This document shows positions 1-64,000 of a stretch of DNA of 64,000 nucleotides, piece after piece. Source of the stretch: Gammaproteobacteria bacterium (lineage in GTDB: Bacteria > Pseudomonadota > Gammaproteobacteria > Nitrosococcales > Methylophagaceae); NCBI GenBank assembly GCA_029248745.1, contig JAQWIT010000013.1:248001-312000 (forward strand), given 5' to 3'. How positions within the stretch are numbered: position 1 is the stretch's first letter; the number at the start of each line of letters is the position of its first letter. The notes under the pieces were generated by a model that searched no databases, had not been told where the DNA came from, and saw nothing but the letters and a program-made list of their open reading frames with translations. The position numbers and the translations under genes are program-made.

Positions 1-681
1 CATGTATTGGGGATTGATAGACTACATAATTTTTTAGATTTATTTGGCTTTGGTCGGCGAACAGGTGTTGATATACCAAGTGAAAGTCGTGGTCTATCAC
101 CGTCGAGTGAATGGAAAAGATCGGCCAGAAATCAGGTTTGGTATCCAGGGGAAACACTGATTTCTGGGATTGGACAGGGTTTTAACCAAACAACACCTGT
201 TCAATTGGCTTATGCAACCTCGTTGTTAGCGATGCGTGGTATTAACGCCTTGCCACAAGTTGCTAGGGGAAGCCGGGAAAATGCAAATAGTGAGCTGAGC
301 CTAATGCCGATTAAGCGCGATGATAGTTTACCTATTGTGAAAACATCAAATTGGCAAGTGATTGTTGATTCTATGGTTGAGGTGACGTTGGGTCAGCGTG
401 GTACAGCAAAATCTGTGGGTAAGGATTTCCCTTTTGTTGTGGCAGGTAAAACGGGTACAGCACAGGTGTTTGGTATCAAGCAGGATGAGAAGTACGATGT
501 AGAGACGCTTGCTAAACGACTGCATGATCATGCTTTGTTTATGGCTTTCGCACCGGCAGAAAATCCAGAGTTTGTTGTTGTGGTAGTGGCAGAAAATGGT
601 GGAAGTGGTAGTAAAACTGCAGCACCTATAGCACGCAAAATGATTGATCAGTATTTTGGGGTGGCGACCGATGAACACTAA
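1..681 (+). CDS. mrdA: Penicillin-binding protein 2, C-terminal part (cut by window edge)
   Basis: This is the transpeptidase domain of the elongasome PBP2, which cross-links lateral-wall peptidoglycan in the periplasm. The reading frame is open from base 1, so the N-terminal half lies outside the window. The KTGTAQV motif (third active-site box, bases about 448-468) is followed by the usual HDHALFMAFAP segment. The serine box is off-window. The stop overlaps the start of rodA, its known partner, by 11 bases, so the two are translationally coupled. Confidence 0.93.
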   Translation, partial: HVLGIDRLHNFLDLFGFGRRTGVDIPSESRGLSPSSEWKRSARNQVWYPGETLISGIGQGFNQTTPVQLAYATSLLAMRGINALPQVARGSRENANSELSLMPIKRDDSLPIVKTSNWQVIVDSMVEVTLGQRGTAKSVGKDFPFVVAGKTGTAQVFGIKQDEKYDVETLAKRLHDHALFMAFAPAENPEFVVVVVAENGGSGSKTAAPIARKMIDQYFGVATDEH

Positions 682-1804
682 TTTGCTAACAGATAGGGCA
701 AACCCTGAGCGTTGGAGTTTAACTAAAGCTTTACGTGTTATTCATTTGGATGCCTCACTGTTATTTGGGCTGCTCAGTTTGTTGGGTGTAGGTCTGATGA
801 TTTTGTTTAGTGCTGGTAATCAAGAAGTCGCGTTATTAGTACGCCAACTGATTCGAATTGGTACTGCATTTTTTGGCTTGGTTATATTGGCTAACATTCA
901 CCCCGATCGTATGAAAGATATGGCGTATTGGATTTATGGTGCCGGCTTGATTTTATTGATTGCCGTTTTGCTTGTGGGTGAAGAAGGGAAAGGGGCCCAA
1001 CGTTGGCTTAATTTAGGTGTGGTTCGTTTTCAACCATCAGAGCTGATGAAAATAGCAGTCCCTTTGTTAGTGGCAGCTTATATAGCTGAGCGTCCTTTAC
1101 CGCCGACGTTTTCTCGATTGACGGTCTGTTTTTTGATGGTGGTTATTCCGGCGCTCTTGATAGCAAAACAACCCGATCTAGGGACAGCTTTGTTGATTGC
1201 GAGTTCTGGCTTGATTGTGATTTTCTTGTCGGGTATTTCTTGGAAACTGATTATCAGTTTCCTTTTAGCAGCAGCTTCTGCATTACCAGTATTGTGGTAT
1301 GCGATGCACGATTATCAACGCCAGCGTGTGTTAACGTTTTTAAACCCCGAAAGTGATCCCTTGGGCTCGGGTTATCATATTATCCAATCTAAAATTGCGA
1401 TTGGTTCCGGTGGGTTATCTGGTCGAGGCTGGTTGGAAGGAACGCAATCCCAACTGGCTTTTTTACCTGAAAGATCAACCGATTTTATTTTTTCAGTTAT
1501 CGCTGAAGAATTCGGTTTAGTTGGGGTTGGGTTGCTGTTGTTATTGTATTTAGCGATTGCCGGAAGAGGCCTTTATATTGCTAGTCAGGCACAAAGTAGT
1601 TTTGCGCGATTATTGGCCGGGAGTATTTCACTGACTTTTCTGGTATATGTGTTTGTTAATGTCGGAATGGTGACGGGTTTATTGCCTGTTGTCGGTGTGC
1701 CTTTACCGTTGGTTAGTTATGGAGGAACCTCGATGGTGACCTTATTGGCCGGTTTCGGTATCCTGATGTCCATTCATACCCATAGAAGGATGATGACCTC
1801 TTGA
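671..1804 (+). CDS. rodA: RodA, elongasome peptidoglycan glycosyltransferase
   Basis: This is a SEDS-family polytopic membrane protein that polymerises lipid II together with PBP2. About ten hydrophobic segments are visible, and the C-terminal region carries the typical GLLPVVGVPLPLVSYGG signature. I chose the ATG at 671 (377 residues) over an upstream in-frame ATG at 644, because the segment before it is not like RodA and 671 gives a short overlap with mrdA. The stop overlaps the TTG start of mltB by four bases. Length matches the family (about 370-380). Confidence 0.95.
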   Translation: MNTNLLTDRANPERWSLTKALRVIHLDASLLFGLLSLLGVGLMILFSAGNQEVALLVRQLIRIGTAFFGLVILANIHPDRMKDMAYWIYGAGLILLIAVLLVGEEGKGAQRWLNLGVVRFQPSELMKIAVPLLVAAYIAERPLPPTFSRLTVCFLMVVIPALLIAKQPDLGTALLIASSGLIVIFLSGISWKLIISFLLAAASALPVLWYAMHDYQRQRVLTFLNPESDPLGSGYHIIQSKIAIGSGGLSGRGWLEGTQSQLAFLPERSTDFIFSVIAEEFGLVGVGLLLLLYLAIAGRGLYIASQAQSSFARLLAGSISLTFLVYVFVNVGMVTGLLPVVGVPLPLVSYGGTSMVTLLAGFGILMSIHTHRRMMTS

Positions 1805-2778
1805 AACATTTATTATCTATTGCAGCTTTATTGTCTGCGTTTTCTTCAGCGTCTTTCGCAAATTCATCGTTGCCTGGCTTGACGGGTTTTATCGATGAGA
1901 TGCATCAAAAGCAGCAATTTGATAAAGCGCAATTAAAGGATATCTTTGCACAAGTTGAGGTGAAAGAATCGATTTTAAAAGCGATTTCGAGGCCAGCTGA
2001 AAAGAGTAAACCTTGGTATGATTATCGAAAAATCTTTATTACAGATAAACGTATTAAGGGTGGCGTGAATTTTTGGCAGGTACATGCTGAAGCTTTAGCG
2101 AAAGCTGAGCAGCAGTTTGGTGTGCCAGCAGAAATTATTATTGCTATTTTGGGTGTTGAAACTAGTTATGGCGTTAACGTAGGGAGCTATCGTGTTGTTG
2201 ATGCTTTGTCGACATTGGCATTTCGGTACCCACCTAGAAGTAAATTTTTTAGAAGTGAACTAGGGCATTTTTTAGTTTTAACGCGTGAAGAAGGGATGAC
2301 GATACTCTCGCCGGTTGGGTCTTATGCAGGGGCGATGGGGCTTGGGCAATTTATGCCTAGTAGTTACCGTGCTTATGCGGTCGATTTTGACGGGGATGGA
2401 CAACGGGATATTTGGACTAATCCAACAGATGCCATTGGTAGCATTGCGAATTACCTCGTGAGACATGGTTGGCAACGTGGGGAGCCGATAGCACATCCAT
2501 CATCAGTCATTGGCCCAGTGCCGACGGCATTATTAAAAAAAGGGAGTAAACCTGCCCTGAACCCTGTTGAACTGAAGCAAACAGGTGTTTCACTCAATGC
2601 GGTACCGGATGATGCTAAGAAAGTGGCGTTAATTACACTTACTCAGCCAGAAGGTGAAGAATATTGGGTGACGCGGCAAAATTTTTACAGTATTACCCGT
2701 TATAACCATAGTCGGATGTATGCGATGGCAGTGACTCAGTTAGCTGAGGCAATTCGTCAGCAACACGAGCAAAATTAA
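1801..2778 (+). CDS. mltB: Membrane-bound lytic murein transglycosylase B
   Basis: This cleaves peptidoglycan glycan strands, forming 1,6-anhydro ends, in the periplasm. A hydrophobic signal sequence covers residues 1-20 and ends in SFA-N. No lipobox cysteine is seen, so it may be soluble (SltB-like) rather than lipid-anchored. The catalytic glutamate lies in the ILGVETSYG motif, followed by GAMGLGQFMPSSY and the DGDGQRDIW calcium-loop-like segment typical of the family. It starts with TTG overlapping the rodA stop (TTGA) and ends TAATG into rlpA. Confidence 0.93.
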   Translation: MKHLLSIAALLSAFSSASFANSSLPGLTGFIDEMHQKQQFDKAQLKDIFAQVEVKESILKAISRPAEKSKPWYDYRKIFITDKRIKGGVNFWQVHAEALAKAEQQFGVPAEIIIAILGVETSYGVNVGSYRVVDALSTLAFRYPPRSKFFRSELGHFLVLTREEGMTILSPVGSYAGAMGLGQFMPSSYRAYAVDFDGDGQRDIWTNPTDAIGSIANYLVRHGWQRGEPIAHPSSVIGPVPTALLKKGSKPALNPVELKQTGVSLNAVPDDAKKVALITLTQPEGEEYWVTRQNFYSITRYNHSRMYAMAVTQLAEAIRQQHEQN

Positions 2779-3656
2779 TGAAAAGACTTATTATGATAAG
2801 TACGATAGCAATGACTTTTGGGCAGCTATCAGCATGTGGCGGTGGACTTTTCGAAAAAGGTGATAGTGCACCAAGTAATCCACCTGATGTGTCTGGTGTT
2901 CCGGATGCTGTGCCGCGTGTTGAAAAAGCAAGGGCACAAAATCAAAAAAGCTATGTTGTGTTGGGTAAGCGTTATTATCCGATGAAAAGCGGGCTGGGTT
3001 ATCGCAAAAAAGGTATTGCATCTTGGTATGGTAAAAAGTTTCATGGCCGTAAAACTGCGACCGGTGAGACTTATGATATGTATCAGATGACCGCGGCACA
3101 TAAGACCTTACCACTGCCAAGTTACGCTGAAGTCGTTAATTTAAATAATGGTCGCCGGATTATTGTTCGTGTTAATGACCGTGGGCCATTTCATCATGGG
3201 CGAATTATTGATTTATCGTATTCTGCAGCAAAAAAGCTCGACATTATTGGTAAAGGAACTGGGCAGGTTGAGGTACGCGCGATAGATGTTGCGAATTATA
3301 ATAAACCATCCCCAAAACCGGTTGTTGTTGCCAAGCCTGAACCCATTGAAAAGCCTTCTCTAGCAGCGGGGTATCATACACATGAAAGTGAAAGTCATTC
3401 ACATCATCATGACACGTATGGTCCTGCCTTGTATTTGCAGGTGGGTACGTTTAGTGCGATTGCAACGGCAGAATCCTTTAAATCACAACTGGCCGACCAT
3501 ATTGAAGAGCCGGTTTTTTTGATGCCGCTTTATCGGCCGCAAGGTGCTTTGTACCGTGTCAGGGTCGGTCCCTTAGCTAACGTTGAAGCAAGTGAAGTGA
3601 TGGCGGTAAGGTTAAAATCGTTAGGTGTGCGTGATAGTCACGCGATAGTTGAGTAA
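2778..3656 (+). CDS. rlpA: RlpA septal-ring lytic transglycosylase lipoprotein
   Basis: A lipoprotein signal ends at LSAC (Cys20). The middle contains the double-psi beta-barrel RlpA domain (GIASWYGKKFHGRKTATGE, then VRVNDRGPF and RIIDLS), the part that cleaves denuded glycan. The last 75 residues form a SPOR domain that binds septal peptidoglycan (LYLQVGTFS...YRVRVGPL). A histidine-rich linker (HTHESESHSHHHD) separates the two and might bind metal. It overlaps mltB by one base (TAATG). Confidence 0.93.
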   Translation: MKRLIMISTIAMTFGQLSACGGGLFEKGDSAPSNPPDVSGVPDAVPRVEKARAQNQKSYVVLGKRYYPMKSGLGYRKKGIASWYGKKFHGRKTATGETYDMYQMTAAHKTLPLPSYAEVVNLNNGRRIIVRVNDRGPFHHGRIIDLSYSAAKKLDIIGKGTGQVEVRAIDVANYNKPSPKPVVVAKPEPIEKPSLAAGYHTHESESHSHHHDTYGPALYLQVGTFSAIATAESFKSQLADHIEEPVFLMPLYRPQGALYRVRVGPLANVEASEVMAVRLKSLGVRDSHAIVE

Positions 3657-3669
3657 TTATTTAGAGAAT

Positions 3670-4818
3670 ATGATGTTAAAAACAGTAAAAAATTTACTAT
3701 TTATAGGTTTAATGCTTGCTTCAGTAACAAGTCATGCGGTTTTTGCGCAGACACCTAAAGCACCTGATGTGGCTGCAAAATCTTATATTTTGCAGGATTA
3801 TGCCAGTGGTAAAGTAATCGCAGCTGTGAATGCAGGTCAACATTTACCCCCAGCTAGTATTACAAAGTTGATGACTGCCTATGTCGTGTCTAAAGAGTTA
3901 GCATCTGGCAATATTGCTTTAGAGGATGAGGTTCTAGTCAGTGAGAAAGCTTGGCGAATGGTCGGATCGCGCAGTTTTATTGAGGTTAACAGCAAAGTCT
4001 CTGTTGAAGTGTTATTACGTGGCATGATTATACAATCAGGTAATGACGCGGCAGTTGCTTTGGCTGAACATATTGCTGGTAGTGAAGAAACTTTTGCTCA
4101 GATGATGAATCAGTATGCTCAGCAATTGGGTATGTTTAATACCAATTACCAAAATTCGACGGGTTTACCAAGTAAAGAGCACTATACGACCGCTGAGGAT
4201 ATTGCCATTTTATCTGCAGCGGTGATCCGTGATTTTCCTGACCATTATGCTTGGTATGCAGAAAAAGAATACACCCATAACAATATTACTCAGCATAACC
4301 GTAACAAATTGTTATGGCGTGATAAGAGTGTTGATGGACTGAAAACAGGGCATACTGAAGAAGCGGGTTATTGTCTTGCCGCATCGGCTAAACGTGATGG
4401 CATGCGGTTAATTTCGGTTGTTTTGGGTACCCGTAGTGAGAATGCTAGAGCACAAGAAACGCAAAAATTGTTCAATTATGGTTTCCGCTTTTTTGAAACA
4501 CATGATTTATATCAAATGGGTCAGCCGATAGCTGAAAGTAAGGTTTGGAAAGGGGAAACAGATAAAGTTTCTTTGGGTTTAGCCGAGCCTTTAACTATTA
4601 CAGTTGCACGTGGTCAGTATGAAGCATTAGTGGCGACAACGAATATCCAAAAGCCGATTGTTGCACCTATTCAAGTGGGTCAAGTATTGGGTGAAGTGAA
4701 CATTCATTTAGCGGGTGAGTTGGTTGCGACAAAACAGTTAGTTGCGATTGAAGCTGTTGAGAAAGGCAGCTGGTGGCGTCAGCTATTAGATATGTTACTG
4801 ATGTTGATCTGGGGCTAA
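3670..4818 (+). CDS. dacA: D-alanyl-D-alanine carboxypeptidase (PBP5/6 family)
   Basis: This trims the terminal D-Ala from peptidoglycan pentapeptides. All three penicillin-binding boxes are visible: SITK, SGN and KTG. The C-terminal domain ends in a hydrophobic/amphipathic helix (WWRQLLDMLLMLIWG) typical of the PBP5 membrane anchor. An N-terminal signal peptide ends near VFAQ. The in-frame TTG at 3649 lies inside rlpA, so I prefer the paired ATGs at 3670/3673, which put the signal peptide at the start. Confidence 0.94.
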   Translation: MMLKTVKNLLFIGLMLASVTSHAVFAQTPKAPDVAAKSYILQDYASGKVIAAVNAGQHLPPASITKLMTAYVVSKELASGNIALEDEVLVSEKAWRMVGSRSFIEVNSKVSVEVLLRGMIIQSGNDAAVALAEHIAGSEETFAQMMNQYAQQLGMFNTNYQNSTGLPSKEHYTTAEDIAILSAAVIRDFPDHYAWYAEKEYTHNNITQHNRNKLLWRDKSVDGLKTGHTEEAGYCLAASAKRDGMRLISVVLGTRSENARAQETQKLFNYGFRFFETHDLYQMGQPIAESKVWKGETDKVSLGLAEPLTITVARGQYEALVATTNIQKPIVAPIQVGQVLGEVNIHLAGELVATKQLVAIEAVEKGSWWRQLLDMLLMLIWG

Positions 4819-4823
4819 CCGTC

Positions 4824-5672
4824 GTGGCTGATGTTTTTATCAATGGTTCATTCGTCGCTGCTGAACAAGCGACTGTGTCAGTTTTTGAGCGTGGCTTTCT
4901 CTTAGGTGATGGTGTCTACGAAGTTATTCCTGTTTATGCGGGTCGCTGTTTTGAATTAGCGGGTCATTTAAATCGTCTGGAAAACAGTTTGGCTGGTGTC
5001 AAAATGACTAATCCATACAGAGATGACGAATGGGAGCAACTCATTGATACCTTAATTCAGCGTAATGGCGGAGGTGATCAAGCGTTATATATGCAAGTGT
5101 CTCGTGGTGCTGCACCAAGAGATCATGTTTTCCCGGAAGGTGTATCAACAAGTGTGTTTGTGATGACAAATCCCTTAAAGCCAGTATCAGAGATCGTTAA
5201 AGAGCACGGTATTCAAGCTATTACGTTGGTTGATACACGCTGGCAGCGATGCGATATCAAAGCGATAAGTTTGTTGCCTAATAGTTTGCTTAAACAAGAA
5301 GCCAAAGAAGCGGGTGCTGAAGAAGCGTTATTGATTCGTGATGGTTTTATGACGGAAGGCTCGGCTAGCAATAGCTACGCTGTCTTTGATGGGGTGGTTT
5401 ATACTGCACCGAAAGATAATACAATTTTGCCTGGAATCACACGTGATGTCCTGTTATCTCTCGCCAGAGAAGCGGGTATTATTGTTGTTGAAGAAGCGGT
5501 TGCAGAGTCTAAACTATCTGAAGCAGATGAGCTTTGGGTGAGTAGTTCCACAAGAGAGATACTACCGATAACACAATTAAATGGCCAAGCTGTAGGCTCT
5601 GGGGAAGTGGGTCCTGTTTGGCAGAAAGTCGATGCCTTGTATCAACAAATGAAAAAGAGGGCAGCACAATGA
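4824..5672 (+). CDS. dat: D-amino-acid transaminase (fold-type IV PLP enzyme)
   Basis: This probably interconverts D-alanine and D-glutamate with 2-oxo acids, supplying D-amino acids for the wall. The PLP lysine is in CDIKAISLLPN, followed by the family motif EGSASNSY and the LPGITRD signature. The GTG at 4824 gives an N-terminus (MADVFINGSFV) that aligns with the family start. Earlier in-frame codons lie inside dacA. Branched-chain transaminases share the fold, but the position beside dacA supports the D-amino-acid call. The stop overlaps the next ATG (ATGA). Confidence 0.85.
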   Translation: MADVFINGSFVAAEQATVSVFERGFLLGDGVYEVIPVYAGRCFELAGHLNRLENSLAGVKMTNPYRDDEWEQLIDTLIQRNGGGDQALYMQVSRGAAPRDHVFPEGVSTSVFVMTNPLKPVSEIVKEHGIQAITLVDTRWQRCDIKAISLLPNSLLKQEAKEAGAEEALLIRDGFMTEGSASNSYAVFDGVVYTAPKDNTILPGITRDVLLSLAREAGIIVVEEAVAESKLSEADELWVSSSTREILPITQLNGQAVGSGEVGPVWQKVDALYQQMKKRAAQ

Positions 5673-5941
5673 CAGTTGTAGAACGCGATACGTTGATTGA
5701 ATTTCCTTGTGATTTTGATATCAAGGCAATGGGTGCGAGTAGCGCCGAGTTTGATGCGATTGTTGTGAGCATTGTGCTTAAGTATGTGGATGAATTAAAA
5801 GAGGGTGCGGTTAAAACGAAACAAAGTTCGGGGGGTAAATTTACCTCTGTGACGGTCACTGCTTATGTAGAAAGCCAGGTTCAATTAGACTCGATTTATC
5901 GTGCATTGAGTAGTCATGATTTGGTGAAGTACGTTCTTTAG
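5669..5941 (+). CDS. ybeD: YbeD / DUF493 family protein
   Basis: This is a 90-residue cytosolic protein of the DUF493 family, which has a ferredoxin-like alpha/beta fold and lies between dacA and lipB in many gammaproteobacteria. Recognisable parts are LIEFPCDFDIKAMG at the start and the closing LDSIYRALSSHDLVKYVL. Its role is not established. It starts at the ATG overlapping the dat stop by four bases, and the neighbouring lipB suggests co-expression with lipoate synthesis. Confidence 0.88.
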   Translation: MTVVERDTLIEFPCDFDIKAMGASSAEFDAIVVSIVLKYVDELKEGAVKTKQSSGGKFTSVTVTAYVESQVQLDSIYRALSSHDLVKYVL

Positions 5942-5950
5942 ACGCTATTC

Positions 5951-6565
5951 ATGATCGTTAAAGACTTAGGTTTGACCGACTATGTGTCGACTTGTAATGC
6001 GATGCAGGATTTCACAGCTAATAGAGATGCTGAGACAGCTGATGAGTTATGGTTACTGGAGCATCATTCTGTTTTCAGTCAAGGTATAAACGGTCAATCA
6101 GAACACGTATTGGATCTAGGTAGTATTCCGCTAGTCCAATCTGATCGTGGTGGACAAGTGACGTATCATGGTCCAGGGCAATTGATTGCATATACTTTAT
6201 TTGATTTACGGCGTTTAGGCATGGGTGTGCGTGATATGGTGACTTGTCTAGAGAATACGGCGATAGCTATGTTAGCTGAACAATGCATTGATGCTTATTC
6301 TGATTCTGATGCGCCTGGGGTATACATCGCTGGTGAGAAAATAGCTTCACTCGGTTTGAGGGTTAAGCGCGGTGCTTGCTACCATGGTATTAGTATTAAT
6401 GTTGATATGGATTTAGAGCCTTTTTTGTCAATTAACCCTTGCGGTTATCAAGGCATGAAAATGACGGACTTAAAGACATTGGGTTGTGATTTATCAATAG
6501 CTCAGGTGAAACAAAAAATTGTGGCTACGTTGAAGATGGAGCTAAATATGAAGGGTGAACAATGA
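5951..6565 (+). CDS. lipB: Lipoyl(octanoyl) transferase
   Basis: This moves the octanoyl chain from acyl carrier protein to the lipoyl domains of 2-oxoacid dehydrogenases and the glycine cleavage H protein. The motif [12 protein letters not shown], the lysine in [14 protein letters not shown] and the catalytic cysteine in INPCGYQGM are all present. The length (204 residues) is normal. Its last four bases overlap the lipA start (ATGA), so lipB and lipA are coupled. Confidence 0.96.
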
Positions 6566-7518
6566 GTGAAAGTGGCTCGACAAAACGGGATGTAAATGCA
6601 TTAAGAGGCGAATCTAAGGTTGCGCGCATTCCGATTAAGGTTGTACCGAGTGATCCGAAAAGAAAGCCAGAGTGGATACGAGCCAAAGCGCCTGTGACTC
6701 CTGAAGTGATGCGTTTGAAAGGGTTATTGAGAGAGCATAATTTAAACACGATTTGTGAAGAAGCCGCATGCCCTAATCTAGGTGAGTGTTTTACGCATGG
6801 TACAGCAACATTTTTAATCATGGGCCAGATTTGTACACGTCGTTGCCCTTTCTGCGATGTTGCTCATGGTAAACCTAACCCATTAGATGAAAATGAACCG
6901 GCTCATTTGGCAAAAACAATTGCCGCGATGCAATTGAAACATGTTGTCGTGACATCGGTCGATCGCGATGATTTACGCGATGGTGGGGCAGCTCATTTCA
7001 GGGCGTGCATTAGAGAAATTCGTGCCCAATCACCTAAGACGAATATTGAAGTATTGGTCCCCGATTTTCGTGGCCGTATGAATGTGGCGTTGGAAGTATT
7101 GGCTGATTGTCCGCCTGATATTTTTAACCATAATCTAGAAAGCATTCCACGTCTGTATAAAGCTGTTCGTCCTGGTTCTGATTATCAATGGTCGCTCGAT
7201 TTGATTAAGCATTTTCAAGAACAACATCCTGATGTGCCGACCAAGTCTGGCTTGATGTTGGGGTTGGGTGAATCAATTGACGAGATCAAGCAGGTAATGC
7301 AGGATTTGCGTGATCATGGCTGCCGAATGTTAACGTTGGGCCAGTATTTGCAACCTAGTCGACATCACTTAGCGGTTGAACGGTTTGTTACCCCGGCTGA
7401 ATTCGATAAATTGGCCGTTGTTGCTAAGGAAATGGGGTTTGAGCATGTGGCTAGTGGCCCGATGGTACGTTCTTCATATCATGCAGATTTACAGGCTCAA
7501 GGCGAGTATGTTTCGTAG
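6562..7518 (+). CDS. lipA: Lipoyl synthase (radical SAM)
   Basis: This inserts two sulfurs into protein-bound octanoate. The auxiliary cluster motif [12 protein letters not shown] and the radical-SAM motif CTRRCPFC (CxxxCxxC) are both intact, as is the C-terminal RSSYHAD segment whose serine binds the auxiliary cluster. It is 318 residues, as expected. It is the last gene of the dense plus-strand block starting at mrdA, and 123 bases separate it from the citrate synthase start. Confidence 0.97.
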
Positions 7519-7566
7519 AGAATATTGTGTGTAATACCATGATTTCATTATTAAAAATAGTTTAAA

Positions 7567-7595
7567 AGTGTACATTTTTTCGTATCACGTATAAT
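7567..7595 (+). promoter_or_regulatory. Candidate sigma-70 promoter for citrate synthase
   Basis: A perfect TATAAT -10 hexamer is at 7590-7595, 46 bases before the chosen gltA start. The hexamer 17 bases upstream (AGTGTA, 7567-7572) is a poor -35, so either the -35 contact is weak or an activator is used. The call rests mostly on the -10 box and its location in the only sizeable gap here. Confidence 0.4.
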
Positions 7596-7641
7596 GCTTT
7601 GATGAATTTTGAACTGCATAGACAGAACGCGAGGTCATAGG

Positions 7642-8799
7642 ATGAGTGATTTTTTACCCGGACTGGAAGGCGTTGCTGCCACTAAATCTGCTATTTCGTA
7701 TATTGATGGTGAACGAGGTTTATTATCTTACAGAGGCTATCCTTTAGAAACGTTGGCCGAAAACAGTAGCTTCGAAGAAACGACGCTGTTGTTATTGGAT
7801 GGTGAATTACCATCAGCTACAGACCTCGATGGCTTCACTAAAAAATTAAGACGCCACTACCGAATTAAATATCATATTCGTGAAATGATGCGTCATTTCC
7901 CTGCAACTGCTCATCCTATGGATATGTTGCAGACAGCAGTATCAAGTCTAGGTATGTTTTATCCGGGCACTGAATGTTTGACGGGCTCTAGTGTTTGTGA
8001 AGATCTCAATTACGTTCGTAATATGACGATTAATATCATTGCTCAAATGGCACCATTGGTCGCGATGTGGGAGCATATGCGTCAAGGTTATGATCCGATA
8101 GAACCGCGTGAAGATTTATCGGTTGCTGAAAATTTACTGTATATGTTCACGGGTAAAGAACCGGATCCGTTGTTAGCTAGGATTATGGATGTTTGTTTGA
8201 TTCTCCATGCTGAACATACTTTGAATGCCTCTACGTTTTCAGCATTAGTGTCTGGTTCTACCTTAGCAACACCTTATAGTGTTATTTCTGGTGCGGTTGG
8301 GACTTTATCGGGCCCATTACATGGCGGGGCAAACTTTAAAGTTGTCGAGATGTTGAAAGAAATTGGTAGTGCAGACAAGGCAGAAGCCTGGGTCGATAAT
8401 GCACTAGCCAATAAAAATGTTATCTGGGGTATGGGCCATCGTGAATATAAGGTGAAAGACCCGCGTGCTACTATTTTACACAAATTGGTTGCAGAATTAA
8501 TTGAAGACCGTGGCAGTAGTTTAGATAATACTTTTGAAACAGCAATGAAGGTGGAAGAGGTCTGTGTTGAACGTTTAGGTCACAAAGGTGTCTACCCCAA
8601 TGTTGATTTTTATTCCGGTATCTTATACGAAGAAATGGGCATTCCAGCGGATCAATTTACAGCGTTATTCGCTGTGGCACGTTCTGCAGGTTGGTTAGCC
8701 CACTGGCGTGAACAAATCTCAGATAATCGAATCTATCGTCCGACACAGATCTATACCGGTAGTGATGTCCGTAATTATGTGCCAATCAGCCAGCGTTAA
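7642..8799 (+). CDS. gltA: Citrate synthase (short form; citrate/2-methylcitrate family)
   Basis: This condenses acetyl-CoA with oxaloacetate. The active-site histidines are in LHAEHTLNAS and GMGHREYKVKDPRA, and the aspartate is in NVDFYSG. At 385 residues it belongs to the short class, which includes 2-methylcitrate synthases; no other prp genes are nearby, so citrate synthase is preferred. The start at 7642 follows a GAGG ribosome site at 7631. An in-frame ATG at 7609 would add an unlike extension. It ends 8 bases from the convergent epmB. Confidence 0.85.
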   Translation: MSDFLPGLEGVAATKSAISYIDGERGLLSYRGYPLETLAENSSFEETTLLLLDGELPSATDLDGFTKKLRRHYRIKYHIREMMRHFPATAHPMDMLQTAVSSLGMFYPGTECLTGSSVCEDLNYVRNMTINIIAQMAPLVAMWEHMRQGYDPIEPREDLSVAENLLYMFTGKEPDPLLARIMDVCLILHAEHTLNASTFSALVSGSTLATPYSVISGAVGTLSGPLHGGANFKVVEMLKEIGSADKAEAWVDNALANKNVIWGMGHREYKVKDPRATILHKLVAELIEDRGSSLDNTFETAMKVEEVCVERLGHKGVYPNVDFYSGILYEEMGIPADQFTALFAVARSAGWLAHWREQISDNRIYRPTQIYTGSDVRNYVPISQR

Positions 8800-8806
8800 A
8801 GTCTGA

Positions 8807-9814
8807 TCAGCTAATTATCGTTTTACTGGTTTTGCCTTGTTGTTCTCGAACTAAGCGAGGGACAAGGTAACCAGACAATTTCGTTCTTAATTGTTCGATT
8901 AAGTTAATCCCTTCCTTTTCTGATACGTCAAAATGGCTGGCGCCCGCCACAGGATCGAGTAAGTGTAAGTAATAAGGTACAACAGCCATTTCAATCAGTT
9001 TTCCACTGAGAGCAGCAAGTGCTGTCACGGAGTCGTTAATCCCTTTTAATAGGACAGATTGATTAAGTAATTGCACATTAGCTTTAGTTAATTTCTGTAA
9101 TGCTTTTGCTTCGATTGGTGTTAACTCATTGATGTGATTTGCGTGTATCACCATGATGACTTTAAATCGAGTGCTGCTTATCCAGTCTAATAGCGTGTCA
9201 TTAATCCGTTCAGGTAATACGATGGGTAGACGAGTATGGATACGTAGCCGTTTTAGATGTGGGATTTGTTCAAGTTCTGAGACTATTTGAGCTAATTTTT
9301 GATCATTCAATGCTAAAGGATCCCCACCGCTTAAGATAACTTCATCTGTGTCAGACTCTTGTTGTAGCATTGATAGGGTTTGCTGCCATTGGCTGGCTAG
9401 CGGATTACTTTCGTTATAAGGAAAGTGGCGTCTGAAGCAATATCGACAATGGATGGCACAAGCGCCCGTTGTGAGTAATAAGGCGCGGCCGTTATATTTC
9501 TGAAGCAGTCCAGGACTTGTGATGGCTAGTTGGTCACCAACTGGGTCAGTTACGAAATTTTGATTGTTTACCGCTTCATCGATAAGTGGAAAAACTTGTC
9601 TTAGTAAGGGATCTTCAGGATCACCATGGCGCATTTTATTGATATAGCTTTGAGGAACGCGAAGCGGAAATTGTTTGAGCGCTGCTGGATCAATTGCCAT
9701 AAGACGATCTGTTAGCCCTAGCTGTGCCAAGAGTTCTTCTGGTTTTTTTATGGCATTGGCTAACGCTATTTGCCAGCTTTGGTTTGGTAACACCGAGGGT
9801 GTTTGAGGTATCAT
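8807..9814 (-). CDS. epmB: EF-P (R)-beta-lysine aminomutase EpmB
   Basis: This is a radical-SAM, PLP-dependent enzyme of the lysine 2,3-aminomutase family. The motif CRYCFRRHFPY supplies the [4Fe-4S] cysteines. The length (335) matches the short EpmB type rather than fermentative KamA (over 400). It converts (S)-alpha-lysine to (R)-beta-lysine for EF-P. It is divergent from efp with epmA just beyond, so the substrate gene and both modification genes adjoin. Confidence 0.92.
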   Translation of the reverse strand: MIPQTPSVLPNQSWQIALANAIKKPEELLAQLGLTDRLMAIDPAALKQFPLRVPQSYINKMRHGDPEDPLLRQVFPLIDEAVNNQNFVTDPVGDQLAITSPGLLQKYNGRALLLTTGACAIHCRYCFRRHFPYNESNPLASQWQQTLSMLQQESDTDEVILSGGDPLALNDQKLAQIVSELEQIPHLKRLRIHTRLPIVLPERINDTLLDWISSTRFKVIMVIHANHINELTPIEAKALQKLTKANVQLLNQSVLLKGINDSVTALAALSGKLIEMAVVPYYLHLLDPVAGASHFDVSEKEGINLIEQLRTKLSGYLVPRLVREQQGKTSKTIIS

Positions 9815-9865
9815 ATTGCGCCTAAGTATTAAATAGACGATGATCGTCTCCTAAAAGAGGTTGCC

Positions 9866-10435
9866 ATGGCAAGTGTAAGTACAAATCAATTTAAATCTGG
9901 CCTTAAATTTATGTTGGATGGCGATCCTTGCAGCATTATTGAAAATGAATTAGTTAAGCCAGGTAAAGGCCAAGCTTTTAACCGTGTTAAATTTCGTAAT
10001 TTAAAAACGGGTCGTGTTAACGAACGGACTTTCAAGTCAGGTGAAAATGTTGAAAGTGCTGATGTGGTCGAGGTAGAACTAGAGTATTCCTATACGGACG
10101 GAGAGTTTTGGTACTTTATGGATCCTGTTTCGTACGAGCAACATGCTGCAGATACCAACGCGGTTGAAGATTGTTTGAAATGGTTGAAAGAACAATATGT
10201 TTATACCGTGACACAGTGGAATGGTTCGCCTTTATTGGTAACAGCCCCCAACTTTGTGAACTTAGCTGTGACCGATACTGATCCTGGTTTAAAAGGTGAT
10301 ACAGCTGGTACGGGTGGTAAACCCGCAACATTAGAGACCGGTGCTGTGGTACGTGTACCGCTGTTTATGAATATTGGTGAAGTGTTACGGATTGATACCA
10401 GAAGCGGAGAATACGTAGAACGCGCCAAAGACTAA
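9866..10435 (+). CDS. efp: Elongation factor P
   Basis: This binds ribosomes stalled at polyproline stretches and promotes peptide-bond formation. The modified lysine sits in the tip loop KPGKGQAF (Lys34 type). The KOW, OB and C-terminal OB domains are complete, ending with [11 protein letters not shown]. The 189 residues match EpmA-modified EF-Ps. It is divergently transcribed from epmB, 51 bases away. Confidence 0.97.
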
Positions 10436-10568
10436 TTTAAGCATTCATCTTTTGCCGTATTCCTGCGTTATTTTTTGTACTCGAATGGTCACCTATTTCA
10501 ATAGGCTCGCATTCTCCGTGCAAAAATTCCTTGTTCTACGACAAAATCTAAACGCCTAGATATACTCT

Positions 10569-11546
10569 ATGGAAAATGATTGGCGACCATCGATTAGTGC
10601 AGAAAACCTGAAAAGTCGGGCACAGCTTTTGGCTGATGTCCGCCTTTTTTTTGCTCAAAAGGGGGTACTGGAGGTTGAGACCCCTGTTTTATCTTCTGCT
10701 GCACCAACAGCACCTTATCTGGATAGTTTTAAGACAAATTATATTCCTATTGGAACATCCCCTCAGCAGACTTATTATTTGCAGACGTCTCCTGAGTTTG
10801 GTATGAAACGGCTATTAGCGGCTGACGCAGGGTCTATTTACCAGATTGCGAAGGTTTTTCGTAATGGTGAACAGGGACGATTGCACTCGCCCGAGTTTAC
10901 AATGCTGGAGTGGTACCGCCCAGAATTAACCTTCACTCAATTGATGGATGAAGTTTCAGCTTTAGTCGCTGTTGTTGCTGGTTTCCCAGAGGCTATCAGA
11001 TTGTCGTATACGAGAACTTTTGAACAGTATTTAGCAATAGATATTTTCAATTGTTCTGACCAACAACTTCGCTTGGTGGGGTTGGAGAATATACCAAGTT
11101 TGATGCGTGATATTGATCTTGATCGAGATGGTTGGTTGGAGCTATTAATGAGTGAGGTCCTTGAACCTAAATTAGCTGGTTTTGAACGACCGGTTATGGT
11201 TTATGATTTTCCTGCGTCTCAGGCTCAGCTGGCTAAAATTCACACTGATGAGCAAGGTCATGAGGTGGCAGCACGGTTTGAACTATATGCGGGTGGCCTT
11301 GAGCTAGCCAATGGCTATGATGAATTATTGGATGCGGGTGAGCTTCGGCGCCGTTTTGAACATGATAATCAACAGCGTCTAGTACTAGGTAAAGCCCCGA
11401 TGCCCCTTGATGAGCATTTGCTAGCTGCGATGACATCGGGTTTGCCGCAGTGTGTTGGCGTAGCGTTGGGTTTAGATCGGTTGTTAATGTTAGTACTCAA
11501 ACAACGTGATATTCAGCAGGTTCAAAGTTTTCCATTTAATCAATAA
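10569..11546 (+). CDS. epmA: EF-P lysine lysyltransferase EpmA (GenX/PoxA)
   Basis: This is a class II lysyl-tRNA-synthetase paralogue lacking the anticodon-binding domain. It attaches beta-lysine to the EF-P lysine. Motif 2 (FRNGEQGRLHSPEFTMLEWY) and motif 3 (GVALGLDRLLML) are present, and the 325-residue length is that of EpmA. The 133-base gap after efp is AT-rich with no gene; a TATACT box at 10561 just before the ATG could be a -10 only for a leaderless start, so it may be fortuitous. No hydroxylase gene epmC is in the window. Confidence 0.93.
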   Translation: MENDWRPSISAENLKSRAQLLADVRLFFAQKGVLEVETPVLSSAAPTAPYLDSFKTNYIPIGTSPQQTYYLQTSPEFGMKRLLAADAGSIYQIAKVFRNGEQGRLHSPEFTMLEWYRPELTFTQLMDEVSALVAVVAGFPEAIRLSYTRTFEQYLAIDIFNCSDQQLRLVGLENIPSLMRDIDLDRDGWLELLMSEVLEPKLAGFERPVMVYDFPASQAQLAKIHTDEQGHEVAARFELYAGGLELANGYDELLDAGELRRRFEHDNQQRLVLGKAPMPLDEHLLAAMTSGLPQCVGVALGLDRLLMLVLKQRDIQQVQSFPFNQ

Positions 11547-11621
11547 TCAGTTCACTTTTTTATTTGATCATCCTGTTAAATTAGGCTGCCAGAGTTTTAG
11601 GGGACCCTAAGAGGAGTGACA

Positions 11622-13075
11622 ATGAAAAAACTGAGTTTATCAATTGCGATAGCATTATCCACGCTCGGTATGAGTGGTGTGGTTTCGGCTGTCACGGTCG
11701 AAGAGCTAGCGGTTAAGTTGGATGCATTGGCAGCAAAAAATGCTGAATCACGCCATCGACTAGAACAAGTTGAGCAGCATAAGAAAAGTGTTGATACACA
11801 AAATACTTAATACAATGAAAAAGTTAAAGTAGAAGCAGAAGTGGCGACTAAGAATGTCATTGGCTTTGATAATCAATATAGCTATGACATGTTAGATTCA
11901 ACGACACGAATTAATAGTAAACAGCGTTTATTATTAGAGAGAAAAAATCGGGTGTTTTAGCAGCTGATTCTGTTCATTTCAGTGGTGCTATAACGGTGAT
12001 TGCTGATTATCAGAAGAGTAACCGATAGAGTAAGTTCGGTTATTTGATGCGTCACCCAACATCAGTAAATCAGCGAAAAAAAAGGTTCTAAGGCCGTTAT
12101 TCATTCTGCACAGTTAGCTGCGAGGGCTAATATAGGTGAGTGGGTATTTGCTTGTATTGAGTTGCTCTCTGATCCTCAGCAAAGTTTTGGGTCTGGTACG
12201 TTAACAGATGTGAACCGTAACTAGGTGCAGGTACGACGTGGTTATGTGTTACTGAGTAATTTGGAAGAGTCTACGCTTTATGTGTCCTTGGGTAAAATGG
12301 CAATTCCTTTTGGCCTAACGGATACAGTTAATCCGTTCACAGCGTCGACAGTTTGGCATGCTTTTGGTGGCCTTGCTTATGGTTTAAATGGTGGTTATAA
12401 ACAAGATGGTTCGAACATTAATATTATGGCAGTGCAAGATGGTTCGCAGTTCAGAGCCGAGAATGTGCCTGTTGATGATAGCAATGTGCCAAGTAAGTTA
12501 AATAACTATGTGGTTGATGTGAATTATACGTTTAATGTGATGCCTGATACCAGTTTGTTAGTGGGTGCACCTTATATCAATGGGAGCACTTATTGCCAAG
12601 AATTTCCAATTACGCATTTTAGTTTATACCAAGAAGAGAATCGTGCTTATGACATCTATACACGTTTAGATGGTCAGAATTGGTAGATCAAAACTGAGTT
12701 AGCTCAGACAGAAGATAAATGGGCAGGTACTTTTAACGCTACGATTCATGAGTTTGGTCCATCGAAAGTGACAAGTTGGGATATTGGGGGCACTACAATA
12801 CGACCTTCTCTGGTGTACCAACAGATTACTCACTTGAGTTTAGTCGTTTTGATACGGGACCTGATGGTTCTCCTTGGGAACGACAAGACCAATGGAGCTT
12901 GGGTATGGCTAGCTTTATTACACCGAGCGCTAAGCTTTTTGGTGAATATATTCACACGGAGGGCCACGCAGCGCTTAATTTCTTAAGTGGTGGTAATTCA
13001 GGACCAGGTGTCACGCATAGTGATATTGATGCCCAATCTGGTACTTTAATGATTGGTGCTAATGTCGCTTTTTAA
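11622..13075 (+). pseudogene. LbtU-family siderophore porin, heavily decayed
   Basis: The remnant starts with a good signal peptide (ATG at 11622 after GAGGAG) and a short coiled coil. It continues through blocks typical of the LbtU outer-membrane siderophore porin family (KMAIPFGLTDTVNPF, STVWHAFGGLAYG, TPSAKLFGEYIHTEG, ending in ANVAF). In-frame stops occur at about 11808, 12027, 12222 and 12684. Frameshifts occur near 11950, 12085 and 12790. No functional product is possible. A strong terminator follows at 13103. Confidence 0.85.
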
Positions 13076-13102
13076 TTGATTAAAGAGATGGTCAGTGTTG
13101 TT

Positions 13103-13132
13103 AAAAGGGCGCTATCTTAGCGCCCTTTTTTT
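13103..13132. terminator. Bidirectional terminator between porin relic and dctM
   Basis: A hairpin of AAAAGGGCGCTA and TAGCGCCCTTTT with a four-base loop region is followed by a T run on the plus strand and preceded by A residues that give Us on the minus strand. It lies between two convergent genes. Confidence 0.85.
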
Positions 13133-13148
13133 ATGTGAAATTTACATG

Positions 13149-14450
13149 TTATTCCATCAAGTTGGGTAGCCAAAGTGTGACCTCTGGAAAGGCAATGACA
13201 ATAGCTAAAACGATTAATTGAATAATAACAAAGGGCACAATGCCTCGGTAGATGGCTTGTAATTTTATATTGGGTGCGCTGGCCTTTAGGTAGAAGAGTG
13301 AAAAACCAAAAGGGGGCGTGAGAAATGAAGTCTGTAGATTCAGAGCAATCAATAATGCGAACCAAAGCGGATCTAGCCCTAAATGGATGGCGACTGGGGC
13401 AATAATAGGCACAACGATAAAGCAGATTTCAATAAAGTCTAAGAAGAAGCCGAGTATAAAGATAAGCAACATACTGAGGATTAAAAATCCCCATTTGCCA
13501 CCTGGTAGTTGTTCGAAAATATCAAAAATCAAGCCGTCCCCTCCCATACCGACAAAGACAAGGCCAAAAGCGGTTGCTCCGATGAGGATAAGGAAGACCA
13601 TGCTGGTTAAGCGAGTGGTTTGTTGCATTGCTTGGTTAAGGTTTTTGAGCGTTAATTTGCCGTGTAAGGCTGCTAATGTCATCGCGCCTAATGCGCCAAC
13701 AGCTGCTGATTCAGTTGGGGAAGCGATGCCGAAGAAAATAGAGCCTAGCACAGTGAGAATAAGTGCTAGTGGAGGTAATAAGCTTTTTAAGACTTGCATC
13801 ATTAAATGTAAGTCTTGATCTGGGTCGGCTTTAATAGCAGGGGCCATATCAGGGTGTCGCCAAGCGACGAAGCCGATATAGATGATGTAAGCTAAAACGA
13901 GCATCATGCCAGGCACTACTGCACCCATAAAGAGTTGTCCTACAGGTATGCCGATGACATCTCCTAATAGAATGAGAATAATGCTGGGGGGAATGATTTG
14001 CCCTAAGGTGCCTGAGGCAGCAATGGTGCCGCTCGCTAATGTGGGGGCATACTGATGCTTTAACATGGCAGGTAACGCGATAACAGCCATGGTAACAACT
14101 GAAGCGCCTACGACCCCAGTTGTTGCCGCGAGTAAACTTCCCACGATAATGACAGAAATCGCTAACCCTCCTCGAACACGGCCAAATAATTTACCCATGG
14201 TTTCGAGTAATTGTTCTGCTAGCCCCGATTTTTCTAAGACAACGCCCATAAAGACAAAGAGGGGGACGGCTAATAGGGTGAAGTTAGTCATGATTCCCCA
14301 TATCCTGAGAGGCAATAAATCGAAAAAGCCGATGCCTAAAAAGAAACTGCCAAAAGCAAAAGCGACAGCACCTAAGGTGAAAGCAACTGGAAAGCCAAGT
14401 AGCAATAATAGAAACAACACGGCAAACATCACTAAAGCCCAAACTTCCAT
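13149..14450 (-). CDS. dctM: TRAP transporter large permease subunit (DctM type)
   Basis: This is a polytopic inner-membrane protein of 433 residues with about twelve hydrophobic segments. It uses a sodium or proton gradient to import a carboxylate presented by a periplasmic binding protein. Family features include GTIAASGTLGQIIPPS, SPTESAAVGALGA and QTSFLTPPFGFSLFYLK. Its start touches the stop of the small permease gene. No DctP binding-protein gene is in the window, so the substrate cannot be assigned. Confidence 0.92.
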   Translation of the reverse strand: MEVWALVMFAVLFLLLLLGFPVAFTLGAVAFAFGSFFLGIGFFDLLPLRIWGIMTNFTLLAVPLFVFMGVVLEKSGLAEQLLETMGKLFGRVRGGLAISVIIVGSLLAATTGVVGASVVTMAVIALPAMLKHQYAPTLASGTIAASGTLGQIIPPSIILILLGDVIGIPVGQLFMGAVVPGMMLVLAYIIYIGFVAWRHPDMAPAIKADPDQDLHLMMQVLKSLLPPLALILTVLGSIFFGIASPTESAAVGALGAMTLAALHGKLTLKNLNQAMQQTTRLTSMVFLILIGATAFGLVFVGMGGDGLIFDIFEQLPGGKWGFLILSMLLIFILGFFLDFIEICFIVVPIIAPVAIHLGLDPLWFALLIALNLQTSFLTPPFGFSLFYLKASAPNIKLQAIYRGIVPFVIIQLIVLAIVIAFPEVTLWLPNLME

Positions 14451-14965
14451 TAATTGGACTCCTGTTGGCTTAGTTTGAGACTATTTCTGAGGAGCTCGGC
14501 TATGGCTTGTAAAACCAGCAAGACAAAGGCAATGAGGACACTCCCTTTTAGTAAGTACCGGTGGGGTAGCCCACCAGGATCGGGCGATCCTTCATTGTAA
14601 TAAAAAGCATTTCCTACGAAAGGCCATGCGGTTGTAATCACCAGAATACAGAAGGGTATGAGGAAGAATAAAATGCCAAAAATATTAATCAGGGCACGAT
14701 GCCTGTCCGATAAAAATTGGCTTTGATGAATTAAGTCGACTCTAACATGACCATCATGTTTTAAGGTATAAGCACCACCGAGTAAAAAGATAAGCGAAAA
14801 CAAGTGCCACTGAAGCTCTTGTAATGCGGTTGAACCTTGGTTAAAGAGGTAGCGCATAGCAACGTCGTAACAAATCAGTAGCACCATCCAGACAACGAGC
14901 CAAGCGGTGGTACGACCGACCCATTCATTGAGGGCATCGATGCAATTAATAAGGGTTTTGATCAT
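14450..14965 (-). CDS. dctQ: TRAP transporter small permease subunit (DctQ type)
   Basis: This is a 171-residue protein with four predicted membrane segments that forms the scaffold partner of DctM. The central loop TLKHDGHVRVDLI is the family signature. It is first in a two-gene minus-strand unit with dctM. The 150 bases upstream, shared with divergent yaaA, must hold its promoter; I see no convincing operator there. Confidence 0.9.
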   Translation of the reverse strand: MIKTLINCIDALNEWVGRTTAWLVVWMVLLICYDVAMRYLFNQGSTALQELQWHLFSLIFLLGGAYTLKHDGHVRVDLIHQSQFLSDRHRALINIFGILFFLIPFCILVITTAWPFVGNAFYYNEGSPDPGGLPHRYLLKGSVLIAFVLLVLQAIAELLRNSLKLSQQESN

Positions 14966-15118
14966 AGGGTGTTTTATTGACTAAGTATGTTTAGCGGTGA
15001 AGTGTCCCATAAATAGGATATAAGCTCTAGTCTAGAGCGTTTATTTTAGGCATAACATGGTGTCATCAAAGAAGAAATGGTAAAGTGCGTGTTGAGAATA
15101 AATGTTTAGGATTTCAAC

Positions 15119-15895
15119 ATGCTTACTGTTATTTCGCCTGCTAAAACACTGGATTTTGAGTCACAGCCAATCACGACATGTCATACGCAGCCAAAATTTT
15201 TGGCACAGTCAGAGGCTTTGATTGATGAGTTGAAACAATTATCAACCCCCGGTATTGCAACGTTAATGAAGCTAAGCGATAAATTAGCAGGCTTGAATAT
15301 GGCGCGTTTCCAGACTTGGACGAGGCCATTTAACTTGGATAATGCTAAGCAAGCGGTTTTAGCATTTAAAGGCGATGTTTATACAGGTCTGGATGCCGAA
15401 ACGATGGATGATGAAGGACTGGAATTTGCCCAACAGCATCTGCGTATTCTATCTGGATTATATGGTGTCCTAAAACCGTTGGATTTGATTCAACCTTACC
15501 GTTTGGAAATGGGTACTCAGTTTGCAAATCAAAAAGGCAAAAATTTGTACAAGTTTTGGGGCGGCCAGCTTCGCGAAGAAATAGAAACTGAAGCTTCTCA
15601 ATCCTCTGATGCTATTTTAGTTAACCTGGCTTCAAATGAATATTTTAAAGCTTTAGAAGCGAAGAAATTAAATACGCGGATCATCACACCGGTATTTAAG
15701 GACATGAAAAATGGTCAATATAAAATCATTAGTTTTTATGCCAAAAAAGCGCGGGGTTTAATGAGTCGTTATATCATCGATCACCGTATTAACGATCCAG
15801 ACCAATTAAAGAACTTTGACAGTGAAGGTTATCGTTTTAGTGCAGATTTATCAGCTGGTGATGATTGGGTATTTATCCGAGCTCATGCTGAGTAA
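15119..15895 (+). CDS. yaaA: Peroxide-stress protein YaaA (DUF328)
   Basis: This cytosolic protein lowers free iron and limits oxidative damage to DNA during peroxide stress in E. coli. The N-terminus [15 protein letters not shown] and the internal [15 protein letters not shown] and [15 protein letters not shown] segments are diagnostic. It is full length (258 residues) and monocistronic, and ends convergent with the hydrolase gene at 15943. It shares the oxidative-stress theme with ahpC/ahpF at 53-55 kb. Confidence 0.94.
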
Positions 15896-15942
15896 TTAAT
15901 CATTTACGCTTTTGCTTTTTTTGCTTCTACAGAGGATTCACT

Positions 15943-16695
15943 TCAAATTTCAAATTTAGCAATCAATGGTGCATGGTCAGATAAACGTCGCCATAGGTTG
16001 TACCGTGGTCGTTCGCAGCTCAATGGCTTCACTTTACGATAATAGACTCGATCCATTTTTAATATAGGTAGCCAAGCAGGGAAAGTCCGAGCATGTTTGT
16101 TGTGTAGTGTGTGGTGAGTTTCTTGTAGGTTTAATTGTTCTGAAAAATGTTTCTCTGCACGTTCACTCCAATCATTAAAATCACCAGCGATGATAAGCGG
16201 CGCATTATCGGGAACATGTTCTTCTATACGTTCAGAGAGTATTTTGATTTGTTGTTTTCGTTCTACATTCATCAAGCCAAGATGGATACAAATGATATGC
16301 AGTTCTTCATCAACAGCAGGTAGATTTATTACACCGTGTAACAAGCTACGACTGGCCCAAGATATCGATGACACATTGATATTTTCCCAGCTGATGATTG
16401 GGTGTTTACTTAAAATGGCATTCCCATGGTGGCCAAGTTTATATAAGGCATTTTTACCATAGGCGAGGTGTGGCCAACGGCCTTCTGCAATATATTCCGC
16501 ATGAGAACCATCAGGCCAATTAGCATGGTCGATTTCATGTTGTTTGTGTTCACCTTGTACTTCTTGCAATAACAGGATGTCGGCATCTGCTTCCACAAGT
16601 ACGTCGCGTAGTCGTGGCAATGCAAAGTGTCGGTTGCCAGTGCTAAATCCCTTATGGATATTGTAGGTGAGGATTCGTAATTCGGCTTGGGCCAT
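15943..16695 (-). CDS. Endonuclease/exonuclease/phosphatase (EEP) family hydrolase
   Basis: This has the DNase I-like fold, with the metal and catalytic residues in TYNIHKG, LQEVQG, IAGDFNDW and the final SDHAPL. It lacks a signal peptide. Proteins of this subgroup are often annotated near cardiolipin synthase, but no such neighbour is present. The substrate (nucleic acid, phospholipid or sugar phosphate) cannot be told from sequence. Length is 250 residues, complete. Confidence 0.82.
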   Translation of the reverse strand: MAQAELRILTYNIHKGFSTGNRHFALPRLRDVLVEADADILLLQEVQGEHKQHEIDHANWPDGSHAEYIAEGRWPHLAYGKNALYKLGHHGNAILSKHPIISWENINVSSISWASRSLLHGVINLPAVDEELHIICIHLGLMNVERKQQIKILSERIEEHVPDNAPLIIAGDFNDWSERAEKHFSEQLNLQETHHTLHNKHARTFPAWLPILKMDRVYYRKVKPLSCERPRYNLWRRLSDHAPLIAKFEI

Positions 16696-16870
16696 AAGTC
16701 CTTTTCACATGATAATTGCAAATAGTTACTTTATCAGATGTCTGCTTTAATTTGGTGTGAAGATTATTTAGTTTATGAGAGATGAGCGATTATTTTTATT
16801 TTAAGCTGTTGTTTTATATTGTTTCGGTACCTTAGTACAGTTTGCCTGAGGCACTAATCAGTGATTCCAG

Positions 16871-17032
16871 TCAATTACCTTGTTGAATATAACCTCGGAT
16901 ACGGTTACCCAATTCTGTTAGCAGCTGGGCTAATACATCTGAAGTTTGGCTATTGGATAAGTTGTTTTAGTTGGCGTGTTTATCAACGGCATTATTTCGA
17001 GCTGCAGCCAACACCATATTTAGTATGTCCAT
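16871..17032 (-). pseudogene. Possible DUF937-family relic
   Basis: Read on the minus strand from the ATG at 17032, this gives MDILNMVLAAARNNAVDK, an in-frame TAA at codon 22, then SQTSDVLAQLLTELGNRI and a stop. The pattern resembles the helical start of DUF937 (YidB-like) proteins, including the LAAARNNAVD and VLAQLL helices. It is short and broken, and the assignment is from memory of the family pattern only. Confidence 0.35.
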
Positions 17033-17049
17033 TGTGGAACTCCGATCCT

Positions 17050-17249
17050 TTATTTAAGAATAAATGTGATTTTTAGATTGAATTTGTATTATGCAATTTT
17101 ATTTTTTTGATTTCTAGGGACTGATCTTTCACCCAAATGGAAGTGACATTTTCTAATGTTTTAGTCGCACGCTTTACGCCTTCTTTGATGGCATCATCAA
17201 AACTTTTTGGTGAGCTTGCAATAATTTCTGTAACCCTAGCTAATGACAT
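17050..17249 (-). pseudogene. Dodecin with a frameshifted C-terminus
   Basis: Dodecin is a small flavin-storing protein of about 67 residues that forms hollow dodecamers. The minus-strand frame from the ATG at 17249 reads MSLARVTEIIASSPKSFDDA, then VKRATKTLENVTSIWV, a clear dodecin match. It then shifts and ends at 17073 after 58 residues. The expected final strand (YKFNLKITFILK) is found in another frame, ending at 17050. The last beta strand, needed for assembly, is therefore lost unless the break is a sequencing error. Confidence 0.75.
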
Positions 17250-17331
17250 ACTATTTTCCTTGAGATGTATGGAAATAAATTAGTGATGCATTTAAGTATA
17301 GGCGACGAAACTGAATCGCAGTTGAATAGCG

Positions 17332-18450
17332 TCAACGTTGCCTTAACATACTGGGCGCAGCCTTGTTTTTGGGTGAAATTGCCTTATGTGGACAGGCATC
17401 AACACAAGCATAGCATCGAATGCACTGGTCATTGTTGATAAAGAGGGTGTTGTAATAAAGCCCGGAAGTTTGGCCGGGAACAATGTTTTTAGCGTTTGTC
17501 ATGCCAGTTTGCCGACTATGGCTAAAGTCGCTCAGCTCAACGATACAGTTTTCGACTGGTTTGACAAGTAGACATTCGTCGCAGAGCGTACATTTTTGGT
17601 TATCGATAACTGGCGCAGGGGATCGAACATCTTCAAATTTGTCATAACGGATGGATTGTTCGACTAACCCTGCATCTTGTAGGACTTTAACACCATGATC
17701 AATCATCGGCGGTGGGCCACAGAAAAAGGCTTTTATATGATTGATGTCGAGTTGGTTTGTATCGAGATAATGGGTTTTGAGGTATTCGGTGACTAATCCT
17801 TTTGGCCCTTGCCAGTCACAGTCATCTGGTTCTTCAGATAAGACAGGGATAAAGGCAAAACTGTGATCAGGATGCCATTGCTGTTTGATGGCTTCCATTT
17901 CTTCGAGGCAATAGAGATCGGCTTGGGTCCGAGCCCCATAAAAGAACAGGCAGTCGCGTGCTAATGATTGATGGCAGGCTTGTTCGACTAGTGCTTTGAT
18001 GGCACTCATGCCACTGCCACCGGCAACGCAGACAATCGTATCGTCAGAGTTATCTAAGCCAAACTTTCCCATTGGACCACTGACAGTTACAGGGGCTCTG
18101 CTTCGCTTTTTTTGCTTAAACCAGTCTGAGAGTTCACCACCTTCGACTAAGCGGATGAATAGGGTGATTTGGTTTTGTTTCTCAAGTGCTGGCGCTTTGG
18201 CAAAAGAGTAGGCACGAGGCCTAGCAATCCCATCGACTTTAAGCGTGGCATATTGACCAGCATTGGCATTGAAAGGCGGCGTGTTCTTATCACAGGTAAT
18301 AGTGACTTCGATGGTGTCGTAGGTGAGGTTGTTAATTTTGGTGATTTTGCCTGAGCGACTATTGACCCGTTTAGTTTGGATAGCGGTTTCAGGTGAAGGT
18401 AGAAGCTGATCAAAAGGGTCGTTAAAGCCATCAGTTTTAATGGTTGCCAT
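17332..18450 (-). CDS. FAD/NAD(P) oxidoreductase with C-terminal 2[4Fe-4S] ferredoxin domain
   Basis: Residues about 35-265 form a ferredoxin-NADP-reductase-like module: the flavin motif RPRAYS, nucleotide-binding VAGGSGMSAIKAL, and FFCGPPPM. The last 90 residues carry cysteines for iron-sulfur clusters, CTLCDECLL with VENC, and CIRCYACVDACP. It starts two bases after the upstream molybdopterin enzyme ends, so it probably passes electrons between NAD(P)H and that enzyme. The substrate is unknown. No membrane segment is seen. Confidence 0.82.
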   Translation of the reverse strand: MATIKTDGFNDPFDQLLPSPETAIQTKRVNSRSGKITKINNLTYDTIEVTITCDKNTPPFNANAGQYATLKVDGIARPRAYSFAKAPALEKQNQITLFIRLVEGGELSDWFKQKKRSRAPVTVSGPMGKFGLDNSDDTIVCVAGGSGMSAIKALVEQACHQSLARDCLFFYGARTQADLYCLEEMEAIKQQWHPDHSFAFIPVLSEEPDDCDWQGPKGLVTEYLKTHYLDTNQLDINHIKAFFCGPPPMIDHGVKVLQDAGLVEQSIRYDKFEDVRSPAPVIDNQKCTLCDECLLVKPVENCIVELSDFSHSRQTGMTNAKNIVPGQTSGLYYNTLFINNDQCIRCYACVDACPHKAISPKNKAAPSMLRQR

Positions 18451-18452
18451 GG

Positions 18453-20747
18453 TTAAAATATCCCTTTATGTACTTTTTTAGCTGCCGCAATGATTTGCGC
18501 ATCGGTTGCTTTAATATCCTTGTTTTTGGGATCCTCACGCCAGCGTTTGATGTAACCTTCTTTGCCGCCCCATTTTTCTAAAATATCTTTTTTAACTTGG
18601 TCACTGGCTAATTCAACTTCTGCCAAGCAGGAATAGAAAGTTGGGCTATTGCCAAAGTCGGTCAGCATTTCTGAGTTGAGGGCATTAATATTAACGCCAC
18701 CATAGGTATTACTGCCTTTGAATTGTTTTTGGGTATTACAGATACCGGCAATGAGTTTTTTGATGATGACCGCATGGGCAAATGTTTCGCCTCGGTCGTT
18801 ATAAATTCGACATAAGTCACCATCAGAAATACCGCGTTTTTTGGCATCTCTTGGATTGAGCTCGACGGTGGGACGGGACATCATTGCTTGCAGGCGGGGC
18901 ACAGATTGGAATGAATCGCCAATAAAGTAATGAGAAGCACAGCTGAGCACTTGCAGAGGAAATTGTTTACGTCTGGGATCTTCTTGACCTTCAATTTCAG
19001 GTACGTAACTTGGGAGTGGGTCAATGCCTTGATTTTTGAGTGCAGCACTGTAAATCTCAATTTTGCCACTGGGTGTTGGCCAGCCTTGATTTAAAAAGTC
19101 TCGGCGTTTGGTTTCAGTGTTGGCTCTTGCCCAACCATTGGCTTTGAGTTCGTCATAATCAATGCCTTCCATCAGTGGGTTAACGCTGTCATCGACAAGG
19201 ATGTCTCGGATGATTTCTTCATCGGTTTGAGTGAAAGCATTGTCATCGCTGTCGTTATAGCCCATTTTATCTGCAAGCTTTCTGAACAATTCTGAATTAC
19301 GAACACTCTCGCCAAGTGGTTCGATAACAGGTTCGTTGAACCCGTAATACCAATTACCATAGGTCGCTACCAGATCCATACGTTCTAGCTGGGTATCAGC
19401 TGGTAGTATTATGTCAGCGTATGTACAGCTATCAGTCCAGAAGGTTTCATGGATGCCGACGAAGAGGTCATCTCGCATTAAGCCTTCTCGAACACCTTGT
19501 GTATTCGGAGCACAATTTGCCGGGTCAGAGTTGTAGATAAACATCGATTTAATAGGGGGATCGAGGGGTTCACCGTCATAGCCAATGTTTTCAGCTAAGG
19601 CACGACCAATTTGTACCATACTAATTTGACGTTTAGTGCCTCGTTCCCCTAAATCTGGACGGTGGAGTTTATTGAGGTCATGGCGAAGCCACATTTCTTC
19701 TAGGTTACCGAAGCCAGCACCACCGCAACGTTCACGCCAGGAGCCTGTGATACAAGGCAAGGTTAGAATGGCACGGCACATTTGGCCGGAATTTTGATGG
19801 CGGTTGAGACCATAGTTAGCACGAATAACGGACTTTTTAGTCGAGGCATACTCTAAGGCAAATTTTTCAATATCAGCGGCTTTAACACCTGTGATTTTGG
19901 CGACTTTATCAAGTGAATATTCAGGTAGTTTTTTATCAATTAAAGCTTTCCAACCAACAGTTTTTTCCTTTAAAAATTCAATGTCATGTAAATTATTATC
20001 AACAATGACTTTCATCATAGCTAGGGCTAAAGCGGCATCCGTACCGGGTTTAGGTTGAATGTGCCAATCGGCCATCATGGTGGTACGGGTTTCACGGGGA
20101 TCGATAACGATCAGTTTGGCACCACGCTCTTGGGCTTCACGAATAAAGGGGATGGCATGTACGCCAGTACTGACCAGGTTTGTCCCCCAGAGAATGATCA
20201 GTTCGGCTTCTTGAGCAGCTTCATGGATAGAGGTATTGGCATGGGCCATACCATAAGTATGTAGCCCAGCCCACATGGCCGCGTATATACAGATGGATTG
20301 CTCTAGGCGAGTGGCTTCCATTTTATTCCAGAAACGACTGTCCATGGTCCAGTAACCGACCATGCCCATGGTGCCAGAGTAGGAATAAGGTTGGATTGCT
20401 TCGGAGCCATAGTTTTCAATGGTTTGTTTGAAATTGTCGGTGATTGTGTCTAAGGCTTCATCCCAAGAGATACGTTCAAACTTGGCACCAGGGCCTTTGG
20501 GACCAACGCGTTTGTGGGGATAAAGGACGCGATTGTCGTTATAAACGAAGTCGAGGTAATGATTAACCTTGTTGCATAGATGACCACGTGTAATGGGATG
20601 TGTCGGGTCACCTTGTACTTGAATGGCTTTGCCAGTGCTGTCATCTTTGGTGACAAGCATTGAGCAGGAGTCGGGACAATCATGCGGGCAAACGACGTGA
20701 TGAACTGAAAAGCCCTCGGCCACTTCAATTTTGTTACTTACTGCCAT
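18453..20747 (-). CDS. Molybdopterin-dependent oxidoreductase (DMSO-reductase superfamily)
   Basis: This is a 764-residue catalytic subunit with a [4Fe-4S] site formed by Cys20, Cys24, Cys28 and Cys58 (CPHDCPDSC ... GHLC). Downstream are molybdopterin-binding segments such as ELIILWGTN, LIVIDPRET and the C-terminal dinucleotide-binding domain (VELNPRDAKKRG). No Tat signal is present, so it is cytosolic. I cannot identify the Mo ligand with confidence, and see no in-frame TGA suggesting selenocysteine. Formate or another small substrate is possible, but not shown. Confidence 0.8.
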   Translation of the reverse strand: MAVSNKIEVAEGFSVHHVVCPHDCPDSCSMLVTKDDSTGKAIQVQGDPTHPITRGHLCNKVNHYLDFVYNDNRVLYPHKRVGPKGPGAKFERISWDEALDTITDNFKQTIENYGSEAIQPYSYSGTMGMVGYWTMDSRFWNKMEATRLEQSICIYAAMWAGLHTYGMAHANTSIHEAAQEAELIILWGTNLVSTGVHAIPFIREAQERGAKLIVIDPRETRTTMMADWHIQPKPGTDAALALAMMKVIVDNNLHDIEFLKEKTVGWKALIDKKLPEYSLDKVAKITGVKAADIEKFALEYASTKKSVIRANYGLNRHQNSGQMCRAILTLPCITGSWRERCGGAGFGNLEEMWLRHDLNKLHRPDLGERGTKRQISMVQIGRALAENIGYDGEPLDPPIKSMFIYNSDPANCAPNTQGVREGLMRDDLFVGIHETFWTDSCTYADIILPADTQLERMDLVATYGNWYYGFNEPVIEPLGESVRNSELFRKLADKMGYNDSDDNAFTQTDEEIIRDILVDDSVNPLMEGIDYDELKANGWARANTETKRRDFLNQGWPTPSGKIEIYSAALKNQGIDPLPSYVPEIEGQEDPRRKQFPLQVLSCASHYFIGDSFQSVPRLQAMMSRPTVELNPRDAKKRGISDGDLCRIYNDRGETFAHAVIIKKLIAGICNTQKQFKGSNTYGGVNINALNSEMLTDFGNSPTFYSCLAEVELASDQVKKDILEKWGGKEGYIKRWREDPKNKDIKATDAQIIAAAKKVHKGIF

Positions 20748-21160
20748 CTTTCCTTACCCCTCTGCTGGACTACGCACAGACGGATAAACCGTGAAGACTT
20801 ATCAACGGGTGGGCAATCCGTTTAACAATCAAATAATTTTATGGTCGTACTATTCTTACAGTATTTTGGTGTTAGTTCAATCGATTCAATGAGGTCATCT
20901 TGGCGCATCAGATGAATGCAACAACTGTTATGTTCTATCTATGCAGATGATATAGCTTTGGCTGCTTGCATTACAACCTATCAAAAGTAGGGTTTAATTA
21001 ATTTAAGTTAAATAGTCATCACATAAGGGTATTATCGTAGGGTGCAGAAAGATACTGCGTGTGACGTTTTTTTGTTTATTCTTTTAGTTTATTTTTATGC
21101 GATTATGAATAAGACTGAAGGTTGGTCGTATAACATTAATTGAGTTTATGATAATACAAA
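20748..21160. other. Intergenic region, divergent leader
   Basis: These 413 bases hold no gene I can support. The part next to the molybdenum enzyme contains ACGGAT (20780-20785) and ATCCGT (20816-20821), inverted and 30 bases apart. That could fold in its transcript leader. The rest is AT-rich, without a recognisable regulator site. Confidence 0.4.
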
Positions 21161-21449
21161 ATGAAGCTTTTGCCAGATAACGTTACATCTTGTAAGAAGA
21201 CATCTGAGTTTGATGAAATCAGTGTGCCAAAGGGATTACTGAAATCTCATTGTACTAAAGCGGGTGTTTGGAGAAAATCGTTACATATTAGAAGGGCAGT
21301 TAAAATATATGATTACCGAGCCGAAGGAAGAAGTAGTCATACTAAGTGATGTGCTTTCTGGTGTGGTTGAGCCGACTATCTTTCATGAGGCCGAACCGTT
21401 AGGTAGAGTCAGATTTTACGTTGAGTTTTATCGAAAAGAGCTAAATTAA
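21161..21449 (+). pseudogene. DUF1971 (YeaR/TehB-N-like) protein, frameshifted
   Basis: The first frame reads MKLLPDNVTSCKKTSEFDE and LLKSHCTKAGVW. The family sequence then continues in another frame (GENRYILEGQLKYMI, then VVEPTIFHEAEPLG and RFYVEFYR), to the stop at 21449. The shift sits in the TTTGGAG run near 21268. Two lost bases or one extra base would restore the protein. DUF1971 proteins are small cupin-like proteins linked to tellurite or nitrate-stress responses, with no firm function. Confidence 0.72.
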
Positions 21450-21541
21450 TGGGGTCAGCTTCATTTCCCCCTTGAACTTTCAAACCTTGCCCCCATCTGT
21501 TGTTTCTAAGATAAACAATGCCGGATGGAGGCAGATTTTCA

Positions 21542-23449
21542 ATGACTGTTGCACAAAAAGAAACCTTAGGTTTTCAGACTGAAGTTACCCAATTATTGGA
21601 TCTGATGATCCACTCGCTCTACAGCAATAAAGAAATCTTTATGCGTGAGCTGATTTCTAATGCATCAGATGCGTCTGATAAATTACGTTTTGATGCACTT
21701 TCAAATGATGCTTTATACGAAGGTGATGCTGAACTTAAGATCAAAGTCGATTTTGATAAAGACGCAAAGACGATCACAATTACTGATAACGGTATCGGTA
21801 TGAACCGTGATGAAGTGATTGAGAATATTGGTACGATTGCTAACTCAGGCACCAAGAAGTTCTTTGAAAAAATGACGGGTGATCAATCCAAAGATTCACA
21901 GTTGATCGGTCAGTTTGGTGTTGGTTTTTATTCTTCGTTTATTGTTGCAGATAAGGTGACATTAAGAACACGTCGAGCTGGCGATGATGCGGCTGAAGGT
22001 GTTGAATGGGAATCACAAGGTAAAGGCGAGTTCACTATCGAAAATATCGATAAAGAAACACGTGGCACAGAAATCACACTTCACCTTCGCGATGACCAAG
22101 AAGAGTTTTTAAATGGCTGGCGTTTAAGAAATTGTATTTCTAAATACTCTGATCATATTGATCTTCCGATCATGATGACAAAAGAGCTTGTCCCAGATGA
22201 AGACGGCAAGATTGATGAGTTTGCTGAGCTTGAAGATGAAACGGTTAACAAAGCAACGGCTTTATGGACACAATCTAAGGGCGATATCAGCGAAGACGAA
22301 TACAAAGAATTCTATAAGCAAATCTCTCATGATTACCAAGATCCACTAAGCTGGAGTCACAATAAGGTAGAAGGTAAGACGGAATACACGTCACTGCTTT
22401 ATATCCCCTCAACAGCGCCTTTTGATCTGTGGGATCGCGAACGCACACATGGTTTGAAATTGTATGTGAAACGCGTATTCATTATGGAAGATGCCGATCA
22501 ACTGATGCCACGTTACTTACGTTTTATCCGTGGTGTGATTGATACTAACGATCTGCCATTGAACGTGTCACGTGAAATTCTACAAGGCAGTAAAACGATT
22601 GATAGTATTCGTGCAGCATCGGTTAAGAAAATCTTAAGCGAACTGTCAAAAATGCAGAAGAATGATGCTGAGAAATATGCCACATTCTGGAAAGAGTTTG
22701 GTCAGGTCATCAAAGAAGGTACTGGCGAAGACATGGCTAATAAAGAAGCCTTGGCGAAATTGATGATGTTCTCAACCACTGAAACAGGTAGTGAAGAGCA
22801 AACAGTCACGCTGGCTGATTACGTTAGCCGTATGAAAGACAAGCAAGACAAGATTTACTACATCACGGCAGAAAGCTTTGCTGCTGCAAAAAACAGCCCG
22901 CATTTGGAAGTATTCCGTAAGAAAGGGATTGAAGTCTTATTGCTAGCTGACCGTGTTGATGAGTGGTTAACTAACTCACTAACTGAGTTTGATGACAAGC
23001 AATTGCAATCTGTTGCAAAAGGCGACTTGGATCTTGGCGAATTAGCCAATGAAGAAGAGAAGAAAGCGCAAGAAGAAACAGATAAAGACTTTGCTGATTT
23101 AGTTGAACGCGTTAAGGCAACATTAGGTGATAAAGTGAAAGATGTGCGCATTACACATCGTTTAACTGATTCTCCAGCGTGTTTGGTTGTTGATGACATG
23201 GATATGAGTGCCAACCTTGAGCGGATGTTAAAAGCAGCCGGTCAACAAGTAGGTGGCACGAAGCCTATCTTTGAAGTTAACCCCGAGCATCCCATGGTCG
23301 TCCGTTTGAAAGATGAATCAGACGATACTCGTTTTGAAGATTGGTCATCGATTTTATTTGACCAAGCTTTACTAGCAGAAGGTGGCCAGTTAGAAGACCC
23401 TGCAAGCTACGTTAAACGACTTAATGCTTTGTTATTGACTGTCGCTTAA
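21542..23449 (+). CDS. htpG: Chaperone HtpG (Hsp90)
   Basis: This is an ATP-dependent cytosolic chaperone. The GHKL ATPase motifs are visible: [20 protein letters not shown], and [11 protein letters not shown]. The middle and C-terminal dimerisation domains are complete. The ATG at 21542 follows GGAGG and aligns with the usual start ([15 protein letters not shown]). The in-frame ATG at 21518 would include the ribosome site. A terminator follows and hslO is next. Confidence 0.97.
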
Positions 23450-23504
23450 TTTGAACAAGGGCGTGTTGTGATGGCAGCGCGTCGCTCTGTTTAAGCATTA
23501 ATGT

Positions 23505-23543
23505 AAAATGCTGGGTGTTGATTAATGCCCAGCATTTTTTTTG
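23505..23543 (+). terminator. Rho-independent terminator after htpG
   Basis: A stem of AAAATGCTGGG with CCCAGCATTTT and a 12-base loop is followed by eight Ts. It lies in the 100-base gap between htpG and hslO, so hslO probably has its own promoter or depends on read-through. Confidence 0.8.
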
Positions 23544-23551
23544 GAAGATGA

Positions 23552-24475
23552 ATGAAAAAAAGTAACGAACCAGTGTCATTTCAATCGAACAGTTTACAGC
23601 GTTTTATTTTTGATAATGCAGCTATTCGTGGTGAGTGGGTGCACTTACAAGAGACTTGGCAAGAAGTCACATCACGTCGTCAGTATCCTATTGCAATCCA
23701 ACGTGCTTTGGGTGAAATGATGGCTGCTGCTGCTTTATTAGCGGCAACGGTAAAAATAGATGGCCGTTTGGTATTACAGATTAAATCAGAAGGTGTTGTT
23801 GATCTGATGATGGTTGAATGTACCAGTGAAGATACATTACGTGCGTTTGCCCAGTGGGATGAAGACCAAACCATTTCTAATGATGCTGAGTTGGCGGATT
23901 TAACCGGTGAAGGTACATTGGCTATCACAATAGAAGTTGATGGGGCAGCACAGCCTTATCAGGGCATTGTAAGGCTCGATGGCAGGGCTATTTCAGGTTT
24001 ATTAGAAACTTACTTCCAGCAGTCAGAACAGCTTTCAACACGCGTGTGGTTAGCTGCGGATGATAAAGTCGCTGGTGGTATGTTATTGCAGCAATTGCCT
24101 TCAGCTGATGATACTAGCGAAATAGAAGCAGAATCATGGTCACGCATTAGCCAACTGGCATCGACAGTGAGCCAAGATGAGCTTCGGATGATAGGGGCTG
24201 GCACATTACTACATCGTTTATTCCATGAAGAAGAATGCAGACTACTGAGCACCACAGAGTTGGAATTTGCTTGTAACTGTTCACGCGAAAGAGTGGCAAA
24301 CACGATTAGCCTATTAGGCCAACAAGATGCGATGGCCTTGGTGGAAGAGCAAGAACAAATTGAAGTTGCTTGTGAGTTTTGTAATGAGCATTATTACTTT
24401 GATAAAGCCGATGTGGCTCTGATCTTCGCACATGCTGGAGCGAGCACAATTTTTGATTCAGATACTTTACATTAG
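23552..24475 (+). CDS. hslO: 33 kDa redox-regulated chaperone Hsp33
   Basis: This holdase is switched on by oxidation. The C-terminal zinc site CNCSRERV plus CEFCNEHY (CxC...CxxC) is intact, and these cysteines form disulfides under oxidative stress. The N-terminal domain is complete (SLQRFIFDNAAIRGEWV) and its length of 307 is near the family norm. It pairs with htpG as a proteostasis pair. Confidence 0.95.
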   Translation: MKKSNEPVSFQSNSLQRFIFDNAAIRGEWVHLQETWQEVTSRRQYPIAIQRALGEMMAAAALLAATVKIDGRLVLQIKSEGVVDLMMVECTSEDTLRAFAQWDEDQTISNDAELADLTGEGTLAITIEVDGAAQPYQGIVRLDGRAISGLLETYFQQSEQLSTRVWLAADDKVAGGMLLQQLPSADDTSEIEAESWSRISQLASTVSQDELRMIGAGTLLHRLFHEEECRLLSTTELEFACNCSRERVANTISLLGQQDAMALVEEQEQIEVACEFCNEHYYFDKADVALIFAHAGASTIFDSDTLH

Positions 24476-24554
24476 TTGCTTCAAATGGATATATAGTATG
24501 AATAATTTATCTTTATATAAGGTATGTAGCGGTAAATAAATTGGGGAAATATCA

Positions 24555-24908
24555 ATGAAATGGCTTAAATCAACTTCAATCATACTCTTAGCAATGACGC
24601 TGGCAGCCTGTGGCCATGGCTTTGAAGGTGAGTATCAAAGTGAAGCAGGTTCCTCCATCGAATTGATGGATGTCTTTGCCGAAGTCGCCGGTTCTCAGAA
24701 GTTTGTCATCGGTAAAAACTTTATTGATAGCCAAGGCAATCGAACTGAATTTGAAGAAATCTTTGTTCGTGAGTCGGGTAGTGACCGTTACCTTGTTTTT
24801 AAGATATCGGTAAATGAAGAAGATGTCTGGAAAATCATTGATGATAATACCTTGATGAAAGGCAATGATTTAATGAGCTTGAAGTTGGTTCGCATCATCA
24901 ATAAGTAA
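24555..24908 (+). CDS. Small lipoprotein of unknown function
   Basis: A lipoprotein signal sequence ends in the lipobox LAAC at residues 16-19. The mature part (about 99 residues) is predicted to be beta-rich with no motif I recognise. GGGGAAAT-like purines precede the ATG. It stands alone between hslO and the dioxygenase relic. It is a real gene on signal peptide and codon grounds, but no function can be given. Confidence 0.7.
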   Translation: MKWLKSTSIILLAMTLAACGHGFEGEYQSEAGSSIELMDVFAEVAGSQKFVIGKNFIDSQGNRTEFEEIFVRESGSDRYLVFKISVNEEDVWKIIDDNTLMKGNDLMSLKLVRIINK

Positions 24909-24918
24909 GTTTATTACG

Positions 24919-25263
24919 ATGAAGCTGATTATACGCAGAGCCTTACTAAAGTACTCAACGACAGTAGCGGGTTTAACAGCTGTTTCACCAAGCATTGCTG
25001 CCAGCATCTTAACGCCTCGTACGACTTAAGGTCCGTTTTATCCAAAACCTGTGATGCGACAAGCCGATACTGATAATGATTTGGTTAAAGTCGCTGATAC
25101 AGTGACAGAAGCTGGTGGCGAAATTATCGTGCTCAAAGGGCAGATTCTATCTAGTGATAGTCATCCATTAGCAAACCATCGTATCGAGATTTGGCAGTGC
25201 GATGTTAATAGTCGCTCTCGACAAGCTAATTGGTGGATGGAGGCCAAACCAATTTGTGGATAC
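24919..25263 (+). pseudogene. Intradiol ring-cleavage dioxygenase, N-terminal relic
   Basis: The frame from 24919 has a hydrophobic leader, then ASILTPRTT, an in-frame TAA at 25027, then GPFYPKPVMRQADTDNDLV and the family core GGEIIVLKGQI, NHRIEIWQCD. The pattern TP..T-stop-GPFYP is the family's TEGPFYP box with its glutamate codon turned into a stop. After WQCD the frame is lost, and the iron ligands (Tyr, Tyr, His, His) are missing. It is not functional. Confidence 0.75.
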
Positions 25264-25411
25264 TGAATTAACAGAGTTGTTTTAATAAAAAAATGGGGAA
25301 TGAATACTTCAGTCTTCATTATTTGTTGGAAGTTAAACCAAATCAATAATGAAAAAGGGAACGGATCTATCATAGTCTTATCTATTTGAAACCTTAAAGT
25401 GTATTTATTAT

Positions 25412-26260
25412 ATGCAAAAAGTACTAATTATCCTCTTCCTTATGACGTCTCTAGTTGCCTGCACACCTTTGCAGTTTGCAGTAGCCAATGCGCCTACGCT
25501 GAGTTACGACGGTCAGATTTCAAAAGATGTAGCTTATGGTCAATTTCCGCGCCAAAAGTTGGATATCTATGTACCTAATATTGAACAAGAAACGTTTCCC
25601 GTTGTGGTTTTTTTTCATGGTGGTCGCTGGATAGATGGTTCTAAAGATCAGTACAAATTTGTCGCTACGACATTATCAAATAAGGGGTATGTTGTGGTGT
25701 TGCCCAATACTCGCCTATATCCCGATGTGAAATTCCCGACATTTCTAGAAGATGCAGCAAAGTCAGTCGCTTGGGTTCACGAAAACATCGCATGCTATAA
25801 GGGCAATCAAAACCTGTTTATAACAGGTCATTCATCGGGTGCACATATTGGGGCATTGATTATTACTGATAGGTCTTATTTGGAAGAACAGGGTTACAAG
25901 CCCAATATTATCAATGCGTTTGCTGGTCTAGCTGGTCCTTATGATTTTGTGCCAAAAGCCACTGATATAAGAGACATTTTCGGCCCACCTGAAAACTTTC
26001 CTAATATGGTGGTCACTAATTTTATCGATGGCGATGAGCCCCCCATGTTATTGATATACACTGACGAGGATGACACTGTTTACCCCAGAAATTTAGTAGC
26101 ACTTAAGGCGGGTATAGAAAGGGCGAAAGGCAATGTAGAGACTATCATCTACGAAACAGGTGGACATACTGCAACAGTAGCCGCTTTCAGCTGGGCAAAC
26201 CCTTCTGATTTGCCAGTGCCTGGAGATATGGACGCTTTCTTTAAGAAATTTCTTCGATAA
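25412..26260 (+). CDS. Alpha/beta-hydrolase lipoprotein (carboxylesterase-like)
   Basis: This has a lipoprotein signal with LVAC at about residues 14-17. The hydrolase fold carries the oxyanion motif FFHGGRW, the nucleophile elbow GHSSGAH, an aspartate in EDDTVYP and the final histidine in TGGHTAT, a complete Ser-Asp-His triad. It resembles BD-FAE/kynurenine-formamidase-type esterases. It would act in the cell envelope. Its natural substrate cannot be inferred from the neighbours. Confidence 0.78.
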   Translation: MQKVLIILFLMTSLVACTPLQFAVANAPTLSYDGQISKDVAYGQFPRQKLDIYVPNIEQETFPVVVFFHGGRWIDGSKDQYKFVATTLSNKGYVVVLPNTRLYPDVKFPTFLEDAAKSVAWVHENIACYKGNQNLFITGHSSGAHIGALIITDRSYLEEQGYKPNIINAFAGLAGPYDFVPKATDIRDIFGPPENFPNMVVTNFIDGDEPPMLLIYTDEDDTVYPRNLVALKAGIERAKGNVETIIYETGGHTATVAAFSWANPSDLPVPGDMDAFFKKFLR

Positions 26261-26288
26261 AAAAGTTGCTGTCAAAAACCTCGAATTA

Positions 26289-26834
26289 TCACCACATTAA
26301 GTCATCGGGAATTTCATAGTCGGCATAGGGAGCATCGCTTTCTGATTCTGGCGTTGTATTTGGTTTGTCCTGATGTAGTACGACATACACAGGGTTAATC
26401 GAATTTATTTTATTCACCGTTGCTTTTGGCAGCAGAAAAATGATGTTATCGATCTGACAGAGTCCAAGACTGCCTGCAACTAATGCATCATAATTTTCTT
26501 TATTGAGATACAGCGTTTTAATTTTGTTATTAAATTGAAAATTGAAGGCGGTATCGCCGTCACAATCTTTGATTTTTGCTCGATCAATAATCTGGTTGAT
26601 ACGTGCTTTTTCTTCATTTTGTTTTATTTGCTGTTGCTGCTGTTGATTTAGTTTTTGATCATCCTGATTTTTTTGTAATTTAGCTTGTTTCACTTTTTCT
26701 GCAATTTCATTATTACTCTTTTGGCCTTTATTTTTGGCCTTTATCTTCTTACGTTTTTCAGCATCTAACTGTTGTGATTTTTTCTTACTGACGAGGCCGG
26801 ATTTTTTAAGTTGATCTTGTAATGAGCCGGCCAT
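26289..26834 (-). CDS. DUF2058 family protein (YaiL-like)
   Basis: The start at 26834 gives MAGSLQDQLKKSGLVSKKK, the standard DUF2058 N-terminus; an in-frame ATG at 26855 is less likely. Residues about 15-85 are highly charged (Lys/Gln/Glu), with a six-glutamine run, and probably form a coiled coil. The C-terminal half is a small globular domain (YLNKENYDALVAGSLGL). It is often annotated as nucleic-acid-associated but its function is unproven. Confidence 0.82.
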   Translation of the reverse strand: MAGSLQDQLKKSGLVSKKKSQQLDAEKRKKIKAKNKGQKSNNEIAEKVKQAKLQKNQDDQKLNQQQQQQIKQNEEKARINQIIDRAKIKDCDGDTAFNFQFNNKIKTLYLNKENYDALVAGSLGLCQIDNIIFLLPKATVNKINSINPVYVVLHQDKPNTTPESESDAPYADYEIPDDLMW

Positions 26835-26963
26835 GATTTTTCCTTGTTGAAACAATGTTATAAAGTAAGTTGTTTAATGAATTAGCGTGTTAATGACTTT
26901 AATTGTCTCGTTAATTTAGCGGTTTTGCAAAGCTTGTTTTAAAGAATAGCTTGGAAGGGATAA

Positions 26964-26979
26964 GGGGACAGATTCATTT
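26964..26979. repeat. GGGGACAGATTCATTT element, copy 2
   Basis: This 16-mer matches 14 of 16 bases with GGGGTCAGCTTCATTT at 21451-21466. Similar GGGG-CAG-TT-ATTT strings flank REP-associated or relic transposase genes in other gammaproteobacteria. Two copies are too few to establish a family here. Confidence 0.3.
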
Positions 26980-27093
26980 AAATTAAAATAGATCGAATGC
27001 CAACGATTATTAATGCATTTATCTTTAACTTCGGTATAGTTTGAAGTCACAGAATAATGTGACTTCGAATCTTAAGGAATGGGCAAAATTTAG

Positions 27094-30000
27094 ATGCTAA
27101 AAGTGGTCTACAGTAATAATATGTTGCAGCTGGCGACGGGCTTGGCCGAGCTGCAGCAATCTGCACCATTACCACCACTAGAAGCTGAAACCATTATTGT
27201 TCAGAGTAATGAACTGTCGCGTTGGTTATCGTTGTATTTAGCTCAGCATCATTCGATTGCGAGTCATGTTGAATTTCCTTATCCCTCGGCTCATATCTGG
27301 GCCTTATTTCGTAGTGTGTTACCTGATATTCCGAAAGAGTCGGCCTTCAGTAAGGATGCGATGACTTGGCGAATATTTGATGTTTTGCCTGCGTGTTCTA
27401 AGCTACTAGGCTTTGAACCGGTTGCGGGCTATTTAGGCGAACAAGATGATATAGTGAAACGGTTTGGTTTAGCCCATCGTATTGCGGATAGTTTTGACCA
27501 ATATTTAATGTATCGACCTGACTGGGTGCAAAGTTGGGAGCAGCCGGGTTCCTATTTACCCAATTGGCAATCGATGTTGTGGCAGCGTTTGACTGCTGAA
27601 ATGCCCCAGCCAGCGATGCATCGGGCGAATTTATTAGAAAGCCTAAAGGCGTATTTACAAACGTGTACCGAAAGACCGAAAGGTTTACCAGCACGTCTAG
27701 CCATTTTTGGTGTGTCGGCTTTGCCACCGGTGTATTTGGCTTTGTATGAGTTGATGGCAAAGTGGTGCGATATTACTTTATATTTTCTGTCCCCTAGTTC
27801 TGAATATTGGGGTGATTTAGTTGCCCCTAAACAGCAAGGGCAGCAGGCACTCGATTTTGTTGATGAAGCTGAACCTAATGAATCTGGCCATCCCTTATTA
27901 GCGAGTTTGGGTAAACAAGGCCAAGACTTTTTTGAGCAGTTGCAACAATGTGAGCATACTGCTGAGTCCTTATTTTCAATGCCTGATGGCACGCAGTTAT
28001 TAGGTCAATTGCAAAGCGATATCGTGCAATTGGTTGCTCCGAGTTTGGCTGCGAGTAAGCGATCGATTGCTGGGGATGATGATTCGATTCAATGTCATGC
28101 TTGTCATAGCACGATGCGTGAAGTGGAGGTGTTACATGATCAGCTATTGGCATTATTTGAGCGTCACCCTGATTTGTCACCCACTGATATTGTGGTGATG
28201 ACACCGGATATTGATATTTATGCTGGTGCGGTTGATGCTGTATTTGGGACTGCGTCGAAGGACTTATTTATCCCTTATGGCATTTCAGGGGCGAGTGCTC
28301 AGAGACAAAGTCCTATTTTGTCTGCATTTGATCATTTGTTGATGTTGCCAGAGTCTCGCTTTGATGTTGAAGGGATTGTGGCTTTATTAGAGTGTGAGGC
28401 GATTCAACATCGTTTTTATTTGCAAGAAACGGATATGGCATTGATACGCGATTGGTGTCGTGAAACTCAGATTCGCTGGGCAATGTCAGCTGGAGATAAA
28501 ACCGCTTTGGGTTTGCCAGAGACTGAGGCGAATAGCTGGCGGGCGGGGTTAGACCGCTTGTTATTGGGATATGCCCTACCGTTGTCAGACGATGATGGCA
28601 GTTGGCGATTATTCGATGGTCAATTGGGCGTTGATGGTATTCGTGGTGAACGTGCTCAAACTATGGCACAACTGTGTGCTTTTTTGGAGAGTCTGGATAG
28701 AGCACGGCAAAAATTAAAACGAAGTCATACAGCAGTAGAGTGGCAACAGACTTTATTATATTTACTCAGTCAGTTTTTTAAACCAGAACATGATAATGGG
28801 CGTGATCAAGCTGATGTTTTGTCGATTACGCAATCTTTAGATAGTTTGGTTGAAAGTGTTGCGTTGGCCAACTTTGAACAGAAAATGCCGATCAGCTTAG
28901 TCAGAGAATGGCTGAAAAACAATACCGATATTAGCCCTGCTTCCCATCGCTTTATGGGCCATGGTGTCACGTTCTGTGGCATGGTGCCGATGCGGAGTAT
29001 TCCTTTTGCTGTGGTGTGTTTGGTTGGGATGAATGATGAGAGTTTCCCACGTCGGCAGTCCAAGCAAGGCTTTGATTTACTATCTCATGATTTTAGAAAG
29101 GGTGATCGTTCACGGCGCGATGATGATCGTTATTTGTTTTTAGAAGCAATTTTGTCTGCCCGTCAACATCTTTATATGAGTTATGTCGGTGCCAGTATTG
29201 TTGATAATGCACGGATTCCACCTTCGGTATTAGTCAGTGATTTGCGTGATGTTTTACGACAAGGCTTCGAACAAGCCGATGGTGAAGATATTTGGCAAAA
29301 AGTGTTAACGAAACATCCTTTACAGTCATTTAGCCGGCGTTATTTTGATGGGGTGTCAGACAAATTGTTGAGTTATCAATCAACACATTGCCCGCCTGAG
29401 CAACAAGCCACTCAGTTAGCTTCAAGTTGGTTTAATGTAGCGTTACCAGAACCTGATCCTGAGTGGCGGCAAGTCAGTATTAATCAATTGATTCAGTTTT
29501 ATCATCATCCTGCACGTTATTTGATGCAACAACGATTGGGCTTGCAGTTGGGCGTCAGTGAAGAAGTCTTAGATAGCCGTGAGCCATTTTCTCTTGATGG
29601 TCTATCAGCATGGCAATTGCGTCAACTGGTGTTGGAGCAACGTTTGAATGGTGATGCCTTGCAAACCATTAAGCCGATGATTGATGCGACGGGTGTCCTG
29701 CCACAGGGTACCGTGGGTGAGATGAGCTTTCAGGATCAAGCGACCAAAGTGGAAACCTTTGTTGAGAAGTTATTACCCGATTATCCTAATGATTTTATAG
29801 ATTCTATTCCGGTTGAATTATCTCTGGGTGAGTTTTCATTACTTGGGCAATTGGAAGGGTGTAGTTCGGCAGGTTTATTTCAATATCGTTTAGGCAAGTT
29901 GAAGGGTGGAGAACTGTTGGCAGTCTGGTGTCGACATCTAGTTTTGAATTGTATTAAGCCACAAGGTGTTGTTTGTGAAAGCCGTTGGTTTACCGAAGAT

Positions 30001-30327
30001 GCCGAGATTCATTTATTGCCAGTTGCGGAGCCAGAGCAACATTTATTGGCATTGTTAACTCATTATTGGGCAGGTTGTCAGTCGCCATTACCTTTGATTA
30101 CTAATACCAGTTTTGCTTATGCGAAAGCGTCGTTGAATGGGGGACGTGCTGATCCTGATAAAGCTATGTGGGCAATTTGGTTAGGCGGGCAATTTGCGAC
30201 AGCAGAGGCAGAGGATATTTATTATCAGCAGTTGTATAAAACAGCACCGTTGGATGATGCGTTTAAAGCCTTAGCACTCGATATTTATCAGCCAATTTAT
30301 GATCACTTAGCAGATGGTCGATTATGA
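27094..30327 (+). CDS. recC: Exodeoxyribonuclease V gamma subunit RecC
   Basis: This is the Chi-recognising scaffold subunit of RecBCD, an inactive helicase-nuclease homologue of 1077 residues (E. coli RecC 1122). The N-terminus LKVVYSNNMLQLATGLAELQQ, the EFPYPSAHIWALFR segment and LVGMNDESFPR are typical. It begins a compact recC-recB-recD operon. The ptrA gene that separates recC and recB in E. coli is absent. It overlaps recB by four bases. Confidence 0.95.
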   Translation: MLKVVYSNNMLQLATGLAELQQSAPLPPLEAETIIVQSNELSRWLSLYLAQHHSIASHVEFPYPSAHIWALFRSVLPDIPKESAFSKDAMTWRIFDVLPACSKLLGFEPVAGYLGEQDDIVKRFGLAHRIADSFDQYLMYRPDWVQSWEQPGSYLPNWQSMLWQRLTAEMPQPAMHRANLLESLKAYLQTCTERPKGLPARLAIFGVSALPPVYLALYELMAKWCDITLYFLSPSSEYWGDLVAPKQQGQQALDFVDEAEPNESGHPLLASLGKQGQDFFEQLQQCEHTAESLFSMPDGTQLLGQLQSDIVQLVAPSLAASKRSIAGDDDSIQCHACHSTMREVEVLHDQLLALFERHPDLSPTDIVVMTPDIDIYAGAVDAVFGTASKDLFIPYGISGASAQRQSPILSAFDHLLMLPESRFDVEGIVALLECEAIQHRFYLQETDMALIRDWCRETQIRWAMSAGDKTALGLPETEANSWRAGLDRLLLGYALPLSDDDGSWRLFDGQLGVDGIRGERAQTMAQLCAFLESLDRARQKLKRSHTAVEWQQTLLYLLSQFFKPEHDNGRDQADVLSITQSLDSLVESVALANFEQKMPISLVREWLKNNTDISPASHRFMGHGVTFCGMVPMRSIPFAVVCLVGMNDESFPRRQSKQGFDLLSHDFRKGDRSRRDDDRYLFLEAILSARQHLYMSYVGASIVDNARIPPSVLVSDLRDVLRQGFEQADGEDIWQKVLTKHPLQSFSRRYFDGVSDKLLSYQSTHCPPEQQATQLASSWFNVALPEPDPEWRQVSINQLIQFYHHPARYLMQQRLGLQLGVSEEVLDSREPFSLDGLSAWQLRQLVLEQRLNGDALQTIKPMIDATGVLPQGTVGEMSFQDQATKVETFVEKLLPDYPNDFIDSIPVELSLGEFSLLGQLEGCSSAGLFQYRLGKLKGGELLAVWCRHLVLNCIKPQGVVCESRWFTEDAEIHLLPVAEPEQHLLALLTHYWAGCQSPLPLITNTSFAYAKASLNGGRADPDKAMWAIWLGGQFATAEAEDIYYQQLYKTAPLDDAFKALALDIYQPIYDHLADGRL

Positions 30328-33300
30328 ATCGCCTTAATCCTAAAACAGTTCTGTTATCTGGCCTGAACGTGATTGAGGCAAGTGCCGGGACGGGTAAGAC
30401 CTATACTTTGGCTGAGTTGTATTTAAGACTGGTTTTGGAACAGGGCTTAAGTGTCGACCAAATCTTGGTGGTGACCTATACCAGAGCAGCAACAGAAGAG
30501 TTAAGGGAACTCTTGCGTAAGCGTTTGGTGGTGGCGAGAGATGCTTTGCTCGATGATCCTAATGATGATGTTACATCATCGAAGCAGCGACAACGACTGG
30601 TATTGGCGATTCAGAGTTTTGATGAGTCGGCGATATTCACCATTCATGGTTTTTGTCAGCGTGTGTTGGGTGATTTTGCTTTTGAAAGTGGCTTGTACTT
30701 TGATCTGGAACTGATCGGGGACGACCAGCAATTATTACAGGGTTTGGTAGATGATTTTTGGCGAAAGAAAATCACTAATGCCGATCCACGATTAGTAGCC
30801 TATTTGTTTGCACGACATGAAAGTCCCGAGAAATTATTGCAATCGATACGGCCTTTATTAGGCAAACCTTATTTACACAATTTGCCCGTGCCTGAGGTGG
30901 ATATCGGTCAGGTTTTTCAGCAAGCACAAACTCACTTCGATAAGGTTAAAAAATGTTGGGCTATTGAGCAAGACAAGGTCGTGGCGGCTTTGCAAGATAA
31001 GGCATTATTAAATGGCAATAAATACCGTGCCGCCAGTGTTGAGAAGTGGTTGGTTCAATTGGCCGAACTCTTAAGGCAAAGTGATGTACCGAGTGCCTTA
31101 TTTGATGGTTTTGAGCGTTTCACACCGACTGAGTTAGAAGATGCTTTGAAAAAGGATAAGGTGTTACCTGAGCTGGCTTTCTGGGTAGCATGTGAAAGTT
31201 TGATGGAAGCGGTGTTAAGTGTCCAAACAGCGCAAGCGTTACAATATCAAACACTGCGGGTTGAAGCTTTAGAGACCTTGGAAGCCGAGATGCCTGGTCG
31301 AAAAACAGAGCAGCAAGTACAGTCATATGATGATTTATTATTAAACCTTGAACAGGCGTTGTCGGGTGAACGTGGTGATTGGTTAGCTGCACAGTTGCGT
31401 GAGCAATATCCGGCGGCTTTAATTGATGAGTTTCAAGATACTGATCCAGTGCAATATGCCAGTTTTAAGCGTATTTATGCTGAGAGTAATTTACCGGTGT
31501 TTTTGGTCGGTGATCCAAAGCAAGCAATTTATAGCTTTCGTGGGGCAGATATTTTCACTTATTTGGCTGTCAAGTCGGCTGCGAGTGATGAGCATACTTT
31601 AGGAACTAATTGGCGTTCTCATCCGAAGTTAGTATCGGCTGTGAATACTCTATTTAGTCGGCAGGCCCAGCCATTTATTTTTGATGAAATTCCTTTTTAC
31701 CCAGTTGATGCTGCACGGGATGCTGTACCGGTGTTGTCCGTCGATGATGACATAAAGCCATTACATTTTTTATGGGCTGAGCAAGATAAGCAATTGTCTA
31801 AAAAAGACATGACAGTCTTGTCTGCCAGTATGACGGCAGATGAGATTGCCAAATTGCTCAATCAAGCTGAGTCGGGTGATGCGACATTATCAGATGAAAA
31901 AGTTACTGATACAAAGGTGGTAACGGGTGGCGATATCGCCGTTTTAGTACGTAACCATCGCCAAGCTTATGCGATGCAACAATGTCTACAACAACGTGGT
32001 GTTAATAGCGTACAGCAGGGGCGAGATAATGTCTTTGGTTCTGCAGAAGCGGTGATGTTAGAACGGGTGTTGCAGGCGATTGCTGAGCCGAATAATACCG
32101 TGTTGGTATCGACTGCTTTAGCAACCGCATTATGGCCTTATGGTGCGGGCGACTTATATGATTTGCAACAAGACGAACAAGCTTGGTCAGTTCAGTTAGG
32201 GTTGTTTTACGATTGTCATCAGCTTTGGCTGAAACACGGTTTTATGCGGGCATTTCGTCAGTTGCTTAATCAGATTGCAGGTCGGCAACAATTACTCAGT
32301 CTGCCTGGGGGGGAACGCAAGCTAACCAATTTGTTGCATTTAGCCGAATTGGTTCAGATACAAAGTACGCAGCAAGATGGTGGTATGAGTTCAATCATAC
32401 AGTGGCTTTCTGGTCGTTTGCAGTCGATTGACCCCAATGATGAAACAGGTCAATTGCGATTAGAAAGTGATGAGCAATTGGTTAATATCATTACGATTCA
32501 TAAAAGTAAGGGGTTGGAATATCCCATCGTGTTTTGTCCCTTCTTATGGAACAGCCAATTGAATCCTTTTAAAGATGAAGTGGTGATATTTCATGATCCC
32601 GCTGTGGACTACCAATCAACTGTGGCGTTTGCCGAGCCAGCCTTGAGTGAAGCGACGGGTATGAGAGCAGTGGAACAACAAGCTGAAGAGTTACGTTTGC
32701 TTTACGTGGCTCTAACGCGGGCGCGTGAACGTTGTGTGATTTGTTGGGGGCATGTGAAGGGAGGTGAACAGTCGGCTTTATTTAGTTTGCTCCATCCAAC
32801 AGTAGAAGAGCCAGATAGTGCTCTTTTGCTAGCAGACTTGGTTCAATTGACGGCAAGTTATGACGCAGTCATGTCATTTGATGTGATGTCGGTTGAGGAG
32901 GTGGTGTCATATCATGCCAAACAAGATGATGCGGTTTCATTAGCTGCTAAGGTCTTTGAGGGCGATATTCAGACCCCTTGGCGTGTCGGTAGTTTTAGCG
33001 CTTTGACACAAGGCCATGATGCTGAGTTGCCTGATTATGATGCCCAAGCAGTACATGATGCTATCAGGCTACAAAATCAGGAACGCTCAGTGTTAGATCG
33101 TTTTAGTTTTCCTAAAGGCGCACAAGCGGGCACGTGCTTACACGCAATATTTGAGTTTTGGGATTTTGAAAGTCAGGATGACGAAGCGATGCAGACTTTA
33201 GTCAATAAGACTTTGCTGCAATATGGCTTTGAAGATCATTGGAGCTTGCCAGTGTGTGATTGGATTAAGTCGGTTTTAGCGACGCCATTAGCCGCCAATT

Positions 33301-33833
33301 CAGATTTGAAGCTGAATCAATTATCTCAGACTCAACGTTTAGATGAGTTGGCGTTTTATTTTCCTGTTGCTGGCTTGTCTGTGTCTGGTTTACAGCAAGC
33401 TTTATTGCCTTTATTAGCAGAAGAATCACCGTTGGCAAAGGTGATTTCTCAGCTGCAATTTTCTGATTTGACAGGTTTTATGAAAGGATTTATTGATCTG
33501 GTGTTTGAGTATGAAGGCCGGTTTTATATTGCTGATTATAAATCTAATTATTTAGGGCTACAGCAGGCGGCCTATCAAACAGATGAATTGAATCGGGCGA
33601 TGGTCAGTCATGATTATCCATTACAGTATTTGATTTATAGTTTGGCTTTGCATCGTTATTTACGTCTTCGTCTACCGGATTATGATCATGAGGAGCATTT
33701 GGGTGGTGCTTATTATTTGTTTATTCGCGGGATGCAGCCTGAATGGGGGCAAGCGGGTGTGTTTTATGACAAGCCAAGTGTTGCTGTACTTGATGCCTTA
33801 GATCAGTGTTTACAGGGCTTGTCTAATGGCTGA
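30324..33833 (+). CDS. recB: Exodeoxyribonuclease V beta subunit RecB
   Basis: This is a 3'-5' UvrD-type helicase with a C-terminal RecB nuclease domain, 1169 residues. Walker A is IEASAGTGKTYTL, motif II is LIDEFQDTD, and motif III follows at VGDPKQAIYSFRGAD. The nuclease site is GFIDLVFEYEGRFYIADYKSN (the conserved D...DYK). Together with RecC and RecD it resects double-strand breaks and degrades foreign linear DNA. It overlaps recC by 4 and recD by 8 bases. Confidence 0.96.
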   Translation: MNRLNPKTVLLSGLNVIEASAGTGKTYTLAELYLRLVLEQGLSVDQILVVTYTRAATEELRELLRKRLVVARDALLDDPNDDVTSSKQRQRLVLAIQSFDESAIFTIHGFCQRVLGDFAFESGLYFDLELIGDDQQLLQGLVDDFWRKKITNADPRLVAYLFARHESPEKLLQSIRPLLGKPYLHNLPVPEVDIGQVFQQAQTHFDKVKKCWAIEQDKVVAALQDKALLNGNKYRAASVEKWLVQLAELLRQSDVPSALFDGFERFTPTELEDALKKDKVLPELAFWVACESLMEAVLSVQTAQALQYQTLRVEALETLEAEMPGRKTEQQVQSYDDLLLNLEQALSGERGDWLAAQLREQYPAALIDEFQDTDPVQYASFKRIYAESNLPVFLVGDPKQAIYSFRGADIFTYLAVKSAASDEHTLGTNWRSHPKLVSAVNTLFSRQAQPFIFDEIPFYPVDAARDAVPVLSVDDDIKPLHFLWAEQDKQLSKKDMTVLSASMTADEIAKLLNQAESGDATLSDEKVTDTKVVTGGDIAVLVRNHRQAYAMQQCLQQRGVNSVQQGRDNVFGSAEAVMLERVLQAIAEPNNTVLVSTALATALWPYGAGDLYDLQQDEQAWSVQLGLFYDCHQLWLKHGFMRAFRQLLNQIAGRQQLLSLPGGERKLTNLLHLAELVQIQSTQQDGGMSSIIQWLSGRLQSIDPNDETGQLRLESDEQLVNIITIHKSKGLEYPIVFCPFLWNSQLNPFKDEVVIFHDPAVDYQSTVAFAEPALSEATGMRAVEQQAEELRLLYVALTRARERCVICWGHVKGGEQSALFSLLHPTVEEPDSALLLADLVQLTASYDAVMSFDVMSVEEVVSYHAKQDDAVSLAAKVFEGDIQTPWRVGSFSALTQGHDAELPDYDAQAVHDAIRLQNQERSVLDRFSFPKGAQAGTCLHAIFEFWDFESQDDEAMQTLVNKTLLQYGFEDHWSLPVCDWIKSVLATPLAANSDLKLNQLSQTQRLDELAFYFPVAGLSVSGLQQALLPLLAEESPLAKVISQLQFSDLTGFMKGFIDLVFEYEGRFYIADYKSNYLGLQQAAYQTDELNRAMVSHDYPLQYLIYSLALHRYLRLRLPDYDHEEHLGGAYYLFIRGMQPEWGQAGVFYDKPSVAVLDALDQCLQGLSNG

Positions 33834-35547
33834 GTTGACTAAACAAGTATCTTTGGTCACTCAGTTAAGGCAATCGGGCTTTAGTGAATTGGCTTGTCAG
33901 TTTACTCAGTTTGTTGAGCGGCAAGATAAAACGGGTGATGAGCTGATCGTGTTATCTGCTGCGTTGTTGAGTGATGCAGTGTCACAAGGGGCAGTTGCTT
34001 TAAATTTAAGTCAAGTTGGGGCCTATGGGTCTGAACTAGATGCCTTTTTGCCTGAAACTGTGGCGGATTGGATAGCGCGATTACGTCAGAGTCATTTGGT
34101 GGGTGAGCCAGATGAGATGGCCCCGATGATACTCACGGCAAGTGGACAGTTGTATTTATACCGTTATTGGCATGATGAGCAACAAGTGAAGCAGTTAATT
34201 CAGGAACGGTTGAAGCCTGTGGCTATTGTTGATGAAGTGGCTTTACAACAAGTTTTTGCTGATTGGCATAGTGGATCGGAAGGAATTGACTGGCAGAAAG
34301 TGGCTGTAATGATGTCGTTAAGCCGTCAGTTGAGTGTGATTTCAGGTGGTCCGGGTACGGGTAAAACAACGATTGTTTTACGGTTATTGCACTTGTTGTT
34401 GAAGCAAAATAATCAGATGAGGATTGCTTTAGCAGCGCCGACAGGTAAAGCCGCAGCAAGACTGCAACAAGCTATATCTGCTCAAAAGGCTTTGCCAGTT
34501 GAGGCTCAGACATTACATCGTTTGTTAGGTATTACAGCTGATAATGACAAGGGCCGTTATCATGCTGATAGGCCTTTAGCTGTTGATGTATTGATTATTG
34601 ATGAAGCTTCGATGATTGATATCAGCTTGATGGCGACAGTGATGAAGGCTTTGCCGTTGGGTGCATGTTTGATTTTATTAGGTGATAGCGACCAGTTATC
34701 ATCAATTGAATCGGGTGCCGTATTGGCTGATTTATGTCGAGAGGGAGCTGTTTTTTCGGATACCTTTTGTCAGCAGGTTTTAGCGGTGACGGGTATGAGG
34801 TTATGCCCAACCCTTGATTCAAAGCAGGTGATGACAGACACTGTGGTGATGTTACAACACAGCTATCGCTTCGATGAAAATAGTACGATTGGCCAGTTAT
34901 CAAAAGCGGTCAAACAGGGTGATGATGAGGGGTTAATTCAAACGTTATTGGAACACTCTGAGCCCATTTGGACTCAACAGCTTGATCTAGCTACGATATG
35001 CGATGTTGTGATGCCTATGTATGGCAATTTTTTTATGGCTATTAAAACGCGCCAGTCCGCTGAGATTTGCTTAACGTTATTTGAACAGAGCCGGGTATTA
35101 TGTGCTTTAAAGCACGGACCGCAGTCGGTTGATTCAGTTAATGTTTGGGTAGAAAGATCGTTAGCACGACAAGGCTGGCGGACACAGCATAACTTCTATC
35201 ATGGGCGGCCGATTATGGTGACTCGAAATGATTATCGTCATGGCTTGTTTAATGGCGATACGGGTTTAGTACTTTATGATGAACAAGGCCAATTATTTGC
35301 TTACTTTTTGACAGAAGAAGGCATACGCCGCTTGCCTTTAAACCGGTTGCCAGCACATGAAACAGCCTTTGCGATGACCGTTCATAAAAGCCAAGGATCG
35401 GAATTTGATAATGTCTGTGTTGTATTGCCAGAACAACACAGTCCTATCTTGGGCAAGGCATTGCTTTATACCGCGATAACAAGAGCAAAAAAACAAGTGA
35501 GTTTGATTGCGCCTGAACAGTGTTTGCGACAAGCGCTATTTTCATAA
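33826..35547 (+). CDS. recD: Exodeoxyribonuclease V alpha subunit RecD
   Basis: This is a 5'-3' superfamily 1B helicase, 573 residues. Walker A is ISGGPGTGKTT, motif II is LIIDEASMIDI, and the C-terminal motif is AMTVHKSQGSEF followed by LLYTAITRAKK. The N-terminal domain that contacts RecB is present. It ends the recCBD operon. About 50 bases separate it from the sixA relic. Confidence 0.95.
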   Translation: MAELTKQVSLVTQLRQSGFSELACQFTQFVERQDKTGDELIVLSAALLSDAVSQGAVALNLSQVGAYGSELDAFLPETVADWIARLRQSHLVGEPDEMAPMILTASGQLYLYRYWHDEQQVKQLIQERLKPVAIVDEVALQQVFADWHSGSEGIDWQKVAVMMSLSRQLSVISGGPGTGKTTIVLRLLHLLLKQNNQMRIALAAPTGKAAARLQQAISAQKALPVEAQTLHRLLGITADNDKGRYHADRPLAVDVLIIDEASMIDISLMATVMKALPLGACLILLGDSDQLSSIESGAVLADLCREGAVFSDTFCQQVLAVTGMRLCPTLDSKQVMTDTVVMLQHSYRFDENSTIGQLSKAVKQGDDEGLIQTLLEHSEPIWTQQLDLATICDVVMPMYGNFFMAIKTRQSAEICLTLFEQSRVLCALKHGPQSVDSVNVWVERSLARQGWRTQHNFYHGRPIMVTRNDYRHGLFNGDTGLVLYDEQGQLFAYFLTEEGIRRLPLNRLPAHETAFAMTVHKSQGSEFDNVCVVLPEQHSPILGKALLYTAITRAKKQVSLIAPEQCLRQALFS

Positions 35548-35597
35548 TATTGAGCTAATAGCTCAGTTTGGTCGTTGAATTTAATGGGAGATCTAAT

Positions 35598-36067
35598 GTG
35601 GCGCAGTATTTTGTACAACATGGCGTGGCTTTATCAAAAGAGCAAGATTCAGATCGTCCTTCGTCGCCCGAAGGTCGGCATGGTGTTATTGCTATGGCTA
35701 AGCATTTAAGGCAGGCAGTTTTTTAAATGCAATTTGTCATAGAGGTAAGACACGTGCGAGGCAGACGGCTGAGTTATTTGCTGAGCGATTAGATGTTAGT
35801 AATGTCGTTGAGGTGACAGGGATGAGCCCTAATGATGATGTTGCCGCCTTTGCAGAAACACCAAAGGGCGATGAAGTGATGTACAGTGGCTGCTTACCTC
35901 ATATTGGAAAACTAGTATCGTATTTAGTGACCCATGATACCTCTTCAGAGGTCGTTAAATTTGATAATGCTACTGTCGTTTGTTTAGAGAAAGGCCTTGA
36001 GCGGTATTACCTTGAATGGTTTGTTATGCCTGAAGTGTTAAACAGTGAGGTTTGTTTCTATAGTTGA
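35598..36067 (+). pseudogene. sixA: Phosphohistidine phosphatase SixA, frameshifted
   Basis: The frame from the GTG at 35598 reads VAQYFVQHGVALSKEQD with the phosphatase RHG-type box as QHG, and DRPSSPEGR, stopping after LRQAVF. The rest (AICHRGKTRARQTAELFAERL, then MSPNDDV, ending at 36067) is one frame over. Adding one T to the six-T run at about 35719 restores a full SixA. SixA dephosphorylates HPt domains or PtsN in E. coli. It is either broken or a sequencing slip. Confidence 0.8.
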
Positions 36068-37194
36068 TCTAACAACTGTTCTATTCGCTGTCCTTGTTTG
36101 AGCCTGTTGAGCCAGGTCGTTGGGATACCTCGTTCGGTATCACAGCCGTGTACAGCGCCTAAAATAGCTCCTAATAAGATACTACGGCCACAGGAGTCAC
36201 CGCCGGCAATAATATTTTGTCGAATAGATTCTTGATAGCTTAAATGTTTGTTTAGGTTATGGATAACGCTTGGAATACCGAGTTCAAGATTACAGCTCAT
36301 GCCTATTTGTTGAGTGAATTCAGGTGTGGTTTTATCGGTTGCTTTTAAGGCGTTATTGATGAGCAGCAAAATGTCTGCTGGGGCCGCCTGCTTGGCTGCC
36401 TCAATGACTTTATCGATATCTTGTGTTGTGATAGCTGCTTCCATCATTTTGCTGGCAATTTGGCCATAGGCGACAGCTTGGTCATTGTTATTGGTAACGC
36501 GAATAGCAGATTCAGAGAATTTGGCTAATTCAGTTTGAGTCGCGTAGACAGCAGCCAAAGCAGGCAGTTTTGAAATCGCTGGTAGCTGAACGTCATCAGC
36601 ACCGTGAAAACTAACTATTGGTTTTAAACAGTCTATGAGCTGTTTTAGATATTGGCTGTCAAAATTGAGCTTGTATTCTGAATCAATCTTTTTCTTTAGT
36701 TCATTACTATCGAGTTGGTTATTTTGTTTAAGTTGGTTAATTGTAAAGTTGATACTATTTTGTTTGGCTTCATTATCATGCTTGAAGGCTAGTGAGTTGG
36801 CTTGTTGTAATGCATGATGTTCTGTAATGGTGATGCTATCTAAGGTGTCTTTTGTAGGGCGGTCGATATAGCCAATGTAGTCGCCACCATAGCCAAAGTG
36901 GGTTTTAAAGTGTTCTTGATACTGAGCTGAATGAAAAATGCCCTGATTGTCAGATAAGGTTTTGAGTAGCACGTAAGCTTGTTCACCATAATGAGAAAAA
37001 TCACCGACAGCTTTTTTGCCATGAGCATAGAAACTGGGCACTCCCTCATAGTCACTTGCTGTTGGGGGATGAAATTCGGGCATTTTGCCGGCGACATCAA
37101 TAATGCATTGTTGATTGTAAATCCAATGTAAACCAAGTGAGGCTGCATCAGCAGTCAATGCGCCAAGGATGAGGTTTTGGTTTACATGATTCAT
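36058..37194 (-). CDS. ADP-ribosylglycohydrolase family protein
   Basis: This is 378 residues of the ADP-ribosyl-hydrolase (DraG-like) fold. N-terminal LILGALTADAASLGLHWIYN provides a family-type helix with the acidic metal residue, and the C-terminal AGGDSCGRSILLGAILGAVHG the second metal motif. The usual C-terminal GGDxD aspartate is replaced by Cys or shifted, so activity on ADP-ribose is uncertain. No DraT partner or nitrogenase gene is nearby. Its end overlaps the convergent sixA relic by 10 bases. Confidence 0.78.
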   Translation of the reverse strand: MNHVNQNLILGALTADAASLGLHWIYNQQCIIDVAGKMPEFHPPTASDYEGVPSFYAHGKKAVGDFSHYGEQAYVLLKTLSDNQGIFHSAQYQEHFKTHFGYGGDYIGYIDRPTKDTLDSITITEHHALQQANSLAFKHDNEAKQNSINFTINQLKQNNQLDSNELKKKIDSEYKLNFDSQYLKQLIDCLKPIVSFHGADDVQLPAISKLPALAAVYATQTELAKFSESAIRVTNNNDQAVAYGQIASKMMEAAITTQDIDKVIEAAKQAAPADILLLINNALKATDKTTPEFTQQIGMSCNLELGIPSVIHNLNKHLSYQESIRQNIIAGGDSCGRSILLGAILGAVHGCDTERGIPTTWLNRLKQGQRIEQLLDQL

Positions 37195-37293
37195 GTCGTT
37201 ACTCGAATTATTGATAAATTTTGATACGCTAAACCAAAAAAATGCCTAGTCAAAAGCCCTGGCGTTTTTAATGAACAGCGTTAATTAAATTAA

Positions 37294-38083
37294 TCAGTCA
37301 GTAAGCGATGGTACAGTTTCTGTTATCTGATTAATATCAAGATTGAAATTTAAAGTAGCAAAGGCACAATCACCATCACTGTCTGTGATATTGAGATTAG
37401 CCGTTATTTCAACATCGTCAGAACCATTATTAGAACTTTCGATAGGAGCGAATAGCTCTAATTCAAATTCGCCAGGCTCTAGTATGCCATCAATGGAGAG
37501 CACATCGCCGTCCTCTATCGAACCGACAACAATGTCATTATTACCATCAGCATTACTGTCACGGGCTTCAAAGGTGATGTCTTTACCGTTAGAAGTTAAG
37601 CGAGCCATAATGTTGATGTCATCTAATCGAAGTCAATGCTGCCAGCACCATAGGCACCGAAAGGCCCATCTGCACCGAATGAGAGAGTGTCGATGCAATC
37701 ACCAGTTGCCATAACGGCTATCCATTCAACATTAGTATTGACATCGTTATAGTCACCATCACCAGTATGAATTTGGAGGTCTTCCCAATTCTGATTACCA
37801 ATTAAGGCATTATCTTGGACGTGGTTTTGACCAACTTTATTTAATTCGGCTCTTTCGAAAATGACATTTGTTTCATTACCGACAAGTGCTGTCTTGCCAA
37901 CAAATACTCGCCATTGTCCATTAACAAATTCGAATGTGATTTCAGTATTATTGGTTAAGTTATTATTTCTATTATCACCATTTGGAATTATGAAAAAGCC
38001 AATTTCTGTAAGCCATTTTACACTCCGATCAGTGTTTGTGCTGTTTGTTATGTACTTGTAGGCAATATTATGACTTAAAAGGT
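37294..38083 (-). pseudogene. DUF4114-domain protein fragment, no start, frameshifted
   Basis: On the minus strand an open frame with no usable start codon begins after a TAG near 38084. It contains LTEIGFFIIPNGDNRN and NWEDLQIHTGDGDYNDVN, the hallmark of DUF4114, a domain found at the ends of large secreted or RTX-type proteins. It stops at about 37624. The chain continues one frame over (DDINIMARLTSNGKD to the stop at 37294); one added T restores it. The fragment looks like the C-terminal remnant of a larger acidic secreted protein. Confidence 0.65.
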
Positions 38084-38136
38084 TCTAGTGGTACTGTACA
38101 TGAGTACTAATTAACTTGTTATGTGAACTAAGTCAC

Positions 38137-38164
38137 ACCCAATTGTTTATATTGGGTTTTATTT
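38137..38164 (+). terminator. Hairpin with T tract before the SUMF1-like gene
   Basis: ACCCAAT (38137-38143) pairs with ATTGGGT (38151-38157) over a 7-base loop, followed by TTTATTT. No plus-strand gene ends nearby, so this may be a leader attenuator for the gene at 38255, or a chance hairpin. Confidence 0.35.
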
Positions 38165-38254
38165 CACATTTTGATATTGATGTTGACCAAGTTTATTTTG
38201 GGTTATAGGATGATTTAGTCTAGAAAACGATTTTCAAGGTATATGGGATTATAA

Positions 38255-39070
38255 ATGGGGTTTATTAGAAGATCTGTTGGTTTTATGAGTTTTTTTCTCA
38301 TACCTTTTAGTTTACTAGCAGAAACTGATTTAGAAAGCTTATTACCTGAGATGGTTGATATTCCAACAGGCCAGTTCAAAATGGGTTGTGTGAGTGGTAT
38401 CGATTGTAAGCCAAGAGAAAAACCTGTTCATAATGTAAGGATTTCCTCTTTTCAAATGGCAAAAACAGAGGTGACCACAGAGTTGTGGGCGGCCTGTGTC
38501 GATGCTAAGGGCTGTACGCACATTCCTGATAATAACGGCTGGGTTGAACCCAATATGCCTGTTCGTTATGTTTCATGGGATGATTTGCAAATTTTCTTAA
38601 CTTGGCTAAATAGTGAGACAGGATCTAATTACCGTCTACCTTCGGAATCAGAATGGGAATATGCCGCTCGTGCAGGCACTGCAACCCCATTTCATACAGG
38701 CCCGTGTATAACACCAGAGCAGGCCAACTTTGAAGGTAACATTTTTCTGGGCGCGGGTTGTGAACATCAGACTGAGAATCGTAAGCGTGCTTTGCCTGTT
38801 GCCAGTTTTGAAGCCAATGCCTTTGGTTTACATGATATGCATGGCAATGTTTGGGAATGGGTACAAGATTGTTGGCACTTTAATTATGATGGAGCGCCAG
38901 CTGATGGATCTGCTTGGACGGGATCAGGCAGTCAATGTGAACGTCATGTTATGAGGGGCGGGACATGGCATGGTTCGGTTAGCTATATGCGTTCTGCATA
39001 TCGATTTAGATACCCCAGGGAAATCCGAACAGGTGGGCTTGGTTTTCGTCTGGCGCGTTCGTTCAATTAA
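38255..39070 (+). CDS. Formylglycine-generating-enzyme-fold (SUMF1) protein, exported
   Basis: A signal peptide ends near SLLA-E, so the protein is probably periplasmic. The domain shows MVDIPTGQFKMG, KTEVTTELW, YRLPSESEWEYAARAGT, GNVWEWVQDCW and the final RGGTWHGS...GGLGFRLAR, a full SUMF1/FGE fold. Several cysteines (GCVSGIDC, ACVDAKGC) suggest disulfides. No sulfatase or kinase partner is beside it. It could be a binding module rather than an oxidase. Confidence 0.82.
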   Translation: MGFIRRSVGFMSFFLIPFSLLAETDLESLLPEMVDIPTGQFKMGCVSGIDCKPREKPVHNVRISSFQMAKTEVTTELWAACVDAKGCTHIPDNNGWVEPNMPVRYVSWDDLQIFLTWLNSETGSNYRLPSESEWEYAARAGTATPFHTGPCITPEQANFEGNIFLGAGCEHQTENRKRALPVASFEANAFGLHDMHGNVWEWVQDCWHFNYDGAPADGSAWTGSGSQCERHVMRGGTWHGSVSYMRSAYRFRYPREIRTGGLGFRLARSFN

Positions 39071-40019
39071 TTATCATCAAGTGCTTGATAAACTTCAATG
39101 TGATTTCGACCTGCATTTTTAGCTTGATACAAAGCAATATCAGCATGGTTTAATAATTTATCGACAGTACTTTTTTCATCTAAGCTTGTTAAACCAAAAC
39201 TCAGGGTGACGGAAAAGTCAGTACTTGGGCTGGCTGCATGCTTACTCATGTCTTGTTGAATACGAGAGAGTAACTTAATGGTATTCTCTTGATTTGTGTT
39301 AGGTAAGGCGAGGATAAACTCATCGCCGCCATAACGGGCAAAAATATCCGTTTCGCGTATTGCTTTTTCGAACACGTTACTTGTTGTGACTAAGAGCTGA
39401 TCCCCAAAGCTATGACCAAACTCATCGTTAAATACTTTGAAGTTGTCAATATCCATCATTACGAGGTAAGTGGAAATTTATGGCGTTGAGAATGGGCGAA
39501 TACCGATTCGAATCGTTCAAAAAAGGCACGTCGATTGAGACAACTTAGCAAAGGATCGGTATTGGCATTTGGTTTTGCCTTGGCGTGGGCCGTTCTTAAT
39601 TGATGTTCAAGTTGTTTTTGTTCCGTGACATCAAACGCTATTTCTAAACGAACAGTCCGGCCATTATGCCATTTTATAGCTTGGGCTTGGGCTTGATACC
39701 ACTTGCCGGTATCCGGGTTTTCAAATTCAGAGTGGTGAACGCCTGTCGATTGATTATCTTTATTAACTAAGTCTTGTCTTGTGCAAGAATCGCATAACTT
39801 TACTTGTGATTTATCTTGAAGATGGAAGCATGTGCTAGGATTTTTTTCTTTCCATTCTGATTGACCATATTGGTTTAGATAAATCAGTTCTTGGGTTTCG
39901 AGATCTGAAACATAAACAAGGGCGTGCAAAGCATCTAAGGTAGTTGACATGCACTTCAAGTTATATTCGATATCTCCAGTTAGGGATTGTCCAATTGTAG
40001 GGATATCTGAATTTACCAT
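39067..40019 (-). pseudogene. PAS-GGDEF diguanylate cyclase, frameshifted
   Basis: The first part (from 40019) carries a PAS-like sensor (LHALVYVSDLETQELIYLN, a cysteine set CFHLQD, CDSC) and the beginning of the cyclase domain (NTDPLLSCLNRRAFFERF), stopping after FPLTS near 39460. The remainder (MMDIDNFKVFNDEFGH, the active site RYGGDEFILALP, and ADIALYQAKNAGRNHIEVY) is one frame over, to 39067. One extra C in the ACCTCG run restores it. The catalytic GGDEF is otherwise intact, so a sequencing slip is possible. Confidence 0.82.
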
Positions 40020-40363
40020 TTTTATTTAGTTACCAAAACCCAAGGGTGCTGCGTAATAGATGCTTTTCCAATCCCTGGTAAAGCATTTACCAGGATTATA
40101 TGACAATCTAAACCCTTTTTGTGACTGTTTCAGGATTTTACCCCTCCAGATAATACAGTTTTGCGCGATATGATTTATTAAAGATTATTTGTTGGCTCAT
40201 ATCGTTCCAAAAACGTGTCATATGACATATCAAAATTGTTATTTTCAGTTAAATAACATACAAAGAAATTTAAGTCTTTTATTGCACTGTTTAAGCTGTA
40301 TATTCCGTACTTTTTTAAAGTTATTGCCTAGTGCAATATGAGATTGGATACGGAGAGAGTTAA
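40020..40363. promoter_or_regulatory. Divergent control region with two palindromes
   Basis: This 344-base gap lies between the cyclase relic (minus) and the TonB receptor (plus). It contains a 9-base inverted repeat CCTGGTAAA-GCA-TTTACCAGG at 40074-40094, extendable with a one-base bulge, and a perfect 12-base palindrome TGTCATATGACA at 40216-40227. Both look like dimeric-regulator sites. I found no cobalamin-riboswitch consensus and no clear Fur box. Confidence 0.5.
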
Positions 40364-42418
40364 ATGAAATCAGTTTTTCGCCCTGTTTTGTCAGGTGTGT
40401 GTTTATTGAGTGCTTCCACATATAGTTTTGCTGAAGATATAACGTTTGATGATATGACAGTTACTGCGACGAGAAGCGAACGGTCTGCATTAGAAGTGCC
40501 TGCTAGTATTAGTAGCAAGTCTGGCGATGAAGTTAAGGCTGATAAAGCCAGTACACAGCGTGAATTGTTGAATTCAATTGCCGGTGTCCGTATTTCACAA
40601 ACGGGTTCAACGATTGGACATATGACGGCTATTCGTTTACCGACGGGTACAAAAGCCTATTACTTGTTTTTACAAGATGGTATCCCATTGCAGTCATCCG
40701 GTTTTTTTAACCATAATGGTTTGGCGTATTCAAACTTCACGTCGGCAGGTTCAGTGGAAGTCCTTAAAGGGGCCGGTACGGCACTGTATGGTTCTGATGC
40801 TGTTGGCGGTACGGTCAATGTTATTTCAAATGACCCTATGAAAAACTTGGGTGTTAAAGGAACTGTCGAATTTGGCGATAGAAATTTCCAGCGCTACGGC
40901 ATTACAGGTGGGACTGAGATTGATAAGGATTCAGCGGTTTCAGTGCAGGCTTCCCATACAGAAAGTGATGGCTGGCGTAATAACTCTGATTATGATCGTC
41001 AAGAATTGTCAGTTAATTATGTTAATGATTTAAATGATGACAATACGGTTAAATTAGCTTTTAATGCCAATAAATTTGAGTCGGGCATGACCAGTGATAT
41101 TAAGGATTTTAGGAGTTACAGAGATGACCCAGATTATGTAGGTGACAATGTAGAACGTGTACTGGCACTGCCAGAAGGTATTGACCCAACGAGAAAATTT
41201 GATTTCGCAAGATTAAGTGCAGAATGGCAGCATCAGCTTGATGACATGACAGCGTTAAGCACAATTGTTTATTTAAGAAGCAATCGTAATCGTTATTCAG
41301 CGACTTGGGAAGGAAATGTTTCTTCAAATGATAATGAAGAAAAAACAGTTGGCCTATTGTTCAACGCAGCTATGGACTTCGGTCGTTTTAGGGTGATTTC
41401 AGGGGTGGATGCTGAATATACAGAAGGTACACGTAAAGTAACACAAGACTTTGACACAACTGTGCGTGGGAAGTTTATACCGCAAGGAGACATTTTTGAC
41501 TATGATGTTGATTATAAAGCCTTGGCACTTTATACACGTGTCGAAATCGATTTGACTGGCCAGTTAACGTTAGGTTTTGGTGGCCGTTACGATATTAATC
41601 AGTTTGATTATACGAATAATACGAGTAACGGCATCTATGGTGGCACATATTTCCGCCCAGATTCTAGTGAAGATAATACATACAACCATTTTAGTCCTAA
41701 AGCTGATTTAACTTACCGTATTGATACAAATCAAATAGTTTATGCACGTTATGCAAATGGTTTTCGAGTTCCACAGGTGAGTACGCTTTATTCCTTAAAA
41801 GATGATGAAAGGGCTCAGAGCTTTGATGAAGAAGTGACAGATACTTTTGAAATTGGCTATAAAGCGAGATTGAATCAACATCAATTCGAAACTGCGGTAT
41901 ATCATTTGATAATTGATGATACGATTGTTTCTCAAAATAATGGTGAATTTAGTGTTAATGTCAATGCTGGTAGAACGCACCATACAGGAATCGAGGTTTC
42001 TTTAGCATCTCAGTGGACAGAGGAGTGGGCGACAAGAGTGGCTTACAGTTTCTCTGAGCATGAGTTTGATGATAGCGATAGCTTTGGTGATAACGAACAG
42101 GCAAGGGCACCTGAAAACTTAGGTAATGCTCGCCTAATTTATACGCCTAAGGCTGTACCGGGCTTATTGGCTCTAATCGAATGGGAACATGTCGGTTCGT
42201 CTTGGATGGATGATGAGAATACGATGCGTGATCCAGGTTATGATTTGGCTAACGTTAAAGTGAATTATGAACTGAATCAGCATTTGACACTTTTTGGTCG
42301 TGTTAATAATCTAACAAATCGTTTATATGCTGAGAGTGCAATATTAGGGCGCTATGGTGCTAACTATAGACCTGGTGCACCACGAGAAGCCTTTATCGGT
42401 TTCGAATATAAACTTTAG
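40364..42418 (+). CDS. TonB-dependent outer-membrane receptor
   Basis: This is 684 residues with a signal peptide ending SFA-E. The TonB box is probably ITFDDMTVTATRSE, followed by the plug domain (LNSIAGVRIS, VEVLKGAGTALYGSDAVGGTVNVIS) and a beta barrel ending in aromatic FEYKL. It takes up an iron, copper or other chelate across the outer membrane. The downstream secreted CxCC Asp-box protein and thioredoxin-like protein point toward a redox-active metal rather than a carbohydrate, but the ligand is not determined. Confidence 0.92.
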   Translation: MKSVFRPVLSGVCLLSASTYSFAEDITFDDMTVTATRSERSALEVPASISSKSGDEVKADKASTQRELLNSIAGVRISQTGSTIGHMTAIRLPTGTKAYYLFLQDGIPLQSSGFFNHNGLAYSNFTSAGSVEVLKGAGTALYGSDAVGGTVNVISNDPMKNLGVKGTVEFGDRNFQRYGITGGTEIDKDSAVSVQASHTESDGWRNNSDYDRQELSVNYVNDLNDDNTVKLAFNANKFESGMTSDIKDFRSYRDDPDYVGDNVERVLALPEGIDPTRKFDFARLSAEWQHQLDDMTALSTIVYLRSNRNRYSATWEGNVSSNDNEEKTVGLLFNAAMDFGRFRVISGVDAEYTEGTRKVTQDFDTTVRGKFIPQGDIFDYDVDYKALALYTRVEIDLTGQLTLGFGGRYDINQFDYTNNTSNGIYGGTYFRPDSSEDNTYNHFSPKADLTYRIDTNQIVYARYANGFRVPQVSTLYSLKDDERAQSFDEEVTDTFEIGYKARLNQHQFETAVYHLIIDDTIVSQNNGEFSVNVNAGRTHHTGIEVSLASQWTEEWATRVAYSFSEHEFDDSDSFGDNEQARAPENLGNARLIYTPKAVPGLLALIEWEHVGSSWMDDENTMRDPGYDLANVKVNYELNQHLTLFGRVNNLTNRLYAESAILGRYGANYRPGAPREAFIGFEYKL

Positions 42419-42423
42419 TCTAT

Positions 42424-42462
42424 AAAGAGGTCATTAATGTTAGTTTAAAGGCCTCTTTTTTA
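42424..42462 (+). terminator. Hairpin between TonB receptor and Asp-box gene
   Basis: AAAGAGG (42424-42430) pairs with CCTCTTT (42452-42458) and is followed by further Ts. The loop is long (21 bases), so it may be only a partial terminator that lowers expression of the next two genes. Confidence 0.5.
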
Positions 42463-42482
42463 ACCTAATATTGGGAGAAATT

Positions 42483-43688
42483 GTGAATAAATTCGGCCAA
42501 ATGGCATTGTTGTGTTTAGGATTAAATATGACTGCGCCTGTGGCATTGTCAGAGCAAGCTAATGACGAGTTTAGTGCCGATGTGCAGCCCGTCTTTTTTG
42601 CTGATAATGTATCCAGCCTTGATGTTAAGTATGTTGATAAAACAGTTCATTTACTATCAAGTAAAAAAATTGATGGTAACGATAGTATTTGGTATCAATC
42701 TTCCCCCGATGAAGGTATGACTTGGTCAGATGCGGTGAATATTACGCAAGGCATTTCAATTCAAGCTAGGGTCAGACGAGGTAATGATGCCCGACTGGCT
42801 GTTCAAGGAACGAATATTGTTGCAGTTTGGATGACAAAGCGAGAAGGTAACCGTCATAATGCTGGGCCGATGATGGCGATGGCTTCTCATGATAGTGGTC
42901 AAACTTGGCAACAGATTGATACGCCTGCCGATTGGGATGGTCCACATGGTTTCTTTGCAATGGATGCCAATGCTGAGGAAATGAGTCTGGTTTGGTTGGA
43001 TAGCCGGACGAAAATAGGTGATGGTGCAACGCAAGGTTTACATTTTGCAAAAAGTCTTGATGGTGGGATGAGTTGGTCGGCTAATCAAACGTTAGATGAG
43101 CGTAGTTGTGCTTGTTGTTGGAATACGGCGAAGTATGACGATGAAGCTTTTTATGTACTATACCGAGACAAAGATCCATCAGATATGACGCTGGGTAAAG
43201 TCGATGCAGAACAACAATGGCAAGCTTTAAGCACCGTTGGTGAGTTTGATTGGGATTTTCAGGGCTGTCCTCATATAGGGGGTAGTTTTGCTTTTGATAG
43301 TCAGCATGAATTAATACATAGTACGGTTGGAACGGGGCACCCAAAAAAAACAGGTACTTATTATTTACGTTCTCATGATAAGGGGAAGACATGGACATTG
43401 CCTCATCGTCTTGGTGGCGAGACGGCTGTTCATAGTGATTTAGCAGTCTCTTCCAGCGATGGTACCGTTATTGCCGCATGGGATATGATTACGGAGAATG
43501 GGTTTCAGATTATGGTTGCAGAGTCGGACAATCAAGGTCAGTCCTGGTCGGATCAGGCACTATTATCAACTTCGGGTATCCGTGCATCACACCCACGTGT
43601 TGTTGCCATTGAAAATGGTTTTTTGGTGTTGTGGACGGAAGGTCGCGCTAACAAACCTCAGTCCTTACGAGCAGTGAAAATAGATTAA
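42483..43688 (+). CDS. Exported Asp-box (sialidase-like) beta-propeller with CxCC motif
   Basis: The GTG at 42483, after GGGAGA, gives a signal peptide ending near ALS-E. At least five Asp boxes repeat along the chain (SPDEGMTW, SHDSGQTW, SLDGGMSW, SHDKGKTW, SDNQGQSW), indicating a beta-propeller. Between blades three and four is ERSCACCWNTA, and later FQGCPHIGG; these cysteines could bind a metal. Database-style names call this exo-alpha-sialidase, but I see no sialic-acid pathway here. It ends one base before the thioredoxin-like gene. Confidence 0.8.
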   Translation: MNKFGQMALLCLGLNMTAPVALSEQANDEFSADVQPVFFADNVSSLDVKYVDKTVHLLSSKKIDGNDSIWYQSSPDEGMTWSDAVNITQGISIQARVRRGNDARLAVQGTNIVAVWMTKREGNRHNAGPMMAMASHDSGQTWQQIDTPADWDGPHGFFAMDANAEEMSLVWLDSRTKIGDGATQGLHFAKSLDGGMSWSANQTLDERSCACCWNTAKYDDEAFYVLYRDKDPSDMTLGKVDAEQQWQALSTVGEFDWDFQGCPHIGGSFAFDSQHELIHSTVGTGHPKKTGTYYLRSHDKGKTWTLPHRLGGETAVHSDLAVSSSDGTVIAAWDMITENGFQIMVAESDNQGQSWSDQALLSTSGIRASHPRVVAIENGFLVLWTEGRANKPQSLRAVKID

Positions 43689-43689
43689 G

Positions 43690-44160
43690 ATGACTACTTT
43701 ACGTTTATGGCTCTTTGCCAGTTTTGTGCTCTTTTCAGGGCAATTGCAGGCAGAGCAGGTCAAACCATTTGTAAAAGGCTCATTTTCTGCAATACAACAG
43801 CAATATGAAGGTCAGGCTTATCTTGTTTTGTTTTGGGGTAAAGACTGTGCATATTGTATGAAAGAGTTGGCTTTTCTTTCACCCCTATTAAAAGCGAACC
43901 CCGCTGTGACATTGGTCACGGTAGCGACCGATCCCTTCTTAGATGAGTCTTTTATCCGTGACAAAATGGCCGAATTTGATTTGGCTGAAGCAGATAACTG
44001 GGTGTTCGCTAATGAATATCCGGAGATGCTCTATTTTGATGTAGAGAAACGTTGGCGTGGTGAATTACCTCTCACGTATTTATCAAATGGTAAAGATATT
44101 GTTCGTAAAAGTGGCCTACTAAAAGAGGCTGACATAGCTGCTTGGTTACAAACGTTTTAA
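43690..44160 (+). CDS. Periplasmic thioredoxin-like (TlpA-type) protein
   Basis: This is 156 residues with a signal peptide ending LQA-E. The thioredoxin fold carries the active-site motif CAYC in VLFWGKDCAYCMKEL, with the cis-proline strand near LPLTYL. It probably keeps cysteines reduced in an exported partner. The start is one base after the CxCC Asp-box gene, so that protein is the obvious candidate client. This link is inferred from position. Confidence 0.82.
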   Translation: MTTLRLWLFASFVLFSGQLQAEQVKPFVKGSFSAIQQQYEGQAYLVLFWGKDCAYCMKELAFLSPLLKANPAVTLVTVATDPFLDESFIRDKMAEFDLAEADNWVFANEYPEMLYFDVEKRWRGELPLTYLSNGKDIVRKSGLLKEADIAAWLQTF

Positions 44161-44272
44161 TCATTGGTTTAATTGCTTAATGACTTGTACTAACTGTATT
44201 CAATAGATTCTTTTTGGTATCTGTCTGTTATTAACGTAGAATATCTTGCTTAAGGTTAATAGGGATACCGAG

Positions 44273-44524
44273 ATGCTTGATCCTAAGAAAATAGAAGAAG
44301 TGGTACAAGGTTTAGCGAGCGCATTACCACCTGGTTTGACTGCGATGCAATCAGATGTCGAAAAAAACATCAAAACAGCACTAAGTGGCATGTTTGCAAA
44401 ACTGGATTTGGTCACGCGAGAAGAGTTCGATGTTCAAACACAAGTTTTGCAACGGACACGTGAGAAATTAGAAGCACTTGAAAAACAAGTTGCTGAGTTA
44501 AGCGAATCACAAGACAAAGAATAA
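44273..44524 (+). CDS. ubiK: Ubiquinone biosynthesis accessory factor UbiK
   Basis: This is an 83-residue protein of the BMFP/YqiC family that helps assemble the cytosolic Ubi complex. MLDPKKIEEVVQGLASALP is the typical amphipathic start, and the C-terminal half is a coiled coil (LQRTREKLEALEKQVAELSE). I start at 44273 rather than the ATG at 44246. In many gammaproteobacteria ubiK lies beside comM, and a comM remnant follows ppnP here. Confidence 0.9.
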   Translation: MLDPKKIEEVVQGLASALPPGLTAMQSDVEKNIKTALSGMFAKLDLVTREEFDVQTQVLQRTREKLEALEKQVAELSESQDKE

Positions 44525-44529
44525 ATTGT

Positions 44530-44844
44530 ATGTCAGCGTTTAATAATGTCACGGTAACACGTGAAGCGAATGTCTATTTTGATGGTAATGTCACAAGCAG
44601 AGTGGTTACATTTGAAGATGGAACGACGAAAACCTTGGGCATTATGATGCCGGGTGAATATACCTTTGGGACAGAGAAAGCAGAGCTAATGGAAATTTTA
44701 GCAGGTGAACTCACCTATTGCACAGCTGGGACAGATATTTGGTTGTCTGTGAAAGGTGGTGAATCATTTAATGTGCCAGCCAATTCCTCCTTTGATTTGA
44801 GAGTGAGAACGCTGGCTGATTATTGTTGTTCGTACCTTGATTAA
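44530..44844 (+). CDS. ppnP: Pyrimidine/purine nucleoside phosphorylase PpnP
   Basis: This is a 104-residue cupin of the UPF0345/DUF1255 family. It splits nucleosides with phosphate into base and ribose-1-phosphate, with broad specificity in E. coli. Family segments are ANVYFDGNVTSR, TLGIMMPGEYTFGT, MEILAGEL and SFNVPANSSF. It sits six bases after ubiK and is followed by a terminator. Confidence 0.9.
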   Translation: MSAFNNVTVTREANVYFDGNVTSRVVTFEDGTTKTLGIMMPGEYTFGTEKAELMEILAGELTYCTAGTDIWLSVKGGESFNVPANSSFDLRVRTLADYCCSYLD

Positions 44845-44871
44845 CAGTCGGTGATGTTATAAATGTATAGA

Positions 44872-44896
44872 GGCCGCTGACGAGCGGCTTTTTTAT
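44872..44896 (+). terminator. Rho-independent terminator after ppnP
   Basis: GCCGCT (44873-44878) pairs with AGCGGC (44883-44888) around a GACG loop, followed by a T run. It ends the ubiK-ppnP unit. Confidence 0.82.
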
Positions 44897-44943
44897 TTGT
44901 TACGATAGCCTATTACCCATCAAAAATAGATAAGAATATCTAT

Positions 44944-45270
44944 ATGAGTGTAGCCACGGTTTACAGCCGTGCGATTGTTGGAATGGAAGCCCGTGTGGTC
45001 ACGGTAGGAGTACATTTGTCGAACGGCTTGCCAAGCTTATCCATCGTTGGGATGGCCGAAAAGGCGCTAAAAGAGAGTAAAGATCGGGTTCGCAGTACTT
45101 TACTCAATAGCCAATTTAATTCTCCACCTCAACGTATTACGATTAATTTAGCGCGTGCCTATCATCGTATTTTAAAAGTTGCGCGAACGATTGCTGATTT
45201 GGCTGATTGTGAAGCGATTGAAACTATACATCTGACACAGGCGATTGGGTATCGTCGGATGGACACATAG
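44944..45270 (+). pseudogene. comM: ComM/YifB with large internal deletion
   Basis: The frame is open for 108 residues. The first 70 ([36 protein letters not shown]) are the ComM N-terminus up to RITINLA. The last 38 ([27 protein letters not shown]) are its extreme C-terminus. About 400 residues, including the whole AAA+ ATPase core, are missing in frame. ComM is a branch-migration helicase needed for integrating transformed DNA. A stable product without the motor would not have that function. Confidence 0.9.
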
Positions 45271-45581
45271 AGATAAGTAAGGATGAGCTAGGCACCTCTA
45301 AAAGAAGATGTTCTGAAAGTGAGAAAAACAGAACTGAAGTCAGATAAATATCCCTTCGGTAAGCTTGTCTGAGGTAGAAAACCCGCAAATTATCGCGAAA
45401 AAAACTGAGAATTAATTTCGCTGATCCTTTTGATCACGGCTCTAGTAGTTAATAGTTGAGTTATGACTGCTATATCGGGATAGAATAAGGGATTACAGTT
45501 AAATGTCTTATGCTGAATTTTGGGGTTACTAATTCAAAACAAGGCATATAGAATGGGTGCTAAATATAAATGAGGGTATGT
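45271..45581. other. Intergenic region upstream of the lar unit
   Basis: About 310 bases hold no gene I can support. They must contain the promoter of the downstream six-gene unit. The best pair is TTGAGT (45456) with TAGAAT (45481) at a long 19-base spacing, which is weak. I see no clear NikR-type operator. Confidence 0.4.
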
Positions 45582-47366
45582 ATGTCAGATAGCAGTCAGA
45601 TTGAAAGAGAGAAAGTATTACTCGCAGCGTTAACGGGTACAAATGCAAATCCGAATTGGTTGACCAGTGATATGGTCGATGCGTTATTGGGTGGACACGG
45701 TATGTTGAATATCGCCATCTTTAATATTGCGGATGTGATTGTTTCAGAAATGAGGCGGGGCACAGATACCGATCTACATCTCGTTAATGCACCGACACAG
45801 CCACTTGATGAGGTATTAAAGAAAACAATTAATGTGGCTATCAAAGCGGGTTGCGATCCTGCTAATGCAGCGTTGTTAAGTGCTTCAATGCTCTATCTGA
45901 CTGGAACTAAAGCACAAGTCGGTATTCCGGCGGGAAATCGAAAACTCGGTGCCAGTGCACGTATGATCGCAGGTGTCGATCGCTGTGGTGTTGCTGCGAT
46001 TCCAACGGCTAAGAGAAATAATAAGGTATCTGGATTTGCCGCGGTGATGGCAATCCATCAGGCGATGTTGAACGGTGAACTCTGTGATGTCAGTGGTTAT
46101 GATGTGGTCTGTTCTGGTGGCGGTATTATTGGTCATAGTCGGTTGGGTGAAGATATTATTTTCCCTTCCATGGCTGAAAACGGGGCACGTATCGGAACGC
46201 AAGCGATGATGGATACCATGGCCGGCGCGGGTATGAACCCGTCTAAATTCAATGCAGCTCTATTTGGTGCAGCAGCCATTCTAGAAATTATCCATCCGGA
46301 TGCTGATGTCGCTGAAAAATATGGTCCACATGGCAAGGTGACTTCAGCATATATTGCAGGGAAAGTTGCTGCTGAAACAGCAGGCTTACCGGATAAATTA
46401 CACGTCCGAATTACTGGCCAAGAATATGAAACGGGCCAAGTGATTGGCGATCTTGGCTTAATTTTGAAGGATATCGGTGGTCCTTCGGTAATTGGTATTA
46501 TGGCGCTTGGTGAAATTGTCGGCGTGTTTGAAGAAGGGATTGCAGGTGCATCTGCAGGGCCGATTAACCCACCACTGGGTCATGTGGCAGCTGATGCAGT
46601 CATTGCCATGAAATGTTTGCTTGAAGAAGGCGCTAATCAGCCTGATGTGAGTGCGGCACTTAAAAAGCGTCGTTATGATGGTAGCTTTGATCCAGAAACA
46701 TCGATGATCGCGATGAATGTGGTGGCTAAGAAAGCAGCACAGTTGCAATCTGGTACTGTCACGAATTCACTCATACTAGCTTCTGAGCCTGTGCGTGCCC
46801 AAGCCATTTATAGACGTGCTGTTATGGCCTATGAGTATCTGTCTGAGGGTAAAGGGCTTGAAGAGGTTGTTCATGACCTTGATAAAGAGCGCCAAGAGTT
46901 GGTGGAAGCCAACGTAAGTCAATACTTGAGCGAGATGTCGGGCAAAGATGTGAAGATTCGTCTAACTTATATCGGGCCGGGCGCACGTCGTAAAAGTAAA
47001 TTGGCCAAACAGTGGTTGGCTTTTGATGCGCATCTTGATTTTGAAATTGTCGTGGATGGCGAGACGACAATTTTAGAACGTTTTTCTGACCAAGTTATCC
47101 CCGATATTGCAACGGGCAAGCGTCGAGAGCTTGCTTGGGCAGCTCAGATGGCAGAGCCGCTTGCCAATGAAATGTTATTGGCATCTAATGTTGTTCTCAA
47201 TATTACGGTACCGGCGACAGTTGCTGCTGCGATGGGTAAAATGACCCCAAAAGAGGCCGGAACCGTTGCACAGGGTGCAGGCTTTGTAACAGCGGGTATA
47301 CCTGGCTCAAATGCTAATGCAGAAGCAGCCGGTAAGCTTGCTATTGAAGTTATGAACCACTCATGA
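45582..47366 (+). CDS. Unassigned 594-residue cytosolic protein, first gene of the lar unit
   Basis: I do not recognise this family. GAGGG at 45572 favours the ATG at 45582 over 45570. No signal peptide or membrane segment is seen. The first 400 residues are rich in Gly/Ala, with striking conserved-looking loops: GGHG (37-40), GNRKLGASAR (118-127), CSGGGIIGHSRLGED (177-191), HPDAD (238-242), GPHGK (248-252), then GQEYETGQVIGD and GPINPPLGH. A C-terminal region follows (YIGPGARRKSK, FSDQVIPDIATGKRREL). It resembles neither LarA nor known racemases. It overlaps the LarC2-like gene by four bases, so the two are translationally coupled. Confidence 0.85.
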   Translation: MSDSSQIEREKVLLAALTGTNANPNWLTSDMVDALLGGHGMLNIAIFNIADVIVSEMRRGTDTDLHLVNAPTQPLDEVLKKTINVAIKAGCDPANAALLSASMLYLTGTKAQVGIPAGNRKLGASARMIAGVDRCGVAAIPTAKRNNKVSGFAAVMAIHQAMLNGELCDVSGYDVVCSGGGIIGHSRLGEDIIFPSMAENGARIGTQAMMDTMAGAGMNPSKFNAALFGAAAILEIIHPDADVAEKYGPHGKVTSAYIAGKVAAETAGLPDKLHVRITGQEYETGQVIGDLGLILKDIGGPSVIGIMALGEIVGVFEEGIAGASAGPINPPLGHVAADAVIAMKCLLEEGANQPDVSAALKKRRYDGSFDPETSMIAMNVVAKKAAQLQSGTVTNSLILASEPVRAQAIYRRAVMAYEYLSEGKGLEEVVHDLDKERQELVEANVSQYLSEMSGKDVKIRLTYIGPGARRKSKLAKQWLAFDAHLDFEIVVDGETTILERFSDQVIPDIATGKRRELAWAAQMAEPLANEMLLASNVVLNITVPATVAAAMGKMTPKEAGTVAQGAGFVTAGIPGSNANAEAAGKLAIEVMNHS

Positions 47367-47872
47367 ATGAAGCAATGCTTATGCTGATGACACAGGTCGA
47401 TGATGTGCCAGGTGAATTATTGGGTGATTTTATTAAGCAATGCGAGACTGTAGGGGCACGTAATATTCAAATTGTGCCTGCGATTACAAAAAAAAACAGG
47501 CCTAGCTATCTTGTCTATGTCGATATACCAGAAAGCCTTGAAGATGATATTGCCATATTGTTTGGTGGTGAATTAGGCACATGGGGTTATCGCATTTTGC
47601 ATGCTGAGCATAAACATTTTGATATTCAACGGTCGACTTTGGTATTGAAAGTTGCGGCGTTGGATGATGAATATGAATTTGAATTACGTGCCAAGACGAT
47701 TTCGAAAGCGCAACAGTTCACGCGTGTTAAGGCTGAATATGAAGATTTAAGCCATATTTGCACCGTGTTTCGGGAAAAGGGACTGAAGATTCCACTCTCC
47801 GTATTAAAAGCAGAAGTAGAAGGACAGATCCTTAAGAATGGACATCAAGCTGTAATTAACGTTAGTTTTTAA
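47363..47872 (+). CDS. Stand-alone LarC C-terminal-domain (LarC2-like) protein
   Basis: This is 169 residues. The pattern QVDDVPGELLGDFI, VGARNIQIVPAITKKNRPS, LGTWGYRILHAEH and the closing VKAEYEDLSHIC...VEGQI follows the C-terminal half of LarC, the CTP-dependent nickel insertase. LarC normally carries this domain fused to LarC1, or made by frameshift. Here a separate gene encodes it, while a full-length larC lies 300 bases downstream. Its start overlaps the stop of the unassigned 594-residue protein (ATGA), suggesting it serves that protein specifically. Confidence 0.75.
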   Translation: MNEAMLMLMTQVDDVPGELLGDFIKQCETVGARNIQIVPAITKKNRPSYLVYVDIPESLEDDIAILFGGELGTWGYRILHAEHKHFDIQRSTLVLKVAALDDEYEFELRAKTISKAQQFTRVKAEYEDLSHICTVFREKGLKIPLSVLKAEVEGQILKNGHQAVINVSF

Positions 47873-47906
47873 AATAATTAAATGAGTTAAAAAAGGGTAT
47901 AGAAAG

Positions 47907-48164
47907 ATGATTAAATATATGACAGTAGCAATGAGTTTGCTCATATCCACTTCAGCACAAGCACATGAAACAATCGTATCTGGATTGCAAGGGACAATAA
48001 GTCACTTTTTCGCCCATATTGATAGTGCCGATCCCATTGCATTATTGTTACTCGCTGCGCTTTTAAACTTAATATGGCTACTTGTCATTAAGTCCATTAA
48101 GCGTCGTAAATCATTAGTTAAACAGCAGTCTAAATCCGAAATTAGTTACGCAAAGGTCAAATAG
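47907..48164 (+). CDS. Small membrane peptide of the lar unit
   Basis: This is 85 residues. A signal peptide ends AQA-HE, so the mature protein would start with histidine. A short periplasmic part (with SHFFAH) precedes one membrane helix (about residues 42-60, IALLLLAALLNLIWLLVI), then a basic tail KRRKS inside the cell. I recognise no family. Its place five bases before larC suggests a part in metal delivery or membrane attachment of the system, which is inference. Confidence 0.7.
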   Translation: MIKYMTVAMSLLISTSAQAHETIVSGLQGTISHFFAHIDSADPIALLLLAALLNLIWLLVIKSIKRRKSLVKQQSKSEISYAKVK

Positions 48165-48169
48165 TCAAA

Positions 48170-49342
48170 ATGCATTATCATCTTGACCCTGTTGGTGGTG
48201 TCGCTGGAGACATGTTTGTGGCGGCATTGTTGGATATGGAACCTGATTCAACAGCAGCGACGCTAGCGGCTATTCGTGATTCGGGTTTGGATCCCAGTGT
48301 TGCAGTGTCTCATGATGACTTTAACGATGGTGTTTTAACAGGTAGTCGTTTTACAGTTGGTAAACCAGAGTGTACACATCATCACGCTCATTGGTCAGCT
48401 ATTAAGAAAAACCTGTCTGACAGTGCACTGAGCCCAGCAGTCACGGACCGTGCTATTGCTATTTTTGCTGATCTCGCTGAGGCCGAAGCTAAAGTCCATA
48501 ATAAAGCGGTTAGTGATGTTGCTTTTCACGAAGTAGGTGCTTGGGATTCAATAGCGGATATTGTCGCAGCAGCCTATCTTATTGAGTCATTAGGGCCTTG
48601 CACATGGTCTATTGGGCCAATCCCTATTGGCAAAGGGCGTGTTAAAACTGAACATGGTTTGTTGCCTGTGCCTGCACCTGCAACGGTATTATTATTGGAT
48701 GGTTTTGAGTTTATCGACGACGGTTTTCCGGGTGAACGCATTACCCCGACCGGTGCTGCTATTATCAAGCATCTAAAGCCGTCTCAAGGTATAGGTAAAA
48801 CTGCTCGGGTGTTACAACGCTCTGGTTACGGTTTTGGTACTCGGACGTTCAAAGGAATGAGTAATATCTTACGTGTATTAGAATTTTCTAAGACAACGAC
48901 GTCGTCTGTTTTTTCTTGTGACACCGTGATGGTGTTAAATTTTGAGATCGATGATCAAACGGCGGAAGAGTTAGCTGTTGGTCTACAAAAAATACGTGAG
49001 CGACAGGGCGTCATCGACGTTATTCAAAGTCCGGTGATGGGAAAAAAAGGTCGTTTATTGACCAGTGTTCAAGTGCTAGTTCGGCCTGGAAATGCTGAAG
49101 ACGTCATCAATGTGTGTTTTCATGAAACGACAACGTTGGGGATTAGGCAACAAGTTAAAGCAAGGGCGATTCTGAACCGAAGTGAGTTAGAGACAGAACA
49201 AGATATCAGAGTGAAAATTGTGGAAAGGCCTGGTGGCATAACGGCAAAGGCAGATATCGATAATATTGCCAATATTGATGGGCATCAACATCGGCAAAAG
49301 CGACGTTTAGATGCGCAGTCTGATGCCTTAACAGATAAATAG
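48170..49342 (+). CDS. larC: Nickel-pincer cofactor insertion protein LarC
   Basis: This inserts nickel into the pincer nucleotide precursor in a CTP-dependent step. LarC1 (to about residue 255) shows LDPVGGVAGDMFVAALLDM, the histidine-rich THHHAHW, AFHEVGAWDSIADIVAAA and ERITPTGAAIIKHL. LarC2 (about 255-390) has LNFEIDDQTAEEL and CFHETTTLGIR, although the usual KKNRP loop is GKKGRL. It is one continuous frame, unlike the frameshifted lactobacillus gene. It is 17 bases from larE. Confidence 0.9.
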   Translation: MHYHLDPVGGVAGDMFVAALLDMEPDSTAATLAAIRDSGLDPSVAVSHDDFNDGVLTGSRFTVGKPECTHHHAHWSAIKKNLSDSALSPAVTDRAIAIFADLAEAEAKVHNKAVSDVAFHEVGAWDSIADIVAAAYLIESLGPCTWSIGPIPIGKGRVKTEHGLLPVPAPATVLLLDGFEFIDDGFPGERITPTGAAIIKHLKPSQGIGKTARVLQRSGYGFGTRTFKGMSNILRVLEFSKTTTSSVFSCDTVMVLNFEIDDQTAEELAVGLQKIRERQGVIDVIQSPVMGKKGRLLTSVQVLVRPGNAEDVINVCFHETTTLGIRQQVKARAILNRSELETEQDIRVKIVERPGGITAKADIDNIANIDGHQHRQKRRLDAQSDALTDK

Positions 49343-49359
49343 TCAGGTCGGAGAGTAAG

Positions 49360-50181
49360 TTGAGTTTATTATTAGAAAAGCTTGAAGCTGTATTGCTTGA
49401 CTGCTCACCAGCAGCTGCCGCTGTGTCTGGTGGGGTTGATAGCATGACATTGGCTTTTGTCGCACGGCGCGTACTTGCTGATCAGGTGACTATCTACCAT
49501 GCGATATCACCGGCTGTCCCGAGCATGGCAACGCAACGGGTCAAGGCTTACAGTCAAGTACAAGGCTGGTCATTAACTACATTTAACGCCGGTGAGTTCC
49601 AAGATGAGCAGTATGTTGCTAACCCAGCCAACCGTTGTTTCTTTTGTAAAACTAACCTCTATGATTCGATTTTTGAACAGATAATCGTTAATGCAAAGGC
49701 ACCGAATGTACAGATTTTATCAGGAACCAATCTCGATGATTTAAGCGATTATCGCCCTGGGTTAAAAGCCGCCGAAAAATACGCGGTTCGCCATCCTTTT
49801 GTAGAAGCAGGAATTGATAAAGCTGGGGTGCGTGCTTTAGCACATGAGTTTGGCCTTAATGATATTGCTGAGTTACCGGCTGCACCTTGTTTATCGAGCC
49901 GAGTAGAAACTGGTATCCCAATAGAAAAAGACAAATTACATTTTATTGATAAAGCTGAAATCATGTTACGTGAAGCGATTACATCGCCGACTGTTCGCTG
50001 TCGTATCCGTAAAAGTGGTGTTGTCATTGAGACAGATCTGGATGAATATACTGGTTTATCAACACAACAACAGAGCGACCTGTCTTCTGAAATAGGCGTT
50101 CTGGCTGAGCAATATGGTGTCAGTGGTGCCATATCTTTTGAGCAATATCAGCGTGGTAGTGCGTTTTTAAGAGATGAATAA
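49360..50181 (+). CDS. larE: ATP-dependent sacrificial sulfur transferase LarE
   Basis: This adenylates and thiolates the carboxylates of the nicotinate-mononucleotide-derived precursor. The PP-loop is AVSGGVDSMT at the N-terminus. CFFCK and PCLSSR supply three cysteines: PCLSSR is where sacrificial LarEs place their sulfur-donating cysteine, and the three together may instead hold an iron-sulfur cluster. It starts with TTG at 49360 after GGAGAG. The stop overlaps the larB ATG (TAATG). Confidence 0.92.
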   Translation: MSLLLEKLEAVLLDCSPAAAAVSGGVDSMTLAFVARRVLADQVTIYHAISPAVPSMATQRVKAYSQVQGWSLTTFNAGEFQDEQYVANPANRCFFCKTNLYDSIFEQIIVNAKAPNVQILSGTNLDDLSDYRPGLKAAEKYAVRHPFVEAGIDKAGVRALAHEFGLNDIAELPAAPCLSSRVETGIPIEKDKLHFIDKAEIMLREAITSPTVRCRIRKSGVVIETDLDEYTGLSTQQQSDLSSEIGVLAEQYGVSGAISFEQYQRGSAFLRDE

Positions 50182-50846
50182 TGAGTGAACTTGATATTAA
50201 GTTAGATTTTGAGCGGGAACAGCATACTGGGATCGAAGAAGCGATCTTGTGCGAATATAAGTCGCATGAGCAGATTGTAAAAATATTGTTACGTGTCCAC
50301 ACTGAGGCGAGAAGCGTCTTATTAACCCGTTTAACCGAAGCTCAATATGCTGATATTCCAGCAGATTATAAGACAATGATGAATTATGAGTCTATTTCTA
50401 AAACGGCCTATTTTAATTGGCAAGAAACGGCGTTGGGCGAAGCTGAAATTGCGATTGTAACTGCGGGAACTTCTGATGTGCCGGTAGCACGTGAGGCACT
50501 CAGAACGTTAAGGTATAACGGTATGAATGCAACGACGGTTTTTGATGTCGGTGTTGCTGGGATTTGGCGTCTTTTAGATAGAATAGAAGAAATTCGACAA
50601 TTTCCAGTACTGATTGTGTCGGCAGGTATGGATGCAGCGCTACCGACAGTATTAGGTGGACTTTATGATGGGCTCATTATTGCCGTTCCGACTTCTGTTG
50701 GCTACGGTGTGGCTACAGGTGGGACGACAGCACTCAATTCGATACTAGCGTCTTGTGCACCAGGCGTGGTGACCGTCAATATTGACAATGGTTATGGCGC
50801 AGCTTGTGCTGCACTGAAAACCTTGCGAGCAGTAGCGAAAAATTAA
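50181..50846 (+). CDS. larB: Pyridinium-3,5-biscarboxylic acid mononucleotide synthase LarB
   Basis: This carboxylates and hydrolyses nicotinic acid adenine dinucleotide, the first step to the nickel-pincer nucleotide. The C-terminal PurE-like domain shows VTAGTSDVPVAREA, VFDVGVAGIWRLLD, SAGMDAALPTVLGGL and PTSVGYGVATGGTTAL. It has a normal length of 221. It is last in the unit with larE and larC; with these three the cofactor pathway is complete in this operon. Confidence 0.94.
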   Translation: MSELDIKLDFEREQHTGIEEAILCEYKSHEQIVKILLRVHTEARSVLLTRLTEAQYADIPADYKTMMNYESISKTAYFNWQETALGEAEIAIVTAGTSDVPVAREALRTLRYNGMNATTVFDVGVAGIWRLLDRIEEIRQFPVLIVSAGMDAALPTVLGGLYDGLIIAVPTSVGYGVATGGTTALNSILASCAPGVVTVNIDNGYGAACAALKTLRAVAKN

Positions 50847-51020
50847 TTGTTATACCAGCGTGTGCTTATCACTTATGGATACAGAGTCTCAGATATTTTT
50901 GGTCTTTTAGCGTTGGCTTTGGTATTGCAAATATAATTCAACATTATATGATGGCCGGCTGTTTTATAAATTGTCATGCTGTTAAGCAGTCTGGTGATTT
51001 TTTCTGAGGTTCAATTTTAC

Positions 51021-53033
51021 GTGCAAGATCTCAATCCTGAGCAACGTGAGGCAGCTCGCCATGTTGATGGCCCTTTGCTAGTATTAGCAGGTGCGGGTAG
51101 TGGTAAGACACGCGTCATCACCCGAAAAATTGCTTATTTGATTGAACAATGTGGGATTCAAGCACGTCATATTGCAGCAGTGACCTTTACCAATAAAGCG
51201 GCACGTGAGATGAAAAGCCGCGTAGCGGAGCTCATGGCCTCAAGGGATGTATCATCTCGTGGCTTGATGGTATCGACCTTCCATAATTTAGGTTTGACGA
51301 TATTACGTAAAGAGTTTGGTCATATTGGCTATCGAACTGGTTTTTCAATTTTCGATGCACAAGATAGTTTGGCGGTGTTACGTGATTTGATGGGTCGTGA
51401 TTTTGCTGCAGACAGTGAGCATGCAGAGCAATGCCAATGGCAGATATCTGAATGGAAGAATCAACTTATTTTGCCTGAGCAGGCAATGAAAATAGCTGAA
51501 GATAGCCAGCAAGTTACGGCGGCCAAAGTTTACCATCGTTATATGGAAGCGTTGAAAGCCTACAACGGTGTTGATTTTGATGACTTGATTTTAAAGCCGG
51601 TGTTGTTATTTCGTGAGCAGCCTGAAGTCTTAAAACGTTGGCAGGCTAGAATCCATTATTTATTGGTGGATGAGTATCAAGATACCAATGGTTGCCAATA
51701 TGAATTAGTTAAACAGTTGGTGGGCCTTCGTGAAGCGCTTACCGTGGTGGGTGATGACGATCAATCGGTCTATTCTTGGCGTGGTGCTCGGCCTGAGAAT
51801 TTGGCTCAGCTGAAAGAAGATTTTCCGCGCCTTAAAATGATTAAGCTTGAGCAAAATTACCGTTCGATGGGTCGTATTTTGCGAGTTGCCAATGGGCTGA
51901 TTAGTCATAACCCACATTTGTTTGAAAAAAACCTTTGGAGTGCAATGGGTGAGGGCGATGCGATTCGTGTCATTGGCTGTCGTGATGAAAATCATGAGTC
52001 CGAAAAAGTGGTGTCCGAGCTGCTTTACCATAAGCTGAAACATCAAGCTGATTTTAAAGATTATGCGATTTTGTACCGAAGTAATCATCAGTCTCGACCG
52101 ATAGAACGTATTTTGCGAGAGCATAATGTCCCGTATTTTCTAACAGGAGGTACGTCTTTTTTCTCACGTGTTGAGGTGAAAGATATGATGTCTTATCTTA
52201 GGTTGCTGGCTAATCAAGATGATGACAATGCTTTCTTACGTGTGATTAATACACCTCGACGCGGTATTGGCGCTACGACGCTTCAAACATTGGGTCATTA
52301 TGCCGCGGAACGAAAAACAAGTTTATTCGGCGCCTGTTTTGAGATGGGATTATCAGAGCAATTATCGGCTAAGGGGATTGGTCATCTTGAACATTTTACC
52401 CGTTGGTTAATCGACATTTCCGATCGTGCCAAGCGTGGCAATTTGATGGAAGCGATTCGCGATATGATTGAAGAAATTGATTATCGCGCATGGCTAGAAG
52501 AGGTGACAGGTGAGCCTGAACGGGCAATGCGTCGAATGGAAAATGTCGAGGAGTTACTGACTTGGATTAACCGTTTGATTGAGCAGGACACGGAAGAAAA
52601 AAATATTGGTGATATCGCGGCACGTTTAACGCTGATGGATATTCTTGAACGGCAAGAAGATGAGAATCAGGCTGATGCAGTGCATTTGATGACTTTACAT
52701 GCTGCGAAAGGCTTAGAGTTTCCCTATGTATTTATCATCGGGATGGAAGAGGAAATCTTACCACACAGAACGAGCATTGAAGAAGATGACATAGAGGAAG
52801 AGCGACGCCTTGCCTACGTTGGGATTACTCGGGCCCAGAGAAGCTTGGCTTTTACGATGGCAAATACCCGTAAACGCTATGGTGAAAAAGTCGATTGTGA
52901 GGAAAGCCGTTTCTTAAGAGAGTTGCCTGCTGACGATCTAATTTGGACGACAGAAAAAACACAGGTCGATCCCGAGGAACGAAAGGAAAGGGGTAAAGCA
53001 CATTTGTCTAATATTCGAGGCATGTTGGAATAG
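51021..53033 (+). CDS. rep: ATP-dependent DNA helicase Rep
   Basis: This is a UvrD/Rep-family 3'-5' helicase that clears proteins ahead of replication forks. GTG at 51021 after GAGGT gives MQDLNPEQREAARH, matching the family start; in-frame ATG at 50976 is less likely. Walker A is LAGAGSGKTRVIT, motif II LLVDEYQDTN, then VGDDDQSVYSWRGA, and motif VI YVGITRAQRSL. 670 residues is the normal Rep length. Confidence 0.94.
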   Translation: MQDLNPEQREAARHVDGPLLVLAGAGSGKTRVITRKIAYLIEQCGIQARHIAAVTFTNKAAREMKSRVAELMASRDVSSRGLMVSTFHNLGLTILRKEFGHIGYRTGFSIFDAQDSLAVLRDLMGRDFAADSEHAEQCQWQISEWKNQLILPEQAMKIAEDSQQVTAAKVYHRYMEALKAYNGVDFDDLILKPVLLFREQPEVLKRWQARIHYLLVDEYQDTNGCQYELVKQLVGLREALTVVGDDDQSVYSWRGARPENLAQLKEDFPRLKMIKLEQNYRSMGRILRVANGLISHNPHLFEKNLWSAMGEGDAIRVIGCRDENHESEKVVSELLYHKLKHQADFKDYAILYRSNHQSRPIERILREHNVPYFLTGGTSFFSRVEVKDMMSYLRLLANQDDDNAFLRVINTPRRGIGATTLQTLGHYAAERKTSLFGACFEMGLSEQLSAKGIGHLEHFTRWLIDISDRAKRGNLMEAIRDMIEEIDYRAWLEEVTGEPERAMRRMENVEELLTWINRLIEQDTEEKNIGDIAARLTLMDILERQEDENQADAVHLMTLHAAKGLEFPYVFIIGMEEEILPHRTSIEEDDIEEERRLAYVGITRAQRSLAFTMANTRKRYGEKVDCEESRFLRELPADDLIWTTEKTQVDPEERKERGKAHLSNIRGMLE

Positions 53034-53339
53034 CCTTATGGCTTGCTGATAGCATTTTTTTACTTTGCGCACAAGCATCATTTAATTTCTTGATATGCCA
53101 TTTTAAGTAACCATTTAACATACTGTTACGACATTCTTTTTTGCCTGCTATGACTAACCCTATTTGTTTAAAATTTGAGAATTTAATTTAATAGCGGTCG
53201 AACTAGTGATGGCCTATATTTTATAATCGTTTTTTACGATTAAATTTATCGAAACAAGTTGTTGGATAAATTTAATAAAGGCATTTATGATATGACGCGT
53301 TAGTTTATTTTTTAACCCTCAATTTTAGGAGCTTTTTTA
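53034..53339. promoter_or_regulatory. ahpC upstream region with inverted repeat
   Basis: This 306-base gap carries a perfect 7-base inverted repeat TAATCGT-N5-ACGATTA at 53224-53242, about 100 bases before ahpC. It could be an operator. ATAG and CTAT half-elements nearby do not keep the 11-base spacing of an OxyR site. Confidence 0.4.
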
Positions 53340-53906
53340 ATGGCGTCACTTATTAACACACAGGTCAGACCTTTCAATGCGACTGCTTACCACAATGGTA
53401 GTGACATAAGCGTCAGCGATACTGACCTCAAAGGTAAATGGTCTGTTTTCTTCTTTTACCCAGCAGATTTCACATTTGTTTGCCCAACTGAATTAGGTGA
53501 TCTAGCTGATCATTACGCACAGTTGAAAGACATGGGTGTTGAAGTATACTCAATCTCTACTGATACACATTTTACACATAAAGCATGGCATGATGCATCT
53601 GACACTATTTCTAAAATCAGCTTTCCAATGATCGGCGATCCTACTGGCACAATTAGCCGTAACTTCGATGTGATGATCGAAGAAGAAGGTTTAGCTTTAC
53701 GTGGTACTTTTGTTGTTGATCCTGAAGGTATGATCAAAGTGTCCGAAGTACATGACTTAGGTATTGGCCGTAACGCTAAAGACCTCGTTCGTAAAGTACA
53801 AGCAGCACAACATGTCGCAGCAAACCCAAATGAAGTATGTCCTGCCTCATGGCAGCCAGGTGAAGAAACATTAATACCGTCTTTGGACCTTGTTGGTAAA
53901 ATCTAA
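53340..53906 (+). CDS. ahpC: Alkyl hydroperoxide reductase peroxiredoxin AhpC
   Basis: This typical 2-Cys peroxiredoxin reduces hydrogen and organic peroxides. The peroxidatic cysteine is in DFTFVCPTELG and the resolving cysteine in NEVCPASW. It has 188 residues, and GGAGC precedes the ATG. AhpF, its reductase, follows after a short hairpin-containing gap. Confidence 0.97.
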   Translation: MASLINTQVRPFNATAYHNGSDISVSDTDLKGKWSVFFFYPADFTFVCPTELGDLADHYAQLKDMGVEVYSISTDTHFTHKAWHDASDTISKISFPMIGDPTGTISRNFDVMIEEEGLALRGTFVVDPEGMIKVSEVHDLGIGRNAKDLVRKVQAAQHVAANPNEVCPASWQPGEETLIPSLDLVGKI

Positions 53907-53932
53907 GCAGGTTTCCATCTTAAATGAGGATG

Positions 53933-53949
53933 CCCGGACTTGCTCCGGG
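53933..53949 (+). terminator. Hairpin between ahpC and ahpF
   Basis: CCCGGA and TCCGGG pair over a five-base loop. No adjacent T run follows, so it more likely stabilises ahpC mRNA or attenuates ahpF than terminates fully. Confidence 0.5.
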
Positions 53950-53989
53950 TATGACTTAATCCCACACTTTTTTTTAAAGTAGATTTATT

Positions 53990-55543
53990 ATGTTAGAAGC
54001 AAATATTTCGACCCAATTAAAGGGCTATTTAGCGAATCTACAGCATGAGATTGTGCTTGCCTCTTCACTAGATAACAGTGCTAAATCAGTTGAATTGGCT
54101 GAGCTGTTGAATGAAATTGCTTCTATGTCTTCATTGGTCACTTTAATTCAGTCAGATGATAGCAGTGAGCGCACGCCATCATTTGCAGTGACACGCCCTG
54201 GAGAGTCCGCATCGGTAAGATTTGCTGGACTTCCACTGGGCCATGAATTTACATCGCTTGTCCTTGCACTGTTACATATCGGTGGCCATCCAATGAAATT
54301 GGATGATGACATGATTGCCCAAGTTAAAGCGATTGAAGGTGAATTTCATTTTGAGACTTATATTTCATTATCTTGTCAGAACTGTCCGGATGTTGTTCAG
54401 GCTTTGAACATGATGTCAGTACTGAATTCAGGTATCAGTCATGTGATGATTGATGGTGGTTTGTATCCTGATGAAATTGAAACGCGTCAGATCATGTCTG
54501 TCCCGACTGTTTATTTCAATGGTGAGGTGTTCGGACAAGGCAGAATGACATTGCCTGAAATTGTGGCGAAATTAGACAGCGGTGCTGATCAAAAAGCCGC
54601 TGAAAAAATAAATAAAAAAAATCCCTTTGATGTGTTGATTATAGGTGGTGGTCCAGCGGCTTCGGCTGCTGCTATTTATGCCTCACGTAAAGGTATTAGA
54701 ACAGGGATTGTATCCGAACGTTTCGGTGGCCAATTAAATGACACTTTAGCAATTGAGAATTTTATTTCTGTTCAGGAGACAGAAGGGCCCAAGTTGGCTT
54801 CTGCTATTGAGCAACAAGTTAAAAGTTATGACGTCGACATTATGGAATTACAACGGGCTAAAACAATGTCTTCTAATGGCGATCAAATTACGGTCGAGTT
54901 AGAAAATGGTGCGAGCTTGCAAAGCCAGTCTGTCATTATTTCAACAGGTGCGAACTGGCGTGAGCTAGGCATTCCTGGAGAAGAACAATACCGTGGCCAT
55001 GGCGTGGCATATTGTCCACATTGTGATGGACCTCTGTATAAAGGTAAGGACGTTGCAGTTGTCGGTGGGGGGAACTCGGGTGTTGAAGCAGCAATTGATT
55101 TAGCAGGCCTTGTTAATCATGTCACCTTGCTTGAATATGCTGATGAATTGAAAGCCGATGCTATTTTGCAGACTAAATTAGCAACTTTGTCGAATGTCAC
55201 TGTGAATACGAGCGCACAGAGTACGGAGGTGCTTGGCGATGATTCAAAAGTGACTGGTTTGGTTTATATTGATCGTACATCTGGTGATGAAAAGAATATT
55301 GATTTAGCGGGTATTTTTGTTCAAATCGGTTTATTACCGAATACGGATTGGCTAAAGGGTATTGTCGATTTAAGTGAGTATGGCGAAGTAGAAGTTGATG
55401 ACCATGCGCGTACATCGATGGAGGGTGTATTTGCCGCCGGTGATGTGACGACAACACCTTATAAACAAATAACTATCGCGATGGGAGATGGCGCTAAAGC
55501 TGCTTTAAGTGCCTTTGACTACCTTATCCGGCAAGAAAATTAA
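53990..55543 (+). CDS. ahpF: Alkyl hydroperoxide reductase flavoprotein AhpF
   Basis: This transfers electrons from NADH to AhpC. The N-terminal double thioredoxin-like domain has CQNC near residue 130. The FAD motif is [15 protein letters not shown], the redox-active pair CPHC (in [12 protein letters not shown]), and the NAD motif [14 protein letters not shown]. The C-terminal FAD box is [10 protein letters not shown]. It is full length at 517 residues. Confidence 0.96.
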
Positions 55544-55826
55544 TGTTTTAGCGCTTTAAAAAAACTGCCATCGGTAGATTTTTTTGTTTAAGTAGTGGAG
55601 CCCAGCCATCTTGATGTCCCGAGGCATTAAGACCAGAGATTTTCCATCCATGGTTCACACCAAATTTGGCTAGATCGTTGGCAATAACTTAGACCTAAAA
55701 TAGTGCAAGGTCAAATTTTGTCATCAAAATGTCACAGTTTTACAACAAGCATGCGCCAAATCAGTTCTCAAGCAGGTACACAAATATGTCTAATGGTGGA
55801 CATTGTGTCGGTAAGGCATCGATATA

Positions 55827-56954
55827 ATGGAGGGTTTGGTTAGGTTAAAGGTCGAAGACATCGTAATAGGTGTAACGTTACCTTGGCCAATTTATGACCG
55901 TAATGGTACTTTTCTGATTAAACAGGATTTCGTACTTAAATCGGAATCTCAAGTGGAACATTTGTTAGTACATGGCGCTTTCGGTCTTAAGGCTGAAATG
56001 TGTGTGGTTGAAGCGCCTGAAGAGGTTCGGCCAGAATCAATTAAGCCTAGAGATTTCTCTCCTTTCAAACCATTAGAAGATGTTACTAATCAGTTGGCTT
56101 TGACGCTAACAAATAGTAATAACCTCGAGATTAATTTCACTGATGACATTATGGCCTTGCTGAAATACAATGCGCTTTTTTCGTGATTCCAGTGCAGCAT
56201 TAGCGTCTTTATTCATCCTAGAGAAGGGTAATTACCCGATTAAGCATGCTGTTGATGTGGCTGTGATATCTGACGTAATGGTAAGAAAAAGAGGAATGGA
56301 CTCTGATAACCAAGGTCCTTTAATGGCTGCTGCTTTGACGATGAATATTGGGATGCTGAGCCTTCAAGAAGTGTTATATCAGCAAGAAAAAGATTTAACG
56401 TCAGAACAAAAGCAATTGATTGATAGTCATCCGGCTCAATCGGTGGTAATGTTGCGTGAGGCTAAAGTGACCGACCGACTTTGGTTAAAGTGCGTGTTGG
56501 CACATCATGAAAAAATAGATGGTACGGCTTATCCCAATCAATTATCAGGTGAGCAATACCACGAAGAGACCTAATTGATCACCCTAACGGATCAATATTG
56601 TGCGCGTTTGTCACCGAGAGCTTATCGTCAGCCTTTATTACACCAAGCATCTTACGTGATATTTTGTTCGATCAGAGCCACACGGTTTCACAAGAGATAG
56701 CATCTTTATTTATTAAAGAGTTAGGACTTTATCCGCTTGGTGTTGTTGTACGGTTGATCAGTGGTGAAACTGGTGTTGTGGTTAAAGCCGGTGATAAAGC
56801 CGATACACCGACCTTGCAAGTTTGTTATAAATCTGGTCAAGGTGACTTGCGAAGACCGATTCAACGGAATACTTCATTGGATGGAAATAAAGTGCGTAAG
56901 ATGTTGTTAAGTGATAGACAAATCAAGCAATTACTCTGTGATCATTTTTTCTAA
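55827..56954 (+). pseudogene. HD-GYP-like cyclic-di-GMP phosphodiesterase protein, multiply broken
   Basis: The N-terminal part (VEDIVIGVTLPWPIYDRNG) runs to about 56165, where a T run is one base too long. The next frame holds DSSAALASLFILEKGNYPIK, AALTMNIGML and HHEKIDGTAYPNQLSGEQ, with an in-frame TAA at about 56572. Near 56630 one missing G returns the original frame (AFITPSILRDILF, SLFIKELGLYPLG to FF at the stop). The two indels cancel. The HD motif is already degenerate (MNIGM), so it may have been a non-catalytic family member. Confidence 0.8.
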
Positions 56955-57066
56955 AAACAACACAGAACGCCCTTTGGTTGGGACTGAGATACGAAGCGAA
57001 CCTTGAAGTGAATTTGATAAAAATCTTAGCCAACTAGGCTTATTACTGCGTAGTCGCTTATAATTT

Positions 57067-57093
57067 AAAAAGGGGCTGTAAGCCCCTTTTTTG
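57067..57093. terminator. Bidirectional terminator between HD-GYP relic and metY
   Basis: AAAAAGGGGCT pairs with AGCCCCTTTTTT around a GTA loop, with A and T runs on each side. It lies between convergent genes. Confidence 0.85.
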
Positions 57094-57113
57094 TTTTTTG
57101 TTGTGGAGTCAGG

Positions 57114-58388
57114 TTATTTCACAGCATTCAGTGCTTGGGAAACATCGGCAATGATATCGTCGATATTTTCGATACCGACTGAGATACGAATGAGGTCAGC
57201 GCTGACACCTGCTGCAGCGAGTTCTTCCTCATTCAACTGACGATGGGTTGTGGATGCAGGATGACAGGCTAGTGACTTAGCATCACCGATATTGACGAGG
57301 CGTAAAATCATTTGCAAGGCATCGATAAATTGGCCACCGGCTTCTTCGGGGCCTTTGATACCGAAACTTAAAATACCTGAGGCCTTGCCACCAGTGATTT
57401 TATTACAAGTTTTGTTATAAGGGCTGTCTTTGAGTGTGGCGTAGTTAACCCAAGCGACTTTTGGATGCTTGTTTAAGTAATCAGCAAGTTTCTCAGTGTT
57501 TTCACAGTGCCTCTCCATTCTTAGACCGAGTGTTTCTAAGCCTTGTAAAATCTGGAAGGAGTTCATAGGTGAAATGGCCGCACCGGTGTTTCTCAGTGGT
57601 GCTACACGACAGCGGCCGATGAAGGCAGCAGGACCCAAAGCTTCGGTATAAACCACACCATGGTAAGACGGATCAGGCTCGTTTAACACCGGGAAGCGAT
57701 CTTTATGAGCAACCCAGTCGAATTTTCCTGAGTCTATGATGATGCCGCCGATGGATGTACCATGGCCGCCAATGTATTTGGTTAAGGCATGAATGACGAT
57801 ATCAGCACCGAACTCGATCGGCTTACATAAGAAGGGTGTAGCTACTGTATTGTCGACAATTAGTGGCACGCCATGTTCATGGGAAATTTTGGCGAGTTTC
57901 TCGATATCGACAATATTACCTGCTGGATTACCGATGGATTCACAGAACACGGCTTTGGTGTTGTCATCGATGGCGGCTTCTAAACTCTTGAAATCATCGT
58001 GTGAGACCATACGGGCTTCAATGCCTTGCCTTGGCAAAGCATGGGCAAATAAGTTGTAGGTACCGCCATAGAGTTGGCTAGTACTAACGATATTGTCACC
58101 TACGCTACAGATAGTTTGGATGGCGTAAGTGATAGCAGCCATGCCAGATGCAAGTGCAAGGCCTGCTATACCGCCTTCCATTGCTGCGACGCGTTGTTCT
58201 AATACGTCGGTGGTCGGGTTCATAATGCGGGTGTAGATATTACCTGAGACTTTTAGATCAAAGAGATCTGCACCATGTTGGGTGTCGTCAAAAGTGTAAG
58301 AGGTGGTTTGATAGATGGGAACGGCGGCTGATTTTGTTGTAGCTTCTGCTTCGTATCCATGGTGTAGTGCTAGTGTTTCAAGCTTCAT
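57114..58388 (-). CDS. metY: O-acetylhomoserine sulfhydrylase
   Basis: This PLP enzyme of the Cys/Met metabolism family forms homocysteine (or methionine) from O-acetylhomoserine and sulfide. The PLP lysine is in HALTKYIGGHGTSIGG. TSYTFDDTQHGADLF at the N-terminus and the SLACHPASTTHRQL motif near the end are typical. Its 424-residue length fits MetY rather than MetB/MetC (about 390). It is monocistronic. Confidence 0.93.
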   Translation of the reverse strand: MKLETLALHHGYEAEATTKSAAVPIYQTTSYTFDDTQHGADLFDLKVSGNIYTRIMNPTTDVLEQRVAAMEGGIAGLALASGMAAITYAIQTICSVGDNIVSTSQLYGGTYNLFAHALPRQGIEARMVSHDDFKSLEAAIDDNTKAVFCESIGNPAGNIVDIEKLAKISHEHGVPLIVDNTVATPFLCKPIEFGADIVIHALTKYIGGHGTSIGGIIIDSGKFDWVAHKDRFPVLNEPDPSYHGVVYTEALGPAAFIGRCRVAPLRNTGAAISPMNSFQILQGLETLGLRMERHCENTEKLADYLNKHPKVAWVNYATLKDSPYNKTCNKITGGKASGILSFGIKGPEEAGGQFIDALQMILRLVNIGDAKSLACHPASTTHRQLNEEELAAAGVSADLIRISVGIENIDDIIADVSQALNAVK

Positions 58389-58432
58389 AATTTAACCTTT
58401 TTAAAGTGACTATCCATACGTCGTTTGTGCAT

Positions 58433-58909
58433 TTACTCTTGTTGATATTCTCGGCTATGCCAGTAAGTGAAATAGTCGATAAATTTTGTTTCGGAATAGC
58501 CAATACCTTCTTCTAGTGCACCGGAGGTTCTGGAATTAAGTATCTCACCATGGGCATCGGTAATGACAATAAAGGGGTAGCCTTCGAACTCGGGCATTTC
58601 ATTGAGGAAAGCTTCGTTGTCGTTTTCGGGGCTGACATTTATTTTGATGGGGATAAAGGTCTTGTAGAGTAGGGCATTTACTTTTTCATTATTATTGAAA
58701 AAACGCTCTAGTTTGTGACACCAAGTGCACCAGTTACCGCCAATTTGAATCAGGACAAGTTTATCTTCTTTTTGTGCTTGTATTTTGGCTTCGTGGAAAT
58801 CTTTAAAAGCATCACGACTTGGGTCGTATGGGCCATTGCTAGCCCGACTTGTCATTGAGATAACGACAATGCTGGCAATCAGTCCTAATATGAGTATGAC
58901 TTTTTTCAT
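58433..58909 (-). CDS. Exported thioredoxin-fold protein (thioredoxin_7 type)
   Basis: An N-terminal hydrophobic segment (VILILGLIASIVVISM) acts as signal or anchor. The thioredoxin motif is CTWC in IGGNWCTWCHKLERFF, and a cis-proline strand lies at EGYPFIVITD. It probably handles disulfides in the periplasm. The cytochrome c gene 73 bases upstream suggests a role in haem-cysteine reduction, but that is inference. Confidence 0.82.
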   Translation of the reverse strand: MKKVILILGLIASIVVISMTSRASNGPYDPSRDAFKDFHEAKIQAQKEDKLVLIQIGGNWCTWCHKLERFFNNNEKVNALLYKTFIPIKINVSPENDNEAFLNEMPEFEGYPFIVITDAHGEILNSRTSGALEEGIGYSETKFIDYFTYWHSREYQQE

Positions 58910-58982
58910 ATTGTGTAATACGACCGTTTTGGATAAATAGAGCTAGTTTAACTTATTTAGGGCAAATAGGGCGCTAGCAATA

Positions 58983-59456
58983 CTACTTAAGTGAAGCGAG
59001 CATATGATCTACAGCGGCTTTTACATCACCGTCGCTGAGACTTTTTTTGCCGCCCCGGGCTGGCATTTTATTAATGCCATTAATGGCATTGGCATAGAGT
59101 GTTGCCTTGCCTTTTTTCAATCTGGCTGTCCAGTCTTTTTCTTTACCGATTTTTGGGGATTTCATTAAGCCTGAACCATGGCAGCGAGAGCAAACTGCGG
59201 TCGTGATTTTTTGACCTGAGCTGATGTCTTCGTCGATTTCGACAATTTGCTGTGGTACAACGGAAGCATCACCGATATAAACTTGGCCAATGGGTTGAAT
59301 GCGCTCAACGGCAGTAACTTTAGACTTTTTTTCTTTCGGCAGGGTTTTGCTACCTAACGTTAGCGCACTAGAAAGGATAATCTGAGCGAGTAAAAATAAG
59401 CAAAAGAGGGTAATAAGGCTACCGATAATGAATTTGCTAGGTAAATTTCCAGCCAT
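58983..59456 (-). CDS. Membrane-anchored monohaem cytochrome c (c5-like)
   Basis: This is 157 residues with one N-terminal membrane helix and a haem site CSRCH. The distal methionine is probably in NKMPARGG. The final DGDVKAAVDHML helix is typical of class I cytochromes. It resembles cytochrome c5, an electron carrier to terminal oxidases. Thus it is held at the periplasmic face of the inner membrane. Confidence 0.88.
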   Translation of the reverse strand: MAGNLPSKFIIGSLITLFCLFLLAQIILSSALTLGSKTLPKEKKSKVTAVERIQPIGQVYIGDASVVPQQIVEIDEDISSGQKITTAVCSRCHGSGLMKSPKIGKEKDWTARLKKGKATLYANAINGINKMPARGGKKSLSDGDVKAAVDHMLASLK

Positions 59457-59548
59457 AGCTGATGGGTTCTATATATTTGGTAAAGTGTTGATTATACGGT
59501 GATGATGTTATTACTGCTATTTTTGTATGGAAATTATTCTGCCATGGT

Positions 59549-60559
59549 TTAGATGGCTGTCATCGCAATCTTACCAATGGTTTGGTTTGACAATAATTGG
59601 CGATGGGCCTGGGTAATATTCTCAGCGTTGATCGGCCCTAGCGTTTCTTTTAAGGTGCTAATGATTTTGCCTTCATCTAACAAAGCGGCAATGTTGTTTA
59701 GGATGTTGTGATGTGCGGTCATGTTTTTGGTTTTAAACATAGGGAGTGTGAAGATGAATTCCCAGACAAAACCGGCACTTTTGGTTTTTAGTGCATTCAT
59801 ATCATAGGTGGTCTTGCTATTAACTAGGCTACAAATCATGCCTTCAGGTGCTATCAACGCCGCCATGGCATCGAAATATTGGTCAGTATCAGCACAACAT
59901 AAAATATAGTCTGGTTTATCAACATTGAGTACGCGGTATTGGCTAATTAAATCACTACTGTGGTTAAGAACATGGTCAGCACCGAGCCGGCGGCACCATT
60001 GTTCTGTTTCTGGCCTTGATGCTGTGGTTACAACGTTGAGCTTGGCTACGACTTTTGCCAATTGTATTGCAACCGATCCGACACCTCCTGCACCACCTAT
60101 GATTAAAATGGTTTTGCCACCGTCATATTGTGGGAAGATTCTTAGGCGTGAAAATAATGCCTCCCATGCGGTGATGCTGGCCAGCGGCATAGCGGCGGAT
60201 TGTTCCGGTTTTAAGACCAAGGGGGCTTTAGCGGCAATACGTTCGTCGACTAATTGATGGCTGGCATAGCAACCGGGGCGTGAAATATCACCGGCATAAA
60301 AGATTTTGTCACGGACATCAAAGAGCGTTGCTTTTTCACCTACTTCAAGAATGGTACCGACGGCATCCCAGCCTAGAATTCGGGGTGTTTCTAGCCGTGT
60401 AGTAATGCTGGCTTTGACTTTGGTATCAACTGGATTGACAGCAATGGCATCGATTTTAACGAGGAGATCATGGCCTGTTGGCGTTGGTATATCTTGTTCA
60501 AAGTTAGTGGGTGCAGCATCGTTTAATTGATACCCGATAGCTTTCATTTGTTCTGACAT
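59549..60559 (-). CDS. Zinc-type alcohol dehydrogenase-like / quinone oxidoreductase
   Basis: This is a medium-chain dehydrogenase/reductase of the zinc-lacking group. The N-terminal GroES-like domain (IDAIAVNPVDTKV, RILGWDAVGTI) is followed by the nucleotide motif IIGGAGGVGSVAIQLAK. No zinc-binding cysteines are evident. The start at 60559 (MSEQMKAIGYQ) fits the family better than the ATG at 60604. The substrate is unknown; NADPH-dependent reduction of a quinone or enone is likely. Confidence 0.85.
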   Translation of the reverse strand: MSEQMKAIGYQLNDAAPTNFEQDIPTPTGHDLLVKIDAIAVNPVDTKVKASITTRLETPRILGWDAVGTILEVGEKATLFDVRDKIFYAGDISRPGCYASHQLVDERIAAKAPLVLKPEQSAAMPLASITAWEALFSRLRIFPQYDGGKTILIIGGAGGVGSVAIQLAKVVAKLNVVTTASRPETEQWCRRLGADHVLNHSSDLISQYRVLNVDKPDYILCCADTDQYFDAMAALIAPEGMICSLVNSKTTYDMNALKTKSAGFVWEFIFTLPMFKTKNMTAHHNILNNIAALLDEGKIISTLKETLGPINAENITQAHRQLLSNQTIGKIAMTAI

Positions 60560-60658
60560 GAATCTAGTTAGCTCTGATGTAATGATCCTGGCATTTCTTC
60601 GCATGGAGAATGCCAGATATTGCTCGAATCGACAATTGTTTCATGATAATCAAGGGAC

Positions 60659-61087
60659 TTAATCATTTAATAAAACCTTAAGTGCAGCCAAGTAATCTTG
60701 CTCTGATGGTGGTTGATTATTGCGTTGAGAAAGCCATAGGGATTCGGTTAGGCATTCCATCATTTGGTGCTCGGTATCGTGGGCGTTACCAAATTTGATT
60801 TGGAGCTGGCGATAGAGGTCTTGAATACCTGCAGGTCGATTAGTTGAAATTTGTTCGTGTAAAGAAATATGCAGTCCCATGTGAAGGTAAGGGTTGGTTT
60901 GTCCGTCTTCTACAAAATATTCTTGTTCTAGACTGTTGTCATTTTTGAACATGCCATGATATTCGGGATGTTGTTCTATCACTTGGGCGATACCAGATTC
61001 TAGTGCAGACATGGTCTGGCCGGTTTGGGATTTTTGCCAGACGTCGTGATAATACTGGCGAAGTTGATGGCGGTTTTGACCGAACAT
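60659..61087 (-). CDS. DUF1841 family protein
   Basis: This is a 142-residue cytosolic protein with FGQNRHQLRQYYHDVWQKSQ at the start and HMGLHISLHEQISTNRPAGI in the middle, the signature of DUF1841. A second family block near the end is HQMMECLTESLW. The family is common in beta- and gammaproteobacteria and often follows nth, as it does here. Its function is unknown. Confidence 0.9.
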   Translation of the reverse strand: MFGQNRHQLRQYYHDVWQKSQTGQTMSALESGIAQVIEQHPEYHGMFKNDNSLEQEYFVEDGQTNPYLHMGLHISLHEQISTNRPAGIQDLYRQLQIKFGNAHDTEHQMMECLTESLWLSQRNNQPPSEQDYLAALKVLLND

Positions 61088-61104
61088 TATACTTTTTGCC
61101 CTTT

Positions 61105-61736
61105 CTATTGTCGGCGACGAAAATCATCGCATGGATGAGAAACAACACGTTGAACACACCGTGGTTTTCTTGCTATGCAAACATAGCAACTATGTATTAT
61201 TAACCAATGATGGGCATCTTGCATAAATTCTTTTGGTGTGACCTTCATCAGTTTATCTTCAAAAGCACGAACGGTTTTACCTTTGGCTAGCCCAGCACGG
61301 TTAGATAAACGGAATAAATGTGTATCGACAGCAATAAGGGACGATTGAATGCGATGTTCAACATGACAATGGCGGTTTTACGGTCTACGCCAGGTAGGGC
61401 TTCTAAGGCTTCCCGACTTTCAGATACTTCACTGCTGTGAGTGTCGATGATCAAGCGACAGGTTTTAATGACATTTTCTGCTTTGTAGTTAAATAGCCCA
61501 ATGGTTTTGATATAAGGTTTTAATTCCTCTACACCCAGGGCAAAAAGTGTTTCTGCTGTATTAACTGTGGGGTAGAGTTTTTTTGTGGCTTTATTGATGC
61601 TAACATCGGTTGCTTGTGCAGAGAGCATAACCGCGATCAATAATTCAAAAGGGGTGGTGAAATCAAGCTCTGTTTTTGGTGCAGGATTATGAGCTTTTAA
61701 AGTTACAGGAAAATCATGACGTTGGAGTTGGTTCAT
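61105..61736 (-). pseudogene. nth: Endonuclease III, frameshifted and missing a cluster cysteine
   Basis: The N-terminus is regular (TTPFELLIAVMLSAQATD, ALPGVDRKTAIVMLN with the catalytic lysine). The frame then breaks at FNRPLL: the expected AVDTHLFRLSNRAG with the catalytic aspartate is one frame over (one lost base near 61341) and continues to a stop at 61105. In that second part the [4Fe-4S] motif reads C-x6-C-VQR-x5-C, so the third cysteine has become Arg. The HGRYVC segment is also altered. The gene position after rnfE is conserved. Confidence 0.88.
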
Positions 61737-61750
61737 GCCAAAGCTTAGTG

Positions 61751-62443
61751 TTATTGTAGTGCTGAATTATCAGCTTGTGTTGCGTCTCGAGAGGCTGTTA
61801 TTTTGGCCGTCTGCCTAGTATCAATCACATTTTTCAGTGCGACGATTAAGCCAAGGCCAATAAAAGCACCTGGTGGGAGTATTGCCATTAGAAAACCGCG
61901 GTAGTCTTCGATAATGATGATTTTGAAATAACGGGCACTTTCTCCAAACATCAGGTGGGCCTCACTAAACAGTGTGCCTTGGCCAATAATTTCGCGAAGG
62001 GCACCGAGTGAGATCAGCACGGCAGCAAAACCGAGCCCCATCATAAAGCCGTCAACCAATGCTGGACCAACCGCATTTCGGGCAGCGAAGGCCTCTGCGC
62101 GACCGGTAATAGCGCAATTGGTGACGATAAGCGGGATGAAAATACCGAGGATTAAATAGAGTTCATGGAACCATGCACTCATCGATAGTTCGATAGCTGT
62201 AACGATCGACGCAATAATCATGACGAAAACGGGTAGGCGGACTTCATCAGGGATATGATGCCGAAATAGTGATATCAGGCCATTAGAAGCAACTAAAGTC
62301 AATAATGTAGCGAAACCGAGCCCGAGCCCATTGATGACAGTATTACTGACAGCAAGCAGCGGGCATAGGCCTAATAGTTGTACGAGTGCCGGGTTGTTCT
62401 TCCAAAGACCGTCTCGGATAATGGTTTGATATTGTTCAGTCAT
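61751..62443 (-). CDS. rnfE: Rnf/Rsx electron-transport complex subunit E
   Basis: This is an integral membrane subunit of the ion-translocating ferredoxin:NAD oxidoreductase (Rnf), or of the SoxR-reducing Rsx system. Family motifs are [33 protein letters not shown] and [17 protein letters not shown]. About six membrane helices are present. I start at 62443 ([18 protein letters not shown]); the longer frame from 62506 lies within rnfG. It overlaps rnfG by eight bases. Confidence 0.95.
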
Positions 62444-63077
62444 AGTGTTTTTCAGTACGTTGTTCGAACAATGTATTCTGGTGTTGTTCGAAGTAGTGTA
62501 GTGCATTTTTTATCGCTTGGATAACGGCTCTAGGTGTTATGGTTGCGCCTGTAAATTGGTCGAATTGCCCGCCATCTTTTTTTACGGCCCATTGAGATGA
62601 TTTAGGATTGCTTAACGATAATCCAGAAAACTGGGTAATCCAGTTGGATTTGCGCTCATCAATTTTGTCCCCGAGGCCAGGCGTTTCCTTATGCGTGATC
62701 ACTCTTACACCAGCTAGTTCACCTGTTTGATAAATGCCAATAAGCAACGTGATTTTACCGTTATAACCATTTGGGGCGATTGAGGTAAAAATAGCAGCGA
62801 TAGCGTGTTCGTTTTGTCGTGCCCGATAGACTGTTGTTGCCGTTGTTGTTGAAAGTGCTTTGGTAGGAACTATCTCAAGGGTATCAGACAAAATATCATT
62901 GTTATAGTTAACTGCAGGGACGAGTATATTAATAGCATTGAGCAATGTTTGGCGTTCATTGTCAGCAATTTTATCGCGTGTCGCATTTTCAGTGATAACG
63001 ACTAAGCTAGTTGACCCAATAGCGAAAACGGCCAACATTAACCCGATGCTGAGAATATGTTTTTGAATTGTATTCAT
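62436..63077 (-). CDS. rnfG: Rnf/Rsx electron-transport complex subunit G
   Basis: This carries a covalently bound FMN in a periplasmic domain. One N-terminal membrane helix is seen, and the flavin attachment motif is [10 protein letters not shown], whose threonine is the FMN link. [15 protein letters not shown] is another family block. 213 residues is normal. It begins in the stop codon of rnfD (TAATG). Confidence 0.95.
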
Positions 63078-64000
63078 TAGCGCTTGGTGCCGTAGACGTG
63101 TGATCGCGTTAGATCATCAATGAGAGGCACTAGCATATTCATCAATAAAACAGCGAAGGCTATGCCATCTGGATAACCGCCCCAGACCCGAATGATATAA
63201 GTCAGTAAACCAATACCGGCACCATAAATAAGTCGGCCTTTTAGCGTGGTAGCTGCCGAGACGGGATCTGTGGCAATAAAGAAGGCACCGATCATGGTAC
63301 CACCACTCAGCAGATGAAACAGGGGTGATGCTGTTGTCTCGGGTGAGATTAGCCAAGTTGTTAGACTGATAAATGTTAAAGCGAAAAGCATGGCAAAGGG
63401 AATATGCCAGTTAATGACTTTACGATAAAGTAAAAACAGTCCGCCGATTGCAAACCAGATATTAACCCATTGCCAACCTTGGCCTGCGAGTGGGCCAAAA
63501 GCACTATTTTGTTGGATGAGTTCCGGTGTTTGTGCCAAACCAATTTGGGTTTTCATGATATCTAACGGTGTTGCACTAGATAGGCTATCAACCGCAATTT
63601 GATAAGGACTTTGTTCTGTGAAAATAATCTGTAAGGCTGTCGCAAAGGTGATGTCAATATTGCTTAGATCAGCAACAGGTAACCAGCGTGTCATTTCGAC
63701 TGGAAATGAAATCAGTAGTAACACATAGGCGACCATAGCGGGATTAAAGGGGTTGTATCCCAGTCCGCCGTATAGATGTTTAGCAAAAACAATGGCAAAG
63801 ACGATGCCAATGGCGGTTAACCACCAAGGTGATAAAGGAGGCAATGTAATGGCAAGTAATACAGCCGTTACAATGGCACTACCATCGGTCAAGAATGGCT
63901 TAAGTGGTTTACATCGCAGCTTTAACATCGCTGCTTCGCTAAGAAGGGCGATGGTACAAGCTAAGCCGATATTGATTAAAACGCCAGGACCAAAAAAGAC
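63077..64000 (-). CDS. rnfD: Rnf/Rsx electron-transport complex subunit D (5' end beyond window)
   Basis: This is a membrane subunit with covalent FMN; the attachment motif is SSATPLD. Other blocks are LTDGSAIVTAVLLAITLPP, YNPFNPAMV and FIATDPVSAATT. The frame stays open upstream of the ATG at 63928 to the window edge (FFGPGVLINIGLACTIALLS), which is RnfD sequence, so the true start lies outside. The rnfD-rnfG-rnfE-nth order is the normal one; rnfA, B and C should lie beyond 64,000. Confidence 0.95.
   Translation of the reverse strand, partial: VFFGPGVLINIGLACTIALLSEAAMLKLRCKPLKPFLTDGSAIVTAVLLAITLPPLSPWWLTAIGIVFAIVFAKHLYGGLGYNPFNPAMVAYVLLLISFPVEMTRWLPVADLSNIDITFATALQIIFTEQSPYQIAVDSLSSATPLDIMKTQIGLAQTPELIQQNSAFGPLAGQGWQWVNIWFAIGGLFLLYRKVINWHIPFAMLFALTFISLTTWLISPETTASPLFHLLSGGTMIGAFFIATDPVSAATTLKGRLIYGAGIGLLTYIIRVWGGYPDGIAFAVLLMNMLVPLIDDLTRSHVYGTKR

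Follow-up and report, generated by a model that had tools for sequence, protein, structure and literature searches.

The window, the 64,000-nucleotide stretch of DNA analysed here, contains a six-gene operon on the plus strand (45582–50846), the first product of which, a 594-residue protein that we call X594, is most likely a non-LarA nickel-pincer-dependent enzyme, judging by its gene context. By ORF calls, the genes that follow encode a stand-alone LarC2 domain, a small membrane peptide, LarC, LarE and LarB. LarB, LarE and LarC are the makers of the nickel-pincer nucleotide (NPN): starting from nicotinic acid adenine dinucleotide, LarB and [4Fe-4S]-type LarE produce the bisthiocarboxylate mononucleotide, into which LarC inserts nickel with the use of CTP. 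To our knowledge, NPN is known only from racemases and epimerases of the LarA family. About 15% of surveyed genomes carry larB, larC and larE and lack larA, and it is because of these many genomes that non-LarA NPN-binding proteins, as an NPN-dependent class of their own, have been predicted in print (PMC11796402). The X594 operon fits this published prediction, and X594 is probably a new NPN enzyme in view of the genes that surround it.

Gene content of the operon

X594 (45582–47366, plus strand; 594 aa by ORF call, or 598 aa from an alternative start at 45570), the proposed apo-enzyme, is followed on the same strand by the stand-alone LarC2-domain protein (47363–47872; 169 aa), whose start overlaps the X594 stop by four bases (ATGA). 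The small peptide, predicted from hydropathy to be secreted or membrane-bound (47907–48164), begins after a gap of 34 bases, and larC, encoding a nickel insertase with both LarC1 and LarC2 domains (48170–49342; TIGR00299, E 3e-54; NF052512, E 4e-27), after a further gap of 5. larE, the sulfur transferase gene (49360–50181; TIGR00268, E 1e-68), has a TTG start and a gap of 17 before it, and overlaps by one base with larB, encoding the carboxylase/hydrolase of nickel-pincer synthesis (50181–50846; NF033503, E 1e-76). Six plus-strand genes joined by overlaps or by gaps of under 40 bases had been proposed from the sequence alone, and the ORF calls bear this out, as the largest gap is 34 bases. The neighbouring genes are ordinary chromosomal ones (rodA, recCBD, htpG, rnf and others), with which the G+C of the operon is broadly continuous. 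An Rfam search of the operon region gave no match, and thus no sign of a riboswitch for nickel or any other ligand.

The identities first read for LarC2, larC, larE and larB were likewise sustained, all lying above curated NCBIfam cut-offs: LarB scored 257 bits against a cut-off of 175, LarE 231 against 150 and LarC 183 against 90. For LarC, a further family match had an E-value of 7e-91 and the PDB sequence 12bi one of 1.2e-33. The LarB of the operon was the sole one over the cut-off in its genome and across 29 genomes of the genus, in which the other LarB matches were weak and PurE-like. In the window LarE, the cysteines C93, C96 and C177 are invariant and form a CXXC-C motif, the motif of [4Fe-4S]-type LarE (PMC9283937). 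LarE of Thermotoga maritima shares this motif for its [4Fe-4S] cluster, and the window protein is predicted to carry such a cluster too.

The stand-alone LarC2 matched Ni_insertion/LarC2 models at E 1.8e-18 and 3.6e-15 (the latter NF052512) and keeps DD..GE, KKxRP and VKAEYED-like motifs. Its top match among PDB sequences was the uncharacterised MK0293 of Methanopyrus (3c19), which, like the second gene product of the X594 operon, is a LarC2-family protein standing alone. The stand-alone LarC2 described here is always paired with X594 and accompanies a full-length LarC. The membrane peptide has a signal-like N-terminus, a mature end starting near A-H-E, one transmembrane helix and a basic tail. 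This architecture is alike in three related contigs (L001, L002, L003), and the alphaproteobacterial copies of the operon leave no room for a membrane peptide gene.

X594 and the larA slot

X594 lies outside known families, as the sequence-only reading had maintained. Searched against Pfam and NCBIfam at E-values of up to 1, and against PDB sequences at up to E 10, it gave no match, and PADLOC and PHROGs likewise yielded nothing significant. A profile of eight X594 homologues retrieved from the PDB sequences only a designed helical repeat (E 0.036), no relative was found in a scan of IMG/VR, and self-hhalign detected no internal duplication. A by-eye motif likeness to SDH_alpha (L-serine dehydratase/UPF0597) was rejected: hhalign against 28 homologues and a UPF0597 protein gave a score of 18.3 compared with a mean of 19.1 for a column-shuffled null, and X594 has one invariant cysteine where three cluster cysteines would be expected. 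The protein was also thought to be cytosolic, in agreement with its soluble-looking hydropathy profile, in which the top 19-residue window reaches 1.74. AlphaFold2 models of the full-length protein (4-row alignment) and of residues 1–345 (5 rows) had low pLDDT values of 39 and 36 and were almost all helix; they were not confident enough for a pocket or nickel site to be located.

Comparison of the gamma- and alphaproteobacterial copies showed that only four histidines of X594 are invariant (H39, H185, H238 and H334), together with seven lysines (K81, K121, K144, K148, K252, K296 and K384) and a single cysteine (C345). Three histidine-bearing loops had been singled out earlier. H39 (37–40) and H185 (177–191) are indeed invariant, whereas H250 (248–252) is replaced by tyrosine in the rhizobial copies, so that this last loop falls out as a candidate. 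H238 and H334 were absent from that earlier list. Of the nickel ligand and lysine tether looked for, the four histidines and seven lysines are candidates from the alignment, with C345 as a further candidate ligand. Purifying selection acts on X594 (dN 0.018/dS 0.14 and dN 0.035/dS 0.67).

The absence of LarA, first noted for the window, extends to the entire genome (1.73 Mb, 99.99% complete), in which no Lar_N domain (PF09861) was found elsewhere either, with Thermotoga and Methanosarcina controls being positive. Lar_N was also not found in the genomes behind four further X594 contigs (G489–G492, for L001–L004), in a fifth genome (G504) or, for the rhizobia, on the plasmid records of L006–L009, four of the five that carry X594. 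Among comparator operons with a related LarB, that of Rhodovastum RHOApc (L109) reads larA-larC-larE-larB, and in R. leguminosarum pSK01 and Phyllobacterium (L108, L110) larA is near larC-larE-larB. As related proteobacterial operons start with larA ahead of larC-larE-larB, the X594–LarC2 pair occupies the larA slot. The two kinds of operon have in common the larC-larE-larB order, a related LarB and a user gene at or near the 5' end, and differ in that X594 with its stand-alone LarC2 replaces larA and that the X594-bearing genomes searched contain no LarA.

In an 18-row LarB tree, the sequences from the X594 operons and those from LarA-bearing proteobacteria group together, away from a large clade of other LarB proteins (support 100/99). 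The branch that divides X594 rows from LarA rows has weak support (68/0), and some branches are long. LarB was detected in 46 of 339 Pseudomonadota genomes (E 1e-20), and Lar_N in 6 of the 45 of these that were tested. Most of the other LarB-positive, LarA-negative Pseudomonadota fall in that large clade; these must rely on different users or possess LarA relatives that escape detection. By number, X594 accounts for few of the larA-less genomes.

Distribution, linkage and decay of the operon

X594 was found in four gammaproteobacterial MAG contigs (L001–L004; 71–80% identity), in fragments in one more genome (G504) and on five rhizobial plasmids (57–58% identity). In all ten copies with a readable 3' flank (the window; L001, L002, L003; L006, L007, L008, L009; L112; G504), LarC2, LarC, LarE and LarB follow X594 in this order; the L004 contig ends inside X594. 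The gene order is not due to chance, as the five-gene core is kept in each of these copies. The X594–LarC2 overlap is ATGA in the window, L001 and L002, and a single base in the alphaproteobacterial copies. A census of 72,556 plasmid records yielded five with X594 and the identical five with the stand-alone LarC2; all of them are among the 98 that are LarB-positive. The probability of this coincidence by chance is ∼4e-15 assuming independent records, a figure that overstates the case because the X594 copies share ancestry and are not independent. The expected co-occurrence of X594 with larB, larC and larE was accordingly seen in 10/10 readable loci and 5/5 plasmid records, and no tendency of its homologues to occur mostly without lar genes was observed.

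Among 95 genomes searched as close relatives, including its own, only the window genome carries X594. Together with its LarB being the sole one over the cut-off among the 29 genomes of the genus, this indicates that the module was gained or kept as a block. X594 was present in 1 of 398 sampled Pseudomonadota, again the window genome, and in none of 298 Rhizobiaceae genomes, a sample without a positive control. The operon is thus a rare, conserved and horizontally scattered lar variant with a family-less protein in the user position. In Rhizobium, the X594 operons end with a HoxN/NixA nickel permease, and a related nickel permease is located upstream of X594 in L004.

Two of the rhizobial plasmids, those of R. 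tropici CIAT 899 and Rhizobium CCGE531, have a larE nonsense codon in common. CCGE531 carries an additional 5-base deletion near the X594 start that causes a frameshift. The operons of Rhizobium sp. CCGE532 and CB3090 are intact. If X594 depends on the cofactor, its gene should decay once cofactor synthesis has been lost, and CCGE531 conforms to this prediction. In CIAT 899, X594 is intact despite the interrupted larE frame, which could reflect recent decay, read-through or an X594 that works without NPN.

Proposed role of X594

We have fair confidence in a model in which the operon is a self-contained NPN module and X594 takes the part of LarA as the user of the cofactor. The role that it presumably shares with the LarA superfamily is that of an apo-protein receiving NPN from LarB, LarE and LarC. 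By homology, LarB and LarE would make the bisthiocarboxylate mononucleotide, to which LarC would add nickel. X594 would be made in apparent translational coupling with its dedicated stand-alone LarC2, which most likely passes the cofactor, nickelated and perhaps CMP-activated, on to X594 or completes it there. X594 would then bind the pincer via one of H39, H185, H238 or H334, possibly with a lysine tether, and might use NPN as hydride acceptor and donor in a hidden-redox isomerisation or related reaction of a small cytosolic metabolite. Observations against X594 as a cofactor user include its rarity (1/398 Pseudomonadota), its failure to account for the other LarB-positive, LarA-negative genomes and the intact CIAT 899 copy beside an interrupted larE.

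X594 and the stand-alone LarC2 might instead produce an altered NPN, or the cofactor in a different nucleotide form, for a user elsewhere in the genome. X594 is paired with a domain of biosynthetic type, the gene of which overlaps the X594 gene, and, as a complete LarC is already present in the operon, a second LarC2 suggests an extra step. However, the operon would then hold no user, yet it recurs as a block in scattered, distantly related bacteria, brings its own nickel permease in Rhizobium and shows no further gene common to the gamma- and alphaproteobacterial copies, and we consider such a role unlikely. X594 had originally been put forward as either a new cofactor user or a maker of a variant cofactor. 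This proposal withstood all three of the refutation tests set for it, and its first half is favoured because the X594–LarC2 pair takes the place of larA in larC-larE-larB operons that are ordinary in other respects.

More doubtful is that X594 represents an extremely diverged LarA with the same fold, that is, an ordinary if remote LarA-type racemase. Its gene is in the larA position, and the low-confidence models leave room for an identical fold. Nonetheless, X594 has no Lar_N match, and none appeared up to E 10 in eight homologues. Full-length hhalign scores to LarA (15–19) did not rise above the maxima of column-shuffled controls (23–25), a comparison of limited sensitivity owing to the shallow X594 profile (Neff 1.5). 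X594 also differs in length, with 594 residues as opposed to about 420–445 in LarA, and its low-confidence models are almost all helix. A nickel chaperone, storage protein or regulator serving the cofactor pathway is very improbable, since, although the linked nickel permeases and the His-bearing membrane peptide would suit it, X594 lacks any stretch rich in His or Cys (in 594 residues, four His and one Cys are invariant) and its large size and high conservation along its length (57–80% identity) fit an enzyme better.

If X594 is indeed a cofactor user, a second NPN-using protein family would widen nickel-enzyme chemistry and account for some of the genomes with orphan larBCE genes. A more far-reaching version, which we advance tentatively and rate at somewhat below an even chance, is that with X594 a first NPN enzyme from beyond the LarA superfamily has come to light, one with its own fold, independently evolved NPN binding, a dedicated LarC2 loader and a reaction other than 2-hydroxyacid racemisation. 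X594 is a specific candidate that can be cloned and has a fixed partner, the stand-alone LarC2, and an E. coli Duet co-expression system in which the user gene can replace larA has been published (PMC11796402), which makes the postulate of non-LarA NPN proteins directly testable.

Genes upstream of X594 bear on its possible substrate. A LigE-like glutathione transferase precedes X594 in L001, L003, L004 and G504 (the L001 copy matches PDB 4yam at E 4e-32), and on three plasmids, and at least in part on a fourth, X594 is preceded by a MalY/PatB lyase, RidA and an amino-acid ABC transporter. These neighbours give a weak hint of a thiol or amino-acid derivative as the substrate class of X594.

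Flanks of the X594 operon

Just 5′ of the lar operon that carries X594, the 594-residue protein in the larA position, a short ORF (window 44944-45270) is a comM/YifB-type protein with an internal deletion, as its N-terminal ChlI part is fused to a C-terminal Mg_chelatase_C part. This remnant is possibly a scar left by insertion of the operon. At the gammaproteobacterial contigs L001, L003 and L004 and at L114, apparently the locus of genome G504, X594 is directly preceded by a gene for a LigE-type, beta-etherase-like glutathione transferase (4898-5590, 5939-6634, 2972-3664 and 8033-8719, respectively), alongside which L001, L003 and G504 carry a divergent GlxA/AraC-type regulator. L001 also contains a cobalamin riboswitch (2032-2244; 104.6 bits), apparently unrelated to the lar operon.

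LarB sets without LarA or X594

A large clade of Pseudomonadota families (L089-L097, L103-L106) encodes a LarB-like protein, in some cases adjoining LarC, with no detectable LarA and no X594. Locus L102 carries larC-larE-larB and lacks X594, and its genome (G258) has no match to Lar_N (PF09861), the domain used to detect LarA. L102 is another orphan set.

Small peptide and rhizobial decay

Among X594 operons, the small membrane peptide (window 47907-48164; L001, about 8023-8244; L003, about 9037-9282; L002, about 4060-4270) is confined to gammaproteobacteria. It combines a signal-like start, a mature end near A-H-E/D, further histidines, one transmembrane helix and a basic tail. In its place, Rhizobium operons have a HoxN/NixA permease, and the peptide is possibly linked to nickel uptake.

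An identical nonsense codon interrupts larE in both R. tropici CIAT 899 (L006 13613-14419) and Rhizobium CCGE531 (L112 11541-12347), and X594 of CCGE531 is additionally frameshifted (L112, about 8028). The copies in CCGE532, CB3090 and Ciceribacter are intact.
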